From Janthinobacterium saanense (GTDB taxonomy: Bacteria; Pseudomonadota; Gammaproteobacteria; Burkholderiales; Burkholderiaceae_D): a DNA stretch of 64,000 bases. The DNA lies in the NCBI RefSeq assembly GCF_014200675.1, contig NZ_JACHCI010000004.1, forward strand, positions 62,001-126,000, read 5' to 3'. Below the pieces are notes generated by a model. The model did not search any database. It saw only the letters and a list, made by a program, of their open reading frames with translations, and had not been told where the DNA came from. The position numbers and the translations under genes are program-made. The stretch's first letter is position 1; each line of letters starts with the position of its first letter. Positions 1-64,000 of this stretch are shown piece after piece.

Positions 1-1129
1 GCAAGCGGATCATGATGGAATACATGGCCAGCATGGTCAGGATGGACAGGTTTTCATTGAAGTTCTGTACTGCAATCGAGTGGCCTGCGCTCATCAGCAC
101 GTGGCCACGATGTTGCAGCAGGGCATTCATCGGCACCACGAAGAAGCCGGACAAGGCGCCGATCAGCACCAGCATCGGATAAGCCATCCACACGCTGTGC
201 ACTTGCGTCATCAGCATGACGATCACGCCCATGGCGATGCCCAGCGGTATCACGGTCAAGGACTTGCGCAGCGGAATGAAGCGGGCCGACAGCACGGCGC
301 CCAGGGCCACGCCGATGGCGACCACGCCGACCAGGCTGGTGGCCTTGTCGAACGGCATGTTCAACGATTGCTTGGCCCATTCCAGCACGATCAGCTGCAA
401 AGTGGCGCCGGCGCCCCAGAACAGGGTGGTCACGGCCAGGGTGATCTGGCCCAGCTTGTCTTTCCATAAGATGGAATAGCAATTGGCGAAATCGGAAATC
501 AGCTTGATCGGATTGCGTTCCTGGTGCGGATACACGCAGTGGGTATCGGGAATCTTCAGGTTGGCCAGGGTCGCCAGTATGTAGGTGATCACGACCACGC
601 ACAGGGCTGCCTCGGTCTTGGTGGTCACGCCCGTATCGATCAGCGGGAAGTCGAACGACAGCAGCATGGCCGACACATGGCCGCTGACCAGCGCGCCGCC
701 CATCACGGTGCCGAGGATGATGGAGCTGACCGTCAAGCCTTCGATCCAGCCATTGGCGGCCACCAGTTTTTCCGGCGGCAGCAATTCCGTCAGGATGCCG
801 TACTTGGCTGGCGAATACACGGCCGCGCCAAAGCCGACGATGGCGTAGGCCAGCAGCGGGTGCACATGGAAGAAGACGAGGAGGCAGCCGAAGATCTTGA
901 TCATGTTGCCGATGAACATGACCTTGCCTTTTGGCATGGAGTCGGCAAAGGCGCCGACGAAAGCGGCCAGCAAGACGTAGAACAGCACGAACGACAATTT
1001 CAACAGCGGCGTGATCCACGCCGGGGAATTCATGGACACCAATAGATCGACGGCGACGAAAAAGAGGGCGGTATCAGCCAGCGAGGAAAAAAACTGCGCT
1101 GCCATGATGGTATAAAAACCACGATTCAT
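1..1129 (-). CDS. lplT: Lysophospholipid transporter LplT (3' part outside window)
   Basis: Major-facilitator membrane protein expected to flip lysophospholipids across the inner membrane. The minus-strand frame opens at the ATG at 1129 (MNRGFYTIMAAQFFSSLADT) and stays open to the left edge, about 376 residues, so the C-terminus is missing. Alternating hydrophobic helices run throughout, and the stretch around GAFADSMPKGKVM is the conserved loop between helices 2 and 3. The gene diverges from alr, a common arrangement in this family of bacteria. In most Proteobacteria lplT is followed by the acyltransferase aas; whether it is here lies outside the window. The family call is confident; the substrate is inferred from the family. 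Confidence 0.85.
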   Translation of the reverse strand, partial: MNRGFYTIMAAQFFSSLADTALFFVAVDLLVSMNSPAWITPLLKLSFVLFYVLLAAFVGAFADSMPKGKVMFIGNMIKIFGCLLVFFHVHPLLAYAIVGFGAAVYSPAKYGILTELLPPEKLVAANGWIEGLTVSSIILGTVMGGALVSGHVSAMLLSFDFPLIDTGVTTKTEAALCVVVITYILATLANLKIPDTHCVYPHQERNPIKLISDFANCYSILWKDKLGQITLAVTTLFWGAGATLQLIVLEWAKQSLNMPFDKATSLVGVVAIGVALGAVLSARFIPLRKSLTVIPLGIAMGVIVMLMTQVHSVWMAYPMLVLIGALSGFFVVPMNALLQHRGHVLMSAGHSIAVQNFNENLSILTMLAMYSIMIRL

Positions 1130-1355
1130 TCTTGAGTGCCTGAAATCTTATCTGGCTTGCTTTATACCACGAAGAAAGAACAACCTACAAGTTTGCGCCA
1201 CCCTGCGGGCGGGCCCGCCTCCTAAGCGGGACTTAATTTTTCTGCCGTAGAAAAATAGCTATAGTTATGAATATTTTGCAACTGAGGGAGTCTGTCTGGC
1301 GTGCAGCGGTCTGTCCGTTAAAATAGGCCATTATTACTTGCCGTAGAAAACGCTT

Positions 1356-2435
1356 ATGCCCAGGCCCATCGTCGCGACCATCCATCTGGATGCCATGAAA
1401 CATAACCTGGCCTGCGCCCGTGCCAGCGCCTTGGGGGCCAAAGTGTGGGCGGTGGTCAAAGCCGATGCCTATGGCCATGGCTTGCAGCGCGCCATACAGG
1501 GCTTTGCCGAGGCCGATGGCTTGGCGCTGGTGGAATTCGATTACGCGCTGCGCCTGCGCGCCTGGGGCTGGACCAAGCCGATATTGATGCTGGAAGGCTT
1601 TTTCGATGCCGAGGACTTGCTGGCCATGGCGACCCACGGCCTCAACGGCACCGTGCATAGCCTGGAACAGATCGCCCTGCTGGAGGCGGCCCGCCTGCCG
1701 GCCACCGTGGACATCCATCTGAAAATGAATACCGGCATGAACCGCCTGGGTTTTACGCCGCAAGCGGTGGGCGTAGCGTATGCGCGCCTGCGGGCAATTC
1801 CCTGGGTAGGAGAAATCACCCTGATGACGCACTTCGCCAATGCCGATGATGCCGCGCCGGCCCATCTGCCATTGGAAGAGCAGATGGAACGTTTCGAAGC
1901 GGGCGCGGCCAGCATTCCGGACCCTTTGCCGCGCAGCCTGTCGAATTCGGCCGGTCTGCTGCTGCACCAGCTTGCCAGTGACTGGGTACGGCCCGGCATC
2001 ATGTTATATGGCGGCACGCCCGGTACGACCCCCGCGCAGGACTTCGGCTTGCTTCCCACCATGACCTTGCGCAGCCGCATCATCGGCATCCAGGACATCG
2101 TGGCCGGCGAGGTGGTCGGTTATGGCAGCCGCTACGAAGCGAGCGGCCCCGTCAGGGTGGGCGTGGTGGCTTGCGGTTATGCCGATGGCTATCCGCGCCA
2201 CGCGCCTGAAGGCACGCCGGTGCTGGTCGATGGCGTGCGCACTGGCCTGATCGGCCGCGTCTCGATGGACATGCTGATAGTCGACCTGACGCAGGTGCCG
2301 GGCGCCCAGGTGGGTAGCACCGTTACCTTGTGGGGCGAGGGGATGCCGATCGATGAGGTAGCGCTTGCTGCCGGCACCATAGGCTATGAACTGATGTGTG
2401 CGCTGGCGCCGCGCGTGCCGGTAGTCGAAGCGTGA
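1356..2435 (+). CDS. alr: Alanine racemase
   Basis: PLP enzyme interconverting L- and D-alanine for peptidoglycan synthesis in the cytoplasm. It has 359 residues, normal for the family. The N-terminal barrel carries the PLP lysine K35 in VVKADAYGHG. The C-terminal beta domain carries the second catalytic base Y256 in GYGSRY, and GYADG (Y275) lies 19 residues later, the same spacing as in the Geobacillus enzyme. The ATG at 1356 has no clear Shine-Dalgarno but gives the expected N-terminus. It diverges from lplT and is followed by radA after 62 bp. Confidence 0.95.
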   Translation: MPRPIVATIHLDAMKHNLACARASALGAKVWAVVKADAYGHGLQRAIQGFAEADGLALVEFDYALRLRAWGWTKPILMLEGFFDAEDLLAMATHGLNGTVHSLEQIALLEAARLPATVDIHLKMNTGMNRLGFTPQAVGVAYARLRAIPWVGEITLMTHFANADDAAPAHLPLEEQMERFEAGAASIPDPLPRSLSNSAGLLLHQLASDWVRPGIMLYGGTPGTTPAQDFGLLPTMTLRSRIIGIQDIVAGEVVGYGSRYEASGPVRVGVVACGYADGYPRHAPEGTPVLVDGVRTGLIGRVSMDMLIVDLTQVPGAQVGSTVTLWGEGMPIDEVALAAGTIGYELMCALAPRVPVVEA

Positions 2436-2497
2436 TGTAGTACGCTATACTGTATATAAATACAGTTATCTCTATTCTTACCCGGGCACAGCACACC

Positions 2498-3874
2498 ATG
2501 GCAAAAGTCAAAACTATCTACACTTGCAGCGATTGCGGCGCCATCAGTAATAAATGGATGGGGCAGTGCACTTCCTGCAATCAATGGAACACCATGGTGG
2601 AAACCGTGCCCGAGACGGGCGGCAACAACCGCTATTCGAATCCCCAGCATATGTCGCTGGCGCAAACGGCGCCCGTGCTGTCGCTGGACGATATCGACGC
2701 CATCGACGTACCCCGTTTCGGCACCGGCATCGAAGAGTTCGACCGCGTGCTGGGCGGCGGCATGGTGGCCGGCGGGGTGGTGCTGATCGGCGGCGACCCC
2801 GGTATCGGCAAGTCGACCCTGCTGCTGCAGGCGCTGGCGAACATGTCGCACCACAAGCGCGTGCTGTATGTCAGCGGCGAGGAATCGGGCGCGCAGATCG
2901 CCCTGCGCGCCAAGCGCCTGGTGATCGACGCCAAGCAATTGAAGCTGCAGGCCGAGATCCAGCTGGAAAAAATCCTCGCCACCCTGGCCGACCTGAAGCC
3001 GGAAGTGGTGGTAATCGACTCGATCCAGACCGTGTATTCCGATGCCTTGAGTTCGGCGCCAGGTTCGGTGGCGCAAGTGCGCGAATGCGCGGCGCAATTG
3101 ACGCGCGCCGCCAAGCAGACGGGCGTGACGATTATTTTGGTGGGCCACGTAACAAAAGAAGGCGCGCTGGCCGGCCCGCGCGTGCTCGAACACATCGTCG
3201 ACACGGTGCTGTATTTCGAAGGCGACGCCCATTCCAGTTTTCGTCTGGTGCGGGCTATTAAAAACCGTTTTGGCGCCGTTAATGAGTTAGGCGTGTTCGC
3301 CATGACGGAAAAAGGCTTGAAGGGCGTGTCGAATCCGTCCGCGCTATTCCTGTCGCAGCATGATAACCAGGTGCCCGGTTCCTGCGTGATGGTGACACAG
3401 GAAGGTACGCGACCGCTGCTGGTGGAAATCCAGGCGCTGGTCGACACCAGCCATTTGCCGAACGCGCGGCGCCTGTCGGTGGGCCTGGAGCAAAACCGCC
3501 TGGCGATGCTGCTGGCCGTGGCGCACCGTCATGCGGGCATCGCTGCGTTTGACCAGGATGTGTTCATCAATGCGGTCGGCGGCGTGAAGATCACGGAACC
3601 GGCGGCCGACCTGGCGGTGTTGTTGGCGATCAATTCATCGATGCGCAACAAGCCCTTGCCGCGCGGGCTGGTGGTGTTTGGCGAAGTGGGCCTGGCCGGT
3701 GAAATCCGCCCTGCGCCGCGCGGGCAGGAGCGCTTGCGCGAAGCGGCCAAGCTGGGTTTTACCCTGGCCATGATACCGAAGTCGAACTTGCCCAAGCAGG
3801 CGATCGAGGGCATCAAGGTGATTGCCGTCGAGCGTATCGACGAGGCGTTCAACAAGCTGCGTGACCACGAGTAA
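2498..3874 (+). CDS. radA: DNA repair protein RadA
   Basis: RadA/Sms promotes branch migration of recombination intermediates. It has 458 residues. Order of domains: N-terminal C4 zinc finger (CSDCG ... CTSC, residues about 10-27), RecA-like ATPase with Walker A GGDPGIGKST (K105), the RadA-specific KNRFG motif about 250 residues in, and a Lon-protease-like C-terminal domain. The start at 2498 gives MAKVKT, typical of the family. A G+C hairpin follows the stop. Confidence 0.95.
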   Translation: MAKVKTIYTCSDCGAISNKWMGQCTSCNQWNTMVETVPETGGNNRYSNPQHMSLAQTAPVLSLDDIDAIDVPRFGTGIEEFDRVLGGGMVAGGVVLIGGDPGIGKSTLLLQALANMSHHKRVLYVSGEESGAQIALRAKRLVIDAKQLKLQAEIQLEKILATLADLKPEVVVIDSIQTVYSDALSSAPGSVAQVRECAAQLTRAAKQTGVTIILVGHVTKEGALAGPRVLEHIVDTVLYFEGDAHSSFRLVRAIKNRFGAVNELGVFAMTEKGLKGVSNPSALFLSQHDNQVPGSCVMVTQEGTRPLLVEIQALVDTSHLPNARRLSVGLEQNRLAMLLAVAHRHAGIAAFDQDVFINAVGGVKITEPAADLAVLLAINSSMRNKPLPRGLVVFGEVGLAGEIRPAPRGQERLREAAKLGFTLAMIPKSNLPKQAIEGIKVIAVERIDEAFNKLRDHE

Positions 3875-3892
3875 GCCCGCTTTGGCCGGGCT
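3874..3892 (+). terminator. Possible radA terminator
   Basis: AGCCCG and CGGGCT (6-bp arms, 7-nt loop) directly after the radA stop. The following tract is only moderately T-rich, so intrinsic termination is plausible but weak. Confidence 0.4.
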
Positions 3893-3995
3893 AAACCGGA
3901 TTTCATTTTGGAACTATAATATCGCCCGACATTTCGCGTAGCGTGTGGGCGTCGAAATACAGATGAATCGATAGAGATAAGAGAAGCGGAACACA

Positions 3996-4316
3996 GTGTC
4001 AGTAGAGCAAAGGCAGGGCGCACGCAAGATTTTACGTACCAGGGCAATGTTGGTGATGGATGGTGCGGGGCCAGTAGCGGCGCGCACCCTCGATGTCGGG
4101 CCGGGTGGCATGTCGGCCGTGGTGACAGAACCGGTACCGGCAGGCAAGGAGGGCAAGGTGCTGTTTGAATTGTTCCTTGAAGGCAAGGCGCAAATCATCG
4201 AAGCGCGCACCGCTGTGTCGCATTGCATCTTCAGTAGCGCAGGCTTCAAGGTAGGGTTGACGTTCTTGCATCTGGACATGGCGGTCATGAGCGCCATTTC
4301 CAAGTTTATGCGCTAA
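3996..4316 (+). CDS. PilZ domain protein
   Basis: Single-domain protein of 106 residues. The PilZ c-di-GMP-binding signature is visible as RKILR (R10-R14, the RxxxR part) and DVGPGG (the D/NxSxxG part, with the usual serine replaced by G). It starts with GTG at 3996, preceded by a purine-rich AGAAGCGGA. Such proteins link c-di-GMP to flagellar braking, pili or exopolysaccharide. Its neighbour is fliD, so a motility role is a reasonable inference. A TATAAT at 3915-3920 may be its -10 box. Confidence 0.8.
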   Translation: MSVEQRQGARKILRTRAMLVMDGAGPVAARTLDVGPGGMSAVVTEPVPAGKEGKVLFELFLEGKAQIIEARTAVSHCIFSSAGFKVGLTFLHLDMAVMSAISKFMR

Positions 4317-4505
4317 GATGGATGTCATCAGCGTGTAAAGACAGGTGCAATGGGTTTGCAGGGCGCAAAATACGGCTCTGTTCGCTGTTTTGATCTTTTA
4401 GCCATGCTGCATAATTGGCAATCAGAAAAGATGCGGTCATGCAGTGCACCGCGTGCCCCTTTACAGGCTATATCTGGCCATACCAGGAAATACAGGACGC
4501 CCACC

Positions 4506-5879
4506 ATGTTTAATTCCACGATCAATAGCAAGGTCTACACCAATAATACGCAGGCATCGCCATCGGCCGATGTCTACGCCAAGGTGGAGCGCCAGATGCA
4601 GTCGCAAAATACGGGCGTCGTCAAACTCAATACCACCCTGGCCAAGGATCAGGCCAAGTTTTCCGGCCTGGGCCAGCTGCAATCGGCGCTGGCCAAATTC
4701 CAGACCGTGGCCAAGAGCATGGCCGGCAGCGGCCTTGCCACCTCGGCCACGCCGGGCAAGCCGGGCGTGCTCAGCGCCACCACTACTGACAAGGCAGTCA
4801 GCGGCACTTACGAAATGAACGTCAAGCAACTGGCGCAGGGGCAAACCCTGCTCAGCGGGGCGCAGAAATCGTCCAGCGCCGCCATCGGCACGGGCGCGCC
4901 GACCCAGATCAAGATCGAACTGGGCAGCGAAGACGGCAAGCAGTTCACGGCCGGCGGCGGCAAGCTCATTGCAGTGACCATCGATAGCAGCAACAATAGC
5001 CTGGACGGCATCGCCGCCGCCCTGAAGCAGGCTGGCGTGGATGCCAGCGTGGTGAAAAATGCCGATGGTTATGCGCTGGCCATCAATGGCAAGAGCGGCG
5101 CCGACAACAGCATGCGCATCAGCGTGACGGGCGACGCCTCCATCAGCAATCTCGTGTCGTACGCGCCGGGCGCCAGCAAGGGCTTGCAGCAAACAGCCGC
5201 TGCGCAGGACGCGTTGCTCACCGTCGATGGCAAGGACATCAAGAGCGCCAGCAACACCTTGACGACGGCCGTCGAAGGCACGAGCATCGAACTGAAGTCC
5301 ACCGGCATTACCGACCTCGTCGTTGCCAAGGACAGTAGCCAGATCGCCAGCAATGTGGCCAGTTTCGTGACAGCCTACAACGAGCTCAACACCAAGCTGC
5401 AAAGCTTGCAGCAGGGCGGTCTGAAGTCGGATACTGCCTTGGGCCAGGTCAAGTCGCAAATGGAGCAGGTATTGCGCACGGCCAGCACCGGCGTGCCATC
5501 GTCGGTACTGAGCAGCGCCGGCGTTACCCTCGGCAAGAATGGCGAGCTGGTGCTGGACGAAGCCAAGCTCAAGGCGGCCGTCGCTGCCGATCCGGACGCC
5601 GTCAGCAAGCTGTTTACCAATGACGGCAAGGGCGTGGCCGACCAGTTCAATAGCAAGATCGGCGAATTGACGGGCGAGACCAGCGTGCTGCGCAAGGAGC
5701 AACTGACCGTCGGCAAGGACATCACCACCCTGACCAACAAGAAAGCCGTGCTGGCCAAGGCCCTGACGGCCCAGGCGCAGGCGCTGGTCAAGGCCTACAC
5801 GGCGCAGGAGCAGATGGGCAGCAATTCGGCCCTGCCAGGTTATACGGGCAAGAACTCTTTATTCGACTTCATGGCCTGA
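4506..5879 (+). CDS. fliD: Flagellar hook-associated protein 2 (filament cap)
   Basis: FliD caps the growing filament and directs flagellin folding outside the cell. An upstream in-frame codon at 4350 would add 52 residues that look non-coding. The ATG at 4506 (MFNSTINSKVYTN), with AGGAC before it, gives 457 residues, the usual size. An N-terminal FliD_N region is followed by a C-terminal FliD_C region with the conserved FVTAYNELN motif at about residue 286, and a heptad-rich C-terminal helix. No fliS, fliT or flagellin gene adjoins it, so this is an isolated flagellar gene; the PilZ gene lies upstream and motA 9 kb away. Confidence 0.85.
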   Translation: MFNSTINSKVYTNNTQASPSADVYAKVERQMQSQNTGVVKLNTTLAKDQAKFSGLGQLQSALAKFQTVAKSMAGSGLATSATPGKPGVLSATTTDKAVSGTYEMNVKQLAQGQTLLSGAQKSSSAAIGTGAPTQIKIELGSEDGKQFTAGGGKLIAVTIDSSNNSLDGIAAALKQAGVDASVVKNADGYALAINGKSGADNSMRISVTGDASISNLVSYAPGASKGLQQTAAAQDALLTVDGKDIKSASNTLTTAVEGTSIELKSTGITDLVVAKDSSQIASNVASFVTAYNELNTKLQSLQQGGLKSDTALGQVKSQMEQVLRTASTGVPSSVLSSAGVTLGKNGELVLDEAKLKAAVAADPDAVSKLFTNDGKGVADQFNSKIGELTGETSVLRKEQLTVGKDITTLTNKKAVLAKALTAQAQALVKAYTAQEQMGSNSALPGYTGKNSLFDFMA

Positions 5880-5894
5880 CTTCATTACCTAACT

Positions 5895-6683
5895 TCATGG
5901 CTTGAAGAAGGCCGTTGGCGAACTGCCGAAGGTTTTCTTGAACATGGCGGAAAACGCCGACTGGCTGGCATAGCCCAGCTCTTGGGCCACCTGTGACAAA
6001 GGCACGCCGCGCGCGATCATCGGGGCGGCGTGGGCCAGGCGCACTTGCTGGCGCCACTGGCCAAAACTCAATCCCAATTCCCGTTCAAACAAGCGCGCCA
6101 GGGTACGCTCCGAGGCGCCCACCACTTGCGCCCATTGCTCCAGGGTCAGGGGCGAGCCGGGTTTGTCGATCAGATTGCCGCACAGGGTTTTCAAACGCTT
6201 GTCGGTCGGCAAGGGCACGCGGATGGGGCGCGTGCTGGAACGCGACAACTCATCGAGTATCAGCTCGGCCAGCAATGCTACACGCGCCGGTTCCTGGCCA
6301 GGGTCCAGCTGTTCCAGCGAGATGATCAGCTGGCGCAGCAGATTCGACACTTCCAGCACCTGGCAATCGCGGCCGGCAAACGGTGCGCGCGCGGCAAAGA
6401 TGCACAGCGGCCGCAGCCGCGTCTTTTCCAGTATCGTCACTTCATGCTCGATCTGGGGCGGTATCCAGATAGCGCGCATGGGCGGCAGCACCCAGCTGCT
6501 GTTCAGGGCCGTGATGCGCAGCACGCCTTCGAGCGCATAGGTGACTTGGCCCCAGGGGTGGGAATGCGGCGAGAGAAATTCGTCAGCTTGCAGATCGCGC
6601 GCGATCATCGTCACGGGGATGGCGGCGCTGGGCGCCTCGCGTGGCGGGCACATGCGCGTATGGTGAAGAACAGGTACACCCAT
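5895..6683 (-). CDS. AraC-family regulator with cupin-type sensor domain
   Basis: 262 residues. An N-terminal cupin-like arm (about 15-110, with HSHPWGQ) is followed by a C-terminal pair of helix-turn-helix motifs (about 165-260; LSQVAQELGYASQSAFSAMF is the second). It diverges from the MFS exporter at 6784, an arrangement seen in NimR/NimT-type pairs where the regulator controls the transporter. Start chosen at 6683; ATG codons 10 and 25 residues further in are alternatives. The effector is unknown. Confidence 0.8.
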   Translation of the reverse strand: MGVPVLHHTRMCPPREAPSAAIPVTMIARDLQADEFLSPHSHPWGQVTYALEGVLRITALNSSWVLPPMRAIWIPPQIEHEVTILEKTRLRPLCIFAARAPFAGRDCQVLEVSNLLRQLIISLEQLDPGQEPARVALLAELILDELSRSSTRPIRVPLPTDKRLKTLCGNLIDKPGSPLTLEQWAQVVGASERTLARLFERELGLSFGQWRQQVRLAHAAPMIARGVPLSQVAQELGYASQSAFSAMFKKTFGSSPTAFFKP

Positions 6684-6783
6684 CAGTTTGACCTTAATTC
6701 GATAAATGATGTCACGCTAGTGAAAAACAGGCGATGACATTTTGCATACACTTGAGCTTTGGAAGTATAAAACAAGGTATGAC

Positions 6784-8019
6784 ATGATAACAACAACTAG
6801 CAACTCGCCAGACGGCAACTTCGCCAGCGACGCCCGCGTCATCGGCCTGGTAGGCCTGGCGCATGGCGTCTCGCATTTCTACCATTTGATCCTGGCGGCC
6901 CTGTTCGTCTGGCTCAAGTCTGCCTTCAACCTGTCGTATGCCGAACTGGGCTTGCTGATGACGGTGTTCTTCATCATCTCGGGCGTGGGTCAGGCGCTGG
7001 CCGGTTTCGTGGTCGACCGTTTCGGCGCGCGCGCCGTATTGTGTTCCGGCATCTTTTTGCTCGGTGTATCGGCGCTGGCGCTGGCGCACGCGCAAAGCTA
7101 CACGGCGCTGATGCTGGGCGCCATGCTGGCCGGCACCGGCAACAGCGTGTTCCACCCGGCCGACTACACGATACTCAACCAGCGCGTCTCGCCGGCCCGC
7201 GTGGCCTATGGTTTTTCCATGCACGGCATCAGCGGCAATATAGGCTGGGCCCTGGCGCCGCTGTTCATGACCTATGTTGCCACCCGTTATGACTGGAGAA
7301 TAGCGCTGCAGTGCGCGGCCGTGCTGCCATTTGTCGTGCTGCTGGTGCTGTTCCTGAACCGCCACGCGATCCGTCCCGAACCCCTGAAAAAAGCAGCGCC
7401 TGGCCAGAGCGCCAGCGGCGAGGGCACGCTCGATTTTCTGCGCCTGCCGGCCGTATGGATGTGTTTTGCCTTCTTCTTCATTACCGCGATTGCGCTGGGC
7501 GGTATCCAGAGTTTTGCCAGCGTGGCGCTGGTCAGGCTGTACAACATGAGCTTGCCCCTGGCCACCAGCGCCTACACGGCCTATATGCTGGCTTCGGCGG
7601 TGGGCATGGCGGCTGGTGGCGTGCTTGGGGCGCGCAGCAAGCAGCCTGACCGCAACGTGGCGATTGCCTTTTCAGTCGCAGCCGTGCTGGCCGTGTTGCT
7701 GGCGCTGGCGGTGGTGCCGGCCTGGGCCGCCGTCGTACTGATGGGCGCGATTGGTCTGACTTCCGGCGTGGCGGGGCCATCGCGCGACCTGATGATACGG
7801 GCGGCCGCGCCGAAAAACGCCACCGGCCGCGTGTATGGCGTGGTTTACTCCGGTCTCGATAGTGGCCTGGCCGTCGGTCCCTTGCTGTTTGGCGCGCTGA
7901 TGGATGGCGACCATCCCGCTCTGGTATTCGTGTTGATCGGCCTGTTCCAGGCGCTGGCGATTGCCACCGCGGTGGGTGTCGGCGGCAAGACTCGTGCCGT
8001 GGCGCTGCAAAAGGCATAA
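6784..8019 (+). CDS. MFS transporter (Fsr-like efflux)
   Basis: 411 residues and 12 predicted membrane helices. The ATG at 6784 is preferred over a TTG 42 bases upstream because the added residues are polar and unlike the family. The stretch HPADYTILNQRVSP and the following SMHGISGNIGWALAP resemble the fosmidomycin-resistance (Fsr) branch of the superfamily. The divergent AraC gene suggests inducible export of a small molecule. Substrate not predictable from sequence. Confidence 0.75.
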   Translation: MITTTSNSPDGNFASDARVIGLVGLAHGVSHFYHLILAALFVWLKSAFNLSYAELGLLMTVFFIISGVGQALAGFVVDRFGARAVLCSGIFLLGVSALALAHAQSYTALMLGAMLAGTGNSVFHPADYTILNQRVSPARVAYGFSMHGISGNIGWALAPLFMTYVATRYDWRIALQCAAVLPFVVLLVLFLNRHAIRPEPLKKAAPGQSASGEGTLDFLRLPAVWMCFAFFFITAIALGGIQSFASVALVRLYNMSLPLATSAYTAYMLASAVGMAAGGVLGARSKQPDRNVAIAFSVAAVLAVLLALAVVPAWAAVVLMGAIGLTSGVAGPSRDLMIRAAAPKNATGRVYGVVYSGLDSGLAVGPLLFGALMDGDHPALVFVLIGLFQALAIATAVGVGGKTRAVALQKA

Positions 8020-8056
8020 AATCAGGGGCATCTGAGACCACGCTGACGGAGCTGCC

Positions 8057-8551
8057 ATGACTTTTGCCACCACCGACCTGTGCGACGATTATGCTGCCAT
8101 GCTGGACGACGGCGCCCTGGCGGTGCTGCCGCCCGTGTACCGCTCGTTCGGGCAAAAGCTGCGTTTTTGCGGCCCGGCCACTACCTTGCAAGTGTTTGAA
8201 GACAATGCGCTGGTGCGCAGCACCCTGGAAACGCCAGGCCATGGTCATGTGCTGGTGATCGATGGCGGCGGCAGCTTGCGCCGGGCGCTGGTGGGCGGCC
8301 AGCTGGGCGTGCTGGCGCAAAATAACGGCTGGGCTGGCATCGTGGTCGATGGCTGTATCCGCGACTGCGACGAAATCAATGTCTGCGAGATCGGCGTGCG
8401 GGCCCTGGCCACCCATCCGCGCAAGAGCGCCAAGACGGGCGCCGGCCAGCGCGACGTGCGCGTGCAGATCAGCGGCGTGGATGTCTCGCCCGGTGACTGG
8501 ATTTATGCCGACGCTGACGGTATATTAGTGTCGCGCCAGGAACTCGATTAA
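8057..8551 (+). CDS. rraA: RraA-family protein
   Basis: 164 residues. RraA-fold proteins either bind RNase E and modulate RNA decay, or act as 4-hydroxy-4-methyl-2-oxoglutarate/oxaloacetate-cleaving aldolases. The motif running from [11 protein letters not shown] to GCIRD, with the RD pair needed for metal/substrate binding in the aldolases, is intact, so the enzyme role is as likely as the RNase E role. Its TAA overlaps the first base of the 124-bp hairpin repeat that follows. Confidence 0.85.
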
Positions 8552-8674
8552 CAACGCCTATCAAAACTTACTGCGCGTCGGTATAGGCGGACTGCGATGC
8601 TCACCGTACCTGCGTACGGTTGCGCTTCTCGACCACCTCTCCCTTCCGCTCGCTACAGTTTTGTTAAGCGTTGT
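8551..8674. repeat. 124-bp long-hairpin repeat, copy A
   Basis: Terminal inverted repeats 8551-8568 and 8657-8674 match at 16 of 18 positions. A central hairpin at 8603-8620 has perfect 7-bp arms (ACCGTAC/GTACGGT) and a 4-nt loop. A second element of identical length at 58303-58426 has the hairpin at the same offset (52) and shares ACTGCGC at offset 19 and GCTCGCTAC at offset 97, while arm sequences differ in compensating pairs. It sits directly behind rraA and ahead of the end of the convergent TetR gene. Could be a mobile miniature element or an RNA 3'-end structure. Confidence 0.75.
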
Positions 8675-8691
8675 AAGACGCTAATTCATCT

Positions 8692-9330
8692 TCAGGCATA
8701 AGGCGTACCGGCCATCGCCGCCTGTACGCCGATGCTGCCCTTGTCTATCATGGACAGGAACACGGCTTGCGCCTGTTTGACCTCGTGACTTTGCCGGAAA
8801 GTCTGGTGCGCCTGTAACAGTGCCACTGTCCATGTCGCCACGACCAGACCCGCCGCCAGCTGGGCGTCTTGCTCACCCCCATCCCGTCCTGCCGACAGTG
8901 CCAGTTCACTCGCCAGCAATTGCGCGATTTCATCGCGTATGGCCCTGGCCCTGGCTTTCAGGGTTTCGCTGCCCTCTATCGTCGCGATAAAACCCTGGCT
9001 TTCACTAGAGAAACGCATGTAAGCACTGTCGTGCGCCACCAGGCTATGCGCCAGCAGGCGCAAGGCTTCGATAGGCGAAATGTCGGGATTGCGCTGGCGC
9101 AAGGCTGAGCGCAGCGCTTCACGGCCTTCTTCATCGCGGTCGAAGAACATGTCTTCCTTGCGCGGGAAGTGGTTGAACACCGTCATCCGCCCCACATCGG
9201 CCGCCGCCGCAATCTCATCGACCTTGACCTGATCGAAGCCCCGTTCGAGGAACAGCCGCGTGGCGATATTGGAGATGGCCTGGCGCGTGGCGAGGCGCTT
9301 GCGGGTGCGCAGATCGGTTGGTATTGACAT
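8692..9330 (-). CDS. TetR-family repressor
   Basis: 212 residues from the ATG at 9330 (MSIPTDLRTRKRL); longer upstream reading is not protein-like. The N-terminal HTH spans about residues 10-55, with VDEIAAAADVGRMTVFNHF as recognition region. The C-terminal ligand domain is variable. It faces the monooxygenase/efflux operon, and a 15-bp palindrome (9355-9369) lies between the two starts, so it probably represses that operon and itself. Confidence 0.85.
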   Translation of the reverse strand: MSIPTDLRTRKRLATRQAISNIATRLFLERGFDQVKVDEIAAAADVGRMTVFNHFPRKEDMFFDRDEEGREALRSALRQRNPDISPIEALRLLAHSLVAHDSAYMRFSSESQGFIATIEGSETLKARARAIRDEIAQLLASELALSAGRDGGEQDAQLAAGLVVATWTVALLQAHQTFRQSHEVKQAQAVFLSMIDKGSIGVQAAMAGTPYA

Positions 9331-9354
9331 GCGGCAGATCATAGCATATTCTAC

Positions 9355-9369
9355 ATGTACTGAGTACAT
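9355..9369. promoter_or_regulatory. Palindromic operator between TetR and monooxygenase
   Basis: ATGTACT-G-AGTACAT: perfect 7-bp arms around a single base, 25 bp from the TetR start and 22 bp before the monooxygenase ATG. Position and symmetry are those of a TetR dimer site; binding is inferred. Confidence 0.65.
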
Positions 9370-9390
9370 ATTGGGATTGAGTATATTATT

Positions 9391-10941
9391 ATGAATACAA
9401 ACGAGCAAACAAGTGAGCAAATGCAAGTGATCATCGTCGGTGCAGGGCCAGTCGGCTTACTGGCCGCCATTGAATTGACGCTCGGTGGCGCGCGTGTTCT
9501 GGTGCTGGAGCGCCTGGCCGAACCGAGCAAGGTGATGAAGGCGTTGGGAATCGGCCCGCTGGGCAGCGAAGTCTTGCAGCGGCGCGGCATGCGGCCCGCC
9601 ATTGCCGAAGTGGAGGCGCGCGCTTTTGCGGCAATGCAGTCGTTCGCGCAACAGCCGGGTGCGCAGGTGCGCGGCCGCGAATCAAAGTTCAGCGGGCATT
9701 TCGCCGGCTTGCCGCTGATACGCAAGGATGCGCAGAGAGAGCCGCACCGGCGTCCGGGTCCCGTCGACCAGCACAGCATCGAAGCCATGCTGGCCGAGCG
9801 GGTCCAGGCGCTGGGCATCGAGGTGCGCCGCGGCTGCGAAGTCACCAGCGTAGTGCAGCAGGACGATAGCGTTGATGTGGGGTGGAGATCGGCCACGGGC
9901 GCCGGCCAGCTGCGCTGTCGCTGGCTGATTGCCTGCGATGGCGGGCGCAGCAGCATCCGCAAGATGGCCGGTTTCGATTTTCCCGGCACGCCGCCCAGCT
10001 CCACGTTTTACCAGGCCGAGGTGGAGATCGACCATCCGGAGCACCTGTTGCCGCTCGGCTGGAACCGCACTTCGACCGGGGTGTTTTCCTACGGCCCCTC
10101 GGCCCATCCCCAGTCACGCCGCCTGTTCATGCTCGATTTTTCCGGCACTCCGGAAAACCGCGAGGCGCCCGTCACACAGGAAGAGATCGAAAGCGTGCTA
10201 CGCCGTATCAGCGGCATGGACGTGCGCGTCAAAGGGCTGGGCAGCGCCAGCCGCTGGACGGACAACACGCGCCTGGCCGCGACCTATCGCCAGGGCCGGG
10301 TGTTGCTCGCTGGCGATGCCGCGCATATCCATACGCCATTCGGCGGCCAGGGCCTGAGCCTGGGGCTGGTCGATGCAGCCAACCTGGGATGGAAGCTGGC
10401 GGCGGTGTTGCGCGGCGACATGCCCGACAGCCTGCTCGACACCTACACGGCCGAGCGCCGCCCCGTGGCCCAGGCGGTGCTGGCCAATACCCTGGCCCAG
10501 GTCGCCATCATGCGGCCCGATCCGCAAGCAGGCGCCATGCGCGAACTCATCGCCGAGCTGATGCAGTTTGATGATGTCAACCGCCGCATCGGCGAAATGA
10601 TGAGCGGCCTGTCCACGCGCTACGACCTTGGTTCAACGCACGACGCAGTGGGCCGGCTGATCGGCGACAGGCCGATCGGCCATGTTGAGGCCGGCGTGAC
10701 GCTGTACGATGTGATGCAGGATGGCAAGGCTGTCTTTCTCGACGCTTCCGTCGGGAGCGCTGCGTCCAGGCTGGTCGCAGCCAGCACGCAGCAAGTGCGC
10801 TGCGTGGCCGTCGATAGCGGTCCATCCCTGCTGATCCGTCCAGACGCCTGCATCGCCTGGGCCGCCGAGGGCGACAGTATCGATGGTCTGGAGCAGGCTT
10901 TGCGGCACTGGTTTGCTCCGGGAGCCAGGGCCGCGCAATGA
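9391..10941 (+). CDS. FAD-dependent aromatic monooxygenase, rifampicin-monooxygenase-like
   Basis: Class A flavin monooxygenase of 516 residues that would hydroxylate an aromatic substrate using NAD(P)H and O2. Visible motifs: the GAGPVG dinucleotide fold near residue 17, CDGGRSS (DG motif) near 180, and LLAGDAAH followed by PFGGQG (GD motif) near 310. The C-terminal third (TYTAERRPVAQAVLANT, FDDVNRRI, TRYDLG, LLIRPD) resembles remembered Rox proteins that inactivate rifamycins. ATG at 9421 is an alternative start. Stop and next start overlap in ATGA, so it is translationally coupled to the pump. True substrate unknown. Confidence 0.8.
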   Translation: MNTNEQTSEQMQVIIVGAGPVGLLAAIELTLGGARVLVLERLAEPSKVMKALGIGPLGSEVLQRRGMRPAIAEVEARAFAAMQSFAQQPGAQVRGRESKFSGHFAGLPLIRKDAQREPHRRPGPVDQHSIEAMLAERVQALGIEVRRGCEVTSVVQQDDSVDVGWRSATGAGQLRCRWLIACDGGRSSIRKMAGFDFPGTPPSSTFYQAEVEIDHPEHLLPLGWNRTSTGVFSYGPSAHPQSRRLFMLDFSGTPENREAPVTQEEIESVLRRISGMDVRVKGLGSASRWTDNTRLAATYRQGRVLLAGDAAHIHTPFGGQGLSLGLVDAANLGWKLAAVLRGDMPDSLLDTYTAERRPVAQAVLANTLAQVAIMRPDPQAGAMRELIAELMQFDDVNRRIGEMMSGLSTRYDLGSTHDAVGRLIGDRPIGHVEAGVTLYDVMQDGKAVFLDASVGSAASRLVAASTQQVRCVAVDSGPSLLIRPDACIAWAAEGDSIDGLEQALRHWFAPGARAAQ

Positions 10942-12152
10942 ACAAGCCCCTGCTGATCATCTTTGCCACCATCGCGCTCGATGCGGCCGGCATCGGCCTG
11001 ATTTTCCCTATCCTGCCGCGCTTGCTGGCGGAAGTCACGCATGCGGGCAATATCGCGCCCTATATCGGCGTCATGACGGCGCTGTATGCCGCGATGCAAT
11101 TCATCTGCGCGCCCGTGCTGGGTCTCTTGAGCGACAAGCTGGGCCGGCGTCCCGTGCTCTTGATCTCGCTGGCGGGCGCGGCGATTAACTATGTGCTGAT
11201 GGCGTTCGCGCCCCAGTTGTGGATGCTGCTGCTGGGCCGGGCGATTGCCGGTGTCACCAGCGCCAATGTGTCCGTTGCCACTGCCTATATCACCGATATC
11301 TCGCCGGAAGAGACGCGCGCGCGCCGCTTCGGCTTGCTGAGTGCCGTGTTCGGCATGGGTTTTATCGTCGGCCCCGTGCTGGGCGGCGTGCTCGGTGATT
11401 ATTGGCTGCGGCTGCCCTTTATCGCTGCTGCCGTACTGAACGCGGGCAACTTTTTGCTGGCTTTGTTTGTGCTGCCGGAATCGCGCACGCCGCAACAGCA
11501 CAAGATCATCCTGGCCGAACTCAATCCGCTGCGGCCCTTGCGCTGGGCGTTTTCCATGAAAGGATTGCTGCCCATTATCTGCGTGTTCTTTATCCTCAGC
11601 GCCACCGGCGAAGTGTATGGCACTTGCTGGGCCTTGTGGGGGCATGACAGTTTCGGCTGGAATGGTTTGTGGATAGGCTTGTCGCTGGGCATGTTCGGCG
11701 TCTGCCAGACGGTGGTGCAGGCATTCCTGCCCGGCCCGGCGACGCGGCTATTGGGCGAGCGCGGCGCCGTGCTCGCTGGCGTGGGCTGTGCCAGCATCGC
11801 GTTGGTGGTCATGGCTTTTGCCACGCAAGGCTGGATCATCTTTGCCATCATGCCCCTCTTTGCCCTGGGCGGCATCGGCGTGCCGGCGCTGCAAGCGCTG
11901 GCTACCCGGCAAGTGGAAGAGGACCGCCAGGGCCAGTTCCAGGGCGTGCTGGCCTCGGTGGTCAGTCTGGCGTCCATCATCGCGCCGCTGGCTTTCTCCA
12001 GTTTCTATTTTGTCGTCCAGCAAACGTGGCCGGGCGCCATCTGGCTGTCGGTGGTTCTCATCAATGTGATTGCGCTGCCGCTGATCGTGCTGGGCACCCG
12101 CAAGACGCGCCGCGTCAACAATGCCCATGAATCTTTGTTGAGAGGAGGATAA
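10938..12152 (+). CDS. TetA-like MFS drug efflux pump
   Basis: 404 residues with 12 predicted helices, the size of class A-G TetA antiporters. Motif A is seen as GLLSDKLGRRPV after helix 2, and the TM1 region carries LDAAGIGLIFPILP, where the D and the GIGLI/P pattern are typical of TetA. It overlaps the monooxygenase by 4 nt. A monooxygenase plus pump under one TetR suggests detoxification of a single compound class; tetracycline itself is not implied. Confidence 0.8.
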   Translation: MNKPLLIIFATIALDAAGIGLIFPILPRLLAEVTHAGNIAPYIGVMTALYAAMQFICAPVLGLLSDKLGRRPVLLISLAGAAINYVLMAFAPQLWMLLLGRAIAGVTSANVSVATAYITDISPEETRARRFGLLSAVFGMGFIVGPVLGGVLGDYWLRLPFIAAAVLNAGNFLLALFVLPESRTPQQHKIILAELNPLRPLRWAFSMKGLLPIICVFFILSATGEVYGTCWALWGHDSFGWNGLWIGLSLGMFGVCQTVVQAFLPGPATRLLGERGAVLAGVGCASIALVVMAFATQGWIIFAIMPLFALGGIGVPALQALATRQVEEDRQGQFQGVLASVVSLASIIAPLAFSSFYFVVQQTWPGAIWLSVVLINVIALPLIVLGTRKTRRVNNAHESLLRGG

Positions 12153-12222
12153 CGAAATGCAATAATGGCCGGGCATGCACTATGCGAATATACGCACCAT
12201 GCACGACTATAAAGGAATGACT

Positions 12223-14046
12223 ATGCAGCAAGCCCCCGCTGGTAAAGATACGCCCTTGCTCGACCCCGTGGTGGCGCCCCGCATTGCCGTCACGCGTTTG
12301 CTGACAGGGTTACTGCAGGGCTTGCTGCTGTATTGGCTGTATAGCGCGGTGCAAAACAAGGCATGGATCGCCACGCACGCTTATCTGCTGGCGCCCTTGA
12401 TCCTGACGGGCGTGCTGCTGCCGGTGCTGCTGGTGTCCAGCCTGGGCCATATGACGGCCAGGCGCATCGTGCTATGGATGCTGGCGGCCGCCGCCGTGCT
12501 GACGGTGCTTGCCGTGCACGACGTGTGGCGTGACGTCAGGCAGGCAGCGGCTTACGCGCCGGGTAATCCCCTGTATCTGGTGTCATCGCAACTCTTCGTT
12601 TTCTGCGTGCTGGGCTTTTTTATCGCCCATGCCCTGGTGTTGTCGAGCGCACACGACAGGCGGCGGGTAGCGCGCTACCCTACGTATTTTGAAATCGCCT
12701 GGAAGCTGGGCATCCAGCTGCTGTTTTCCCTGCTGTTCGTGGCCGTGCTATGGCTGGTGCTGTGGCTGGGCGGGCAATTGTTCTTGCTGATCAAACTCGA
12801 TTTCCTGCGCAAGCTGCTCAGTAAATCCTGGTTTGTGATTCCCGTGCTGTGCTTTGCGTTTTCCTTCGCCATCCACATTACCGATGTGCGCCCGGCCATC
12901 GTGCGCGGCATCCGTACTCTGCTGCTGGTGCTGATGTCCTGGCTGCTGCCGATCGCCGCCGTGCTGGTCGCCGGCTTCCTGCTGACCTTGCCATTCATCG
13001 GCTTCGAGCGCCTGTGGGCCACCCGCCATGCAGCTTCCGTGCTGCTGGGCATGGCCGGTCTGCTGGTGGTGCTGATCAATGCCGCGTTTCAAAATGGCGA
13101 AGTGGGCCTGGGCGTGGCGCGCGCCATCCGCATCGGTACTCGGCTGTCCTGTCTGCTGCTGCCATGGCTGGTCGGCATCGCCATCTATGCCTTGACCCTG
13201 CGCGTGATGTCGCATGGCTGGACGGCCGAGCGCCTGATCGCCGCCGCCTGCATGGTGATCGCCAGCTGCTACGCGCTCGGTTATGCCTGGGCGGCCAGCA
13301 AATATGGCGACTGGCTATATCTGATTTCCCATATCAACGTGGCCACCGCCTTTGTCAGCTTGCTGGTGCTGTTCGCGCTGTTCACGCCACTGGCCGATCC
13401 GGCCCGCTTGTCGGTCGCCAGCCAGATGGCGCGCCTGGACAGCGGCAAGGTCAGTGCCGACAAGTTTGATGTCGAATATCTGCGCTTCGAGGGCGCCCGC
13501 TACGGCCAGGCCGCCTTGCAGCAACTCAAGACCCGCACGACGGGAGCGGACGCCGCCATCGTACAGGCCCGCGCCGAAGCCGTGCTCAAGCGCGAAAGCC
13601 GCTACGATGAACGCAACGGGCTAAGCGACGTGGCGGTCAATCTGACCCTGCGCCCCGCCACGGCCAAACTGCCAGACTCTTTCCTGCGCCAGGACTGGAG
13701 CCAGGTAGGCCCGGCCTGGCGCCTGCCCTCCTGCTTGAAGCGGGCAGGGCAGCAGTGCGACGCCTACCTGCTCGATTTCGATGGCGATGGCAAGCAGGAG
13801 GTGCTCTTGATCAGCAACGACCCACGCGCCAGCTCCGTCTTGCTGGCAGAAAAGGCCGATGGCAGCTGGTACGCACGCGGACAGATACCATCCGAAGCGC
13901 TGCGCTGCAAGCCGCTGCGTGAACGGCTGCAAGCGGGCGACTTCCAGCTGCTGCCACCCAAAACGCGCGAACTGGAAGTCGATGGATTGCGTGTGCCGAT
14001 GAGTTTATATGGCAATGAAGATGAACTGAGCTGCCCGGAAGAATAG
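12223..14046 (+). CDS. DUF4153 membrane protein
   Basis: 607 residues. AAAGGA at 12211-12216 is well spaced for the ATG at 12223; ATGs at 12175 and 12217 are less likely. About ten hydrophobic segments occupy residues 25-400, followed by a soluble C-terminal region of roughly 200 residues that contains DFDGDGKQE, an acidic loop resembling a calcium- or beta-propeller-type repeat. No function is established for the family. Upstream is the efflux operon in the same direction, 70 bp away, with no obvious link. Confidence 0.7.
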   Translation: MQQAPAGKDTPLLDPVVAPRIAVTRLLTGLLQGLLLYWLYSAVQNKAWIATHAYLLAPLILTGVLLPVLLVSSLGHMTARRIVLWMLAAAAVLTVLAVHDVWRDVRQAAAYAPGNPLYLVSSQLFVFCVLGFFIAHALVLSSAHDRRRVARYPTYFEIAWKLGIQLLFSLLFVAVLWLVLWLGGQLFLLIKLDFLRKLLSKSWFVIPVLCFAFSFAIHITDVRPAIVRGIRTLLLVLMSWLLPIAAVLVAGFLLTLPFIGFERLWATRHAASVLLGMAGLLVVLINAAFQNGEVGLGVARAIRIGTRLSCLLLPWLVGIAIYALTLRVMSHGWTAERLIAAACMVIASCYALGYAWAASKYGDWLYLISHINVATAFVSLLVLFALFTPLADPARLSVASQMARLDSGKVSADKFDVEYLRFEGARYGQAALQQLKTRTTGADAAIVQARAEAVLKRESRYDERNGLSDVAVNLTLRPATAKLPDSFLRQDWSQVGPAWRLPSCLKRAGQQCDAYLLDFDGDGKQEVLLISNDPRASSVLLAEKADGSWYARGQIPSEALRCKPLRERLQAGDFQLLPPKTRELEVDGLRVPMSLYGNEDELSCPEE

Positions 14047-14356
14047 TGGCGGGTTCACCGGCAATTCAGCGACAACTCAGCGGGCATGCGCCTCAAGCCG
14101 GACGACAAAGCAAGACCTCGGCTGATACACAGGCCGTGTGTCGCCCTCCTGCCTTGGCATGCCCTTATCCCCGGCGCATCGTATGCAGGGGGTATTGAAT
14201 CTTGCATATTTTACAGATAGATAAAATGCTATCCTGGTGGGAACTGGCCGGGTTTGGCCAGATGCAGCCGTAGAAGGATGACCGCCAACGGCCAGGAGCG
14301 GCAGTTAGATTTTCGGGTCATTTCAATTAATTAACTAGAAAAATTGCTAGGGGAAA
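14047..14356. other. Non-coding gap with local A+T-rich tract
   Basis: 310 bp. The first half is G+C-rich and shows no supported ORF. Around 14200-14235 there is an A+T-rich segment with TTGCAT and TAAAAT that may hold a promoter for the following small genes, though spacing is 14 nt rather than 17. AGGGGAA at 14350-14356 is the ribosome site of the next gene. This gap is the left boundary of a block with less G+C than its surroundings. Confidence 0.4.
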
Positions 14357-14593
14357 ATGGATCATTCAACCGCGCAGAAGCTTATGGGAGCCTACGAACG
14401 CATAGGCGCGGCTCTCAACGGAGCAGATAGTATCATTCGAACACTGCCGGAAGACGAGCGGACTGTGCACTTGCGTGGCCTTGGCGAGATGATGGGACAC
14501 CTCTGGTCGAAGCTTCAACTTCCAGTTGTTCGCGAACACAGAGATCTGGATCCGGATGGCGATCGTTTCCAGAAAAAGCCGAAGCAAGAGTGA
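14357..14593 (+). CDS. Unrecognised 78-aa protein
   Basis: Strong ribosome site (AGGGGAA) before the ATG. The protein is charged and mostly helical by eye (MDHSTAQKLMGAYERIGAAL), with no signal peptide, membrane segment or known motif. Codon use is less G+C-rich at third positions than in neighbouring genes. It precedes another small gene on the same strand by 110 bp. Function not recognised. Confidence 0.55.
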   Translation: MDHSTAQKLMGAYERIGAALNGADSIIRTLPEDERTVHLRGLGEMMGHLWSKLQLPVVREHRDLDPDGDRFQKKPKQE

Positions 14594-14703
14594 TAAGTAT
14601 GGACGCTTGTCGTAACCGCCTGTGAATTTTCGGCCGGGCAACATGCTCTGCTGGCTCGACAGGCCGGATTCGGCCAGAAGCTGCCATTGAACAGGAATGC
14701 TAA

Positions 14704-15012
14704 GTGAAGAATATTCAAATTTTTGATGGGGCAGACAACGCGGTCTTTGACATCTTCGCTGCGACTGATGAGGAGTTTGGGTTGATCTTCCCGAATGGTA
14801 CAGATGTAGCATTTATCGATGAGGTTTATCAGACGCAGCCGTCGCGAACCTTGGATGCGACTTTCACCGAGATCTGGGAGCGCCGTGTGCCAAAGTCCCG
14901 AGCGATGGGCATTCATGGAATTCTCTTCTACGAGTGCGAACACAAGAAGGTCTACTATCCCACTCGTCGCGATGAGGAAGCAGTAAATCCAAGCGGCTCC
15001 AGACTACGATAG
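14704..15012 (+). CDS. Unrecognised 102-aa protein
   Basis: GTG start at 14704 preceded by AGGAAT. Begins MKNIQIFDGADNAVFDIFAA and ends in a basic tail. No transmembrane segment or familiar motif. Codon use is unlike the flanking genes, suggesting that this gene and the 78-aa one arrived together. They occupy the place downstream of motA where motB would be expected, but read in the opposite direction. Function not recognised. Confidence 0.6.
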   Translation: MKNIQIFDGADNAVFDIFAATDEEFGLIFPNGTDVAFIDEVYQTQPSRTLDATFTEIWERRVPKSRAMGIHGILFYECEHKKVYYPTRRDEEAVNPSGSRLR

Positions 15013-15150
15013 CCAATGTCCGCTATGGGCGAAAGCTGCCCTTCGCATTACCAAAACAAGATTAAAGTAAGTAGCGGAAGGGACGCACCATGGTTTTCTG
15101 CTGATATGGCGCCAGACTGTTGTCGGCGCCCGTGGAACATATGGTGGGGC

Positions 15151-16014
15151 TTAATTGCGTATCTTGACCTGCCGCACATGGTTTTCCAGCTCGTTGAACG
15201 AGGGGCGCTCGGTGGCGGAAATGACCTTGCGGCCGAATTCCACGGCCAGGGCGGGGGCGTAGCCGTTCAGGCTGGCCAGCAGGGTGACTTTGGCGCACTG
15301 GTACATTTTCGACGTTTCATGGTGCTTGCGGCGCAGCAGGCTGGCCAGCGGGGCGATGAAGCCGTAGGCCAGCAGGATGCCGATGAAGGTGCCGACCAGC
15401 GCTTGCGCGATCAGCACGCCCAGCTCGGCTGGCGGCAGGCCGACGGAGGCCATGGTGTGGACCACGCCCATCACGGCGGCGACGATGCCGAAGGCGGGCA
15501 TGGCGTCGGCCAGCTGCGAAATCGTTTGGATCGGCATTTCCGCATCTTCGTGGTGCGTTTCGATTTCGTTATCCATCAGGTTTTCGATCTGATACGCGTC
15601 CATATTGCCGGACACCATCAAGCGCAGGTAATCGGTGATGAATTCCAGGATGTGCTCGTCGCCCAGGGTGTACGGGTATTTCACGAAGATGGGGCTGCGG
15701 TAAGGGTCGTCGATGTCGTCTTCGATGGACATCAGGCCTTCCTTGCGGATCTTGCTGAGGATTTCGTACATCAGCCCCATCAGTTCCATATAACGCGCCT
15801 TGGTGTATTTGGCGCCGTGGAACAGGGTGGGGATGGCGGCAAAGGTGGCGCGGATGGCCTTGGCATCGTTGCCGACAAAGAAGGTGCCCAGCGCGGCGCC
15901 GCCTATCATCATCAATTCCAGCGGCTGGAACAGGGCGGCCAGATGTCCGCCCTGTAAGGCAAAGCCGCCGAAGACGGAAAACAGGACCACCATAAATCCG
16001 AGTATGACTAACAA
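15151..16014 (-). CDS. motA: Flagellar motor stator protein MotA
   Basis: 287 residues, full length for MotA, which pairs with MotB to form the proton-driven stator in the inner membrane. Four membrane segments are visible (1-22, 34-50, and the pair about 170-190 and 202-222). The conserved proline-bearing PAFGIVAAVMGVVHTMA segment is intact, and the large cytoplasmic loop between helices 2 and 3 is acidic and basic as expected. No motB follows; two unrelated small genes on the other strand adjoin instead. Confidence 0.9.
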   Translation of the reverse strand: MLVILGFMVVLFSVFGGFALQGGHLAALFQPLELMMIGGAALGTFFVGNDAKAIRATFAAIPTLFHGAKYTKARYMELMGLMYEILSKIRKEGLMSIEDDIDDPYRSPIFVKYPYTLGDEHILEFITDYLRLMVSGNMDAYQIENLMDNEIETHHEDAEMPIQTISQLADAMPAFGIVAAVMGVVHTMASVGLPPAELGVLIAQALVGTFIGILLAYGFIAPLASLLRRKHHETSKMYQCAKVTLLASLNGYAPALAVEFGRKVISATERPSFNELENHVRQVKIRN

Positions 16015-16027
16015 AACTTACTCCCTC

Positions 16028-16053
16028 ATAATATTGCCGCAACGCAATATTAT
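16028..16053 (-). promoter_or_regulatory. Perfect inverted repeat over motA promoter
   Basis: ATAATATTGC and GCAATATTAT, 10-bp perfect arms with a 6-nt spacer, 14 bp before the motA start. On the minus strand the outer arm forms TATAAT, a consensus -10 box, so the repeat covers the likely transcription start. It could be an operator or a leader hairpin. It also lies 23 bp after the LysR gene end, but its A+T-rich stem is unlike an intrinsic terminator. Confidence 0.6.
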
Positions 16054-16075
16054 AGTGTAACCGGATTTATGGCCC

Positions 16076-16978
16076 TCAGGATGACCCTGGCTGCAAATGT
16101 TGACGCAAAAAGTTGATAAAACCACGTACTTTGGCCGGTAATTGCTGGCGGCTGGGGTAGTAGGCGTACAGGTCGGCGGGCGCCAGGGTGTAGTCGTCCA
16201 GCACCACGCGCAGACGGCCGCTGTCGAGGTAGCGGGCCAGGTCCCATTCCGAACGCAGCAAGATGCCGTGGCCGTCGAGCGCCCAGCCCAGCACCACGTC
16301 GCCATCGTTGCTGGCCACCGTGCCGCGCACCTTGACGGTGTGCGTGGTGCGGCCACGGCTCAAGCGCCAGATGCCATAGGCATCATCGTTCTGGCGGTGC
16401 ACGATGCAGCGGTGCTGGCCCAGTTCTTCGGCCGTGCGCGGCGTGCCGTGTTCGGCCAGGTAGGCGGGCGAGGCGCATAGAAAACGCCGGTTCGACATGA
16501 TCTTGCGCGCCGACAAGCGCGTATCGGGCAAGTCGCCAAAGCGGATGCCCAGGTCGTAGGCCTGTTCCACCAGGTTGATGGGGCTATCCGTCAATTGCAG
16601 CTGCACTTCCAGTTGCGGATGGCGCAGCGCGAATTGCGACAGCAGCGGCGCGATCACGGTGCGGCCGAAACCCAGGGTGGCGTTGACGCGCAACAAACCC
16701 TTCGGCTCGGCGCTGCCGCTGGCCAGGGATTCTTCCATCACGCGGATATCGTCGAGGATTTGCCGTGCCTGCGCCAGATAGCTTTCGCCATCGCCCGTCA
16801 GGCTGATGCGGCGCGTACTGCGGTTCAGCAGGCGCACGCCCAGGCGCTGCTCCATCAGCACCAGCCGCTTGCTGACGGCGGGCGGGGTGATGCCCAGTTC
16901 GCGCGCCGTGGCCGACAGGCTGCCCAGTTTGGCCAGCAAGACAAAAAAGCCCATTTCCGTGGTGGCGTCGCTTTTCAT
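16076..16978 (-). CDS. LysR-family regulator (DmlR-like)
   Basis: 300 residues with an N-terminal winged HTH (LSATARELGITPPAVSKRL, about 20-40) and a C-terminal periplasmic-binding-like effector domain. The closest remembered group is DmlR/TtdR, regulators of malate and tartrate breakdown. It is divergent from the D-tartrate dehydratase gene with 111 bp between, so control of that gene in response to tartrate is a good inference. Confidence 0.85.
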   Translation of the reverse strand: MKSDATTEMGFFVLLAKLGSLSATARELGITPPAVSKRLVLMEQRLGVRLLNRSTRRISLTGDGESYLAQARQILDDIRVMEESLASGSAEPKGLLRVNATLGFGRTVIAPLLSQFALRHPQLEVQLQLTDSPINLVEQAYDLGIRFGDLPDTRLSARKIMSNRRFLCASPAYLAEHGTPRTAEELGQHRCIVHRQNDDAYGIWRLSRGRTTHTVKVRGTVASNDGDVVLGWALDGHGILLRSEWDLARYLDSGRLRVVLDDYTLAPADLYAYYPSRQQLPAKVRGFINFLRQHLQPGSS

Positions 16979-17089
16979 GCTTTACCTTGATCTTTAACTT
17001 CAGGTGAATAATGGTTTAAATTTGAATCGATTATACGACTCTGTTTGGCGGTAAGCTGGCGTCATCGTTGACACAAACAGGAGACCAGC

Positions 17090-18259
17090 ATGAAAATCGT
17101 CGAAATCCGCGAAAAAACCATCCCCATTTCTTCCCCCATCCGCAACGCCTACATCGACTTTACGAAGATGACCCTGAGCCTGGTGGCCGTAGTCACGGAC
17201 GTGATCCGCGACGGCAAGCCGGTGGTCGGCTACGGTTTTAATTCGAATGGCCGCTATGGCCAGGGCATGCTGATGCGCGAGCGTTTTATCCCCCGCATCC
17301 TCGACGCCGATCCGGCCTCGCTGCTCACAGCCGACGGCAGCAACCTCGATCCGCACAAGGTGTGGGACTGCATGTACACCAATGAAAAACCGGGCGGCCA
17401 TGGCGAGCGCTCGGTGGCGATCGGCACCATCGACATGGCGATCTGGGATGCGGTGGCAAAAATAGAAAACAAGCCTTTGTTCCAGCTGCTGGCCGAACGC
17501 CATGGCACCGGCGTGCCCGACAAAAAAGTGTTCGTGTATGCGGCCGGCGGTTATTACTATCCGGGCCAGAGCTTGACGGCGCTGCAGGATGAAATGCGCA
17601 GCTATATCGACCGCGGCTACACGGTGGTGAAGAAAAAGATCGGCGGCGCTTCGCTCGATGAAGACTTGCGCCGTATCGACGCCATCATGGAAGTGCTGCA
17701 GGATGGGCAAAAGCTGTGCGTGGATGCAAATGGCCGCTTCGACCTGGACACCTCGATTGCCTACGCCAAGGCGCTGCGCCAGTACGACCTGTTCTGGTAT
17801 GAAGAGGCGGGCGACCCGCTCGACTTCGAGCTGCAAGCCACCTTGCGCAGCTATTACGACAAGCCGATGGCGACCGGTGAAAACCTGTTTTCCATGCAGG
17901 ATGCGCGCAACCTGATCCGCTACGGCGGCATGCGCGCCGACCGCGACTGGCTGCAATTCGATTGCGCGCTCAGCTACGGCCTGGTGGAATACCTGCGCAC
18001 CCTGGACATGTTGCACCAGCACGGCTGGTCGCGCAGCCGCTGCATCCCGCACGGCGGCCACCAGATGTCATTGAATATCGCGGCTGGCCTGGGCCTGGGC
18101 GGCAATGAATCGTACCCGGACCTGTTCCAGCCGTTCGGCGGCTTCCCCGATGGCGTGCGCGTTGAAAACGGTCACATCACCATGCCGGAGCTGGTTGGCA
18201 TCGGCTTTGAAGGCAAGGCCAACCTGTATGCGGAAATGCGGGCGTTGAGCGGCCAATAA
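17090..18259 (+). CDS. tarD: D(-)-tartrate dehydratase
   Basis: Enolase-superfamily enzyme, mandelate racemase group, converting D-tartrate to oxaloacetate. It has 389 residues, the same as the characterised Bradyrhizobium enzyme as I recall it, and shares long stretches such as SSPIRNAYIDFTKM and RCIPHGGHQMSLNIAAG. The catalytic bases are K183 in VVKKKIGG and H321 in PHGGHQ. Metal-binding acids lie in VDANGRF, WYEEAGD and TGENLFS. AGGAGA is well placed before the ATG. Partnered with the divergent LysR gene. Confidence 0.9.
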   Translation: MKIVEIREKTIPISSPIRNAYIDFTKMTLSLVAVVTDVIRDGKPVVGYGFNSNGRYGQGMLMRERFIPRILDADPASLLTADGSNLDPHKVWDCMYTNEKPGGHGERSVAIGTIDMAIWDAVAKIENKPLFQLLAERHGTGVPDKKVFVYAAGGYYYPGQSLTALQDEMRSYIDRGYTVVKKKIGGASLDEDLRRIDAIMEVLQDGQKLCVDANGRFDLDTSIAYAKALRQYDLFWYEEAGDPLDFELQATLRSYYDKPMATGENLFSMQDARNLIRYGGMRADRDWLQFDCALSYGLVEYLRTLDMLHQHGWSRSRCIPHGGHQMSLNIAAGLGLGGNESYPDLFQPFGGFPDGVRVENGHITMPELVGIGFEGKANLYAEMRALSGQ

Positions 18260-18294
18260 GAATGAATGGTAAGACTGGCCGCCCAGGATATCGA

Positions 18295-18897
18295 TCAAGC
18301 CGGATCGGCCGCCAGCGAGGAAACGAGGTCGGCGGTCGAGCGCACCTTGCCCATGAAGGGGAAGATGTTCTTGATGGAAAACTCGTGCAGATCGGCCCGC
18401 AGGCTGCTCATCGCGTCTTCGGCAAAGATCACGGCGTAACCGAGGTCGGTCGCGGCACGCGCCGTCGATTCGATGCCGAAGTTGGTGGCGATGCCCGTGA
18501 AGATCAGGGTGGTGATGCCGCGCCGGCGCAACTGCTGTTCCAGGTCGGTACCCTGGAAGGCGCCCCATTGGCGCTTGGCAATCACGATATCGCCATCCTG
18601 ATAGCCTGCTTGCGGCACCAGTTCAGTGGCGTTGTCTGGCAGTGGTGGGGCCGATGCCGGGCGCGACAGTGCCACATCGGCTGGCAGGTGCAGCAATTCA
18701 TCGATCAGCACGCGCACATACACCACCGTGCCGCCGCGCTGGCGCATGGCCTCGGCCAGTTGCACGCTATGGGCGACGACTTGTTGCGCGGAGTGGGGCG
18801 CCAGTTCGCGCGCTACATTGCTGTGCTGTAAGTCGATCAGCACCAGTGCGGTGCTGGCAGGATTAAACGAAATCGGGTTTATCGTGCTCATGTTCAT
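18295..18897 (-). CDS. Isochorismatase-like hydrolase lacking the usual cysteine
   Basis: 200 residues with the cysteine-hydrolase fold. D22 (VLIDLQ) and K108 (IAKRQWGAF) of the triad are present, but the position normally held by the nucleophilic Cys is G141, within GIATNFGIESTA. EntB-type isochorismatases also have Gly there, so ether hydrolysis rather than amidase chemistry is suggested. Second ATG at 18891 is an alternative start. Divergent TetR gene and shared palindromes imply repression by that regulator. Confidence 0.8.
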   Translation of the reverse strand: MNMSTINPISFNPASTALVLIDLQHSNVARELAPHSAQQVVAHSVQLAEAMRQRGGTVVYVRVLIDELLHLPADVALSRPASAPPLPDNATELVPQAGYQDGDIVIAKRQWGAFQGTDLEQQLRRRGITTLIFTGIATNFGIESTARAATDLGYAVIFAEDAMSSLRADLHEFSIKNIFPFMGKVRSTADLVSSLAADPA

Positions 18898-18916
18898 TCC
18901 TATATGTGAGGGTGTG

Positions 18917-18957
18917 CTCAGATTATTATACGCTATAATCTGAGGATGTCCTCAGAT
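18917..18957. promoter_or_regulatory. Nested TetR operators with overlapping divergent -10 boxes
   Basis: CTCAGATTAT (18917-18926) and ATAATCTGAG (18935-18944) are perfect 10-bp arms. ATCTGAGG (18938-18945) and CCTCAGAT (18950-18957) form a second perfect repeat that overlaps the TetR start codon. TATAAT occurs on the plus strand at 18934-18939 and on the minus strand at 18930-18925, so both promoters lie inside the first palindrome. The plus -10 predicts transcription starting at the ATG itself. Confidence 0.7.
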
Positions 18958-19569
18958 ACCAATACACCTGTAAAAACCGCCCGGCGCATGCCGCAACAGC
19001 AGCGCGGCGCCTTGCGCATGCAGACCATGCTGGCTGCGGCTGCCGAGGTGATCGGTGAAGTCGGTTACGACGCCGCCACCATGACGGCGATTGCCGCCCG
19101 TTCAGCTTCGTCGATTGGCGCCGTCTACCAGTATTTCCCGAACAAGGACGCCATCGTGCGCGCCTTGCGGGCACAGTATGGCGATGAGATGGAGCGCTTG
19201 TGGGATGGTTTGATCGCGGAAGCGGACCAGTTGAGCGTGCTGGAATTGTCCGAGCGCATCATCGATCTGATGGTTGGGTTCGCGACTGAACGGCCCGCCT
19301 ATTTTGCCGTCCTGAATGCTTCGCTGAATTACCGGCGCGACGCCGATGCGCGCCACCGCCTGCGTGAGCGCTTCGGCCGCGCCTTCCAGCAAAAGCAGCC
19401 GGCACTCAGCGACGAGCAAGCCTTGCGTTTGGCCAATGTGGCCCTGCAAGTGGTGAAAAGCCTGAACCCGCTGCTGTCGCAAGCCGACGTTGCAGAGCGC
19501 CCGCAACTGGTGGCGGAATTCAAGCTGGTGCTGTCCGGCTATTTGAGCAGCCGATTAGCCATGGCCTAG
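18946..19569 (+). CDS. TetR-family repressor
   Basis: 207 residues. HTH about 30-75 (MTAIAARSASSIGAVYQYF) and a C-terminal ligand domain. No Shine-Dalgarno precedes the ATG at 18946, and the TATAAT six bases upstream would start the transcript at that codon, so translation may be leaderless. It likely represses itself and the divergent isochorismatase-like gene through the nested palindromes. Confidence 0.85.
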   Translation: MSSDTNTPVKTARRMPQQQRGALRMQTMLAAAAEVIGEVGYDAATMTAIAARSASSIGAVYQYFPNKDAIVRALRAQYGDEMERLWDGLIAEADQLSVLELSERIIDLMVGFATERPAYFAVLNASLNYRRDADARHRLRERFGRAFQQKQPALSDEQALRLANVALQVVKSLNPLLSQADVAERPQLVAEFKLVLSGYLSSRLAMA

Positions 19570-19925
19570 TTACGCTGCCAGAAGCGCAGCTTGTTGCCGA
19601 ACGGATCAGCCACTTCCAGGATGCGGCCCCATTCCTCGTCGCGGATGCCGGGCCGCGCATACGGGTAGTTCCTGGCCCTCAGCTCGGCATGCAGGGCGGC
19701 AATATCATCGACAGGGATCAACAGGGCCGCGCCCGGCGTGGCGTCGCCATGGTGTTCGGACAAATGCAGGACCAGCTCGCCCCGTTGCACCTGCATATAT
19801 AAAGGCGCGGTGGGATCGAAGCGGTGTTCCCAGTCCTTGCTGAAGCCCAGGAAATCGATATAAAACTCGTGCGCCTTGTCGACGGAAAAGATGCGCAGGA
19901 TGGGAATGGCGTTGGACAGGTGCAT
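19566..19925 (-). CDS. Glyoxalase-superfamily (bleomycin-resistance-like) protein
   Basis: 119 residues, one beta-alpha-beta-beta-beta pair unit of the vicinal-oxygen-chelate fold; two subunits would make a ligand pocket. Begins MHLSNAIPILRIFSVDKAHE and ends DPFGNKLRFWQRN, a pattern shared with Ble-type binding proteins. Its stop overlaps the convergent TetR stop by 4 bp. A drug-binding role is possible but many such proteins have no known ligand. Confidence 0.75.
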   Translation of the reverse strand: MHLSNAIPILRIFSVDKAHEFYIDFLGFSKDWEHRFDPTAPLYMQVQRGELVLHLSEHHGDATPGAALLIPVDDIAALHAELRARNYPYARPGIRDEEWGRILEVADPFGNKLRFWQRN

Positions 19926-19981
19926 GGCGGTCTGGCCTCAGGCAGTTGATCACAATGCCATTCTAGTATTTTCCTTGAAAA

Positions 19982-20686
19982 TCAGGCCAGCGCCTGCCGC
20001 TTGCTGCGTGCGGCGGGGCTGGTCTTTTCCCAGCGAAACAGCCACATGATGATCAGCTTGGTCGTGGCGCTGACGCTGGCCAGCAGCATCAAGGGCCAGC
20101 CCGTTTCCATTCCCATCACGCAGGCGAAGAGCATGGTGCTGACATCCATCGCCAGGATGAACTGGCTCATCTTGAGCGACACGGCGCCCGTCTTGCCCGA
20201 GCGGTAAATCAAGCGGATCTGGTGGGCATAACCCTGCGCCAGCAACACGGTGACGGCGACGATCAGGCTTTGCGAGATCAAACGCTTTTGATCGCTGAAG
20301 GTCGGCCCGAATAGCAGCCCCACGATCCCGGCGCACAGCAGCAGCGCGCAGGCGAGCAGGGCGTAACGCGCGGTGGTGCTGCGGCGGTCGCGGTAAATCT
20401 CGAACAAAATACCCAGGGCAATCAGGGAGGCGAGCAGGCGCGGCCAGACGATGTAATGGTTGAAAGGCGTGATCGAATAGCCATACACAAAAAATGCACA
20501 GTAGGCGAGGAAACTGACGGTGAACTGGTTGATCGACAGAATCTCGGTACGCTTGCCGCTGGCGATATGCTGATCCTGCTTGCGCTGCCAGATTTTCTTC
20601 AGTTGCGACCACAAGCCATACAGGCTGACGACGATCAACAGGGAATTGAGGGTGCCGGCGTAGGCGTAGAGCGAGGTCGGTTGCAA
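19982..20686 (-). CDS. PQ-loop/SWEET-like membrane protein
   Basis: 234 residues with about seven hydrophobic segments. Two internal units look related: an N-terminal one with LYGLWSQLKKIWQRK and a C-terminal one with AQGYAHQIRLIYRSGKTGAVSL. The second has the shape of a PQ-loop (PQ, K/R-rich stretch, S-L) but His replaces the proline in both loops' key position. Transport of a small solute is a guess. No partner gene; 57 bp separates it from the glyoxalase-like gene on the same strand. Confidence 0.5.
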   Translation of the reverse strand: MQPTSLYAYAGTLNSLLIVVSLYGLWSQLKKIWQRKQDQHIASGKRTEILSINQFTVSFLAYCAFFVYGYSITPFNHYIVWPRLLASLIALGILFEIYRDRRSTTARYALLACALLLCAGIVGLLFGPTFSDQKRLISQSLIVAVTVLLAQGYAHQIRLIYRSGKTGAVSLKMSQFILAMDVSTMLFACVMGMETGWPLMLLASVSATTKLIIMWLFRWEKTSPAARSKRQALA

Positions 20687-20879
20687 GTTGTCTCCTGTTG
20701 TTACCTTGTCGTATTAGTTTGATTGGTCGCCGTGCCCAGCCCTATCCAGATACATTGCGGGATTTTTTAGTCATCTGCTTATTCACAATCGGCATGTGGC
20801 TGAATAAAGATGCTCTCATGAAATTAATTATATAGCAATCTTTCTTTTGAGGCAGGAACGTCATCTCAAGAATGGGAAC

Positions 20880-21812
20880 TCAAGGAGCGTCGCTGACGCC
20901 ATACAGCTCGCGGCATAACAGCACGATCTGTTCGCGCAGCCACCGCTGTGCCGGATGCGCATCGTTGCGGCGGTGCCAGTGCAGCACGAAGGGTACGGGC
21001 GGCAGTTCGATGCCGGGCAGCGGCAGCACCGCCAGCGCACTGGCCAGTCCGCTGGCGGCCACCACGCCAGCCATCATGGTGGCCAGCAAGTCACTGCCGG
21101 CGATGATGGCGGGTGCTGCGTACATATGCGGCAGCGTGATGGCGATACGGCGCTGGCGCTGCTGTTGCGCCAGCCACAGATCGACGTGGCCCACGCCATC
21201 GCCTTCCGGCGACACCAGCAGGTGCTGGTAGCTCAAAAAACGCTCCAGTGTCATATCCTGGCTGGCCAGCGGATGGTCCTTGCGCGCCACGCAGACGAAG
21301 CGCTCTTCGAACAGCGGCATGGTGGGAATGCGCGGCGTGTTGCCGCCGGGTACGCCAATCGCGGCATCCGCCTCGCCCGCATCGAGCAGCGACAGCGCCT
21401 CTTCGCGCGCCGTGCAAGCCTTGATACGCAGCGTCATGCCGGGCGCCTGCTGCGCCAGCCGTTTCAGCAGCGCGGGCAGCACCACGAAGGCGGGGTGGTC
21501 CGATACGGCCAGGGTATAGCGGGTCGTCGCGCTGGCCGGGATAAAGTCTTGCGTGAAGTCCAGCGTGCGCTGGATGCTGGCAAGCGCCTCGCCCAGCGGT
21601 GCGGCCAGTTCCAGTGCGCGTGGCGTCGCCTGCAAGCCGCCGGCGCTGCGTACGAACAGCTCATCTTTCAGCAGCAGGCGCAGGCGGGCCAGCGCCGCGC
21701 TCATCGCCGGCTGGGTGCGGCCGATGCGCACGCCGGCACGCGTCACGTTGCGCTCGCAGATCAGGGCGTCGAAGGCGACGAGAAGGTTGAGGTCGATTCC
21801 ATGTAAATCCAT
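20880..21812 (-). CDS. LysR-family regulator (NodD/PcpR-like)
   Basis: 310 residues from the ATG at 21812 (MDLHGIDLNLL), the usual N-terminus in this group; an ATG 24 bases upstream exists but adds atypical residues. HTH about residues 18-40 (NVTRAGVRIGRTQPAMSAAL) and a substrate-binding C-terminal domain. Diverges from the SnoaL-like and flavodoxin genes, which are its probable targets. Confidence 0.85.
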   Translation of the reverse strand: MDLHGIDLNLLVAFDALICERNVTRAGVRIGRTQPAMSAALARLRLLLKDELFVRSAGGLQATPRALELAAPLGEALASIQRTLDFTQDFIPASATTRYTLAVSDHPAFVVLPALLKRLAQQAPGMTLRIKACTAREEALSLLDAGEADAAIGVPGGNTPRIPTMPLFEERFVCVARKDHPLASQDMTLERFLSYQHLLVSPEGDGVGHVDLWLAQQQRQRRIAITLPHMYAAPAIIAGSDLLATMMAGVVAASGLASALAVLPLPGIELPPVPFVLHWHRRNDAHPAQRWLREQIVLLCRELYGVSDAP

Positions 21813-21907
21813 GCCATGGATAATACAGCATATCAAATATCGATTGGACTTGCGCTGTGGCGGCTTGCTACAGTGACTGTGTCATTCACTGAGACAGAAA
21901 GCCCATC

Positions 21908-22357
21908 ATGAGCATGCAGCAAAACGGCCTGACAAAGGCCCAGCAACTCGCCATCGAAACGCTGTACCGTGCCTTTAACGAGCGCAATCCCGACCTGCTG
22001 GACCAGGCGCTGGTGCCGGCATGGCAGGATACGCCGCTCGGCCCAGGCCAGCAGCCTGGCCTGGCCGGCATGAAGCCGGTCGTCGAGATGTTCGGCGCCG
22101 CCTTCCCGGATGTGCGCATCACGATCCTCGACATGTTCGGCCGCGACGGCCGCGCCGCCGTACGGGCACAGATCACCGGCACCCATCGCGGCGCGTTTTT
22201 TGGCATTCCCGCAAGTAACAAACCTATTGCCATTGCGATCCATGAGTTTCATTATCTGGATGCGGACCGCATTACGCATACCTGGCACCTGGAAGACTGG
22301 TTTGGCATGCTGAACCAGATCGGCGCGTGGCCACCTGTTCCATTCATCACTTTTTAA
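21908..22357 (+). CDS. SnoaL-like ester cyclase
   Basis: 149 residues of the cone-shaped alpha+beta fold (NTF2-like). LYRAFNERNPDLLD at the N-terminus, then FPDVRITI and ITGTHRGAFFGIPA in the middle, are typical of the SnoaL/ester-cyclase branch. Enzyme activity is not certain for single-gene members. Followed after 10 bp by a flavodoxin-fold gene, so co-transcribed and probably controlled by the divergent LysR protein. Confidence 0.75.
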   Translation: MSMQQNGLTKAQQLAIETLYRAFNERNPDLLDQALVPAWQDTPLGPGQQPGLAGMKPVVEMFGAAFPDVRITILDMFGRDGRAAVRAQITGTHRGAFFGIPASNKPIAIAIHEFHYLDADRITHTWHLEDWFGMLNQIGAWPPVPFITF

Positions 22358-22367
22358 GGAAAAAACC

Positions 22368-22940
22368 ATGACCAGCATTGCGATCGTATATTTCAGCGGC
22401 TACGGCCACACCGTCAAGCAAGCCGAGGCCGTGCAGGCCGGCGCCGCCAGCGTGGCCGGCGCCCAGGTACATCTGTACCGTATCGACCAGAACGGCGACT
22501 TGCCCGAGGAAGCTCTGGCCGTGATCGGCAAGGCCGACGCTGTCATCTATGGCAGCCCGACCTATATGGGCGGCCCGGCATGGCAGTTCAAGAAATTCGC
22601 CGACAAGTCATCCAGCGCCTGGTTTGGCCAGGACTGGAAAAACAAGCTTGCCGCAGGCTTTACGAATTCAGCCTCGCTCAATGGCGATAAATTCTCGACC
22701 ATCCAGTATTTCTGGACCCTGGCCATGCAGCACAGCCAGATATGGGTGGGCACGGGCATCTTGCCGTCGAACAAGAAAGAGCACGGCCCGGCCGACGTCA
22801 ACTGGAGCGCCGGTTTTGGTGGCGCCCTGGCCATTTCGCCGTCCGACGCTTCACCGGATGAAGCGCCACGCAGCGGCGACCTGGAAACGGCCCGCCTGCT
22901 GGGCAAGCGGGTGGCGGAACTGGCGGCCAAACTGAAATAG
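22368..22940 (+). CDS. Flavodoxin-fold NAD(P)H:quinone oxidoreductase (WrbA-like)
   Basis: 190 residues. The FMN phosphate loop reads YFSGYGHTVKQAE (residues about 8-20), and YGSPTYMGGPAWQFK supplies the second flavin loop, as in WrbA-type quinone reductases that keep quinones fully reduced. Forms an operon with the SnoaL-like gene. A G+C hairpin follows. Role in stress to quinones or electrophiles is inferred. Confidence 0.8.
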   Translation: MTSIAIVYFSGYGHTVKQAEAVQAGAASVAGAQVHLYRIDQNGDLPEEALAVIGKADAVIYGSPTYMGGPAWQFKKFADKSSSAWFGQDWKNKLAAGFTNSASLNGDKFSTIQYFWTLAMQHSQIWVGTGILPSNKKEHGPADVNWSAGFGGALAISPSDASPDEAPRSGDLETARLLGKRVAELAAKLK

Positions 22941-22952
22941 CCGATGACGGTG

Positions 22953-22973
22953 CCGGGGCCTGCTGCGCCCCGG
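22953..22973 (+). terminator. G+C hairpin after flavodoxin gene
   Basis: CCGGGGC and GCCCCGG, 7-bp perfect arms with a 7-nt loop, 13 bp after the stop. Only a short pyrimidine tract follows, so termination would be inefficient or Rho-aided. Confidence 0.35.
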
Positions 22974-23039
22974 TTCCCTGCCTGCACTCCGCTGTACCAT
23001 TAATACTTGCTTTTCTGAACTTCGTCTTATAATCGCAGC

Positions 23040-24119
23040 ATGACTTTTCTATCAGACCGTGCAAGCGCCGTGTTGCGCACCATCGGCAAGGCTGCCGCTT
23101 CCTTCATTATTGTGTTGACCGCACTGTGGGGTGCGCTGGCGTTGTGGTATCACCTTGGCGGTGGCGCGGCGGCGCAAACCATCGGTGCGCTGCTGTGGGG
23201 CGGGCTGGGTGTGGCCAGCGTGGTCCTGTGGTGGCAGCAGCGCGGGGCGCGCGTGCTGCTGCCGTATGCGGGCGGTTTCGTGCTGATGCTGGTGTGGTGG
23301 AGTTTTATCGCGCCCAAGCAGGAGCGCATTTGGGCCGACGACGTGGCGCACAATGTGACGGGCACGCTGAAGGGCAATATCGTCACCCTGGACAATGTGC
23401 GCAATTTCGACTGGCGCAGCGATGAGGACTACACGGTCAAGTGGGAGCAGCGCAGCTACAACCTCGACGAGCTGCGCACGGTCGATACGGCGCTGTCGTA
23501 CTGGACCGGGCCATTCATCGCGCATACCCTGGTGTCGTTCGGTTTTGCCGATGGGCGCTTCCTGACGTTTTCCATTGAAATCCGCAAGGAAAAAGGCGAG
23601 AGTTTTTCCGCCATCGGCGGCTTCTTCAAGCATTTTGAAATGAGCCTGATCGCCGCCGACGAGCGCGACATCCTGCGCGTGCGCACCAATGCGCGCGGCG
23701 AAGACATGCACCTCTACCGCGTGATGATGCCCAAGGCGGCCATGCGTTCGCTATTCCTGGCCTACCTGGACGAGGCGCAAGCGCTGAAAAACCAGCCGCA
23801 GTTCTACAATACCCTGACAGCCAACTGCACCACCATCGTGTTCGAGATGGTGCGCCGCATCGTGCCTGGCCTGCCGCTCGATTACCGTTTGCTCGCTTCC
23901 GGCTACCTGGACCGCTACCTGTTCGACGTGCGGGCGCTGGTGCCGGGCTGGACCTTCCAGCAGCTGCGCGATGGCGGCCATGTCACGGCGCGCGCGCGGG
24001 CGGCCAATGAGGAGCGCGACTTTTCGCATGCGATACGGCGCGGCATGCCCGGCTACGATGAAGATGGCTACCCGAGCCTGCAAATGCCCAAACAGGCGCA
24101 GGGACGCAAACGGCCATAG
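23040..24119 (+). CDS. DUF4105 (Lnb N-terminal-like) membrane protein
   Basis: 359 residues. Three hydrophobic segments in the first 90 residues anchor a large periplasmic domain. The conserved His in GPFIAHTLVSFGF (about 160), the basic strand FLTFSIEIRKEKGE and the Cys in TLTANCTT (about 265) are the family's putative catalytic pattern, reminiscent of a papain-like transglutaminase/peptidase. Substrate unknown. Stands alone, followed by the helicase gene after 72 bp. Confidence 0.75.
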   Translation: MTFLSDRASAVLRTIGKAAASFIIVLTALWGALALWYHLGGGAAAQTIGALLWGGLGVASVVLWWQQRGARVLLPYAGGFVLMLVWWSFIAPKQERIWADDVAHNVTGTLKGNIVTLDNVRNFDWRSDEDYTVKWEQRSYNLDELRTVDTALSYWTGPFIAHTLVSFGFADGRFLTFSIEIRKEKGESFSAIGGFFKHFEMSLIAADERDILRVRTNARGEDMHLYRVMMPKAAMRSLFLAYLDEAQALKNQPQFYNTLTANCTTIVFEMVRRIVPGLPLDYRLLASGYLDRYLFDVRALVPGWTFQQLRDGGHVTARARAANEERDFSHAIRRGMPGYDEDGYPSLQMPKQAQGRKRP

Positions 24120-24191
24120 TGGGCGCTTGCTTGGGCCTGGCCAGCCATTGCTTTATACTGGCGCCTTTCCAAGAATACACGAAGGCCCGCT

Positions 24192-25454
24192 ATGCCATTT
24201 TCCTCACTGGGTCTGATTCCCGCCCTGGTCCGCGCTGTCGAGAAAGCCGGCTATGCCGCGCCGACGGCCATCCAGGCGGCGGCCATTCCCGCCATCCTGC
24301 GCGGCAGCGATGTGCTGGGCGCCGCGCAGACGGGGTCCGGCAAGACGGCCGCCTATGCGCTGCCGCTGCTGCAGGCCCTGATGGCGCCCGCTGCCGGCCC
24401 GCGCCAGGTGCGCGCGCTGATCCTGGTGCCGACGCGCGAACTGGCGGCGCAGGTGGGGCAGACCGTGCATGCGCTGGCCAAGCCGCTGCCCGTGAAGTTG
24501 AAAATCTCGGTGCTGTTCGGCGGCGTGTCGATCAATCCGCAAATGATGGACTTGCGCGGCGGCGCCGATATCGTGGTCGCCACGCCGGGCCGGTTGCTGG
24601 ACCTGGTCAGGCAGAACGCGGTCAAGCTGGGCGGCGTATCGCTGTTCGTGCTCGATGAAGCGGACCGTTTGCTCGACATGGGTTTTAGCGAAGAAATCAA
24701 CGCCGTGCTGGCGCTGCTGCCGGTGCAAAGGCAAAACCTGTTTTTCTCGGCCACCTTCCCCGACAGCGTGCAGGCGCTGGCCGACAGCTTGCTGGCCAAC
24801 CCGACCCGCATCGAAGTGGTCTCCGAACCGCAAGATAAACCCGACATCGTGCAGCGCGCCATCACGGTCGACGTGCCGCGCCGCACCCAGTTGCTGCGCT
24901 ACCTGATCCTGCAGCAGCAGTGGGAGCGGGTGCTGGTGTTCGTCGCCACCAAATACGCGGCCGAACACGTGGCCGACAAGCTGCAGCGCGCCGGCCTGCA
25001 CGTGGGCGCCTTCCACGGCGAATTCAGCCAGGGCACGCGCAGCCAGTTGCTGGCCGATTTCAAGGCCGGCCGTTTGCAAGTGCTGGTCGCTACCGACGTG
25101 GCCGCGCGCGGCATCGACATCGCCGGCTTGCCGGCCGTCGTCAACTACGACTTGCCCCGTTCAGCCGTCGACTACACGCACCGCATCGGCCGCACGGGCC
25201 GCGCAGGCGAGAGCGGCACGGCCGTCAGCTTTATTACGGCCGAGATGGAAGCGCATTTCCGTTTGATCGAAAACCGCAATGACTTGCGCATCGTGCGCGA
25301 AGTGGTGGCCGGCTTCGAGCCGACGGAAAAACCAAGCCCCGTCAGCGCCGTGACCGATACGGTCAATGGCGGCGTGAAGGGCGCGCGCAAGAGCAAAAAG
25401 GATAAATTGCGTGAAGCGGCGGCCAGGGCCGCCCTGGCTGCCGGCGACAACTAA
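24192..25454 (+). CDS. DEAD-box RNA helicase, RhlE group
   Basis: 420 residues. All core motifs are seen in order: Q motif region, AQTGSGKT (about 50), PTRELA, GG, TPGR, DEAD in VLDEADRLLDMG, SAT in FFSATFP, then the second domain with ATDVAARGID and HRIGRTGRAG. A short basic C-terminal tail (KSKKDKLREAA) may bind RNA. Probably helps ribosome assembly or RNA decay. The window contains a second RhlE-type gene at 52205-53611 on the other strand. Confidence 0.9.
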   Translation: MPFSSLGLIPALVRAVEKAGYAAPTAIQAAAIPAILRGSDVLGAAQTGSGKTAAYALPLLQALMAPAAGPRQVRALILVPTRELAAQVGQTVHALAKPLPVKLKISVLFGGVSINPQMMDLRGGADIVVATPGRLLDLVRQNAVKLGGVSLFVLDEADRLLDMGFSEEINAVLALLPVQRQNLFFSATFPDSVQALADSLLANPTRIEVVSEPQDKPDIVQRAITVDVPRRTQLLRYLILQQQWERVLVFVATKYAAEHVADKLQRAGLHVGAFHGEFSQGTRSQLLADFKAGRLQVLVATDVAARGIDIAGLPAVVNYDLPRSAVDYTHRIGRTGRAGESGTAVSFITAEMEAHFRLIENRNDLRIVREVVAGFEPTEKPSPVSAVTDTVNGGVKGARKSKKDKLREAAARAALAAGDN

Positions 25455-25537
25455 ATTGCGCCTATGTGCGCTGGCCGCTGGTCCGGCCAGCCGTTGCGCC
25501 ATAAGATCGTGGTTTCATAAAATCAGGGGGGATGGCA

Positions 25538-25999
25538 ATGGATATGGGTTTTATTACACGCGTTAGTGCCTTCACTGGCGCGCTGGCGCTGGCTGCTTGT
25601 GCCAGCATCGACGGTAAAAATGAGCATGCCGGCCTGCAGATGCCGGGCAAGGTTCCCGCCAATGCCGCCGTGGCCGCCACCTGGTACAACCCGCCCAGCG
25701 AATTCCCGGGTATTTGCCTGACTCAGTTCAGGGATGGCAGCTTGCGTTTCGACGGCGGCTTCGCCTTCTTCAATCCAGGCCGCTGGACCTATGACCCGGC
25801 CAAGGCCGAATTGCGCCTGCAGCTGGCGCCCACGCCATCGCTGGCGTTGTCGCACGCGCAAATCGTCCTGCACAAGAATCTGCTACGTGTCGACGGGCAA
25901 AAAAATACCCTGGTGTACAGCGTCAAGGCCGATACGGACGCCATCGGCCTGGGTGGCTTTGTGTTCTACCGCGATATGCCATGTCCGGCTGGCGTATGA
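25538..25999 (+). CDS. Small lipoprotein
   Basis: 153 residues. AGGGGG at 25525-25530 favours the ATG at 25538 over that at 25532. Signal peptide ends in a lipobox LALAAC with lipidated Cys at residue 21. The mature part is about 130 residues with two further Cys (GICLTQF and MPCPAGV) that could form a disulphide in the periplasm. No family recognised. Confidence 0.7.
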   Translation: MDMGFITRVSAFTGALALAACASIDGKNEHAGLQMPGKVPANAAVAATWYNPPSEFPGICLTQFRDGSLRFDGGFAFFNPGRWTYDPAKAELRLQLAPTPSLALSHAQIVLHKNLLRVDGQKNTLVYSVKADTDAIGLGGFVFYRDMPCPAGV

Positions 26000-26151
26000 G
26001 CAATTGCAGCGCTGTCATAGATTGGCGCCGCAAGGCAATAATTAGTCGTATAATTCCAAGCAAGTAAGCTGCTGCGCAAAGCGGTCCTGCGTGGCGCGCC
26101 CCCCCCTCCAGACAAGCTCTGATGCCGCTGCGGTGGCGACAGGATAGTTCG

Positions 26152-27036
26152 ATGGATTTGCACGACGAACACAGGATGCCAGACGCAGTTGCGTTTTCCG
26201 CGGGCGCCCCCACGCAGCCGGGGGCCGTCGCACGTACCCTGCTGCTGGTCGACGACGAGCAGAATATCCTCGCTTCACTCAAGCGTTTACTACGGCGTGA
26301 CCAATACCATATCCTGACGGCTGGCAGTGGCCAGGAAGGCCTTGACGTGCTGGCCAGCCATGGCGTCGACGTGATCGTCTCGGACCAGCGCATGCCCGGC
26401 ATGCTGGGCGCCGATTTCTTGCGCAAGGCCAAGCTGCTGTACCCGCAAACCATACGCATCATGCTGTCGGGCTACACGGAACTGCAGGCCGTGACGGACG
26501 CTGTCAATGAGGGCGCCATCTTCAAGTTCCTCACCAAGCCGTGGGACGACCACCAGCTGCGCGAACAGATCGCCGAAGCTTTCCGCCTGAAGGGTATCGA
26601 CGATGACAATGTGCGTCTCAATGCCCAGCTGCGCGAAGCCAACCAGGCCTTGGCGGCGGCAAATGCCTCGATGCAAGTGCTGCTGCGCCAGCAGCAGCAC
26701 CAGATCAGCCGCGACGAAGTCAGCCTGAACATCGCACGCGAACTGCTGCAATTCCTGCCGCTGGCTGTGATCGGACTCGACGAGGATGGCATGATCGCCT
26801 TCATCAATGCGGCGGCGGCCAGCCTGTTCGAACGCGGCGCCGCCCTGTTGGGTAACGAGGCGGCGCTGGTCTTGCCCCAGCTGTTCAACAGCCCGATGGC
26901 GGCACGGGAGGTGGTGGAGCAGCATTTGGCGCCCATTAACGGCCAGCCCTATGCGGTGGCGATTCATCCCATGGGCGCCTGCTCCCAGTCGCGCGGCTGC
27001 CTGGTTACGCTGACGCGCCATGGCGGTGCGGCATGA
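26152..27036 (+). CDS. Response regulator with PAS-like output
   Basis: 294 residues from the ATG at 26152. Receiver domain about 28-145 with the acidic pair D34/D35, phospho-acceptor D78 (VSDQRMPG) and K129 (LTKPWD), all intact. A helical linker (about 150-195) is followed by a PAS-like domain (about 205-290). First gene of a five-gene run with 4-nt ATGA overlaps; acts in the same signalling chain as the kinase and HD-type regulator downstream. Confidence 0.8.
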   Translation: MDLHDEHRMPDAVAFSAGAPTQPGAVARTLLLVDDEQNILASLKRLLRRDQYHILTAGSGQEGLDVLASHGVDVIVSDQRMPGMLGADFLRKAKLLYPQTIRIMLSGYTELQAVTDAVNEGAIFKFLTKPWDDHQLREQIAEAFRLKGIDDDNVRLNAQLREANQALAAANASMQVLLRQQQHQISRDEVSLNIARELLQFLPLAVIGLDEDGMIAFINAAAASLFERGAALLGNEAALVLPQLFNSPMAAREVVEQHLAPINGQPYAVAIHPMGACSQSRGCLVTLTRHGGAA

Positions 27037-27377
27037 GTGCCAATAGCCATGGCGGCAGCCGCGAGATCGCGCTGGAGCAGGCGCAGGAGGGCATGGTGCT
27101 GGCGCAGGCGCTGAATGACGCCGGCGGCGCGGTACTGCTGACAGAGGGCGCCACCTTGACGGCGGCCAGCCTGGCCGCGTTGCGGCGGCGCGGCGTGGAG
27201 CGCTGTTCTATCGTCGCCGAGGAGGCGCCGGACCCGGCCGCGCGGGCGCATGCCGAACAGGAACTGGCGCGTCGACTGGAGCGGCTGGCCGTGCTGTTCC
27301 GCACCACGCCGCCGGAAGGCTCGGGCGCGCAGCTGCTGGGCTTGCTACAGCGCTACCGGCAAGGAGGCCAGGCATGA
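27033..27377 (+). CDS. Small GMVL-domain protein of HD-type signalling
   Basis: 114 residues. The pattern QEGMVLAQALNDAGGAVLLTEG followed by a helix matches a module usually fused to HD or HD-GYP proteins; the same module closes the regulator encoded at 29685-31022 (EPGMVLSRDL). Here it stands alone, overlapping its neighbours by 4 nt on each side. A c-di-GMP-linked regulatory role is inferred. The second half is a charged helix. Confidence 0.6.
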   Translation: MSANSHGGSREIALEQAQEGMVLAQALNDAGGAVLLTEGATLTAASLAALRRRGVERCSIVAEEAPDPAARAHAEQELARRLERLAVLFRTTPPEGSGAQLLGLLQRYRQGGQA

Positions 27378-28213
27378 CCAGGCCAAGCTTTGAAGAACTG
27401 GTACGGCAGATACAGGAACTGCCTGCGCTGCCGGCCGTCGTACTGGAATTGATGTCGAGCATAGACCAGGAAGACACCGACGTGTATGTGCTGGGGCAAA
27501 AGATCGAGCTCGACCAGGCGTTGGCGGCGAAGACCTTGCGCATCGCCAATTCCTCGTTCTATGGCATGCAGTCCAGGGTCACCAGCATTCCACATGCCGT
27601 TTCCGTCCTGGGCTTTCACAGCATCCGCACCCTGGTTACGGCCTGCGCCTTGACGGGCAGTTTTGCGCCGGTTAGCGGCGGTTTCGATTTCCAGGGCTTC
27701 TGGCGCCATTCATTGGCCACGGCCGTCGCTGCCCGCATGCTGGCGCCGCACCTGCAAGTCAATCCGGAGACGGCCTTCACGGCTGGCCTGTTGCATGACC
27801 TGGGCACCCTGGTGCTGGCCACGCGCTTTTCCGCTGAGCATGCGCAGATACGCGGCTACCGCCAGGCGCACGACTGCCAGATGTTTGATGCCGAGCTGGC
27901 CATCCTCGGCATGGACCATGCGCAGGTGGGTAGCGCCCTGGCCGCCTACTGGAAATTCCCTGTGGCCATCCAGCAGGCCGTTGCCGACCATCACGCCCTC
28001 GAACGGCTGGACTGCGGTGGCCTGCCTCTGGTGGTGCATATGGCCAATGTCGTTGCCCATGCGCTAGACTTGTCCGGCCGGGATGATGCGCTCGTGCCGC
28101 CCCTGTCGGATGCGGGCTGGGAGCGTTTCGCGCTCAGCGATGCCGCCTGGTTCGCGCTGTTCGGGCAGATTGAGAGTACCTTCGATGAAATGTCGCGGAT
28201 CATGCTGGCATGA
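27374..28213 (+). CDS. HDOD domain protein
   Basis: 279 residues, nearly all one HDOD domain, a non-catalytic relative of HD phosphohydrolases used in signalling. LPALPAVVLEL near the start, IANSSFYG (about 57-64), and HDLGTLVLA (about 140) show the fold; the HD pair is present but the rest of the metal site is not that of an active enzyme. Located between the GMVL protein and the kinase with overlapping ends, so made together with them. Confidence 0.85.
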   Translation: MTRPSFEELVRQIQELPALPAVVLELMSSIDQEDTDVYVLGQKIELDQALAAKTLRIANSSFYGMQSRVTSIPHAVSVLGFHSIRTLVTACALTGSFAPVSGGFDFQGFWRHSLATAVAARMLAPHLQVNPETAFTAGLLHDLGTLVLATRFSAEHAQIRGYRQAHDCQMFDAELAILGMDHAQVGSALAAYWKFPVAIQQAVADHHALERLDCGGLPLVVHMANVVAHALDLSGRDDALVPPLSDAGWERFALSDAAWFALFGQIESTFDEMSRIMLA

Positions 28214-29688
28214 ACGATGACCAGCACCTCGATGCGAGCCTGAGCGGCGCCATGCCAGCTGGCGCCGCCGCGCAGCCGGACGTGATCGCATTGTCGGCAT
28301 TTTTCGACGGCCATCCTGTGGCCACCTTCGCCATCGATACGCAGCATGTAGTGACTCACTGGAACAGCGCCTGCGAGCAACTGCTGGGTTATTCCGCTGC
28401 CGACATGGTGGGCACGCGCAACCATTGGAAGGCATTCTACCGCCAGCCGCGCGCCTGCCTGGCCGACCTGCTGGTTGCTGACGACATCGCGCTGGGAGAA
28501 AACGAGCTGTACCAAGGTAAGCTGAAACGCTCTGCCGTCATACCGGGCGCCTACGAGGCCGAGGATTTCTTCGCCAATATCGGCCTCGACGGGCACTGGC
28601 TGCACTTCACTGCCGCGCCGCTGCGAGACCGCTACGGCCGTCTGGTGGGCGCCATCGAAACCTTGCGTGACGTGACGGAACGGCATCATGCGGAAAGTGC
28701 GCTGCTGAAGGCGCACGCCAACCTGGAACACCTGGTGGCCAGGCGCACGGCCCAGTTGGCCGAGATGAACGAGCGCCTTGCCGACGATATCCGCCAGCGC
28801 GAGATTGCCGACACGGAATTACGTGAACGCAATCTGGCCCTGACAGAATTGAACAGCAAGCTATCGCTGGCCCAGCAAAAGCTGCTGCAGTCGGAAAAGC
28901 TCGCCTCCATCGGCCAGCTGGCAGCCGGCGTGGCGCATGAGATCAACAATCCCATCGGTTATGTCTTTTCCAATTTCGGCACGCTCGAAGGCTACCTTTC
29001 CGACCTGTTTTCCATGCTCGATGCCTATCAGGAGGCCGAGTCCGGCATAGCCGTGCCGAAGGTGTCGCAGCGGCTGCGCGCGCTGCGCGAACAGATCGAC
29101 CTGGATTTCTTGCGCACCGACATACCCCTCTTGATGGACGAATCAAAAGAGGGCATCGTGCGCGTGCGGCGTATCGTACAGGACTTGAAGGACTTTTCGC
29201 GCACGGACGCGCACCAGGAATGGGTGTGGGCCGACTTGCGGCAGGGCATCGATACCACGCTGAACATCGTGAATAACGAGGTCAAGTACAAGGCCGATGT
29301 GATCAAGCAGTATGGCGACATTCCCGACATCGAATGCCAGCCCTCCGAGCTGAACCAGGTGATCATGAATCTGGTCGTCAACGCCGCCCATGCCATGGGC
29401 GAGGAACGGGGGCGTATTATCTTGCGTACAGGCAGTGACAGTGCGACGGAAGTGTGGATCGAGGTCGAGGATACGGGCACGGGCATCGCCCCCGAGCACC
29501 TGTCGCGCATCTTCGATCCCTTCTTTACCACCAAGGCCGTCGGCAAGGGCACGGGGCTGGGGCTGTCGCTGGCCTACAGCACGGTGCAGAAGCACCATGG
29601 CCGCCTCGACGTGCGCAGTACGCCGGGCTGCGGCACGACTTTCCGCATCACCTTGCCCGTACGCCAGGCGCAGGCCGGCGCCCCATGA
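28210..29688 (+). CDS. PAS sensor histidine kinase (NtrB-like)
   Basis: 492 residues, no membrane segment. A PAS domain (about 30-160) is followed by a long coiled coil (about 160-230), the phospho-acceptor H243 in GVAHEINNP, and a HATPase domain with N, G1 (DTGTGIAP), F and G2 (GKGTGLGLSL) boxes. Soluble, so it senses a cytoplasmic signal. Overlaps the HDOD gene before it and the HD-type regulator after it by 4 nt; these receivers are its probable partners. Confidence 0.88.
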   Translation: MNDDQHLDASLSGAMPAGAAAQPDVIALSAFFDGHPVATFAIDTQHVVTHWNSACEQLLGYSAADMVGTRNHWKAFYRQPRACLADLLVADDIALGENELYQGKLKRSAVIPGAYEAEDFFANIGLDGHWLHFTAAPLRDRYGRLVGAIETLRDVTERHHAESALLKAHANLEHLVARRTAQLAEMNERLADDIRQREIADTELRERNLALTELNSKLSLAQQKLLQSEKLASIGQLAAGVAHEINNPIGYVFSNFGTLEGYLSDLFSMLDAYQEAESGIAVPKVSQRLRALREQIDLDFLRTDIPLLMDESKEGIVRVRRIVQDLKDFSRTDAHQEWVWADLRQGIDTTLNIVNNEVKYKADVIKQYGDIPDIECQPSELNQVIMNLVVNAAHAMGEERGRIILRTGSDSATEVWIEVEDTGTGIAPEHLSRIFDPFFTTKAVGKGTGLGLSLAYSTVQKHHGRLDVRSTPGCGTTFRITLPVRQAQAGAP

Positions 29689-31022
29689 CTTTCAATAAAC
29701 AGGACAGCATGAGTACCAGCACCGTCACAGTGTCGCCCACCATCCTGTGCGTGGATGACGAGCCGAATATCCTGTCTGCGCTGCGTCGCCTGCTCCGGCC
29801 GCACGGCTACCGCGTGCTGACGGCCGACAGCGGCGCGGCTGGCCTGGCGCTGCTGGAAAGCGAGGCGGTAGACCTGGTCATTTCCGATATGCGCATGCCT
29901 CGGATGGATGGCGCGCAGTTCCTGGCCCAGGTCTGCCGGCGCTGGCCCGGCACCATGCGTTTGCTGCTGACGGGCTATGCCGATATCCCATCCATCCTTG
30001 ACGCCATCAACCAGGGCGAAATTTATCGCTACCTGACCAAGCCATGGGACGAGAGCGACATCGTGCTGGTGGTGCGCCACGCGCTGGAACGGCGCGCGCT
30101 CGAGCAGGACAAGCTGCGTCTGGAGGCGCTCACGGCCAGCCAGAACCTGCAATTGAAGGTGCTGAACGCCAGCCTGGAAGAAAAGGTGGCGCAGCGCACC
30201 CGGCAACTGAAGCTGTCGCATGATGAGGTGCTGGCGGCGAACGACAAGCTCAAGGCCACGTTCGTGACGACGATCAAGGTGTTTTCCAACCTGATCGAAA
30301 TGCGCGGCGGCAAGCTTGCCGGTCATGCGCGCCGCGTGGCGGAGCTGTCGCGCAAGCTGGCGCTGGCGCTGGGGCTGGAAGCGCAGGAGGCGCGCGACGT
30401 ATTCATTGCGGCCTTGCTCAAGGATATTGGCAAGCTCAGCTTGAGCGACGAGTTGCTGGAGTTGCCGGCCAGTGCCTGGAGCGGCGAGCAGTTGGCGGCC
30501 TTCCGCAAGCATCCGCTGCGCGCCGAGCAGCTACTGATGGCGCTCGACGAGCTGCGCGCCGTCTCCGTGATTCTGCGCTCGCAGCTCGAACGTTTCGACG
30601 GCGGCGGCTTTCCCGATGGCCTGATCGGCCTGGCGATCCCGCTCGGCGCGCGTATCCTGGCGCTGGCATGCGATTACGACGGCTTGCAGATCGGCGCCAT
30701 GGTACAGCGCAATTTGCGGGCCGATGAGGCGCGCGCCCTGATCTACGACAGTGCTGGCAAGCGCTACGACCCGCTCGTGGTGGACGCCTTTCGCGCCATC
30801 ATGGACCAGACGGAGCCACCGCCGCGCGACCTGGCCGTGCCGTCCGGGCAACTGGAGCCGGGCATGGTGCTGTCGCGCGACCTGATCAGCCGCGACGGCC
30901 TGATGCTGCTGGCGGCCGAGCATGTGCTGACGGCGCGCATGATCGCCCAGTTGCTCGATTTCGAGGGCAAGAACGGTGGCAAGCTCAGCATTCGTGTGTA
31001 TCCCCCGGCCAGGTCTGGCTAG
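29685..31022 (+). CDS. Receiver protein with degenerate HD-GYP-like output
   Basis: 445 residues. ATG at 29685 overlaps the kinase stop; ATG at 29709 is an alternative. Receiver about 18-135 with D68 and K119 intact. The output resembles HD-GYP c-di-GMP phosphodiesterases but the catalytic HD has become KD (K246-D247), the HHE motif reads SQLE (299-302) and GYP reads GFP (308-310). H214 and H276 remain. It is thus probably a binding or scaffolding domain rather than an enzyme. A GMVL module closes the protein. Confidence 0.82.
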   Translation: MTFNKQDSMSTSTVTVSPTILCVDDEPNILSALRRLLRPHGYRVLTADSGAAGLALLESEAVDLVISDMRMPRMDGAQFLAQVCRRWPGTMRLLLTGYADIPSILDAINQGEIYRYLTKPWDESDIVLVVRHALERRALEQDKLRLEALTASQNLQLKVLNASLEEKVAQRTRQLKLSHDEVLAANDKLKATFVTTIKVFSNLIEMRGGKLAGHARRVAELSRKLALALGLEAQEARDVFIAALLKDIGKLSLSDELLELPASAWSGEQLAAFRKHPLRAEQLLMALDELRAVSVILRSQLERFDGGGFPDGLIGLAIPLGARILALACDYDGLQIGAMVQRNLRADEARALIYDSAGKRYDPLVVDAFRAIMDQTEPPPRDLAVPSGQLEPGMVLSRDLISRDGLMLLAAEHVLTARMIAQLLDFEGKNGGKLSIRVYPPARSG

Positions 31023-31023
31023 C

Positions 31024-32337
<1,314 letters not shown>

Positions 32338-32421
32338 CTCACACCCCGCTGCCTGCGCGGCCTGCTTATCCGCTTGCTGCGATTATGCCTGAAGCGGGGG
32401 CGCTTGGCACGCCGTGCAAGC

Positions 32422-33099
32422 TCAGGAGGAAAGCGGCTTGCCGCTCTTTTCCACGAACTCCATGCGGCGCCGGATGCGTTCGGCTTCCTGCGTATCGCCC
32501 GCCTGTTCCGCACGTAATCGCTGCACGCCCAGCCAGGCCAGCAGCGGACGGCGCCAGCCCTGGTCGGAGGCCGTGGCCGTTGCCGTCTCCAGCAGGGCGG
32601 GTGTGGCGCGCTTGGAGCGCAGCAGCACGCCGGCCGCCACCAGTTGCGACAGCGGGTCCTTGATGGCAGCTACCGCACTGGCCGCTGCCGTGTCGGAACT
32701 GGCGCTGGCGACGGCGCGTTGCGCTTCGGGCAGCAGTGTGAGATCGACACCGCTCTTGCCGGCCAGGTAGTCGGCGTAGGTGCGGTCTGCCGGAGAGGCG
32801 TCATTGCGCAGCGCGTCGAAGCCTGTGCATTCTTCGAACACCAGGCTGGCCACGCGCGTGGCGCAGCGCAGCAGCTCGATGCGGGCGATCAGGTCGATCT
32901 TGCCGGTGGACCCTACCTGCTCGCGGGCGCGGCCAAACTCCGTTTCTTCGACCAGCGCATTGCCGTTCAAATAGGCTGCTTCAAAGCGCTCGACCGAACT
33001 TTGCGCATTCATTTTCCAGTCCGGCACGGGCGGGCCGCTGGAACAGGCGGCCAAGGTGGCCAAGGCGAGGGCGCACAGGGTGGGGTTGACAATTCTCAT
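32422..33099 (-). CDS. Lipoprotein of Mla-like operon
   Basis: 225 residues from the ATG at 33099, which overlaps the stop of the MCE gene (ATGA). Signal peptide ending in LATLAAC, lipidated Cys at about residue 19. The mature part is helical and Ala-rich with a pair of Cys (LLRCATR and FEECTG). Position after permease and MCE genes suggests an outer- or inner-membrane partner of the lipid transporter, though it does not look like MlaC or PqiC. Confidence 0.7.
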   Translation of the reverse strand: MRIVNPTLCALALATLAACSSGPPVPDWKMNAQSSVERFEAAYLNGNALVEETEFGRAREQVGSTGKIDLIARIELLRCATRVASLVFEECTGFDALRNDASPADRTYADYLAGKSGVDLTLLPEAQRAVASASSDTAAASAVAAIKDPLSQLVAAGVLLRSKRATPALLETATATASDQGWRRPLLAWLGVQRLRAEQAGDTQEAERIRRRMEFVEKSGKPLSS

Positions 33100-34154
33100 G
33101 GCAGTTTGATCTCCGGGTTGCGCTTGAACGGCCATTTGCGGTTGATTTCATTGACCAGTTGCTCAACCTTGCGCAGATTGCTTTCCACGTCGGCGCGCAG
33201 CGGGCCCAGGTCGGCCGTGGCGGCCTTGGCGTTGGCGCCCACGGCTTGCGCCTCGACCAGCACGGCGTCGACTTTTTTCAGGCTGTTGCGGGTATCGGCC
33301 AGCAGCGCGTTCAGCTGCACGATGGTGGCCTGCGCGTCCGTCATCACGCCCTTGTCGCCAAATACGCGCGTGTCGGCATTGGCGACCAGGCCATCGGTGC
33401 GGCGGGCCAGCTGGTCGGCCGTAAGCAGCAGGGCGTTGGCCCGCTCGATCAGCAATTGCGACTGCTTGTCGTTACCCGTGAGCAGGCCCATGGCGCCGGC
33501 CGGGCCGCTCAATTTGCCCGTGACTGCCTGTACATTGCGCAAGGTGGAGTCGAGCGGGGAATCGGCGCCCGTCAGCGTGCCCAGGTTAGTCAGCAAATCT
33601 TTGGCAGCGGCCAGCAGGCGCGGGATTTCCGCCGCCATGTCGCCCACCAGCAGATCGCGGCTGGCGTTGTCGGGCAGCGGCGGGTCGGTCAGGATGCCGC
33701 TGTAGGCGCGCAGCTTGGCCCCGCCCACGATGCCGCGTTCCAGCGTGAAGATGCTGCTGGTGCGCAGCCAGTGCGCATCGGTTCTTGGCACGTCGATGAT
33801 GACGCGCGCCTTGCCGTCCGGTGACAGTTCGATGCGCTGCACGCGGCCGATGGGAAAGCCTGAAAAAGTCAGGTCGGCGCCCACTACCACGCCATCGGAA
33901 TCGTCGGTGGTCAGCACCAGCACCTGGGTCGCTTCGAAAGCGCCGCGCGCATACATCAGGTAGAGCACCGAGCCGACGATCAGCACGAACATCGAGACAA
34001 GCAAAATGGCGGCCTTCAGCTCGGCATGGCGCACGGGCGGCGGCGCGGGCAGGGTGGTGTCGGGCGCCGTGACGTCGGTCTGGTCGGGAATGGGTGTCTG
34101 GCTCATGGCTTCAGGCTCTGTGTTGGACGGTGGGCGGGCATCATCATTCGTCAT
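33096..34154 (-). CDS. MCE-domain lipid transport protein (MlaD-like)
   Basis: 352 residues. Cytoplasmic tail rich in Pro, one membrane helix (about 48-68), then an MCE domain (about 70-160) with the typical GADLTFSGFPIGRVQRIEL stretch, and a long C-terminal helical region (about 180-340) that could form a tunnel-like hexamer across the periplasm. Second in an operon, immediately after the permease. Start could also be the ATG 48 bases further in. Confidence 0.85.
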   Translation of the reverse strand: MTNDDARPPSNTEPEAMSQTPIPDQTDVTAPDTTLPAPPPVRHAELKAAILLVSMFVLIVGSVLYLMYARGAFEATQVLVLTTDDSDGVVVGADLTFSGFPIGRVQRIELSPDGKARVIIDVPRTDAHWLRTSSIFTLERGIVGGAKLRAYSGILTDPPLPDNASRDLLVGDMAAEIPRLLAAAKDLLTNLGTLTGADSPLDSTLRNVQAVTGKLSGPAGAMGLLTGNDKQSQLLIERANALLLTADQLARRTDGLVANADTRVFGDKGVMTDAQATIVQLNALLADTRNSLKKVDAVLVEAQAVGANAKAATADLGPLRADVESNLRKVEQLVNEINRKWPFKRNPEIKLP

Positions 34155-34973
34155 TTAATAGTAGTTTCCCATCAGCGAAGCGACTTCGATCAGCAGGATG
34201 ACGGTAAACAAACGCAGCATTTCCGACAGGCCGTGCGCGGCCCATAGCCGGCTGCGGCGGCTCTGCGCGTCTTCCTGGTAGTACGAGGAGGCGAGCGGAA
34301 TCAGGGCCACGGCAAAGCTGAAGAAGATCACTTTCAGCATCAATATCAGCGCCACGGCGGGATTGAAGATCTGGCCCACCACGCGCGTATAACCCTGCAG
34401 CGCCCATGGCGTGAAACCGTAGATGGTCAGATAAGCGAGGATCAGCGAGGTGACGCAGCTGACAATGGCCAGCATCCACACGGCAAAGATGCCGGACATC
34501 ACGCGCGGAAAATATTCGCCGCGTAGCAAATCCTTGCCCTGGCGCTGCATCGTGTCGAGCACGCCCGAGGCGCGCATCTGCGCAAACGCAATGCCATCGG
34601 GCAGGGTAATGCGCAAGGCCACGAACAGCGCCGCCGTCAAGGGGATCAATTCGAGCACCAGCACGCGCACTACCATTTCCAGCGCATAGCGCGACAGGCC
34701 GTAGCTTTGCGCGCTGACCACCACGATGCGTATCAGCACCAGGCTGACCAATGCGCAGGCGACGCTGAACCAGACCAGGTTGGGGGCCGTATTGGTGACC
34801 AGGCGGTATGCCAGCACGGGGCGGTGCTTGCGGTTATAGCTCGATGGCGACAGGCCCAGCGAAAAGATCAGGATGGAGAAATGCGCCAGGCGCCACCAGC
34901 TGGCCAGCCACGCGATGGTGGTCCGGTTCAGGCGGCGCAGGCTGATGATGATGGAGGCGGAGCGGCTCATCAT
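34155..34973 (-). CDS. MlaE-family ABC permease
   Basis: 272 residues with five to six hydrophobic segments. The region IPLTAALFVALRITLPDGIAFAQMR (read in parts) corresponds to the conserved MlaE amphipathic segment. First gene of the three-gene lipid-transport operon; its stop touches the MCE start. No ATPase gene (mlaF) lies upstream or downstream in this window, so the system must borrow one from elsewhere. Confidence 0.75.
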   Translation of the reverse strand: MMSRSASIIISLRRLNRTTIAWLASWWRLAHFSILIFSLGLSPSSYNRKHRPVLAYRLVTNTAPNLVWFSVACALVSLVLIRIVVVSAQSYGLSRYALEMVVRVLVLELIPLTAALFVALRITLPDGIAFAQMRASGVLDTMQRQGKDLLRGEYFPRVMSGIFAVWMLAIVSCVTSLILAYLTIYGFTPWALQGYTRVVGQIFNPAVALILMLKVIFFSFAVALIPLASSYYQEDAQSRRSRLWAAHGLSEMLRLFTVILLIEVASLMGNYY

Positions 34974-35039
34974 GGCATCTTAGCATCTGCCTGCACGCCA
35001 GGCATGTCTGGCGTGCGCGGGCAGGAGAAGCGGCTTGGG

Positions 35040-35918
35040 CTAGCGTGGCTGTTCGGTACTGGACACGCTGTCGATAATCGCGTCGGCCACCGCCCGCACC
35101 CTGGCCGAGCGCGACAGGTCGTTGTGCATCACCAGCCATACATCGTACGGTTGGGAGACCTCGGGCCAGATGCGCTGTAGCAGCGGGTCGCTGTCGCCCA
35201 GATAGGTCGCCAGTTCGGCCACGCCCAGGCCAGATCGCGTGGCTTCCTGCAGCATCATGCCGGTATTGACTTCCATCGCGACCCTGGCGTTGGTGACCGC
35301 TTCGCCGGCGATTTTGTCGGCGTGGCGCGGCGTCACGGACTCATGGTAAATCACGATATCGTGGCCGGCCAGGCCCGTGCCGCGCACGGGTTCTCCGCGC
35401 TGGGCCAGGTAGCTCTTGGCGGCATACAGGCCCAGGCTGCGCTTGATCAGGTGGCGCGAGACCAGGTCGGGGTCCAGCGGGCGCGCGGCGCGCACGGCCA
35501 GGTCGGCTTCGCGCCGCGTCAGGCTGGCCATCTGCGGCGCCACGTTGAGCACCACACGAATGTCGGGATGGACCGTGTGCAAGCCCTGTATTGCCCTGAT
35601 GACAAAATGGCGGGCCATGGTGTCGGTGGTGGCCACGCGCACCAGGCCCGACAAGCGGTTGTCGACGCCCTGCATGTCGCGCTGCAGCTTGTCGGCTGCC
35701 CGTTCCATGGCTTCGGCCGCCTTGAGCGCCAGTTCTCCGGCCGGCGTGGGAAGGTAGCCGGACGGCGTGCGCAGGAACAGCCGCGCGCCCAGCGAGGTTT
35801 CCAGCGCAGTCAGGCGGCGCCCGCAGGTGGCCTGGTCGATGTGCAGCAGGGCAGCTGCGCCGCGCAGGGTGCCGGCGCGGCCGATGGCCAGAAAGATGCG
35901 TGCGTTATCCCAGTCCAT
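35040..35918 (-). CDS. LysR-family regulator
   Basis: 292 residues. HTH about 17-40 (GTLRGAAALLHIDQATCGRR) and an effector domain beginning near 90. Diverges from the DHA2-type efflux gene with 121 bp between; TGCATC elements in that gap are candidate binding sites. Likely controls the pump. Its end is 66 bp from the Mla-like permease start on the same strand. Confidence 0.85.
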   Translation of the reverse strand: MDWDNARIFLAIGRAGTLRGAAALLHIDQATCGRRLTALETSLGARLFLRTPSGYLPTPAGELALKAAEAMERAADKLQRDMQGVDNRLSGLVRVATTDTMARHFVIRAIQGLHTVHPDIRVVLNVAPQMASLTRREADLAVRAARPLDPDLVSRHLIKRSLGLYAAKSYLAQRGEPVRGTGLAGHDIVIYHESVTPRHADKIAGEAVTNARVAMEVNTGMMLQEATRSGLGVAELATYLGDSDPLLQRIWPEVSQPYDVWLVMHNDLSRSARVRAVADAIIDSVSSTEQPR

Positions 35919-35943
35919 ATCTGCTCCGCTTATTTGATCGGGA

Positions 35944-35991
35944 GATGCATTTTTGCATCAGAGTGCCGATTTTATGTCTATTTACTGCATC
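35944..35991. promoter_or_regulatory. Candidate LysR sites between regulator and DHA2 pump
   Basis: GATGCA and TGCATC (35944-35949, 35954-35959) form a 6-bp inverted repeat with a TTTT spacer; a third TGCATC occurs at 35986-35991, 32 bp further on. Number and spacing fit a LysR-type recall site plus activation half-site; binding is inferred. Confidence 0.45.
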
Positions 35992-36039
35992 ACGCAACAC
36001 TCCTACAATGACTGATCCGTCTGCTTTCAAGGAAAGACC

Positions 36040-37419
36040 GTGTCTTCTGCTACTCCTGTTGTCCCCCGCTCCAGTAATTTCCTCATCCTGGCGACCCTGG
36101 CCTTCGGTTTCGTCATGGCCATGATCGATGTCACCGCCGTCAATGTGGCGCTGTCCGACATCTCGCGCGATCTGCATATACCGCTCACCGGCCTGGTGTG
36201 GGTGGTCGATGGCTATACCCTGACGTTTGCCGCGCTGCTGCTGGCCGGCGGCGCGCTGGCCGACCGCTATGGTCCGAAGACCATTTATCAGACGGGCCTG
36301 GCCATCTTCCTGCTGGGATCCATCCTGTGCGGCGCTGCGCCCAATGGCCATTTCCTGACGGCTGCACGCCTGCTGCAAGGCGCCGGCGCGGCCCTGTTCA
36401 TGCCCAGTTCCCTGAGTTTGCTGACGCATAGTTTCGAGGATGAAAAAGTGCGCACCCGCATGCTGGGCGCCTGGTCGGCGCTGGTGGGCGTGGCCGGCGC
36501 ATCGGGACCGCTGATCGGCGGCATCCTGGTGCACCAGTTCGGCTGGCGCAGCGTGTTCTGGGTCAATATCCCGATTGGTCTGCTGGCCATCGTGATGGCG
36601 CAAGTGCTGCTGGCAGCGCCCGCAAGGCAGCCGCGCGATCTGTCGTTGCTGAGCCATGGACTGGGCGTGCTGGCGCTGGCAGGCTTGAGCTTTGTGCTGA
36701 TCGAAGGCCCGGCCCTGGGCTGGCTGTCGCCGGCCGTGTTGTCGGCTGTTGCCTTAACCGTGGTCGCTGCTGGCGCACTGTTTGCGCGTGAACGCAGTGG
36801 CAGCCATCCGGTGTTGCCGCGCGCCTTGTTCCAGAGCAGCAGTTTTGGCGCGGCCAATGGCGTGGGCTTTTTGATCAATTTCAGTGTCTTCGGCCAGTTG
36901 TTTCTGCTCAGCTTATATCTGCAGCAAGTACGCGGCGCCGACGCCTTGCAATCGGGCTTGCATTTGTTGCCGCTGATGGCGGCCTATACGGCAGGTAATT
37001 TCTCGGCCGGCTCTATCGCGGCCCGCTATGGTACGCGTCCGCCCATGCTGTATGGCTTGCTGGTAGCGGCCGTGATGGCACTGGTATTGATGGGCTTAAA
37101 GCCGGATACGCCCTATGTATTGCTGGCGCTGGGCACGGCCGTGATGAACGTGGCGATCGGTATTGCGATTCCTGCCATGACGGCGACGGTGATGCGTGTG
37201 GCCGGCAAGCAATATGCGAACAGCGCGGCGGCGGCCTTGAACGCCAACCGCCAGATCGGCGCGCTGGTGGGCGTGGCCTTGATCGGCACCATCTTGCACA
37301 CGGTGCCGGACTGGTCGCTGCGCCTGCCGCTGGCCTACGCCATCATGGCCGCCGGCTATGCACTGGCGGCCAGCCTGGTGTACCGCCATGTGCATTTGCC
37401 CAAGGCGGTCACTGCCTGA
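36040..37419 (+). CDS. DHA2-type MFS efflux pump (14 helices)
   Basis: 459 residues with about 14 hydrophobic segments, the EmrB/QacA pattern. VDGYTLTFAALLLAGGALADRYG carries motif D2-like sequence plus motif A, and the GASGPLIGGIL motif C of antiporters is present near 150. GTG start at 36040 after AAGGAAAGA; a nearby ATG at 36009 is in another frame. Convergent with ribB, 7 bp apart. Divergent LysR gene is the likely controller. Substrate unknown. Confidence 0.85.
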   Translation: MSSATPVVPRSSNFLILATLAFGFVMAMIDVTAVNVALSDISRDLHIPLTGLVWVVDGYTLTFAALLLAGGALADRYGPKTIYQTGLAIFLLGSILCGAAPNGHFLTAARLLQGAGAALFMPSSLSLLTHSFEDEKVRTRMLGAWSALVGVAGASGPLIGGILVHQFGWRSVFWVNIPIGLLAIVMAQVLLAAPARQPRDLSLLSHGLGVLALAGLSFVLIEGPALGWLSPAVLSAVALTVVAAGALFARERSGSHPVLPRALFQSSSFGAANGVGFLINFSVFGQLFLLSLYLQQVRGADALQSGLHLLPLMAAYTAGNFSAGSIAARYGTRPPMLYGLLVAAVMALVLMGLKPDTPYVLLALGTAVMNVAIGIAIPAMTATVMRVAGKQYANSAAAALNANRQIGALVGVALIGTILHTVPDWSLRLPLAYAIMAAGYALAASLVYRHVHLPKAVTA

Positions 37420-37426
37420 GGATGAT

Positions 37427-38074
37427 TCAGACCTTGTGCTTATTGCGCCATTCCACCATCTCTTCGATGGTGAGGATGGGCATGCCATGCAGTTCGGCGT
37501 AGCGTTCGATATCGTCGCCGCGCATCATGGTGCCGTCCGGATTCATCAGTTCGCACAGCACGGCGGCCGGGCTCAATCCCGCCAAACGCGACAGGTCGAC
37601 CGAGCCTTCCGTGTGGCCACGGCGCTCGAGCACGCCGCCGGGCGCGGCGCGCAGCGGGAATACATGGCCAGGGCGTACCAGGTCGGACGGCTGGGCATCC
37701 TTGGCGATGGCGGCGCGGATGGTGGTCACCCGGTCGGCGGCCGACACGCCCGTGGTGACGCCTTCGCGCGCTTCGATCGATACCGTGAATGGCGTGCCGT
37801 AGCGGCTGCCATTGTCGGCCGCCATCGGCGGCAATTCCAGCGCGGTGACGGTGTCGGCGGGCAGGCACAGGCAGACGATGCCGCTGCATTCGCGGATCAA
37901 GAGGGCCATGGTTTCATTCGTCAGTTTCTCGGCCGAAATAATCAGGTCGGCTTCATTTTCACGGTCGAAATCGTCGAGCAGGATCACGGGGATGCCGGCG
38001 CGCATGGCGGCCAGGGCAGACTGGATACGGCCTTCAAGGTCGTTGGAAACAACGGTGTAGCTGTTGACTAACAT
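37427..38074 (-). CDS. ribB: 3,4-dihydroxy-2-butanone-4-phosphate synthase
   Basis: Converts ribulose 5-phosphate to dihydroxybutanone phosphate plus formate for riboflavin synthesis. 215 residues from the ATG at 38074, with GAGGAGCG before it. Stand-alone RibB without a RibA (GTP cyclohydrolase II) half. Catalytic residues sit in [11 protein letters not shown], the TGVSAADR loop and [11 protein letters not shown]. An FMN riboswitch lies 98 bp upstream, so flavin shuts the gene off. Confidence 0.95.
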
Positions 38075-38171
38075 GGTAAAACGCTCCTCGCACAGGCGAA
38101 AAACGCTACAGGGCAAGCGAATAGACGCAACTGGCCGCATCGGCGTGGCGATGGGACATCACACTAAGCAC

Positions 38172-38316
38172 ATCTTCTTTCATCCGGACTATACCGTCGG
38201 CTCCAGAGTCACACTGGATCTGCTGACCCTGCCAAACGCAGTTTGACAAGCGCTCGCGGGCTTGACCGTTGCCGGTGTTTACCGCCGGTGGGGAATCGCA
38301 CCCCGCCCCGAAGACG
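38172..38316 (-). promoter_or_regulatory. FMN riboswitch (RFN element) of ribB
   Basis: On the minus strand the aptamer begins with CGGGGCGGGGTG and CCCCACCGGCGGTAA, passes through AGCCCGCGAGCGC and ends GGAGCCGACGGTATAGTCC followed by GGATGAAAGAAGA, all hallmark blocks of the flavin mononucleotide aptamer in the correct order. A small TCGC-CTGT-GCGA hairpin lies right before the ribB ribosome site, hinting at translational control. Confidence 0.95.
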
Positions 38317-38391
38317 TATTGTTATGCCGGTCCACATGACCGACGGCAATACTTTAGCACAGATGAAAAAAGCCGGCAGGCGCGTGCAAAG

Positions 38392-38421
38392 TTTCTAAAT
38401 TGTTTCTAAAACATTTCTAAA
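38392..38421. promoter_or_regulatory. Three TTTCTAAA direct repeats with 11-bp period
   Basis: TTTCTAAA starts at 38392, 38403 and 38414, exactly one helical turn apart. Such phased direct repeats are typical binding sites of OmpR/PhoB-family response regulators. They lie 86 bp before the M16 protease start and also just upstream of a TTGCAC hexamer on the ribB side (38389-38384). Confidence 0.55.
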
Positions 38422-38506
38422 TGGTAATACCCTCTAAGCTGTTTTTAATGGCGCATGGGGGAATTCGGTGTAAGGTACGCTTACCGAATCTTACCGATGA
38501 GAATAA

Positions 38507-41374
38507 ATGAAGCTGAGTAAATTACGCCTGATCTCCGGCGCTGTCCTGTTGGCCTGCGCTTGCATGGCCCAAGCTGAAATCCGCCTGAGCGATCCTCTGC
38601 CGCTGGCGCCTGAAGTTACCGTAGGAAAACTGCCGAACGGCTTGACGTATTACATCAAGAAAAATGAGCGGCCGGCGCAGAAAGTGGAATTGCGGCTGGT
38701 AGTCAAGGCCGGTTCCATCCTGGAAGATGAAGACCAGCAAGGTCTGGCCCATTTCACCGAACACATGGCTTTCAATGGTTCAACGCACTTCAAGCGCAAT
38801 GAACTCATTTCATATTTGCAATCGATCGGCGTGAAGTTCGGCGCCGACCTGAATGCCTACACGAGTTTCGATGAAACCGTCTACGTGTTGCCGATTCCCA
38901 CCACGAACAAGGAAAACCTGGAAAAGGGTTTCCTGGTGCTGGAAGACTGGGCGCATGGCTTGAAATTCAATCCGGCCGATATCAATAGCGAGCGCGGCAT
39001 CATCCTGGAAGAGGCGCGCCTGGGCAAGGGCGCCAATGACCGCATGAACAAGCTGCTGTACCCGAAATTGCTGAACGGTTCGCGCTATGCAGAACGCATG
39101 CCGATCGGCAAGGAATCGATTTTGAAGACCTTCAAGCCGGCCACCATCAAGCGTTTCTACAATGACTGGTACCGCCCGGACCTGATGGCCGTGATGGTGG
39201 TGGGCGATGTCGACCCTAAACAGGCTGAAGCGATGATACGCCAGCATTTCGGCAAGCTGACGAATCCGCCCAAGCCGCGCCCGCGCCTGTATGCCGAAGT
39301 GCCGCAGCGTTCGCAGACGGAAGCGCTGGTGATCACCGACAAGGAAGCGCCGGACGACACGGTCTTCATCCGCTACCCGATCCGCCCTGCGCCCGAAGCG
39401 GTGACGATCGCCGACTACCGCCGCCAGATGATAGAAAACCTGTATGGCCAGATGCTCAGCGCGCGCATGCAGGAATTGACGCAGCAAGCCAATCCGCCAT
39501 TCATCCAGGGCGGCAGCAGCATGGGCAAGCTGGTGCGTGGCTATGAATCGTTCAGCGCCTATGCCTTGCTGGGCAAGGGCGGCGTGCAACCGGCCATTGA
39601 TGCGCTGGTGCAAGAAGACGAGCGGGCGCGCCGCTACGGCTTTACGCAGGATGAGCTGGACCGTGCGCGCAAGAATATGCTGCGCAATTACGAACGGGCG
39701 TACAGTGAGCGCGACAAGTCCGATTCGGCCGGTTTCGTGGCCGAGTATTCGCGCAACTTCCTCGAGCAGGAAGCCATCCCCGGCATCGCCAACGAGTTGA
39801 TGTATGCCCAGGAACTGTTGCCGCAAGTGACCTTGCAGGAAATCAATGAGACGGTCGCCAGGGTGATCCCAGACCAGCAAAAGAAACTGGTGGTCTTCAT
39901 GGGCGCCACGCCGAAACCGGGCGACAAGGCCTCGACGGTGCCGACCCAGCAGCAATTGCTCGATGCGGTGGCGCAAGCCGAGCAGAAAAAGGTCGAGCCG
40001 CGTGCAGAAAAAGCCTTTGCAAGCAAGCTGATGGACGGCCCGCCAGCGGGCGGCAGCATCGTCAGCGAGACGCTCAATAGCGCCATCGGCGTGACGGAAT
40101 TGAAGCTGGGCAATGGTGTGCGCGTGTTGCTCAAACCCACGGACTTCAAGAATGACCAGGTGCTGATGGGCTCGACGCGTTTCGGCGGCCAGTCGCTGTT
40201 TGGCGACGCCGATATTTACAATGCCCGCTACGCCAGCGCAGTGATAGGCAGCATGGGGCTGAAAGACCTGGCGCCGCTGGACTTGCAAAAGGTTCTGGCT
40301 GGCAAGACGGTCAATGTGGGCGCCTCGCTGGGCGAGCTGAGCGAAGGTTTTGGCGGCTCCTCGAGCAGTGCCGACGTGGAGTCGATGCTGCAAATGGTCA
40401 ATCTGTACTTTACGCATCTGCGCAAGGATGCCGGCCTGTATCAATCCTTCATCGGCAAGCAGCAAGACCTGGCAAAAAACATCATGCTGCAGCCGGAAGC
40501 CGTGTTTTACGACGCCATCCAGCATGCCACGTTTGGCGACGGCCCCCGCGTGGAAGGCGTGCCGCGCGCGGCAGACTTTGACAAGGTGAGCCTGGAGCGT
40601 GCATTCGATGTGTTCCAGCAGCGTTTTTCCAGCGCGCGCGACATGACCTTTGTCTTCACCGGCAGCTTTGACGTCGACAAGATCAAGCCCCTGATAGCGA
40701 GCTACCTGGGCACCTTGCCGGTGACGGACCTGCCGCACGCCTACCGCGACCTGGGCCTGCGCCCGGTGGCCGGGGTGGTGAAAAAAGACGTGCGGGCGGG
40801 TAGCGAGCCGAAGAGTACGATTTCGATTACCTTCAACGGCGGCGTGGCTTATACGGACGAGCAAAAACTGACCTTGCAGGCACTCGGTGAAGTGCTCAAC
40901 CTGAAAGTCATCGAAGTGCTGCGCGAAAAGATGAGCATGATCTATGGCGGTGGTTTTGAAACCACCATGGGCCAGCATCCCTACGGCCATTATTCGGTGG
41001 CGCTGACTTTGCCGACCGCGCCGGAAAACGTGGACAAGGTGATCGCGGCAGCGTTTGCTGAAATCAACAAGATGAAGGCGGATGGTCCGACGGCGGCCGA
41101 CCTGGACAAGGTCAAGCTGAACTGGATCACGCGTCATCAAAAATCCATGCAGGAAAACAATTACTGGATGAATCAGCTGGTCGGTTCCGTGACCCAGGGC
41201 CGCGACCCGGCGCAAATCCTGCAATTCGAGCAGCGCGTCAATGCCATCACGCCGCAAGCGTTGAAACTGGCGGCCCAGCGCTACCTGGACATGAATAACT
41301 ATGTGCAGGTGGTGCTGTATCCGGAAGCGAAGAAATTGTCTGGTAGCAAGGTCTCGCCGGTCAAGGTGCGTTGA
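38507..41374 (+). CDS. Periplasmic M16 zinc protease (PqqL-like)
   Basis: 955 residues with a signal peptide (MKLSKLRLISGAVLLACACM, cut after AQA). Two M16 halves in one chain: the first holds the inverted zinc motif H82-F-T-E85-H86 and the distal acid at E168/E169 (ILEEARLG); the second half lacks the motif, as usual. Size and layout match PqqL-type pitrilysins, which degrade peptides in the periplasm. Preceded by TTACCGA repeats and the phased TTTCTAAA sites, so stress-responsive control is possible. Confidence 0.9.
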   Translation: MKLSKLRLISGAVLLACACMAQAEIRLSDPLPLAPEVTVGKLPNGLTYYIKKNERPAQKVELRLVVKAGSILEDEDQQGLAHFTEHMAFNGSTHFKRNELISYLQSIGVKFGADLNAYTSFDETVYVLPIPTTNKENLEKGFLVLEDWAHGLKFNPADINSERGIILEEARLGKGANDRMNKLLYPKLLNGSRYAERMPIGKESILKTFKPATIKRFYNDWYRPDLMAVMVVGDVDPKQAEAMIRQHFGKLTNPPKPRPRLYAEVPQRSQTEALVITDKEAPDDTVFIRYPIRPAPEAVTIADYRRQMIENLYGQMLSARMQELTQQANPPFIQGGSSMGKLVRGYESFSAYALLGKGGVQPAIDALVQEDERARRYGFTQDELDRARKNMLRNYERAYSERDKSDSAGFVAEYSRNFLEQEAIPGIANELMYAQELLPQVTLQEINETVARVIPDQQKKLVVFMGATPKPGDKASTVPTQQQLLDAVAQAEQKKVEPRAEKAFASKLMDGPPAGGSIVSETLNSAIGVTELKLGNGVRVLLKPTDFKNDQVLMGSTRFGGQSLFGDADIYNARYASAVIGSMGLKDLAPLDLQKVLAGKTVNVGASLGELSEGFGGSSSSADVESMLQMVNLYFTHLRKDAGLYQSFIGKQQDLAKNIMLQPEAVFYDAIQHATFGDGPRVEGVPRAADFDKVSLERAFDVFQQRFSSARDMTFVFTGSFDVDKIKPLIASYLGTLPVTDLPHAYRDLGLRPVAGVVKKDVRAGSEPKSTISITFNGGVAYTDEQKLTLQALGEVLNLKVIEVLREKMSMIYGGGFETTMGQHPYGHYSVALTLPTAPENVDKVIAAAFAEINKMKADGPTAADLDKVKLNWITRHQKSMQENNYWMNQLVGSVTQGRDPAQILQFEQRVNAITPQALKLAAQRYLDMNNYVQVVLYPEAKKLSGSKVSPVKVR

Positions 41375-41451
41375 TTGCAGGTAAGCACAGGCGGCAGAGC
41401 TGTTAAACTGTCGCCTGTCTATGCAATACCGCAACTAACTAGGAACTGAAG

Positions 41452-41649
41452 ATGGCTAAGAAAGAAGAACTCGATCCGGAAACCCTGGAACTGATTAACT
41501 GGTGCATCGAAGTCGAAGGCTTCCTGGTGGCCGGCGGCGCCACGGTGGCGCAGGCGCAAGAACATATCGAAGAGCAGGTCGAGTGGTTTACCGACCAGTT
41601 TTATGATGGCCTGACCCCCGAAGAAGCGGCCAAGGAAGCTTTGGCTTAA
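41452..41649 (+). CDS. 65-aa acidic protein, function unknown
   Basis: Good ribosome site (AGGAACTGAAG) before the ATG. Strongly acidic and predicted helical, with one Cys (NWCIEVEG) and the C-terminal end TPEEAAKEALA. Codon use matches neighbouring genes, so it is probably real. A strong terminator follows, separating it from the ThiF operon. Not recognised; an adaptor-like or peptide-substrate role could be imagined but is unsupported. Confidence 0.65.
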   Translation: MAKKEELDPETLELINWCIEVEGFLVAGGATVAQAQEHIEEQVEWFTDQFYDGLTPEEAAKEALA

Positions 41650-41680
41650 TTTCGGTGGCGCAAAGAGCTACAGATTTTTT

Positions 41681-41721
41681 ACGGGCGGTGCCACCTGGTG
41701 GCGTCGCCCGTTTGTTTTTTT
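41681..41721 (+). terminator. Strong intrinsic terminator
   Basis: ACGGGCG...CGCCCGT outer stem with inner GCCACC/GGTGGC, followed by TTTGTTTTTTT. Ends the M16-small protein transcript. Confidence 0.9.
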
Positions 41722-41793
41722 ATTTTGGAACTTTTTAAAACACTGGCTGTCTGATCATTTCTGGTCCCATCGGGACAATTAACAGGGGTGGGC

Positions 41794-42663
41794 ATGACGG
41801 ATGGTTTTTCTTATCACGCGGCGTTTGCCCGCAATCTGGGTTGGGTGACGCGGGCGGAGCAAGAGAGTTTGCGCGGCAAGCGGGTGGCCATTGCCGGCGT
41901 GGGCGGCGTGGGCGGCGTGCATCTGCTGACCCTGGCGCGGCTGGGCATAGGCGCGTTTCATATCGCTGATTTCGACACCTTCGATATCGCCAATTTCAAC
42001 CGCCAGGCGGGCGCCATGATGTCGACCCTGGGCCAGCCCAAGGTCGAAGTGATGGCGCGCATGGCGCTCGATATCAATCCCGAACTGCAGATCAGGCAAT
42101 ACCCGAACGGCGTGCATGCAAGCAACCTGGCCGATTTTTTCGACGGGGTCGACCTGTACGTGGACGGCCTCGATTTCTTTGCTTTTCCCGCGCGCCAGGC
42201 CACGTTTGCCATGTGCGCGCAGCTGGGCATCCCGGCCATCACGGCCGCGCCGCTGGGCATGGGCACGGCGGTCCTGAATTTCCTGCCGGGGAGAATGACG
42301 TTCGAGGAATATTTCGGCTGGGGCGATTTGCCGGAAGAAGAAAAAGCCCTGCGTTTCCTGGTCGGGCTGGCCCCGGCTGGCTTGCACGGTCCCTACCTGG
42401 TCGACCCGACCGCCATCAATCTGAAGGAGCGGCGCGGGCCATCGACCATCATGGGTTGCCAGTTGTGCGCGGGCGCGGCGGCCACGGAAGCGCTGAAAAT
42501 CCTGCTGAAGCGCGGCAAGGTGATCGCCGCGCCGCGTGGCCAGCATTTTGACGCCTACCGTAACAAGCTGGTGCATACCTGGCGGCCTGGCGGCAACCGC
42601 CATCCGCTGCAAAGGCTGGCCATGGCCATCATCCGCCGGCGCCGCGCCGCCAAGGGGGCGTGA
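41794..42663 (+). CDS. ThiF/E1-like adenylyltransferase
   Basis: 289 residues from the ATG at 41794 (AGGGGTG upstream; a GTG two codons earlier is possible). Rossmann ATP site GVGGVGG (about 36-42), DFDTFDIANFNRQ with the adenylation Asp and Arg, and a CxxC pair in MGCQLCAG near 230. E1-like enzymes adenylate a C-terminal carboxylate or a tRNA base. No ubiquitin-like partner (ThiS/MoaD) is nearby. Stop overlaps the next start (TGATG), so coupled to the nitroreductase-like gene. Confidence 0.85.
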   Translation: MTDGFSYHAAFARNLGWVTRAEQESLRGKRVAIAGVGGVGGVHLLTLARLGIGAFHIADFDTFDIANFNRQAGAMMSTLGQPKVEVMARMALDINPELQIRQYPNGVHASNLADFFDGVDLYVDGLDFFAFPARQATFAMCAQLGIPAITAAPLGMGTAVLNFLPGRMTFEEYFGWGDLPEEEKALRFLVGLAPAGLHGPYLVDPTAINLKERRGPSTIMGCQLCAGAAATEALKILLKRGKVIAAPRGQHFDAYRNKLVHTWRPGGNRHPLQRLAMAIIRRRRAAKGA

Positions 42664-43772
42664 TGGCTGCCTTTGTTGCGATGGATAGCGTGCTGGAAGA
42701 CATACTCGATCAGGCGCGCTGGGCGCCCAGCGGCGACAACACCCAGCCGTGGCGCTTTGAAGTACGCGGTCCGCGCGAGCTGGTCCTGCATGGACACGAT
42801 ACGCGCACGCACTGTGTCTACGACCTCGATGGCCACCCCAGCCAGCTGTCGCTGGGTGCCTTGCTGGAAAGCATGGCACTGGTGGCCAGCGGCCATGGCT
42901 TGCGCATGCAGGCGCGGCGGCGCGGCGGCATGCCCGATAGCTTGCCGACCTTCGACGTGCGTTTTATGGAGGAAGCGGGCCTGGCTGCCGACCCGCTGAC
43001 GGCGTTTTTGCGCCAGCGCAGCGTGCAGCGCCGACGCCTGAGCACGCGCCGCTTGCGCGCCAGCGAGAAGGTAGCGCTGGCGGCCAGCTTGCCGGCCGGT
43101 TACAGCGTACTGTGGTTTGAAGGCTGGCGGGCCAGATGGGCGTGTGCGCGCCTGATGTTCGACAATGCCCGCTTGCGCCTGAGCATGCCCGAGGCGCACC
43201 GGGTACACCGCGACGTGATCGAATGGGGCGCGCGTTTCAGTGTAGACCGCATCCCCGACCAGGCGCTGGGGGTGGACCCGCTGACGGCCAGGCTGATGCG
43301 CTGGATCATGCAAAGCTGGCGCCGCGTGGACTTTTTCAACACCTGGCTGGGCGGCACCCTGGCGCCACGGCTGCAGATGGATTTGCTGCCCGGCATGTAT
43401 TGCGCCGCCCATTTTGCCTTGCTGGCCGATGCGCCGCCGCGCCATGTCGACGATTACGTGGCGGCCGGCCGCGCCATGCAGCGTTTCTGGCTGACCGCCA
43501 CGCAGCTCGGGCTGCAATTGCAGCCCGAGCTGACACCGCTGATCTTCGCCCGCTATGTGCGCGAACGGCGCGCTTTTTCGCGTACCGATGGCATGCTTGA
43601 AATGGCGCAGGAACTGTCCGCACAAACCCAGGCATTGCTGGGTGGCGCGGCCACTGAACGGGCGGTTTTTCTGGGGCGTATCGGCGCCGGGCCGGCGGCC
43701 CACGCGCGCTCCTTGCGCCGTCCCCTGAAAGACTTGCTGGTGCCGCCTGCGGAAGGGCAGGCCCATGCGTGA
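42663..43772 (+). CDS. Nitroreductase-family protein
   Basis: 369 residues, longer than simple nitroreductases. The N-terminal ARWAPSGDNTQPWRFEV is the family's FMN-binding signature, and the body contains two halves that may form one FMN site intramolecularly. A GTG three bases upstream is an alternative start. It lies between the ThiF-like and acyltransferase genes, overlapping both. Flavin-dependent oxidation or reduction of the product of the ThiF-like enzyme is an inference from context. Confidence 0.75.
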   Translation: MAAFVAMDSVLEDILDQARWAPSGDNTQPWRFEVRGPRELVLHGHDTRTHCVYDLDGHPSQLSLGALLESMALVASGHGLRMQARRRGGMPDSLPTFDVRFMEEAGLAADPLTAFLRQRSVQRRRLSTRRLRASEKVALAASLPAGYSVLWFEGWRARWACARLMFDNARLRLSMPEAHRVHRDVIEWGARFSVDRIPDQALGVDPLTARLMRWIMQSWRRVDFFNTWLGGTLAPRLQMDLLPGMYCAAHFALLADAPPRHVDDYVAAGRAMQRFWLTATQLGLQLQPELTPLIFARYVRERRAFSRTDGMLEMAQELSAQTQALLGGAATERAVFLGRIGAGPAAHARSLRRPLKDLLVPPAEGQAHA

Positions 43773-44463
43773 GATCGCTGCCCGGGAAATCGTGGTCTTC
43801 CTGTGCCTGCTGGCCTTGATCCTCGTATTGGGCATCGTCAGCGCGGCCTGGCTGATTGCTGTTGTACCCCGCCACTATCTGAACGATTTACGCGGCGTGG
43901 CGCTGGCGGTTTCTGCTGTCGTGCTGATCTATCTGTACGCCTTTGCCGTGTACCGGCTATTCCTGTGCCTGTTCCCGCTGCACGAAGGCGCTGCGGCGCC
44001 CGGTTCGCGCGCGGAATTTGCCGCCAACGTCAATATCCTGTTTTACCTGATGCTGTTCAATGCATTGATACGCACGCACTTCTTGCCGCTGCCGCTGTTG
44101 CGCCTGGTCTATCTGGCCCTGGGCGCGCGGCTGGGGCATAACAGCTATAGCGCGGGCGCCTTGCTCGACCCGCCTTTGACCAGCATCGGCAGCAATAGCA
44201 TCGTCGGTCATGACGCGGTGGTGTTTGCGCATGTGATCGAAGGGGAAAGGCTGGAGCTGAAGCGGGTGGTGATCGGCGATGGCGTGACGATAGGCGCGCA
44301 TGCGGTGATCATGGCCGGTACCCGCATCGGCGATGGCGCCATCATTTCAGTGGGGGCTGTGCTGACCAAGGATAGCGTGGTGGGGGCGGGCGAAATCTGG
44401 GGCGGCGTTCCAGCGCGCCTGCTGAAGAGAACAGCCGCCGCAAGTGATGCGGCGGCTTCCTGA
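43765..44463 (+). CDS. Membrane-anchored hexapeptide-repeat acyltransferase
   Basis: 232 residues. Two N-terminal membrane helices (about 8-33 and 45-68) and a third hydrophobic stretch near 90 precede a left-handed beta-helix of hexapeptide repeats (about 120-220; IGSNSIVGHDAVVF, VVIGDGVTIGAHAVI, RIGDGAIISVGAV) ending in GGVPARLL, as in O-acetyltransferases. Overlaps the nitroreductase-like gene by 8 nt. The product of this operon would be acylated at the membrane. Confidence 0.8.
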   Translation: MREIAAREIVVFLCLLALILVLGIVSAAWLIAVVPRHYLNDLRGVALAVSAVVLIYLYAFAVYRLFLCLFPLHEGAAAPGSRAEFAANVNILFYLMLFNALIRTHFLPLPLLRLVYLALGARLGHNSYSAGALLDPPLTSIGSNSIVGHDAVVFAHVIEGERLELKRVVIGDGVTIGAHAVIMAGTRIGDGAIISVGAVLTKDSVVGAGEIWGGVPARLLKRTAAASDAAAS

Positions 44464-44469
44464 GCGAGC

Positions 44470-45456
44470 TCAGATTTTGCGGCGGTTCAGGCATAAGCCC
44501 ATCAGGCCCAGGCCCAGCAAGGCCAGGGTGCCCGGCTCTGCCACCTGCACGGCGCGCGGAAAGATGGTGAGGTCCACGCTGTTGACGGTATTTAAGGTCA
44601 AGGTGTAGTTGCCGGCCACCAGGTTGTTGGTGAGGGCCGTGTACGTCCCGCCGCAAGCGGTGCCGATGCCGGTGCCGGTCGGCGTGCCGCAAGCGAGCGG
44701 GTCATAGGTCAGCAGATTGCCGCTGGTGAGGGTGTTGGCGGAAAAATTCATGTTCAGGTTCGCCGCGTCGGCCAGTTCCGTACCGCCCGTAATGCCGGAA
44801 CCGACGACGCCGTCCGGCGACCAGTTGAAGACGGTTTGGCCCAGCCCGTTGGTAATCGTAAAGCTCACCGACATATTGGCCGTCGAGGATGATCCTGGGC
44901 CGGCCAGTGCATCGAGATAGATCTGCATGAACGGTGCTGCCTGGAAATTGAACAGGATGGTGGCGCCGGGTGCGCCGACCACGAAATTGACGGACAGGCC
45001 TGTGCTCGAGCCATTGCGTCCTGAAGCGTCGGCGCTGCCCGTATCGAATAAAAAGGCTTCGGCGACGTTGACCGTGTGGGTGTTTGTCGATCCCGCTGGA
45101 AACGGTGGAATTTGCGAGCTGACAATCTGCGCATCGCCACGCGAATAAGAGGCGTTGCCCTGGCCCTGCTGCGTGAAATTATTTTGGCCCTTGGTGACGG
45201 CGCCCAGCGCCGACTGAGGGGCATCCACAAAGCCATTACCGCCCCGTATCACGCTACTGCCATTGAGCGTGGCCGTGGAGCGTGAAATGTCGGTGTTGCC
45301 TGCCACGGAGATGACACCGGTGGGATTGCTGATGGTCAGGCCAAAAATATTATTGTAGGAATAGCCGTAGGCGGAGGCTTGCGCGCCGCCGCTGGCGCTT
45401 GCCATGATGAGGCTGCTGAGGGCGATGGGCAGGAAGGCGCGGGAAAGATAGCTCAT
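44470..45456 (-). CDS. PEP-CTERM surface protein, paralogue 1
   Basis: 328 residues from the ATG at 45456 (GAGGAT upstream). Signal peptide to about residue 29, Ser/Thr/Asn/Gly-rich secreted body, and C-terminal VAEPGTLALLGLGLMGLCLNRR, a PEP-CTERM sorting tag (here with AEPG) for exosortase. Similar to the gene at 46591-47571 along the whole length (AYGYSYNNIFGLTISNPTG and ADASGRNGSSTGLSVNF). Driven by a sigma-54-type promoter at 45527-45542. No exosortase in the window. Confidence 0.85.
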   Translation of the reverse strand: MSYLSRAFLPIALSSLIMASASGGAQASAYGYSYNNIFGLTISNPTGVISVAGNTDISRSTATLNGSSVIRGGNGFVDAPQSALGAVTKGQNNFTQQGQGNASYSRGDAQIVSSQIPPFPAGSTNTHTVNVAEAFLFDTGSADASGRNGSSTGLSVNFVVGAPGATILFNFQAAPFMQIYLDALAGPGSSSTANMSVSFTITNGLGQTVFNWSPDGVVGSGITGGTELADAANLNMNFSANTLTSGNLLTYDPLACGTPTGTGIGTACGGTYTALTNNLVAGNYTLTLNTVNSVDLTIFPRAVQVAEPGTLALLGLGLMGLCLNRRKI

Positions 45457-45526
45457 GTGAAATCCTCGTCGAGTAAGTTGCTCAGGTGGCTGTTGCCGCC
45501 GTGGTGGGGGTCTGCCATGCTGAATG

Positions 45527-45574
45527 AGCAATTTTCTTGCCAGAAGATATTTATTCTTTTAAATCAATGATTTA
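45527..45574 (-). promoter_or_regulatory. Sigma-54-type promoter and upstream site of PEP-CTERM paralogue 1
   Basis: Reading the minus strand, TGGCAAG-AAAA-TTGCT (45542-45527) matches the -24/-12 consensus with the required 10 bases between GG and GC. Upstream, TAAATCA-A-TGATTTA (45560-45574) is a perfect palindrome whose near edge is 18 bases from the -24 element, as in the other two copies. Confidence 0.75.
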
Positions 45575-45696
45575 CGAAATGCAAGGCTCCGTTTTCTGGG
45601 GTGCTGACGGTGCGGGTGTAAAGAATGCCGACAAGGCCCCGTTGAAGGCGAGCCCAGGGGAGCGAGGCGTGCGCCTCGTCCCCGTTGCCTGACGTT

Positions 45697-46344
45697 TCAA
45701 GCGGTGATCTTGCGCCCAGTTGAACATGGTGTGACCAGCCGCATCGGTAATGGTGAAAGAAAACACCAGGTTGGCGGTGGAGGAGGAGCCGATGCCGATG
45801 TCGCTGTTCAGGAACACTTGCATGAACGGATGGGCCAGGAAATTGAAGGCCAGGGTGGCGCTGGGCGAACCGACCACGAAGTTGACGGAGAATCCCGTAT
45901 TCGACCCGTTGCGCCCCGATGCGTCAGCCGAGCCGGCGTCAGCGAGGTGGGCCTCCGCCACGTTGACCGCTTGCGTGCTGGCCGCACCCGGTGGAAAAGA
46001 CGGAAACTGGGTACTGACGATTTGCGAATCGCCGCGCGAATAGATGCCGCTCGCTCCCTGTTGCGAGAAATCGTTTTCTCCCTTGGTGACGGTGCCCAGG
46101 GCCGCTTGTGGCGTATCGGAGATGCCGGAACCACCACGGATGACGCTTGCGCCGTTCAGCGTTGCCGTGCCGCGCGAGATGTTGCTGCTGCTGGCGACCG
46201 TGATGGAGCCGGTGGGGTTGGTGATGACCAGGCCAAAGATGTTATCGTAGGAATAGCCGTAGGCGCCTGCCTGGCGCTGCCGACGGCACCCAGCATGGCC
46301 AGTGCAGCTACTGCCGGGAGCAGTTTGAGTTGAGGCAGTTTCAT
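45697..46344 (-). pseudogene. PEP-CTERM paralogue 2, broken
   Basis: Matches paralogue 3 (46591-47571) but carries two lesions. One G is missing near 46274 (CTGGCGCTG here, CTGGGCGCTG there), so the signal peptide starting at 46344 is out of frame with the body. Near 45714 the sequence jumps from the FNW codons directly to the final RKITA codons, a loss of about 345 bp that removes the region holding the rest of the domain and the PEP-CTERM tag. The ancestral stop is at 45697-45699. A long open frame to 45572 is a by-product. Confidence 0.85.
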
Positions 46345-46429
46345 TTGGAATACCTCGCGTGGTTTGCTTGCCGGTTAAAAGAGTCTGAGCCCTGTCCTTG
46401 GGTCGGACAGCTGTCCATACAGTCGCTAA

Positions 46430-46475
46430 AGCGGCTTTCATGCCAGTACTGCCAGTGCCTTATAAATCAGGCACT
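46430..46475 (-). promoter_or_regulatory. Sigma-54-type promoter and upstream site of pseudogene
   Basis: Minus strand: TGGCATG-AAAG-CCGCT (46445-46430) with GG and GC at the right spacing, though the -12 differs from consensus. TAAATCA (46463-46469) again begins 18 bases from the -24, inside AGTGCC/GGCACT arms (46454-46459, 46470-46475). Confidence 0.65.
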
Positions 46476-46590
46476 TGGGTCGGTTTTATTGATTTTCAGC
46501 AGGTATGAAGCGCACGCCTGTAAAGAAAGCCGACGCACAACGAAAAAGAGCGAGGAAATCCTCGCCCATCAATACTCCACAAGCAGGCTC

Positions 46591-47571
46591 TTATGCCGTG
46601 ATTTTGCGGCGGCTGGAATAGCACAGGCCGGCAAGGCCCAGTCCCAGCAAGGCCAGCGTGCCTGGTTCGGGCACCGCTGCTACTTTCACCAGGTCGACGC
46701 TTTCCACGGCGTTCAGGGTCAAGGTGTAGTTGCCGGCTACCAGGGTATTGGTCAGGGCCGCAAAAGTCCCGCCGCAAGCCGTGCCCACGCCTGTCCCCGT
46801 GGGCGTGCCGCAGCCTGTCGGGTCATAGGTAAACAAGGTGCCGCGCGTGAGGAAGTTGGATGACAAATTCGTATTCAGGTTGGCCCCGTCGGCCGTTTCC
46901 GTGCCGCCTGTGATGCCGGAACCAACCACGCCATCCGGCGACCAGTTGAACACGGTGGCGCCCGTCGCATCGGTAATGCTGAAGGTCACTACCAGGTTGG
47001 CCGTGGCCGATGAGCCTGCCCCGACGTCGCTGTTCAGGAATACCTGCATGAAGGGGTTGGCCAGGAAATTGAAGGCCAGGGTAGCGGTGGGCGAGCCGAC
47101 GGTAAAGTTGACGGAAAAGCCCGTGGTCGAACCATTGCGGCCAGATGCATCGGCCGTGCCGGGGCTATCGAGGTGCGCCTCTGCCACGTTGACCGCCTGC
47201 GTGGTCGTCGCCCCTGGTGGGAAAGGCGGGAACTGGGTGCTGACGATTTGTGCATCGCCGCGCGCGAAAGTGCCGTTCGGCCCCTGTTGCGTGAAGTCGT
47301 TCTCGCCCTTGGTGACGGCGCCCAGGGCCGCTTGCGGCGAGTCGAGTATGCCGGAGCCGCCGTTGATGATGCTCGTGCCGTTCAGGGTAGAGGTGCTGCG
47401 CGAGATATTCGTCGTGCTGGCCACCGTGACGATCCCGGTTGGATTGGTGATGGTCAGGCCGAAGATGTTGTCGTAGGAATAGCCGTAGGCGCCTGCCTGG
47501 GCGCTGCCGGCCGCACACAGCATGGCCAGCGCCGCCGCTGCCGGAAGAAGTTTCAGTTGAGACAGTTTCAT
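46591..47571 (-). CDS. PEP-CTERM surface protein, paralogue 3
   Basis: 326 residues from the ATG at 47571 (AGGTAACCC upstream). Signal peptide MKLSQLKLLPAAAALAM cut near SAQA. Secreted body as in paralogue 1 (GAYGYSYDNIFGLTITNPTG, DASGRNGSTTGFSVNF). The tail VPEPGTLALLGLGLAGLC-x-SSRRKITA is a canonical PEP-CTERM tag: the VPEP motif, a hydrophobic helix and basic end. Expected to be cleaved by exosortase and placed on the surface, often in floc or biofilm matrix. Own sigma-54-type promoter. Confidence 0.9.
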   Translation of the reverse strand: MKLSQLKLLPAAAALAMLCAAGSAQAGAYGYSYDNIFGLTITNPTGIVTVASTTNISRSTSTLNGTSIINGGSGILDSPQAALGAVTKGENDFTQQGPNGTFARGDAQIVSTQFPPFPPGATTTQAVNVAEAHLDSPGTADASGRNGSTTGFSVNFTVGSPTATLAFNFLANPFMQVFLNSDVGAGSSATANLVVTFSITDATGATVFNWSPDGVVGSGITGGTETADGANLNTNLSSNFLTRGTLFTYDPTGCGTPTGTGVGTACGGTFAALTNTLVAGNYTLTLNAVESVDLVKVAAVPEPGTLALLGLGLAGLCYSSRRKITA

Positions 47572-47652
47572 TTGGGTTACCTCATTCATCTGCTTGCTGG
47601 TGGAAGGAAGTCTGACCTGAGTCCTGTGCGCAAGTGCGCATGCCGGGTATAA

Positions 47653-47695
47653 AGCGACTTCCATGCCAAGGCTAGTCTTGCCTTGTAAATCAAGG
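47653..47695 (-). promoter_or_regulatory. Sigma-54-type promoter and upstream site of PEP-CTERM paralogue 3
   Basis: Minus strand: TGGCATG-GAAG-TCGCT (47668-47653). TAAATCA (47686-47692) begins 18 bases from the -24 and sits in CCTTG-TAAAT-CAAGG (47681-47695). Confidence 0.7.
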
Positions 47696-47770
47696 ACTTG
47701 AAGGAGGAATATTGATTTTGGGCAGGTATTGTGGGTGGCTCTGTAAGAAAAGCCGACGCGCTGTGACCGC

Positions 47771-48982
47771 CTAGGGCGTCAGCAGTGCTTGCATGCGCTC
47801 TTGCAAGCGTTGCGCGGGGACATACTCGTCGAAGGCCGATGCCAGCTGCCGTGCAGCCTGCTTTGCCCTGGCGCTGTCGAGCAGGCGCGTGGCAGCATGC
47901 CGCAGTTCGGTTTCGCGGTAGCGGTCGGCGCGCAGCAACAGGCCGGCGCCGGCGCTCGTGATGGCGTGCATGTTCAGGAATTGATCGAGATTGCCGGCGA
48001 TGCCGATCACGGGCACGCCCGCCGTCAGCGCTTGCTGGCTGGTGGGGCTGCCGCCGTTGCAGATGACCAGGCTGGCCCGCCGCGCAGCGGCATCGCCGGG
48101 CAGGAATGGCGCCACGAAAGCATTCGGCGGCACGGTGGCTAACTTGATGGTGCCGGCGGTGGCGGCCAGCACCGTGACAGGCAGTGGTGCCAGCGCGCGC
48201 AGCACGCGCGGCAGCAACTGGCCCTGGCCCGAGCTGCCCAGGGTGACATAGACGATAGGGCGCCCGCTGCCCAGTTCCGGGTGTTGCCACCAGTCAGGTG
48301 CAAGCAGTGGCGGCGCCCAGGTGATGGCGCCCAGGTAGCCATGGCTGGCGGGCATGGCGTGCGGCGGAAACAGTTGCGGAATATCCGCGTACAGGGTCTG
48401 GTCGGCATCCGTGTAGATACGGCGCAGGTCGCTGCCCAGCGAGGGCAGGCCATGGCGGCGGCGCACGCGGTTCAGCGGCACGGCGTGGGAGGCAAAGGCC
48501 AGCGGGCGTATCAGGCGGAACAGGGGATCGGCCAGCCAGATGGGCAGCGCGCTCGTCAATGGCAGAGCGGGCACCGTGTAATGCTGGCGCACATGGGGGC
48601 TCCAATAGGCATTGCTGATGGTGATGTAGGGAATCTGCCGCAGGCGTGCGCTGACCGACAGCGACAGGCGAAAGTCGCCGATCACCAGATCCGGTTGCAC
48701 TTCGTCGAGCAAACGCAGGTCATCGTCCACATAGCTCAGCAAGGTGCTTTCGGTGTAGACAGGCTGGCCTTTTGCCAGGGCGTGCAGGAATTGCGCTGAC
48801 GGGATGCTGGCGATGAACCAGCGCCGCAGGCTGCTGTCTTTAAAACAGAAATCATAGCCAGCGGTACACGCAAAATGCACTTCATACTGGTCTTCCGGCA
48901 GGGCTTGCGCCAGGCTCAATGGGCGGCCAACATGGGCCAAGGTAACGGCCTCGGCGATAAACAGGATTTTTTTACGGGTCAT
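47771..48982 (-). CDS. GT1-family (UGT/MGT-like) glycosyltransferase
   Basis: 403 residues from the ATG at 48982 (MTRKKILFIAEA, GAGAAG upstream). GT-B fold: an acceptor-binding N-terminal half, then VYVTLGSSGQG and the donor-site signature VICNGGSPTSQQALTAGVPV near residue 325-345, as in macrolide/UDP-sugar transferases. No biosynthetic cluster surrounds it, so the acceptor (lipid, secondary metabolite or surface glycan) cannot be predicted. Confidence 0.85.
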   Translation of the reverse strand: MTRKKILFIAEAVTLAHVGRPLSLAQALPEDQYEVHFACTAGYDFCFKDSSLRRWFIASIPSAQFLHALAKGQPVYTESTLLSYVDDDLRLLDEVQPDLVIGDFRLSLSVSARLRQIPYITISNAYWSPHVRQHYTVPALPLTSALPIWLADPLFRLIRPLAFASHAVPLNRVRRRHGLPSLGSDLRRIYTDADQTLYADIPQLFPPHAMPASHGYLGAITWAPPLLAPDWWQHPELGSGRPIVYVTLGSSGQGQLLPRVLRALAPLPVTVLAATAGTIKLATVPPNAFVAPFLPGDAAARRASLVICNGGSPTSQQALTAGVPVIGIAGNLDQFLNMHAITSAGAGLLLRADRYRETELRHAATRLLDSARAKQAARQLASAFDEYVPAQRLQERMQALLTP

Positions 48983-49128
48983 CAGCGTTTGTCTTCTCCA
49001 TGTCACGACAAGGTAAGACAAGCGATTTGCCGGCAAGTTCCCTTGGGTAGCGCTGAGGGCGAGGGTTCTTTCGAGCGCCATGGTTTTTTGTCATCGGGTA
49101 CTGTCAAGGACAAATGAAAGGAGCTGTC

Positions 49129-49335
49129 ATGAACCATTTTCCTGAAGCCGCCCTGCGCGCGCATAGCACGCCCGAGCCCGATATTCCTCCACCGCCGGAA
49201 GGCGATCCGCTCACGCCGCCGGCGGAACAGCCACCGCATATCGATCCGGTGCCGATCGAGGAACCGACGCCGCCCCAGCCGCCCGTGAAAATGAATGCTG
49301 CCGTGCGCCGCCAGTCGTTTGCCTGCGCTATTTAA
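49129..49335 (+). CDS. 68-aa proline-rich protein
   Basis: AAAGGAG before the ATG at 49129 makes this start better than the ATG at 49114. Proline makes up about a quarter of the chain (PEPDIPPPPEGDPLTPPAEQ). No signal peptide or domain recognised. Possibly a flexible cytoplasmic protein; could be non-coding given the low complexity. Confidence 0.5.
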   Translation: MNHFPEAALRAHSTPEPDIPPPPEGDPLTPPAEQPPHIDPVPIEEPTPPQPPVKMNAAVRRQSFACAI

Positions 49336-49463
49336 ACAACAAAAAGTGTCAATATTGTTGCCGAGTGGATACAAATAAGCTGCTAACTGTTGTGTGTCAC
49401 GCGGGCGTCATGATTCTGTTCTTATAATGGGTCACCATCATCACCCTTGTACAGGAGACCATC

Positions 49464-49601
49464 ATGGGTAATTCCTTATATAACAAGATCTACCTGGGCC
49501 GCCGCCCCGCGCTTGCCAGCAAAAGCCTGATGGCGTTGGCGCTGGCCGGCGCTGTGGCCGGCTGTGGCCTGGCGTGGCTGTTGCTGCGCACCATGAAATA
49601 A
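49464..49601 (+). CDS. 45-aa membrane protein
   Basis: A well-placed AGGAGA precedes the ATG, and TATAAT at 49423-49428 is a probable -10 box. The chain starts MGNSLYNKIYLGRRPALA and carries one hydrophobic helix (about 22-41, LALAGAVAGCGLAWLLL), suggesting a single-pass inner-membrane peptide. Unrecognised. The promoter and ribosome site argue it is real despite its size. Confidence 0.6.
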   Translation: MGNSLYNKIYLGRRPALASKSLMALALAGAVAGCGLAWLLLRTMK

Positions 49602-49730
49602 GCGCCGTTTTACTGGCATTTCAGTGCGCCGTCCGCATGGGCGGCGGCAACTGAATGGTCTTGCCTGTTGCCGATGTGCAGCTGGGCGCGTACCATGGGG
49701 GCCGAACACCTGGCCTTTTATGGAAAAGTA

Positions 49731-50099
49731 ATGAAGAACGAGAAATTAACAACCGATGAATATGACGCGCTGGAGCAAGTTGCACGCGGCATCAAGACCG
49801 AGCGCCCCAGCGCTTGCGTTGCCCGCAACGCCAAGCGCCTGTCCGGCCTGAAGCTGCTCAGCTATGCCAGGGATGGCCGTCTGTCCATCACCGAAAAGGC
49901 GCAGCAACTGCTGTTTGTGCGCCGCTGCATCATGGGCTTGCGCGCTGTCGCGGCCGATCCGCTGGTCAAGCTCGATACCGACGTCGCCTACTTCCTGGGC
50001 AAGAAAGCCCATATCCAGGCGCGCGCCGATGGCGAAGGACACGACATTTCCGAAAAGGGCCGCGATTCGCTGGCCGATATCGATACGCTGGGCCTGTAA
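49731..50099 (+). CDS. Unrecognised 122-aa protein
   Basis: The ATG at 49731 (MKNEKLTTDEYDALEQVARG) is chosen; the 21 codons upstream in frame look non-coding. The sequence reads as helix-turn-helix-like: a helix, SGLKLLSYARDGRLSITEKA, then more helices, similar in outline to winged-helix proteins. No named family recalled. Ends with a strong terminator. Isolated gene; function unknown, DNA binding only a suggestion. Confidence 0.6.
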   Translation: MKNEKLTTDEYDALEQVARGIKTERPSACVARNAKRLSGLKLLSYARDGRLSITEKAQQLLFVRRCIMGLRAVAADPLVKLDTDVAYFLGKKAHIQARADGEGHDISEKGRDSLADIDTLGL

Positions 50100-50106
50100 G
50101 GCTTGC

Positions 50107-50129
50107 AACCGGCCCCTGGGGCCGGTTTT
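50107..50129 (+). terminator. Intrinsic terminator
   Basis: AACCGGCCC and GGGCCGGTT, 9-bp perfect stem with a 3-nt loop, then TTC, ending the preceding gene's transcript. Confidence 0.8.
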
Positions 50130-50172
50130 CATATCCTCTTCCGTTTTTTAATTTACCCCTTTGGAGAACACT

Positions 50173-50643
50173 TTGGACAGCGCGATGAACTGGTCGGCCC
50201 ATGAATTGACGATGACGGTGCTGATGACCCCGGACATGGCCAATTTTTCCGGCAACGTACACGGTGGCACCATCCTGAAATACCTCGATAGTGTCGCCTA
50301 CGCCTGCGCCAGCCGCTACTCGGGCAGCTATGTGGTGACCTTGTCGGTGGACCAGGTGATGTTTTTGCAGCCCATCCACGTGGGCGAACTGGTCACTTTC
50401 CTCGCTTCCATCAATTACACGGGCACCACCTCGATGGAAGTGGGTATCCGCGTGGTGACGGAGAATATCCAGCAGCGTCTGGTGCGCCACGCCAACAGTT
50501 GCTATTTCACCATGGTGGCTGTCGATGCCAACCGCAAGCCGGTGGCCGTGCCGCCGCTGGTGCTCGAAACGCCAGAGCAGCATCAGCGCTTTGAGCAAGC
50601 CCAGCTGCGCAAGCTGTCGCGCAAGAAGGTAGCGAAGAAGTAA
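50173..50643 (+). CDS. Acyl-CoA thioesterase, hotdog fold (YciA-like)
   Basis: 156 residues if TTG at 50173 starts it: GGAG at 50163-50166 fits that codon, and the ATG at 50185 is too far from it. Catalytic region MANFSGNVHGGTILKYLD, with N and HGG as in YciA/BACH thioesterases that hydrolyse acyl-CoA in the cytoplasm, then VTLSVDQVMFLQPIHVGELV. Basic C-terminal tail KLSRKKVAKK. Single gene followed by a strong terminator. Confidence 0.85.
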   Translation: MDSAMNWSAHELTMTVLMTPDMANFSGNVHGGTILKYLDSVAYACASRYSGSYVVTLSVDQVMFLQPIHVGELVTFLASINYTGTTSMEVGIRVVTENIQQRLVRHANSCYFTMVAVDANRKPVAVPPLVLETPEQHQRFEQAQLRKLSRKKVAKK

Positions 50644-50659
50644 GTTGCTCCACCCGAAG

Positions 50660-50683
50660 AGCCACCGTCAGGTGGCTTTTTTC
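50660..50683 (+). terminator. Intrinsic terminator
   Basis: AGCCACC and GGTGGCT, 7-bp perfect stem with a GTCA loop and TTTTTT. Ends the thioesterase transcript; may also act on the convergent gene. Confidence 0.85.
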
Positions 50684-50685
50684 GT

Positions 50686-51132
50686 TTACTGGACTATGCC
50701 TGGCTTGGCGATCATCAGCCAGATCGATGCAGTCCAGAAGAAAAAGCCGGCAATGTTGGCGTACAGCGCCAGATTCGAGCGTTGCGGCGGCAGCAGCGGC
50801 GTGGTACCGGCCACGGCGGCAGCCATCAGGCGTTTCTGGAACGGTTCCAGTATCAGTGCGCCGTTGAGGATGGCAAGCGCCATCAGCACATCAGACGCCA
50901 GCAGCCAAGGTGCGTCATAGCCGAAGGGACGGGCCAGCAGCAGCCCCAGAATCAGGCCGGCAATAATCAGCAGCCGTCCCGCGAGATCGAGTTCGCCGAC
51001 CGCCTTGAAGGCCAGCCGGGCAAATTCGGCATGGTTGCTACGTGCCACCACGTGACATACCGTGCCATAGGCAATCAGCATGGCAAACCCCAGCACCAGC
51101 GCCGTGACGTGTAAAAAGAGCAGGACAGACAT
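50686..51132 (-). CDS. DUF2269-like small membrane protein
   Basis: 148 residues from the ATG at 51132; a TTG two codons earlier is possible. Four hydrophobic segments (about 3-24, 52-70, 78-97, 122-142) with His near the first (FLHVTALVL), the outline of DUF2269/CopD-type proteins. Might bind haem or copper, but this is only an analogy. The AraC gene lies 93 bp upstream on the same strand. Confidence 0.6.
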   Translation of the reverse strand: MSVLLFLHVTALVLGFAMLIAYGTVCHVVARSNHAEFARLAFKAVGELDLAGRLLIIAGLILGLLLARPFGYDAPWLLASDVLMALAILNGALILEPFQKRLMAAAVAGTTPLLPPQRSNLALYANIAGFFFWTASIWLMIAKPGIVQ

Positions 51133-51225
51133 GAACAAGCTTTCGATAAAGGGTGGAAGCCCGAGATGCGGATTGGAGCATGCCGTGCGCTTGTTTTCTT
51201 GTCGTTTCCTGCTGAAAGTGCCGTT

Positions 51226-52143
51226 TCAGGCGTTTGTTTGCGCGCCGCGGCGATAAGCACCGGGCGTGACGCCGGTCAGGCGGTGAAAGGTGCGTGAAAA
51301 ATGTTGCGGATTCGTAAAGCCGCACAGCAAACTGATCTCAATCACTGAATATTGGCGTTGCCGCAACAGTGGTTTTGCGTGGGCGATGCGTAATTGCAGC
51401 AGGTACTGGTGCGGGGTGGCCTGGAAGCTGGCCTGGAACAGCCGCGAAAAATGCGCCGGGCTGTAGGCGGCGCAGACTGCAAGGTCGCTCAGCTGGATAG
51501 GCTGCGCCAGATTGGCCTGGATATAGTCGGTCAGGCGGCGCATTTGCCAGGCCGGCAAACCGCCCGGTTTGCTTGCTGGCGGCAGGCGTAGACCATGCCG
51601 GCTGACCAGCCGGGCGCACATGGCTTGCTCGATGCCATCGGTAAACAATCGGCCCGAGCTGTAGCCCTTGGCCTGTTCCAGCAGCAAGGTATGCATCAGC
51701 ATGGCAAGCATGTCGTCGCGGATGCCAGGCGCGGGCTGCGCTTCGAAGCTGTGCCCGTCGAGCAGGCTGGCCGCCGCCTGTGCCATGACGGCGTCGTCCA
51801 AGGTGACGCTGATGCAGTGCGCCGGCGCCAGCCACTGTATGCTTTCCTGGCAGTGGCGCAAGGACAGCGCCAGCGAGCGCGCCGCCAGTGGAATCCGCTG
51901 CACCGGCCCGTTTTCCTGGGCATGCAGCATGGCGCCGGGACGCAGGAACATGGTCAGTACTTGTTGCGCAATCGTATGGCTTTGCCAGCTGCCTGGCGGC
52001 AGCTTGTGCGTTTCAATCAGCAAGCTTGGCGATGGCGAGACCTGGCCGATCGGCTGGGTATCGAACAGCGGTGTCGCCATGCCTTCGCGCAGCGCCATGA
52101 TGCGGGCGGTTTCACGCATGTTTTCTGAACTCGGGCTCATCAT
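51226..52143 (-). CDS. AraC-family regulator
   Basis: Up to 305 residues. C-terminal HTH pair about 205-300 (IQLSDLAVCAAYSPAHFSRL and IEISLLCGFTNPQHFSRTF). The N-terminal 180 residues hold an effector domain not clearly of the cupin type. The ATG at 52143 starts two bases after a terminator stem (52146-52179), so ATGs at 52119, 52098 or 52080 may be the real start. Probable role: control of the DUF2269-like gene or another gene. Ligand unknown. Confidence 0.75.
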   Translation of the reverse strand: MMSPSSENMRETARIMALREGMATPLFDTQPIGQVSPSPSLLIETHKLPPGSWQSHTIAQQVLTMFLRPGAMLHAQENGPVQRIPLAARSLALSLRHCQESIQWLAPAHCISVTLDDAVMAQAAASLLDGHSFEAQPAPGIRDDMLAMLMHTLLLEQAKGYSSGRLFTDGIEQAMCARLVSRHGLRLPPASKPGGLPAWQMRRLTDYIQANLAQPIQLSDLAVCAAYSPAHFSRLFQASFQATPHQYLLQLRIAHAKPLLRQRQYSVIEISLLCGFTNPQHFSRTFHRLTGVTPGAYRRGAQTNA

Positions 52144-52145
52144 GC

Positions 52146-52179
52146 AAAACGGCCACCAGATGACTCGGGTGGCCGTTTT
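52146..52179. terminator. Bidirectional terminator after DEAD-box helicase gene
   Basis: AAAACGGCCACC and GGTGGCCGTTTT, a perfect 12-bp stem with a 10-nt loop, T-rich on either strand. Placed 26 bp after the helicase stop (52205) and 3 bp before the AraC start. Confidence 0.88.
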
Positions 52180-52204
52180 ATCAAGACTTTACGTTAATCG
52201 ATGA

Positions 52205-53611
52205 TTAACGGTCGCCGTAGCTGCGGCGTGCGCCGTCGGTGCTGCGCGGGTTGGAACCCTTGTAGCCGCCGCCGCTGCTCGGTGCGCCTTCTTTGCGTGG
52301 TGCGCCTGGCTTGCTGAACGTGCGTTGGCCTGGCTTTGCACCGCCACGGTTGTCGCCTGGTTTCCAGCCGCCTGGACGCGCGCTCGAACGTGGTGCCGAG
52401 GCGGTTTTCTTCGGCTCAAAACCTTCGATGACATTGACCGGGATCAATTGCTTGGTGAAGCGTTCGATGCGCTTGACGTTCATGCCTTCAGCGTGGTTCA
52501 CCAGCGAGATGGCCAGGCCATTGCGGCCAGCGCGGCCGGTACGGCCGATGCGGTGGACGTAGTCTTCCGGGAACTTTGGCAGATCGTAGTTGAACACGTG
52601 GGTGATGGTCGGTACGTCGATGCCGCGTGCGGCAACGTCGGTAGCTACCAGCACTTTGACCTGGCCGCGGCGCATGCCGTCCAGGGTGCGGTTACGCGCT
52701 CCCTGATGCATGTCGCCGTGCAAGGCAGCAGCCGAGAAACCAGCGATGTTCAGACGGTCAGCGATGGTGTCGGCGTCACGCTTGGTGGCGGTGAACACAA
52801 CAGCTTGATCCAGCGTTTCGTCGCGCAGCAGATGGTCCAGCAAGCGATTCTTGTGCGACAGATCGTCCACGAAGTGCACGCGCTGGGTGATGTTTTCATG
52901 CTTGTTGCTCGAGCTGGCAACCTGGATCACCAGCGGGTTTTTCGTGATGCGGCGGGCCATGTTACCAACCACGCCGTCCAGCGTTGCCGAGAACAGCATG
53001 GTTTGACGGCCTTCAGGCGTCGCTTCAACGATTTTTTCGATGTCGTCGATGAAACCCATGTCCAGCATGCGGTCAGCTTCATCCAGCACCAGGATTTCCA
53101 GTTGCGAGAAGTCGATCTTGCCCGATTCCATGTGGTCGATCAAACGGCCAGGCGTCGCCACCAGGATTTCCGGGTTCTTGGCCAGCAATTGCATTTGTTT
53201 AGGGTAAGGCATGCCACCCAGGATCGACACAGCCTTGATGCGGCGGATGCCGGTGCTGTACTTGTCGGTATTGGTGGTGACTTGCAGTGCCAGTTCGCGG
53301 GTCGGGGTCAACACCAGCATTTTTGGCTGGGCAGCCTTGAAGCGTGGACGCTCGCCACGGGCGCGCGATGCCTGCATTTCCTGGTTAGGCGTCTTGCCGG
53401 CGGCGCTTTGTTCGGCGCTGGCCAGTTTGTGCAGCGACGGCAGCATGAATGCTGCGGTCTTGCCCGAACCGGTTTGCGACGAGACCAGCAAGTCACGGCC
53501 TTCGATCGCGGCAGGAATCGCTTGCGACTGTACCGCGGTTGGCGCGGTGTAGCCCGATTCGGTCAGAGCGGCGAGGAGGGACGGATGCAGGCCTAAGGAT
53601 TCAAATGTCAT
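52205..53611 (-). CDS. DEAD-box RNA helicase, RhlE group, Gly-rich tail
   Basis: 468 residues. Motifs SQTGSGKT, PTRELALQV, ATPGRL, VLDEADRMLDMG, LFSATLDG, ATDVAARGID and HRIGRTGRAGR appear in order. An insert of about 30 residues between motifs I and Ia (about 68-100) is basic, and the C-terminal tail (about 400-468) is rich in Gly, Arg and Ser, typical of helicases binding RNA nonspecifically. A 391-bp leader precedes it, suggesting cold-shock or RNA-based control. Second RhlE-type gene in the window. Confidence 0.9.
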   Translation of the reverse strand: MTFESLGLHPSLLAALTESGYTAPTAVQSQAIPAAIEGRDLLVSSQTGSGKTAAFMLPSLHKLASAEQSAAGKTPNQEMQASRARGERPRFKAAQPKMLVLTPTRELALQVTTNTDKYSTGIRRIKAVSILGGMPYPKQMQLLAKNPEILVATPGRLIDHMESGKIDFSQLEILVLDEADRMLDMGFIDDIEKIVEATPEGRQTMLFSATLDGVVGNMARRITKNPLVIQVASSSNKHENITQRVHFVDDLSHKNRLLDHLLRDETLDQAVVFTATKRDADTIADRLNIAGFSAAALHGDMHQGARNRTLDGMRRGQVKVLVATDVAARGIDVPTITHVFNYDLPKFPEDYVHRIGRTGRAGRNGLAISLVNHAEGMNVKRIERFTKQLIPVNVIEGFEPKKTASAPRSSARPGGWKPGDNRGGAKPGQRTFSKPGAPRKEGAPSSGGGYKGSNPRSTDGARRSYGDR

Positions 53612-54002
53612 TCTTTTCTTTCGTAAAAATCAGCGTTCTTGCAAAAAGCAGAACGCAAAATAGCAACGCCAACCAAAACGAAATGACTCAACTAAAAAGA
53701 AATTTCGGCACAAAAGCTTTGCGCCGGGACGGTGTCAAGGGCGACACACAAGGCGGGAGGGCTTTATAAGCGGCATCCTGTGGATGCGCTAAGGCTTGCG
53801 AAGCTGCTAAGTTTGGTATTCGATGTTGCTGCGGTGTTGCTTTCATTTCGCGAAAGCATATTGCAGCGCACAAACGACACTATACCGTATTTTCAGCGGT
53901 TTTGCACTGCTTAAATGTGGCGAAAGGAAAGTCCTGCCACACTCGCCCCTGACATCATCAGGAAGCGCGGCCGATACCGGTATTTATTCGGTGGCAACTA
54001 TG
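53612..54002. other. 391-bp leader/intergenic region before DEAD-box gene
   Basis: No supported ORF. A perfect 7-bp stem GCGTTCT/AGAACGC with a 10-nt loop (53633-53656) lies 22 bases before the helicase start, followed by a purine-rich ribosome site. TTGACA on the minus strand near 53734 could be a -35. Long leaders of this sort are known for cold-shock helicases. The end near 54000 borders the antitoxin-like gene. Confidence 0.5.
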
Positions 54003-54524
54003 TCAACTGAACAGGGCGACCAGATCGGGCGGCAGGGGCGCGGCCGTGGCCACTTCCCTGGCCAGATTGATTTGCATGGTCGCCTGCGCCAGTTCGATCA
54101 GGCTGTGTTCCAGCTGATAATTACCCTTGCCATGCAGCCATGACAACACGGGCGCCAAATGCCAGATCGTGGCGCTGCCTTCATGCACGGGAGCGGGAAA
54201 GCTGTGGCGGTGCCTGTTCATCAGCTTGTGCATGTTTTGCCGGCTCAGCCCCAGCACTTGCGCCACATCGGTCAGCCCCACGAAGTCGGGCGCCGCTTCC
54301 ACCAGCATGGCATCGGGCACGACGGCTTTCACGTCGGCCAGGGCGCTCAGCAGTGCTTCTTGTGCGTTGGCAGCTTCGCGCGTAAATTCCAGTGCCAGGC
54401 GGCCGGGCTGCCCGATGCCGATCAAGGCGTCGTCGCAAGCAGCGTGGCCCAGGCGCCCGGCCAGCGCGTCGAGATCGTGTTCGCTATCGGGCAGGCGGTA
54501 TTTGAGGGTGAAGATGTATTCCAT
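54003..54524 (-). CDS. HicB-like HTH protein (possible antitoxin)
   Basis: 173 residues from the ATG at 54524 (AAAGGA upstream). The N-terminal 75 residues are an alpha/beta domain (MEYIFTLKYRLPDSEHDLDA) like a partial RNase-H-fold HicB body, and the centre has a clear HTH (VGLTDVAQVLGLSRQNMHKL, about 82-101). It begins 5 bp after the stop of the 92-aa gene. Toxin-first order with a DNA-binding partner fits HicA-HicB, though neither assignment was checked by search. May autoregulate via the 54830-54867 palindrome. Confidence 0.55.
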   Translation of the reverse strand: MEYIFTLKYRLPDSEHDLDALAGRLGHAACDDALIGIGQPGRLALEFTREAANAQEALLSALADVKAVVPDAMLVEAAPDFVGLTDVAQVLGLSRQNMHKLMNRHRHSFPAPVHEGSATIWHLAPVLSWLHGKGNYQLEHSLIELAQATMQINLAREVATAAPLPPDLVALFS

Positions 54525-54529
54525 GGCGG

Positions 54530-54808
54530 CTATCCTTTTGATGTGCGTTGCATGAGGTCGTGCATCAGTTTTTGCAGTGTGCAGTTGTCGACCACCCGGC
54601 GGATCGCGCGTGCGTGATTGCCGGGGTTCCTGGGCGTACTCCAGATGCAGGCGATACAAAATTCACCGCAGCGGCAGCCGTCATCATTGTAGGGGCAGTA
54701 AATCTTGCCCCAGGCATGGCTGCCACCGACTTGCACGCGCCAGCCTTCGTCTTCCGCGTGGCGCAGCGCCGCTTCAACTTCTTTCTTGGGATGTGAGGAG
54801 CGCGTCAT
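54530..54808 (-). CDS. HicA-like small protein (possible toxin)
   Basis: 92 residues. Helix, then GWRVQVGGSHAWGK, with the GSH motif of HicA mRNA interferases (catalytic His), then a Cys-rich insertion (CPYNDDGCRCGEFCIAC) not known from ordinary HicA and possibly metal-binding, then PRNPGNHARAIRRVV, which resembles the end of HicA. TAG stop lies 5 bp before the HicB-like gene. Toxin activity is inference. Confidence 0.55.
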   Translation of the reverse strand: MTRSSHPKKEVEAALRHAEDEGWRVQVGGSHAWGKIYCPYNDDGCRCGEFCIACIWSTPRNPGNHARAIRRVVDNCTLQKLMHDLMQRTSKG

Positions 54809-54829
54809 GCGATGTCTCCAGTGTAGGAA

Positions 54830-54867
54830 GAGATTCTTCGGTTGTCAAGTGACAACCGAAGAATCTC
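54830..54867. promoter_or_regulatory. 38-bp near-perfect palindrome before HicA-like gene
   Basis: Arms of 18 bp (54830-54847 and 54850-54867), every base paired, around two central bases. It lies 22 bp before the HicA-like start and 14 bp after the fabI stop. The T-run needed for a terminator is missing on either side, so an autoregulatory operator or insertion site is more likely. Confidence 0.75.
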
Positions 54868-54880
54868 GTTTGTCACCGCC

Positions 54881-55669
54881 TCAGTCTACTTCCGGGTTGA
54901 CGGCCATGACTTGCGAAAAGCCGCCGTCGACATAGGTGATTTCACCCGTGATGCCCGAGGCCAGGTCGGATAGTAAAAAGGCGGCCGTGTTGCCCACTTC
55001 CTCGATGGTGACGTTGCGCCGCAAGGGGGCGTGCTCGGCTACAAAGCCCAGCAGTTTGCTGAAATCCTTGATGCCGGAGGCGGCCAGGGTCTTGATGGGC
55101 CCCGCTGAAATGCCATTCGCGCGGATGCCTCTGGGGCCCAGCGATACGGCCAGGTAGCGCACCGAGGCTTCGAGCGAGGCCTTGGCCAGGCCCATGGTGT
55201 TGTAATAGGGGACGGCGCGTTGGGCGCCCAGGTAGGTCAGGGTCAGGACGGCGGCGCCGGGATGCAGCATTGGCAGGGCGGCCTTGGTCATGGCGGGGAA
55301 GCTGTAGGCGGAAATGTCATGCGCGATATGGAAACTTTCGCGCGACAGGCCGTCGAGGAAGTCGCCGGCAATCGCCTCGCGCGGGGCAAAACCGATGGCG
55401 TGCACCAGGCCGTCCAATTGTTCCCAGTGACGCGCCAGATCGTGAAACACGGCGGCGATCTGCGCATCGCTGCTGACATCGCAGTCGAACACCAGCTCAC
55501 TGCCGAACTCTGCCGCAAATTCGGTGATGCGCTCCCTGAAGCGCTCGCCGACATAAGTAAACGCCAGGCTGGCGCCTTCGCGGTGGCACGCCCTGGCGAT
55601 GCCATAGGCGATCGAGCGGTTCGATAGCAAGCCCGTGATGAGGATCTTTTTTCCTTGCAAGAAGGCCAT
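54881..55669 (-). CDS. fabI: Enoyl-ACP reductase FabI
   Basis: NADH-dependent last step of fatty-acid elongation. 262 residues, as in E. coli FabI and with the same numbering: G93, Y146, Y156 and K163 (YNTMGLAK) all at the expected positions. The N-terminal [20 protein letters not shown] holds the dinucleotide loop. Gly at 93 matches the triclosan-sensitive form. Single gene; the small HicA-like operon follows on the same strand. Confidence 0.92.
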
Positions 55670-55795
55670 GGCGACTCCTGTTCGGTAGTGTTGGCGAGGC
55701 TGTAGGTAGGTGTGTGGAAGTACAACCGGCCGCGACAGCTAAGCTGTGGCGGCCGGTGGCGTGTTGCGGGCATGATCGTGCTGATCAAGCGATAC

Positions 55796-57208
55796 TCAGT
55801 GGTGCGCCTTGCGGTTGTGGGCGCCACGCTGTATGCGTGGTTTGACCAGCGAAATAGGCCCGGACTGTGCCTTGCCGCCTTTGCTGCCCTTGGCGTGGCG
55901 CACATTCCTGCTGGCACGCTCGGGCCGGTCCGCTTCCAGCAGCATGGTGGCGTTGTCGGCGATTTCCTGGGTGATGTCCATATTCATCGTGGCTGCCGTT
56001 TTGGGCACGAGGATGGTGGAGCCGGCGCGCAAGCGTGTGTTCTGCGGGATATTGTTTGCCTTGCGCAGCACATCGGCCGTAGTGCCAAACTTCGACGCCA
56101 GCGTTTCAATCCGTTCGCGCGCGCTGAGGATTTTGTGCGTGGTCCAGCTTGACAGGGCATGGCCCCATTGCGCCAGGTTGGTGGTGAACTTGGCCGCGTT
56201 TTCCTGTGGCAGCAAGATCTTGGTTTTTTCACTGCCGATAATGACGGGGCGGTTGAATTCAGGATTCAAGGCCTTGAACTCGTCCATTGACAGTTCGGCC
56301 AGCTGCGCCGCCACGGTAACGTCGATATCGCTGGTCTTGTCGACCGCCGTGAAGTAGGGCTGGTTCTCGACCACCGGCAGCGTGATGCCATACTGGGCCG
56401 GGTTGGCGATGATGTTTTTTACGGCTTGCAGCTTGGGCACGTAGTTGCGCGTCTCGGCCGGCATCAGGTCAGACAGGCTTTCAAAGTCGGTTGGTTTGCC
56501 CAGTGCCTGGTTTTTCTTGATGGCGCGCTGCACCGAGCCTTCGCCCCAGTTATACGCGGCCAGGGCCAGTTGCCAGTCGCCGAACATGTCATACAGGCGC
56601 TGCAGATACGTCAGCGCCGCATCGGTCGAGGCCAGGATGCCGCGGCGCTCGTCCTTGAACATGTTTTGCTTGAGGTTGAAATCGCGCCCGGTGGCGGGCA
56701 CGAATTGCCACATGCCGGCTGCGTTGGCGCTGGAAAACGCTTGCGGATTGAAGGCCGATTCGATGAATGGCAGCAAGGCCAGTTCGGTCGGCATGCCGCG
56801 TTTTTCCAGTTCCTGCACCACGTGGAAGATGTAGCGCGAGGCACGCGCCGTGGTGCGGGCGATATAGTCAGGGCGGGTGGCGTACCAGTTGACGTGGTTG
56901 GTCACCAACTGATTGTTAATGTCGGGAATCGCATAACCGCTGCGGATACGGCCCCAGACGTCGGCTTCGCGCAGCGGATCGGAACTGTCGCTGAGATTCT
57001 TCATCAGCTTGTCGGTCTTTTGCAGGCGGTTGTCGAGTGTGGGGAGTTTCGCCGTGACTTGGGAAGTCATCGGTATCAGTGCGGGGTTGGTGGCGGCGAC
57101 TGGCGCGTTATCGCTCTCAACACCGGCTTCATACGCCTGGCTGAGGGCCGGCGCAAGCGCCAGTGCCAACACCACCAGGACGGTAGGTTTTAAGGAGTTT
57201 TCGTGCAT
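55796..57208 (-). CDS. MltD-like lytic transglycosylase with LysM domain
   Basis: 470 residues from the ATG at 57208; signal peptide to about residue 25 (LALALAPALSQA). A transglycosylase domain (about 100-250) has the catalytic Glu in LPFIESAFNP and AAGMWQFVPATGRDFNL, followed by ALAAYNWGEGSVQRAI. A LysM repeat (ILSARERIETLASKFGTTAD...) binds peptidoglycan near 375-415. Basic C-terminal tail. Cleaves glycan strands during growth or secretion-machine assembly. Confidence 0.88.
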   Translation of the reverse strand: MHENSLKPTVLVVLALALAPALSQAYEAGVESDNAPVAATNPALIPMTSQVTAKLPTLDNRLQKTDKLMKNLSDSSDPLREADVWGRIRSGYAIPDINNQLVTNHVNWYATRPDYIARTTARASRYIFHVVQELEKRGMPTELALLPFIESAFNPQAFSSANAAGMWQFVPATGRDFNLKQNMFKDERRGILASTDAALTYLQRLYDMFGDWQLALAAYNWGEGSVQRAIKKNQALGKPTDFESLSDLMPAETRNYVPKLQAVKNIIANPAQYGITLPVVENQPYFTAVDKTSDIDVTVAAQLAELSMDEFKALNPEFNRPVIIGSEKTKILLPQENAAKFTTNLAQWGHALSSWTTHKILSARERIETLASKFGTTADVLRKANNIPQNTRLRAGSTILVPKTAATMNMDITQEIADNATMLLEADRPERASRNVRHAKGSKGGKAQSGPISLVKPRIQRGAHNRKAHH

Positions 57209-57537
57209 AGTGTTCCATTGTTGTCGTCGAAGAAACATCGGACTGACCAAGAATTAAGAAGCGAGTGTACGTATATCCACATGCCGGAGTCAAGAATTAT
57301 GTCAGCGTGATGACAGGAAAAGGATTAATTTTACGTAATTTTCCCTTCGTTAATAGTGCAATGACTACTATAAAATTTGCCGATTCCCCCGTTTGGCCGT
57401 CGTTCCAGCATAGCCGGGTCACGCCCTGGCGCAAGCGGGGCGGCCCTGAAGTATGACAATGCGCAAAGAGTGTCCACAGTGCGTACAATTTGGCTTTGGG
57501 CGGCTATGTCGCCGCTCATGTTATTAGGAAAGCATTA
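57209..57537. other. Intergenic region between MltD-like and DUF1415 genes
   Basis: 329 bp without a supported ORF. TATAAA at 57370-57375 follows TTCGTT by 17 bases on the plus strand, a weak promoter candidate. AGGAAAGC just before 57538 is the DUF1415 ribosome site. Nothing else stands out. Confidence 0.4.
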
Positions 57538-58125
57538 ATGATGAATACCCCGCCGCGTCACGACGACGACCATGCCCTGATCATCGCCAACACCGTCGCC
57601 TGGATGGAAAAGGCCGTCATCGGCCTGAACCTGTGCCCGTTCGCCAAGGCCGTGCACGTCAAGAAACAGATACGCTACGTGGTATGTGATTCCAGCAATC
57701 CCGAGGATTTGCTGGCGATGCTGATGGACGAGCTGCAAACCCTGGCCGATACGGACCCGGAGCAGATCGACACGACCCTGCTGATCCACCCGTACGCGCT
57801 GAACGATTTCCTCGATTACAACGAATTTCTCGACGTGGCCGACGCGGCCGTGGAAGACATGCACCTGGAAGGCGAGCTGCAAGTAGCCAGTTTCCATCCG
57901 GATTATCAATTTGCCGAAACGTTTGAAGACGACATCAGCAACTACACCAACCGCTCGCCGTATCCGACCTTGCACCTGCTGCGCGAAGACAGCATCGAAC
58001 GCGCGGTGGAAGCATTCCCGGAAGCATCGGAAATTTTCGACAAGAATATCGCGACCTTGGAAAAGCTCGGTCTCGACGGCTGGGAAAAACTCGGTATACC
58101 GAAGGTGGCGCACGATGGCCGATGA
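57538..58125 (+). CDS. DUF1415 protein
   Basis: 195 residues (start at 57538 or the adjacent ATG at 57541, AGGAAAG upstream). Conserved N-terminal VIGLNLCPFAKAV with a single Cys in CPFA, and LLIHPYALNDFLDYN. No known function; cytoplasmic, no signal. The DUF1289 gene overlaps its end by 11 nt, so the two are co-translated. Confidence 0.8.
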   Translation: MMNTPPRHDDDHALIIANTVAWMEKAVIGLNLCPFAKAVHVKKQIRYVVCDSSNPEDLLAMLMDELQTLADTDPEQIDTTLLIHPYALNDFLDYNEFLDVADAAVEDMHLEGELQVASFHPDYQFAETFEDDISNYTNRSPYPTLHLLREDSIERAVEAFPEASEIFDKNIATLEKLGLDGWEKLGIPKVAHDGR

Positions 58126-58303
58126 TCTGCCGCTGCGGCCCGACACACCCTGCGTGGCCGTCTGCTCGACTACTTTCGACGAAATCTGCCGCGGCTGCGG
58201 CCGCACCGTCTCGGAAGTCGCCCACTGGGTGTCGATGACGGCGGAAGAGAAAGAAGTCGTGTGGGTGCGGATCCTTTCACAAGGCTACCCGCGCCGTAAT
58301 TGA
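58115..58303 (+). CDS. DUF1289 protein
   Basis: 62 residues in a frame different from DUF1415, starting at 58115. Four Cys in CVAVCSTT and CRGCGRTVSEVAHW, the usual zinc-ribbon-like pattern of this family. Likely metal-binding; function unknown. Its stop overlaps the first base of the 124-bp repeat copy B. Confidence 0.85.
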   Translation: MADDLPLRPDTPCVAVCSTTFDEICRGCGRTVSEVAHWVSMTAEEKEVVWVRILSQGYPRRN

Positions 58304-58426
58304 TGGTACCTCTATAAACCTACTGCGCAGCTCACTTCCGGGCATCCGTTGCTCGCTGTATTGACATACAGCTGCGCTACTCAACCCGGCATTGAGCTTG
58401 CTCGCTACGGTTTCTAGAGGCACCGT
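58303..58426. repeat. 124-bp long-hairpin repeat, copy B
   Basis: Terminal arms 58303-58320 and 58409-58426 match at 15 of 18 positions; the inner stem GCTCA...CCGGG/CCCGG...TGAGC (58330-58342, 58385-58397) and the central hairpin GCTGTAT-TGAC-ATACAGC (58355-58372) lie symmetrically. Same length and offsets as copy A at 8551-8674. Lies directly behind DUF1289. Confidence 0.75.
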
Positions 58427-58440
58427 TGCTCCTGTGACTG

Positions 58441-58486
58441 AGCCAGCATTTTGATGCTGTCCGCTGGCTTAGCTGAGTTAAGCTAA
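58441..58486. terminator. Hairpins between DUF1289 repeat and DUF1993 gene
   Basis: AGCCAGC/GCTGGCT (58441-58447, 58463-58469) is a 7-bp stem, and TTAGCT/AGCTAA (58469-58474, 58481-58486) a second one. A+T-rich, just after the DUF1993 stop on the minus strand. Termination is possible but unproven. Confidence 0.4.
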
Positions 58487-58993
58487 TTAATAACTACCGA
58501 TAAAATCTTTCTTGCCCACTTCGATGCCGTTATGGCGCAGGATGTCGTATGCGGTGGTGGCGTGGAAGAAGAAGTGTGGCAGGGCGTAGTGGAATAGATA
58601 GGTCTGGCCCGTGAAGTGCTTGGTCTTTTCGCCGCTGCCGGTGGTGATGGCGCGCGTTTCGCTGCCGTCGATGTCGGTTTGTGGCAGGCTTTCCAGGAAG
58701 GCGATGGTTTTCGCGATGCGCGCTTTCAGTTCGGCGAAGCTTTGTTCGCTATCTTCATACGGCGGCACGGCCACGCCGGCCAGGCGCGCGCCGGCGCCCT
58801 TGGCGAAGTCGGTGGCGATCTGGATCTGGCGCACGAAAGGCAGCATGTCCGGGAACAAACGGAAGTGCAGCAGGGCGTTCGGGTCGATTTTCTTGTCCTG
58901 CACGTGCGTTTCAGCCTTGTCGAGGATGGCCGACAGGCTGCCCAGGATTTGTTTGAAGACGGGGATGGATGCGGAATAAATGGAGAAGGTCAT
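58487..58993 (-). CDS. DUF1993 protein
   Basis: 168 residues from the ATG at 58993 (AGAGGAA upstream). Begins MTFSIYSASIPVFKQILGSL and contains DPNALLHFRLFPDMLPFVRQI and a His-rich C-terminal part (FHYALPHFFFHATTAYDILRH). The DinB-like four-helix outline and conserved His suggest metal binding; no enzyme activity is known. Single gene. Confidence 0.8.
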   Translation of the reverse strand: MTFSIYSASIPVFKQILGSLSAILDKAETHVQDKKIDPNALLHFRLFPDMLPFVRQIQIATDFAKGAGARLAGVAVPPYEDSEQSFAELKARIAKTIAFLESLPQTDIDGSETRAITTGSGEKTKHFTGQTYLFHYALPHFFFHATTAYDILRHNGIEVGKKDFIGSY

Positions 58994-59230
58994 GGTAGTT
59001 CCTCTTGGTAAAGTGGCGCGATGATAGCAAGCCGCGCACTTTTCTGCTGGCTTGTGGTTTTTCAAGCGGCCTGGACGACATGGACTGCCTTGCCGAGCGT
59101 GTTTATTGGTGACTTCCTGCACTTTTTCCATGCATAATTGCTTTTGAAAAAGTTTCTTCTCACCACTGTTCGCTGACTCCCCTATAAAGTTCGATGATCG
59201 CCCGCATGATCTTTTCTGTTCCGTGCCTGC

Positions 59231-62200
59231 ATGGTTAACTCTTCGTATCGCCGTTTGCGTACCCGCCTGGGCGCCTTGCATGGCGCGTCGCTGCCGTCCA
59301 TGTCGGCCTCGACCATGTCCGTATCCTCAATTTATGGCGCCTTGCTGCTGGTGGTGTTTGGCGGCCTCGTCATTCCCGCCATCATCGGCAGTTATCTGCT
59401 GGTCGGCGTGCACGAACGCCAGTCGGCGCACACCAGCCTGAATGAAGCCTTGCAGCGCAATGCCGATATCCTGGCGCTGGGCATGCAGGAATCGTTGTGG
59501 AATATGAATGCCGAGTCGGCCCATTCGCTGGTGGAATCGGTGATGCGCGACCGCGCCGTGCTGCAAGTGACGGTGCTGGGGCAGGCGGATGGGGAATTCA
59601 TGCGCATGCAGGCGCCGCAGCGCCCGGTCGGCAATCTGTACCGGGCCGAGCGCGATATTCTCGTGCATGGCGAGCGCATCGGCCATGTCATCGTCGAAAT
59701 GGACGATGCGCGCAGCCAGCAGGAGCTGCGCGAAAAGCAGGTCTCCTATATTTTCGTGCTGGGCGCGCAGCTGGCCGTGTCGATGGCGCTGATCGTGCTG
59801 TTCTTGAACCGGCGCCTGCTCAAGCCGCTGCGCCGGCTGATGCGTTTTTCCGACCGCCTGTCGCATGGCGATTTCGATACCCGTCTGGAATCGGGCAGCA
59901 ACGATGAACTGGGTCGCCTGACCGACCAGCTCGAACGCATGCGTGCCGCCATCCGCCAGTTGTTCGAAGACGTGGGCCAGCGCGAAGAACGCTTCCGCAC
60001 CATCGTCACGCAGGTGCCGGGCGCCGTCTTCCGTTACCGCCCTGACAGCGCCATCGATTTCGTCAGCGAGGCCATCGTTGATATCGCCGGCTATACGGCA
60101 GTGCAGTTCATGCGCGGCACCACGCATGCCTGGGTGGACCTGATCTGCCCTGAAGAGCGCCGCAAGCACCGCCACGCTGTGCGTGAAGCGGTGGCCGGGA
60201 TGCAGCCCTACGAGCTGGAATACCGCATCCTCAATGCCTCCGGCGCCGAGCGCTGGGTGTCCGAGCATGGCCAGCCACAAATCGATGAGCAGGGCGTGAT
60301 CTGGGTCGACGGCATCATTACCGACATCAGCCAGCGCAAGCACCACGAGATGCGCATCGAGGCGCTGCTGACGGAGCAGAGCGCGATCCTCGACAATGTG
60401 ATGTTTGGCGTGATGTTCGTGCGCCACCGCCGCATCGTTTCGCTGAACCGCCGTTGCGAGGAATTGTTCGGTTATGCCAGTGGCGAGATGGCCGGCTGCT
60501 CGACCGCCATCGTCTTCCCCTCGCCATATGAATTTGAGGCGGCAGGCGAGCGCCAGTACCGCATCCTGGCGCAAGGCGGCGACTTCAGCGAAGAGCGCCA
60601 CTACCAGCGCCGCGATGGCAGCTATTTCTGGGCCATGGTCAGCGGCTGCGCGCTCGACCCGCACCGTCCCAACGAAGGCAGCATCTGGGTGTATGCCGAT
60701 ATCACGGCGCGCAAGGAAGCCGAGGAAAAGCTGCGTTTATCTGCCACCGTGCTGGAACACATCGCCGATGGCGTGATGGTGGTCGATGCGGACGGCGTGA
60801 TCGTTGCCGTCAATCCCGCGTTCACCCAGATCACCGGTTATGCCGAGGCCGAAGCACTGGGCCAGCCTTCTTCGCTGACGCGTTCCGAACGCCATGACGA
60901 GGTCTTTTACCAGGCGCTGTGGAATGCGCTGGCCGCCTGCGGTTTCTGGCGCGGCGAGATCTGGAACCGGCGCAAGAATGGTGAAATTTACCTGGAATGG
61001 CTGACCATCAGCGCCGTGCGCGACACCAATGCCGTCACCACGCATTATGTGGGCGTCTTCAGCGACATCACCCTGGTCAAGCAGGCGCAGGAAAAGCTCG
61101 ACCATCTGGCGCACCACGACCCGCTGACGGCCTTGCCGAACCGCTTGCTGTTCCACGACCGCTTGCATCACGCGCTGCAGCGCGCCGCGCGCGACCAGGA
61201 GCAGCTGGCGATCCTGTTCATCGACCTCGACCGTTTTAAAAACGTCAACGACACCCTGGGCCACCATATCGGCGACGAATTGCTGCAGAAAGTCGCCTGC
61301 CAGTTGTCGGCGCGGCTGCGCGAGGGCGATACCCTGGCGCGCCTGGGCGGCGATGAATTCATTGTCTTGCTCGAACGTATCGACGGCCAGTATGGCGCAA
61401 CCCAGGTGGCGGAAAAACTGATGACCGTGTTCGAGCAGCCGTTCACGGTGGCCGATCACGAATTGTTCGTTACCTGCAGCGTGGGCATCAGCCTGTACCC
61501 GGACGATGCGCTGGACTTGAATATGCTGATACGCAATGCCGACGTGGCCATGTACCAGGCCAAGGCGCGCGGGCGCAATGGCTACCGTTTTTATGCGCCA
61601 TCGATGACGGGCGAGGGCGTGGAGCGTTTGCGCCTGGAAACCTTCTTGCGCCGCTCGATTGAAAAGCACGAGATTTTCCTGAACTACCAGCCACAGGTGG
61701 AAATCGATACGGGCCGTTTGGTCGGCGTCGAGGCGCTGGTGCGCTGGAATCACCCGGAGCTGGGCCTGGTGCCGCCGGCCCGTTTCATTCCGCTGGCCGA
61801 AGACAGCGGTTTCATCAATCAGCTGGGCAAATGGGTGCTGGACGAAGCGTGCCGCCAGATGATGCGCTGGCAGGCGCAAGGCTTGCGCGTGCCGAAGATG
61901 GCGGTCAACCTGTCCGTGAAGCAGTTCGAGCGGGGCAGCATCGCCAGCATGGTGGCCGACATCCTGGCTGAAACCGGGCTGGAGCCGCAGCGGCTGCAGC
62001 TGGAAGTGACGGAATCGGTGATCATGAATACGGGCGACGCGCTCGGTTTCATCAACGACTTGCACGCCATCGGCGTGGGCCTGGCCATCGACGATTTCGG
62101 CACCGGTTATTCCTCACTGGCCTATTTGAAGCAACTGCCGGTGCAAACCCTGAAGATAGACCGCTCCTTCATCAAGGATATCTCGACCGACCCGAATGAC

Positions 62201-62386
62201 GAAGCCATCGCGATTGCCATCATTCAGCTGGGCAAGAGCATGCACTTGTCGGTGATCGCGGAAGGCGTGGAAACCCAGGAACAGGCCGCCTTCCTGCTGC
62301 GTCATGGCTGCAAGCTGGCGCAGGGCTATTGGTATAGCCAGCCGGTGCTGGCGCAAGACTTGCTGGAGCGCTGGCTGGAAGGTTAA
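59231..62386 (+). CDS. Membrane GGDEF-EAL c-di-GMP signalling protein
   Basis: 1051 residues. Two membrane helices (about 33-58 and 172-196) enclose a periplasmic sensor of about 110 residues, then a HAMP segment, three PAS domains, GGDEF (706-710, intact) with an I-site RxxD (R697-D700), and EAL (834-836, ALVRW) with DDFGTGYSS. Both cyclase and phosphodiesterase motifs look complete, so net activity depends on regulation. Single gene, start ATG at 59231. Acts at the inner membrane. Confidence 0.9.
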   Translation: MVNSSYRRLRTRLGALHGASLPSMSASTMSVSSIYGALLLVVFGGLVIPAIIGSYLLVGVHERQSAHTSLNEALQRNADILALGMQESLWNMNAESAHSLVESVMRDRAVLQVTVLGQADGEFMRMQAPQRPVGNLYRAERDILVHGERIGHVIVEMDDARSQQELREKQVSYIFVLGAQLAVSMALIVLFLNRRLLKPLRRLMRFSDRLSHGDFDTRLESGSNDELGRLTDQLERMRAAIRQLFEDVGQREERFRTIVTQVPGAVFRYRPDSAIDFVSEAIVDIAGYTAVQFMRGTTHAWVDLICPEERRKHRHAVREAVAGMQPYELEYRILNASGAERWVSEHGQPQIDEQGVIWVDGIITDISQRKHHEMRIEALLTEQSAILDNVMFGVMFVRHRRIVSLNRRCEELFGYASGEMAGCSTAIVFPSPYEFEAAGERQYRILAQGGDFSEERHYQRRDGSYFWAMVSGCALDPHRPNEGSIWVYADITARKEAEEKLRLSATVLEHIADGVMVVDADGVIVAVNPAFTQITGYAEAEALGQPSSLTRSERHDEVFYQALWNALAACGFWRGEIWNRRKNGEIYLEWLTISAVRDTNAVTTHYVGVFSDITLVKQAQEKLDHLAHHDPLTALPNRLLFHDRLHHALQRAARDQEQLAILFIDLDRFKNVNDTLGHHIGDELLQKVACQLSARLREGDTLARLGGDEFIVLLERIDGQYGATQVAEKLMTVFEQPFTVADHELFVTCSVGISLYPDDALDLNMLIRNADVAMYQAKARGRNGYRFYAPSMTGEGVERLRLETFLRRSIEKHEIFLNYQPQVEIDTGRLVGVEALVRWNHPELGLVPPARFIPLAEDSGFINQLGKWVLDEACRQMMRWQAQGLRVPKMAVNLSVKQFERGSIASMVADILAETGLEPQRLQLEVTESVIMNTGDALGFINDLHAIGVGLAIDDFGTGYSSLAYLKQLPVQTLKIDRSFIKDISTDPNDEAIAIAIIQLGKSMHLSVIAEGVETQEQAAFLLRHGCKLAQGYWYSQPVLAQDLLERWLEG

Positions 62387-62395
62387 GTTAGTGCT

Positions 62396-62824
62396 TTAAG
62401 CCAGTGCTGCCGCCAGCAAGGTGCGCAGATTGCTTTCAGTTTGCCAGTTGCGCCGCTCAGCGCTGCTGTGCGACAGCGCCGCCAGCTCTTCGGCGCTCAG
62501 TGCTGCCTGCGCCTGCACCATGCGGTGCGCCAGGGCGCCGTCGGGCAGCACCGTGCCAAAGAAGGCGACGTTGTCTTCGTGCTGTATCAGCAGGGTGGGG
62601 AAGTTTTCGATATCGAGGTCGCCCACCACCTCGGCCTGGTCTTCGATATCGATCCAGACGAAAGTCTTGTCGGGATGGCGCGCTGCCAGTTCCTCGAAAG
62701 TAGTCCGGTAAGTGCCACAAGTGCCGCACCATTGCGCGCACAGGCAGGCCACCGTCCAGTGTGAACTGGCCAGGGTTGCCGCAATGTCGCCACGGTTGTC
62801 GGTAGTGAGGGTCAGGCTATGCAT
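62396..62824 (-). CDS. Thioredoxin-like protein with WCGTC
   Basis: 142 residues from the ATG at 62824; an ATG at 62845 is an alternative. Active site WCGTC (AQWCGTCGTYR, about residue 32-36) is a functional CxxC. The fold is thioredoxin-like (FVWIDIEDQAEVVGDLDIENFPTLL has the cis-Pro) with a C-terminal helix extension. No signal peptide, so cytoplasmic. Ends 10 bp from the convergent GGDEF-EAL stop. Confidence 0.8.
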   Translation of the reverse strand: MHSLTLTTDNRGDIAATLASSHWTVACLCAQWCGTCGTYRTTFEELAARHPDKTFVWIDIEDQAEVVGDLDIENFPTLLIQHEDNVAFFGTVLPDGALAHRMVQAQAALSAEELAALSHSSAERRNWQTESNLRTLLAAALA

Positions 62825-63099
62825 GTCTTGTTCAAATGCCGGCAAAGGCGCCGAATGGGCGTATTCTACCGCGCCCGGCGGCGGCAGTCCTTGCTTAATG
62901 CATCAGGCCGCTGCTGGCCTATCTACCGTGTTTTTTGATATAACAGCGGTTTCTAGTGGATAATGCTGTTAATTATGTGCTGAATCTGCCCGCTGCTAAC
63001 ATCAGCCTGCGTGGTTTCCCGGCCGGCAGTCTGCTCCTTCCAGTCTGTTCCCTGCAAGCACAGCCCCACCTTGACCCTCTTTATGGAATTAGCCAGCTT

Positions 63100-64000
63100 A
63101 TGTTGAGTTACCGCCACGCCTTTCACGCGGGTAATCACGCCGATGTGTTGAAGCATTATGTACAAATACAGTTGTTGCAGTATTTGAATCAAAAAGATAC
63201 TGCCTACAGTTATATCGATACCCATTCCGGCGCGGGCGTGTATGCGCTCGACGGCGGTTATGCCTCGAAAAATGCGGAATATGAAACGGGGATTGCCCCG
63301 CTGTGGGACCGTACGGACCTGCCTGCCTCGCTGGCCGAGTACTTGAATCTGATCAAGGAAATGAATCCAAGCGGCAAGATGCGCTACTACCCGGGTTCGC
63401 CATATTGCGCCGACCAGGTGGCGCGCGAGCAAGACCGTTTGCGTTTGTTCGAGCTGCATCCGGCGGACGCCAAGATCCTGGCGGACAACTTCCGCAAGGT
63501 CGAGGCGCATGCCGCCGAGCAGGGCGTGCGTTCGAGCGTGCGCGGCAAGCGCGTGCTGATCACCAAGGCCGATGGTTTCCAGAGCCTGAAAGCCTTGCTG
63601 CCGCCGCCGTCGCGCCGCGCGCTGGTGCTGATCGATCCGCCGTATGAAGACAAGATGGACTACCGCAAGGTCAAGGACACCTTGGCTGATGCGCTGGTGC
63701 GTTTCCCGTCGGGCATCTACGCCGTCTGGTATCCGGTGCTGCAGCGCATGGAATCGCGCCAGTTCGCCGACAAGCTCAAGCAGTTGCCAGCCACCGAATG
63801 GCTGCATGTGACCCTGACCGTCAATACCCCATCGCCAGACGGTTTCGGCCTGCACAGCAGCGGCATGTTCATTTTGAACCCGCCGTACACGCTGGAGCCG
63901 ATGTTGCGCGAAGTCATGCCTTACCTGGTCAAGGTGCTGGGCCGCGACGATGGCGCCAAATTTGTACTGGAAACGGGCAAGGGCGGCATCAGGAATACGG
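63100..64000 (+). CDS. rlmJ: 23S rRNA A2030 N6-methyltransferase RlmJ (3' end outside window)
   Basis: At least 300 residues and open at the right edge. The start MLSYRHAFHAGNHADVLKH is the family hallmark. VLIDPPYEDKMD is the catalytic DPPY motif for base methylation, with YIDTHSGAGVYAL near the SAM pocket and FGLHSSGMFILNPPY near the end. Full-length proteins are about 280-290 residues, so only a short tail is missing. Confidence 0.9.
   Translation, partial: MLSYRHAFHAGNHADVLKHYVQIQLLQYLNQKDTAYSYIDTHSGAGVYALDGGYASKNAEYETGIAPLWDRTDLPASLAEYLNLIKEMNPSGKMRYYPGSPYCADQVAREQDRLRLFELHPADAKILADNFRKVEAHAAEQGVRSSVRGKRVLITKADGFQSLKALLPPPSRRALVLIDPPYEDKMDYRKVKDTLADALVRFPSGIYAVWYPVLQRMESRQFADKLKQLPATEWLHVTLTVNTPSPDGFGLHSSGMFILNPPYTLEPMLREVMPYLVKVLGRDDGAKFVLETGKGGIRNT

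Follow-up and report, generated by a model that had tools for sequence, protein, structure and literature searches.

What kind of promoter precedes the three EDSAP-1 paralogues in this stretch of 64,000 nucleotides (hereafter referred to as the window), and which protein would recognise the TGATTTA element held at a constant distance from the sigma-54 (-24/-12) element of each? Each gene very probably has an enhancer-dependent promoter in three parts, consisting of a PrsR box, an IHF site and a sigma-54 element, from which arrangement of sequences we infer the bound proteins, the DNA bend and the activating step. Computation establishes the elements themselves, how far they are conserved and the rule for their spacing. 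The features of the locus are listed in Table 1.

Table 1. Genes and candidate promoter elements of the paralogue cluster (window positions).
Feature	Position	Strand	Description	Evidence
Gene 3	46591..47571	-	EDSAP-1 family PEP-CTERM protein, tail VPEPGTLALLGLGLAGL	NF041538, 3.3e-75
Gene 3, sigma-54 (-24/-12) element	47653..47668	-	TGGCATGGAAGTCGCT	motif search; conserved in relatives
Gene 3, IHF-type site	47688..47700	-	CAAGTCCTTGATT, perfect match to YAANNNNYTGATW, start 32 nt upstream of the -24 T	
Gene 3, PrsR-box-like 17-mer	47742..47758	-	CGTCGGCTTTTCTTACA, 73 nt before -24	fits motif 1 (available text of PMC1569441)
Gene 3, terminator-like hairpin and T run, 3' of gene	46548..46567	-		hairpin scan
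Middle paralogue, remnant	45572..46343	-		profile match and reading frames
Middle gene, sigma-54 element	46430..46445	-	TGGCATGAAAGCCGCT	motif search
Middle gene, IHF-type site	46465..46477	-	CAAGTGCCTGATT	consensus match
Middle gene, PrsR-box-like 17-mer	46519..46535	-	CGTCGGCTTTCTTTACA, 73 nt before -24	
Gene 1	44470..45456	-	EDSAP-1 family PEP-CTERM protein, tail AEPGTLALLGLGLMGL	NF041538, 3.7e-69
Gene 1, sigma-54 element	45527..45542	-	TGGCAAGAAAATTGCT	motif search
Gene 1, IHF-type site	45562..45574	-	TAAATCATTGATT	consensus match
Gene 1, PrsR-box-like 17-mer	45617..45633	-	TGTCGGCATTCTTTACA, 74 nt before -24	

The preliminary description placed one composite motif before three PEP-CTERM paralogues. 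The motif was recovered before all three, on the minus strand, as TGATTTA-N17-TGGCA-N8-GC (starts at 47692, 46469 and 45566), with GG and GC at -24/-12 spacing (TGGCA-N8-GC) in every window promoter; the pattern proposed there for checking contained TGGCA-N6-GC, a form with no match genome-wide, the correct gap being N8. Genes 1 and 3 do encode PEP-CTERM proteins, but the middle gene has no C-terminus: its EDSAP-1 match in the profile search covers positions 17-222 of 307, or 18-222 in a second search, its start region is out of frame with respect to the remainder, and the C-terminal third, including PEP-CTERM, is missing. No sigma-70 promoter was found between positions 44400 and 48000 (0, versus 0.9 in shuffles), and the hairpin after gene 3 is weak by itself, because the region contains five, versus 3.1 in shuffles. 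TGATTTA occurs six times on the two strands of the 64 kb, three of these occurrences being at one sigma-54 offset. The inverted repeats ascribed to its complement, TAAATCA, do touch the element (arm of 7 in gene 1, arm of 5 in gene 3), but differ in sequence and centre from gene to gene and are not in excess over shuffles; as a putative operator around TGATTTA, such repeats were rejected (25 of the 105 family promoters described below, versus 25.7 in shuffles). The repeat of the middle gene, GTGCC...GGCAC, extends beyond the stretch tested and was identified by eye only.

The genome-wide search for the exact composite yielded four matches in 6.1 Mb: the three window genes and an unrelated, non-PEP-CTERM gene (C17:59776). 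With up to two mismatches, there were 63 matches, versus 16 for the reversed-pattern control. The copy at C17:59776 lies upstream of an OsmY-like gene that has a GlrR-like activator as its neighbour, and its promoter is of the GlrR type (TGTC-N10-GACA), with an IHF-type site likewise at -32. The other two genome matches of the IHF-TGGCA pattern were set aside, having no GC at -12.

In each of the three window genes, TGATTTA makes up the right half of an exact match to an IHF consensus, YAANNNNYTGATW; the fourth EDSAP-1 gene of the genome likewise has an exact match. Two forms of the consensus were taken from the available texts of the papers concerned: YAANNNNTTGATW (PMC5963220) and, on the other strand, WATCARNNNNTTR (PMC3897727). 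Genes 1 and 3 fit both, and the middle gene fits WATCARNNNNTTR, with a C for the first T of YAANNNNTTGATW. The predicted IHF site, starting at -32, lies between -24 and the candidate activator box, which ends 73-74 nt before -24. Both IHF subunits, alpha and beta, are encoded in the genome, above curated cut-offs in the profile search.

That candidate PrsR box is a 17-mer, YGTCGGNNTTYTTTACA, found at this distance in all three genes. In the accessible text of Haft et al. (2006; PMC1569441), the PEP-CTERM-box, a proteobacterial cis-regulatory site, is described as a 17-nt motif 1 with TTTACA at its 3' end, followed 32-92 nt further on (mean 62.8, s.d. 10.6) by a sigma-54 motif, and the fit of our 17-mers was judged from this text description of motif 1. 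They end in TTTACA in gene 1 and the middle gene and in CTTACA, one base off, in gene 3; by inspection, YGTCGGNNTTYTTTACA is a 17-bp imperfect dyad with half-sites TGTCGG and TGTAAA. The genome contains one PrsR above the cut-off (727.6 versus 502.6 bits), adjoined by a PrsK (638.9 versus a cut-off of 300), the gene for which runs off the locus end. The search for box plus sigma-54 element returned all four EDSAP-1 genes above the protein-family cut-off, together with one other place (C22), versus 3 matches for the control. In this genome, all three intact PEP-CTERM genes with a tail of the PEP-x-TLALL/TLLLL type (one being AEPGTLALL) have this pair, and the patterns used recovered no such pair upstream of the other 22 PEP-CTERM loci. 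One further own-genome locus, L048, was rejected as a box: a TGGCA-type element follows TTTACA there at 25 nt, but the TGTCGG half is missing and the IHF consensus is not matched.

The spacing of the box was analysed in relatives with a family-level pattern blind to the IHF motif, which gave 148 matches, versus 19 for the reversed-pattern control (a sum of rows). From these 148 distinct places, 43 without a PEP-CTERM-like tail within 450 nt were left out, giving a family set of 105 promoters with a PEP-CTERM-like gene; one of them, L221 (spacing 50), had no PEP-CTERM protein by eye, yet was kept in the figures. The 43 tail-less places include the middle gene of the window; 18 have TTACA, and many have the same architecture. 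In the family set, the distance from box to -24 fell into three groups, 50-55 (15 promoters), 60-64 (67) and 71-76 nt (23), with a Rayleigh R of 0.80 at 10.5 bp. The class-level pattern (69 matches, versus 1 for its reversed control) gave 67 promoters after the removal of two own-genome rows, 66 of them in three steps, 51-54 (9), 61-65 (36) and 72-77 nt (21), with one at 59 (R of 0.71 at 10.5). Among the class-level loci, L304 (spacing 50) was already within the family-level search, and L306 and L297 are one common promoter. The best period drifted from 11.1 in the family to 11.6 in the class, above the canonical 10.5, an estimate resting on three clusters in a 50-80 nt window and, like all these counts, on orthologous and paralogous promoters that are non-independent. 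A second box upstream was rejected as a rule (19/105, versus 16.4 in shuffles); a single place, in G106, has two boxes, at 85 and 41.

The IHF-type site was frequent in the same family set: YAANNNNTTGATW was matched perfectly in 44/105 promoters (versus 0.3 in shuffles) and with at most one mismatch in 70/105 (versus 5.0), 64 of these 70 sites lying at -31/-32, and the opposite orientation was found, at one mismatch or fewer, in only five of the 105. Following the removal of promoters at least 60% alike, 31/85 perfect sites and 54/85 with no more than one mismatch were retained (0.2 and 4.3 expected). The looser YAANNNNYTGATW site was present in 5/15 promoters of the 50-55 spacing class, versus 70/90 in the other two (Fisher p 0.001). 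Outside the family, in the 29 class-level loci scanned, there were two perfect sites and six with up to one mismatch (0.1 and 1.4 expected), five of the six at -31 to -34; these weak counts indicate that the IHF site is not universal. The variable N4 of the aligned sites was not used as evidence, as selecting sites by consensus makes such an argument circular. It is fairly probable that the box, IHF site and sigma-54 core of PrsR-controlled promoters form a rigid three-part complex, the parts of which shift with respect to each other by whole helix turns only, with box clusters at about 42, 52, 62, 73, 84 and 95 (two cases) and IHF sites at about -21, -31/-32 and -42; phasing of the box would be class-wide, and the IHF site itself a strong component mainly in the family.

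In EDSAP-1 relatives, the promoter parts were present in 36 of 48 upstream rows, the sigma-54 element being chosen where all three motifs together scored highest, a procedure favouring the arrangement; they also precede many other PEP-CTERM genes. Of the 48 matches above the cut-off, G113:C4:7-840 was left out (it begins at a contig end), so that the 48 rows come from 47 genes, gene 3 being represented twice (L081 and g3). Eleven rows (L094, L102-L105, L107-L111 and L113) had no convincing sigma-54 element, and in L079 the box lay at 29 nt and an IHF site was absent. These relatives bear on the suggestion that the common arrangement is a functionless relic of a recent duplication. The proteins of genes 1 and 3 are indeed 69% identical over 307 positions, much upstream DNA is common to the middle gene (gene 2) and gene 3, and the middle gene, a remnant, keeps its promoter. 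However, in an ungapped comparison of the upstream DNA of gene 1 with that of genes 2 and 3, in which the box is misaligned by one base, the two 20-nt blocks at the IHF and sigma-54 elements keep 10-14/20 positions, versus 3-6 in all others, and the recurrence of the parts among relatives and in the family-wide promoter set largely refutes the relic reading, which we consider extremely unlikely.

Two other readings accept a working promoter and differ in the protein assigned to the TGATTTA element. The preliminary description took TGATTTA for the promoter-proximal PrsR site, at a fixed helical position. Its sigma-54-type promoters, its PrsK/PrsR in the genome and its preserved helical position have held, and the 17-nt gap fixed in three paralogues, the presence of PrsR and a TTTACA also within TGATTTACA of gene 3 are in keeping with it. 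The assignment of TGATTTA itself has nevertheless become very improbable: the element forms one half of an IHF consensus, it recurs at the same offset before the OsmY-like gene beside the GlrR-like activator, each of the three genes has a separate 17-mer that fits the PrsR motif as published, and 35/105 family and 23/29 class-level promoters have the box without a TTGATT element within one mismatch. Binding of the TTGATT element by HU or some other bending protein, or by the alpha C-terminal domain of RNA polymerase on A/T-rich DNA, rather than by IHF, is less readily dismissed but still unlikely. A preference for G and T (0.76 and 0.69) at two of the four positions that IHF leaves free allows for another protein; the preference YAAGT..TTGATTT exceeds the IHF consensus, an A/T-rich run extends towards -24, and the 23 class-level promoters without a site within one mismatch also fit such a factor. 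Against this, all nine specified IHF positions are matched in the 44 perfect family sites, both IHF subunits are encoded in the genome, and IHF sites are known at this place in other sigma-54 promoters (available texts of PMC5963220 and PMC3897727). Under the three-part reading that we favour, PrsR, activated by PrsK, would bind YGTCGGNNTTYTTTACA 73-74 nt before -24, and IHF would bend the DNA at YAANNNNYTGATW, starting 32 nt before -24; the bend would then deliver PrsR, on the correct helix face, to the sigma-54 RNA polymerase waiting at -24/-12.

The promoter type is already known, and the window promoters may be compared with characterised systems as presented in the accessible parts of the papers cited. 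They share with the PEP-CTERM-box (PMC1569441) the 17-nt motif, a spacer within its range (73, 73 and 74 nt), the sigma-54 motif, PrsR and PrsK in the genome and, for genes 1 and 3, a PEP-CTERM gene downstream, the middle gene having lost its PEP-CTERM end; unlike our promoters, those in the available text are described with no mention of an IHF site or helical spacer steps, although the published s.d. of 10.6 would fit a mixture of whole-turn classes. The pepA gene of Aquincola tertiaricarbonis (PMC9850573), which is RpoN1-dependent with a mapped start and -24/-12 elements TGGCAC/CTGCTT, is likewise a PEP-CTERM gene with a sigma-54 promoter and an enhancer sequence upstream, but in another species and gene, and the accessible text names no IHF element. 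An IHF site has the same orientation and a near-equal distance from the sigma-54 element at Vibrio hcp/tssD2 (16 bp, versus 18-19 nt here; PMC5963220), and a consensus site lies between the activator site and sigma-54 at Desulfovibrio orp (PMC3897727); in contrast to our predicted sites, IHF binding has been shown in both, and the activators are VasH and DVU2106, respectively. The 61 natural qrr enhancers of Vibrio (PMC4740811) likewise have activator-promoter distances in whole-turn classes, their loop lengths differing in steps of about 11 bp, but they use tandem LuxO sites and their loops measure about 80-120 bp, whereas here a single PrsR box lies mostly at 50-76 nt, with an IHF site. A literature search pairing PEP-CTERM with the whole word IHF, conducted mostly outside the subscription literature, gave no match; neither the IHF-type third element nor the helical spacing rule came up in the literature searched.

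In the literature surveyed, the location of PrsR binding is only predicted; an exact candidate site can now be given, separate from the IHF-type site that had been mistaken for it. The phasing predicts that shifts of 5 bp would kill the promoter and shifts of 10 or 11 bp would spare it, and the promoters add to Vibrio qrr a natural case, drawn from many species, of sigma-54 enhancers phased with the helix. According to the accessible text of PMC9850573, PEP-CTERM proteins are important to some bacteria for forming flocs; in this genome, the box and sigma-54 pair marks a putative PrsR sub-regulon, comprising 3/3 intact genes of the PEP-x-TLALL/TLLLL type and 0/22 other PEP-CTERM loci.

The composite motif TGATTTA-N17-TGGCA-N8-GC was found upstream of all three EDSAP-1-type genes on the minus strand, as the preliminary description had stated. 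Its account of three PEP-CTERM paralogues holds for genes 1 and 3, but not for the middle gene, in which the PEP-CTERM end is gone and the start region lies in another frame than the remainder. A PrsR-box-like 17-mer, an IHF-type site and a sigma-54 element are all retained upstream of this decayed paralogue. The search pattern originally suggested, with N6, had no match genome-wide, N8 being the correct spacing. With N8, four exact places were identified in 6.1 Mb: the three window genes and C17:59776. Beside the PEP-CTERM genes, on the plus strand (41788-44463), lie in a row a ThiF/E1-like adenylyltransferase gene, an Acg-like FMN-binding oxidoreductase gene and a hexapeptide-repeat acetyltransferase-like gene, the last two matches scoring under curated cut-offs.

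Genes and promoter elements of the three EDSAP-1-type paralogues (NF041538, NCBIfam profile of the EDSAP-1 family PEP-CTERM protein)
Feature	Position	Strand	Sequence	Remarks
Gene 3, EDSAP-1 type	47571-46591	minus		NF041538 match 3.3e-75
Middle gene, EDSAP-1 type, remnant	46343-45572	minus		NF041538 match over 17-222 of 307 positions only
Gene 1, EDSAP-1 type	45456-44470	minus		NF041538 match 3.7e-69
Box, gene 3	47758-47742		CGTCGGCTTTTCTTACA	ends 73 nt before -24
Box, middle gene	46535-46519		CGTCGGCTTTCTTTACA	ends 73 nt before -24
Box, gene 1	45633-45617		TGTCGGCATTCTTTACA	ends 74 nt before -24
TGATTTA with left flank, gene 3			CAAGTCCTTGATT	perfect YAANNNNYTGATW
TGATTTA with left flank, middle gene			CAAGTGCCTGATT	perfect YAANNNNYTGATW
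TGATTTA with left flank, gene 1			TAAATCATTGATT	perfect YAANNNNYTGATW

Reverse-complemented, the motif matched by the three TGATTTA sites gives the IHF consensus WATCARNNNNTTR quoted in PMC3897727; the sites of genes 1 and 3 also fit the stricter consensus YAANNNNTTGATW quoted from PMC5963220. In this genome, the IHF consensus was found 15-21 nt from TGGCA at seven places, versus one in the reversed control: the three window genes, the fourth EDSAP-1 gene (C1:183181), C17 and two places without GC at -12. Three genes of the HU/IHF family are present, one HU-like, one for IHF beta (155 bits, cut-off 115) and one for IHF alpha (171 bits, cut-off 111). TGATTTA had been proposed as the site of the activator PrsR, a reading against which the C17 promoter speaks, since there the same element stands with a GlrR-like activator. 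This composite lies downstream of the activator gene (581 bits to GlrR, under the curated cut-off of 763) and upstream of an OsmY-like gene (47 bits, under cut-off). Along with a sigma-54 element and, at -32, an IHF-type site, it has TGTC-N10-GACA, a site of the GlrR type, whose end lies 83 nt upstream of -24; a PrsR box was not seen. The occurrence of one element with different activators points to a shared helper protein and argues for TGATTTA serving such a protein rather than PrsR.

A better candidate for the PrsR site lies further upstream. According to the sections of Haft et al. 2006 (PMC1569441) used here, proteobacterial PEP-CTERM genes are preceded by motif 1, which is 17 nt long, ends in TTTACA and is predicted to bind PrsR, a spacer (mean 62.8 nt, s.d. 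10.6, range 32-92) and a sigma-54 motif. A motif-1-like 17-mer precedes all three window genes, and GTCG-N4-9-TTACA-N50-80-TGGC-N9-GC occurs at five places in the genome: before each of the four EDSAP-1 genes that score above the family cut-off, and at C22. The PrsR/PrsK pair invoked earlier is indeed encoded, with one PrsR above the curated cut-off and an adjoining PrsK.

Among 48 EDSAP-1 upstream rows (from 47 of 48 genes over the cut-off, gene 3 being entered twice), 36 had all three promoter parts. The IHF-type site (≤1 mismatch) was at -31/-32 in 35 of these and at -43 in L090; the best box match lay at 60-63 or 71-74 nt, and at 85 nt in L090, some matches having 4-5 mismatches to the consensus. 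Eleven rows lacked a convincing sigma-54 element and L079 lacked an IHF site. Taken alone, this comparison is a biased test, because the sigma-54 element was picked by joint score. The second tandem EDSAP-1 gene of six congeneric genomes (L102, L103, L104, L105, L107 and L108) has a box-like 17-mer just upstream of its start codon, an orphan box in all six such genes read, as no sigma-54 element or IHF site was seen between box and start; in the window, the promoter of their counterpart, gene 1, is complete.

A query for box and sigma-54 element only (GTCGGN5-6TTNCA-N50-80-TGGCA-N7-YGC) matched 62 of 145 genomes of the family, with 148 matches versus 19 in the reversed control (summed over rows). 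Inspection covered 148 distinct places (29 loci, 115 stretches and four in the own genome). By a tail rule, 105 of these have a PEP-CTERM-like protein no further than 450 nt away; one of them, L221, proved on inspection to be wrongly included. A perfect YAANNNNTTGATW was present in 44 of the 105 promoters (0.3 in dinucleotide shuffles) and a site with ≤1 mismatch in 70 (5.0 in shuffles), 64 of these 70 starting at -31 or -32. With one promoter per ≥60%-alike group, the values were 31/85 and 54/85, versus 0.2 and 4.3.

The distance from box to -24 was discontinuous in the 105 promoters: 50-53 (14), 55 (1), 60-64 (67) and 71-76 (23), with none at 56-59, 65-70 or 77-80. Rayleigh R at 10.5 bp was 0.80 (0.78 for the 85), with best periods of 11.1 and 11.0, versus 0.18 in 25 places lacking both a PEP-CTERM gene and TTACA; the p values of this analysis assume independence and overstate the case. 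A stricter pattern, applied to 369 genomes of the class, gave 69 places in 43 genomes, versus one in the reversed control. Their spacings (n=67, two own-genome places being left out) were 51-54 (9), 59 (1), 61-65 (36) and 72-77 (21), with R being 0.71 at 10.5 and rising to 0.78 at a best period of 11.6. Outside the original range, the family had ten places at 80-110 nt (control 0), six at 82-85 and the others at 95, 96, 103 and 109, and five at 20-50 nt (41, 41, 43, 49 and 50; control 2). With the box at 82-85, an IHF site (≤1 mismatch) was found in four of six promoters, always at -42, and none in two; with the box at 41 and 43 (L305 and L308), TAAGTATTTGATT and TAAGTCCTTGATT start, by inspection, at -21 and -22. 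Box and IHF site thus both tend to be displaced by whole helical turns. Three places fit these steps poorly: L294, where the box is at 109 and the site at -55, L307, with its box at 49, and, in the class-level set, the one at 59. A pair of PrsR boxes occurs in one promoter (G106:C1:3465604-3465719), at 85 and 41 nt upstream of -24 and hence 44 bp, about four turns, apart.

Several further results speak against this reading. The IHF site was weak in the class-level set (perfect in 2/29, ≤1 mismatch in 6/29; expected 0.1 and 1.4), so that the phasing is independent of a consensus IHF site. It was present in only 5/15 promoters of the 50-55 class versus 70/90 elsewhere (p 0.001), the preference for GT after YAA (0.76 and 0.69) exceeds what the IHF consensus demands, and the best-fit periods are longer than 10.5 bp.

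As far as the cited sections show, the combination of enhancer, IHF site and sigma-54 element is a known class (PMC5963220, PMC3897727), whole-turn spacing has been described for 61 Vibrio qrr enhancers (PMC4740811), box and sigma-54 element upstream of PEP-CTERM genes have been known since 2006 (PMC1569441), and RpoN dependence and a mapped start are reported for Aquincola pepA (PMC9850573). Neither an IHF site in PEP-CTERM promoters nor quantised PrsR-box spacing was found in the papers searched on PEP-CTERM with IHF, sigma-54 enhancers, PrsR or RpoN.

Within the own genome, box, IHF site and sigma-54 element occur together at 3 of 25 PEP-CTERM loci, all with a PEP-x-TLALL/TLLLL or AEPGTLALL tail. 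The set was not found before the 22 others by the patterns used, which weak or degenerate sites may escape; 19 of these have a PE[PA]-x-x-Y/W-x-M tail, and at one locus, L048, TTTACA stands alone, 25 nt upstream of a TGGCA-type element. Because the box accompanies PEP-x-TLALL/TLLLL tails (three loci) and was not found with the others, the coexistence of two tail types in one genome (L031-L055) suggests two sorting or regulatory routes.
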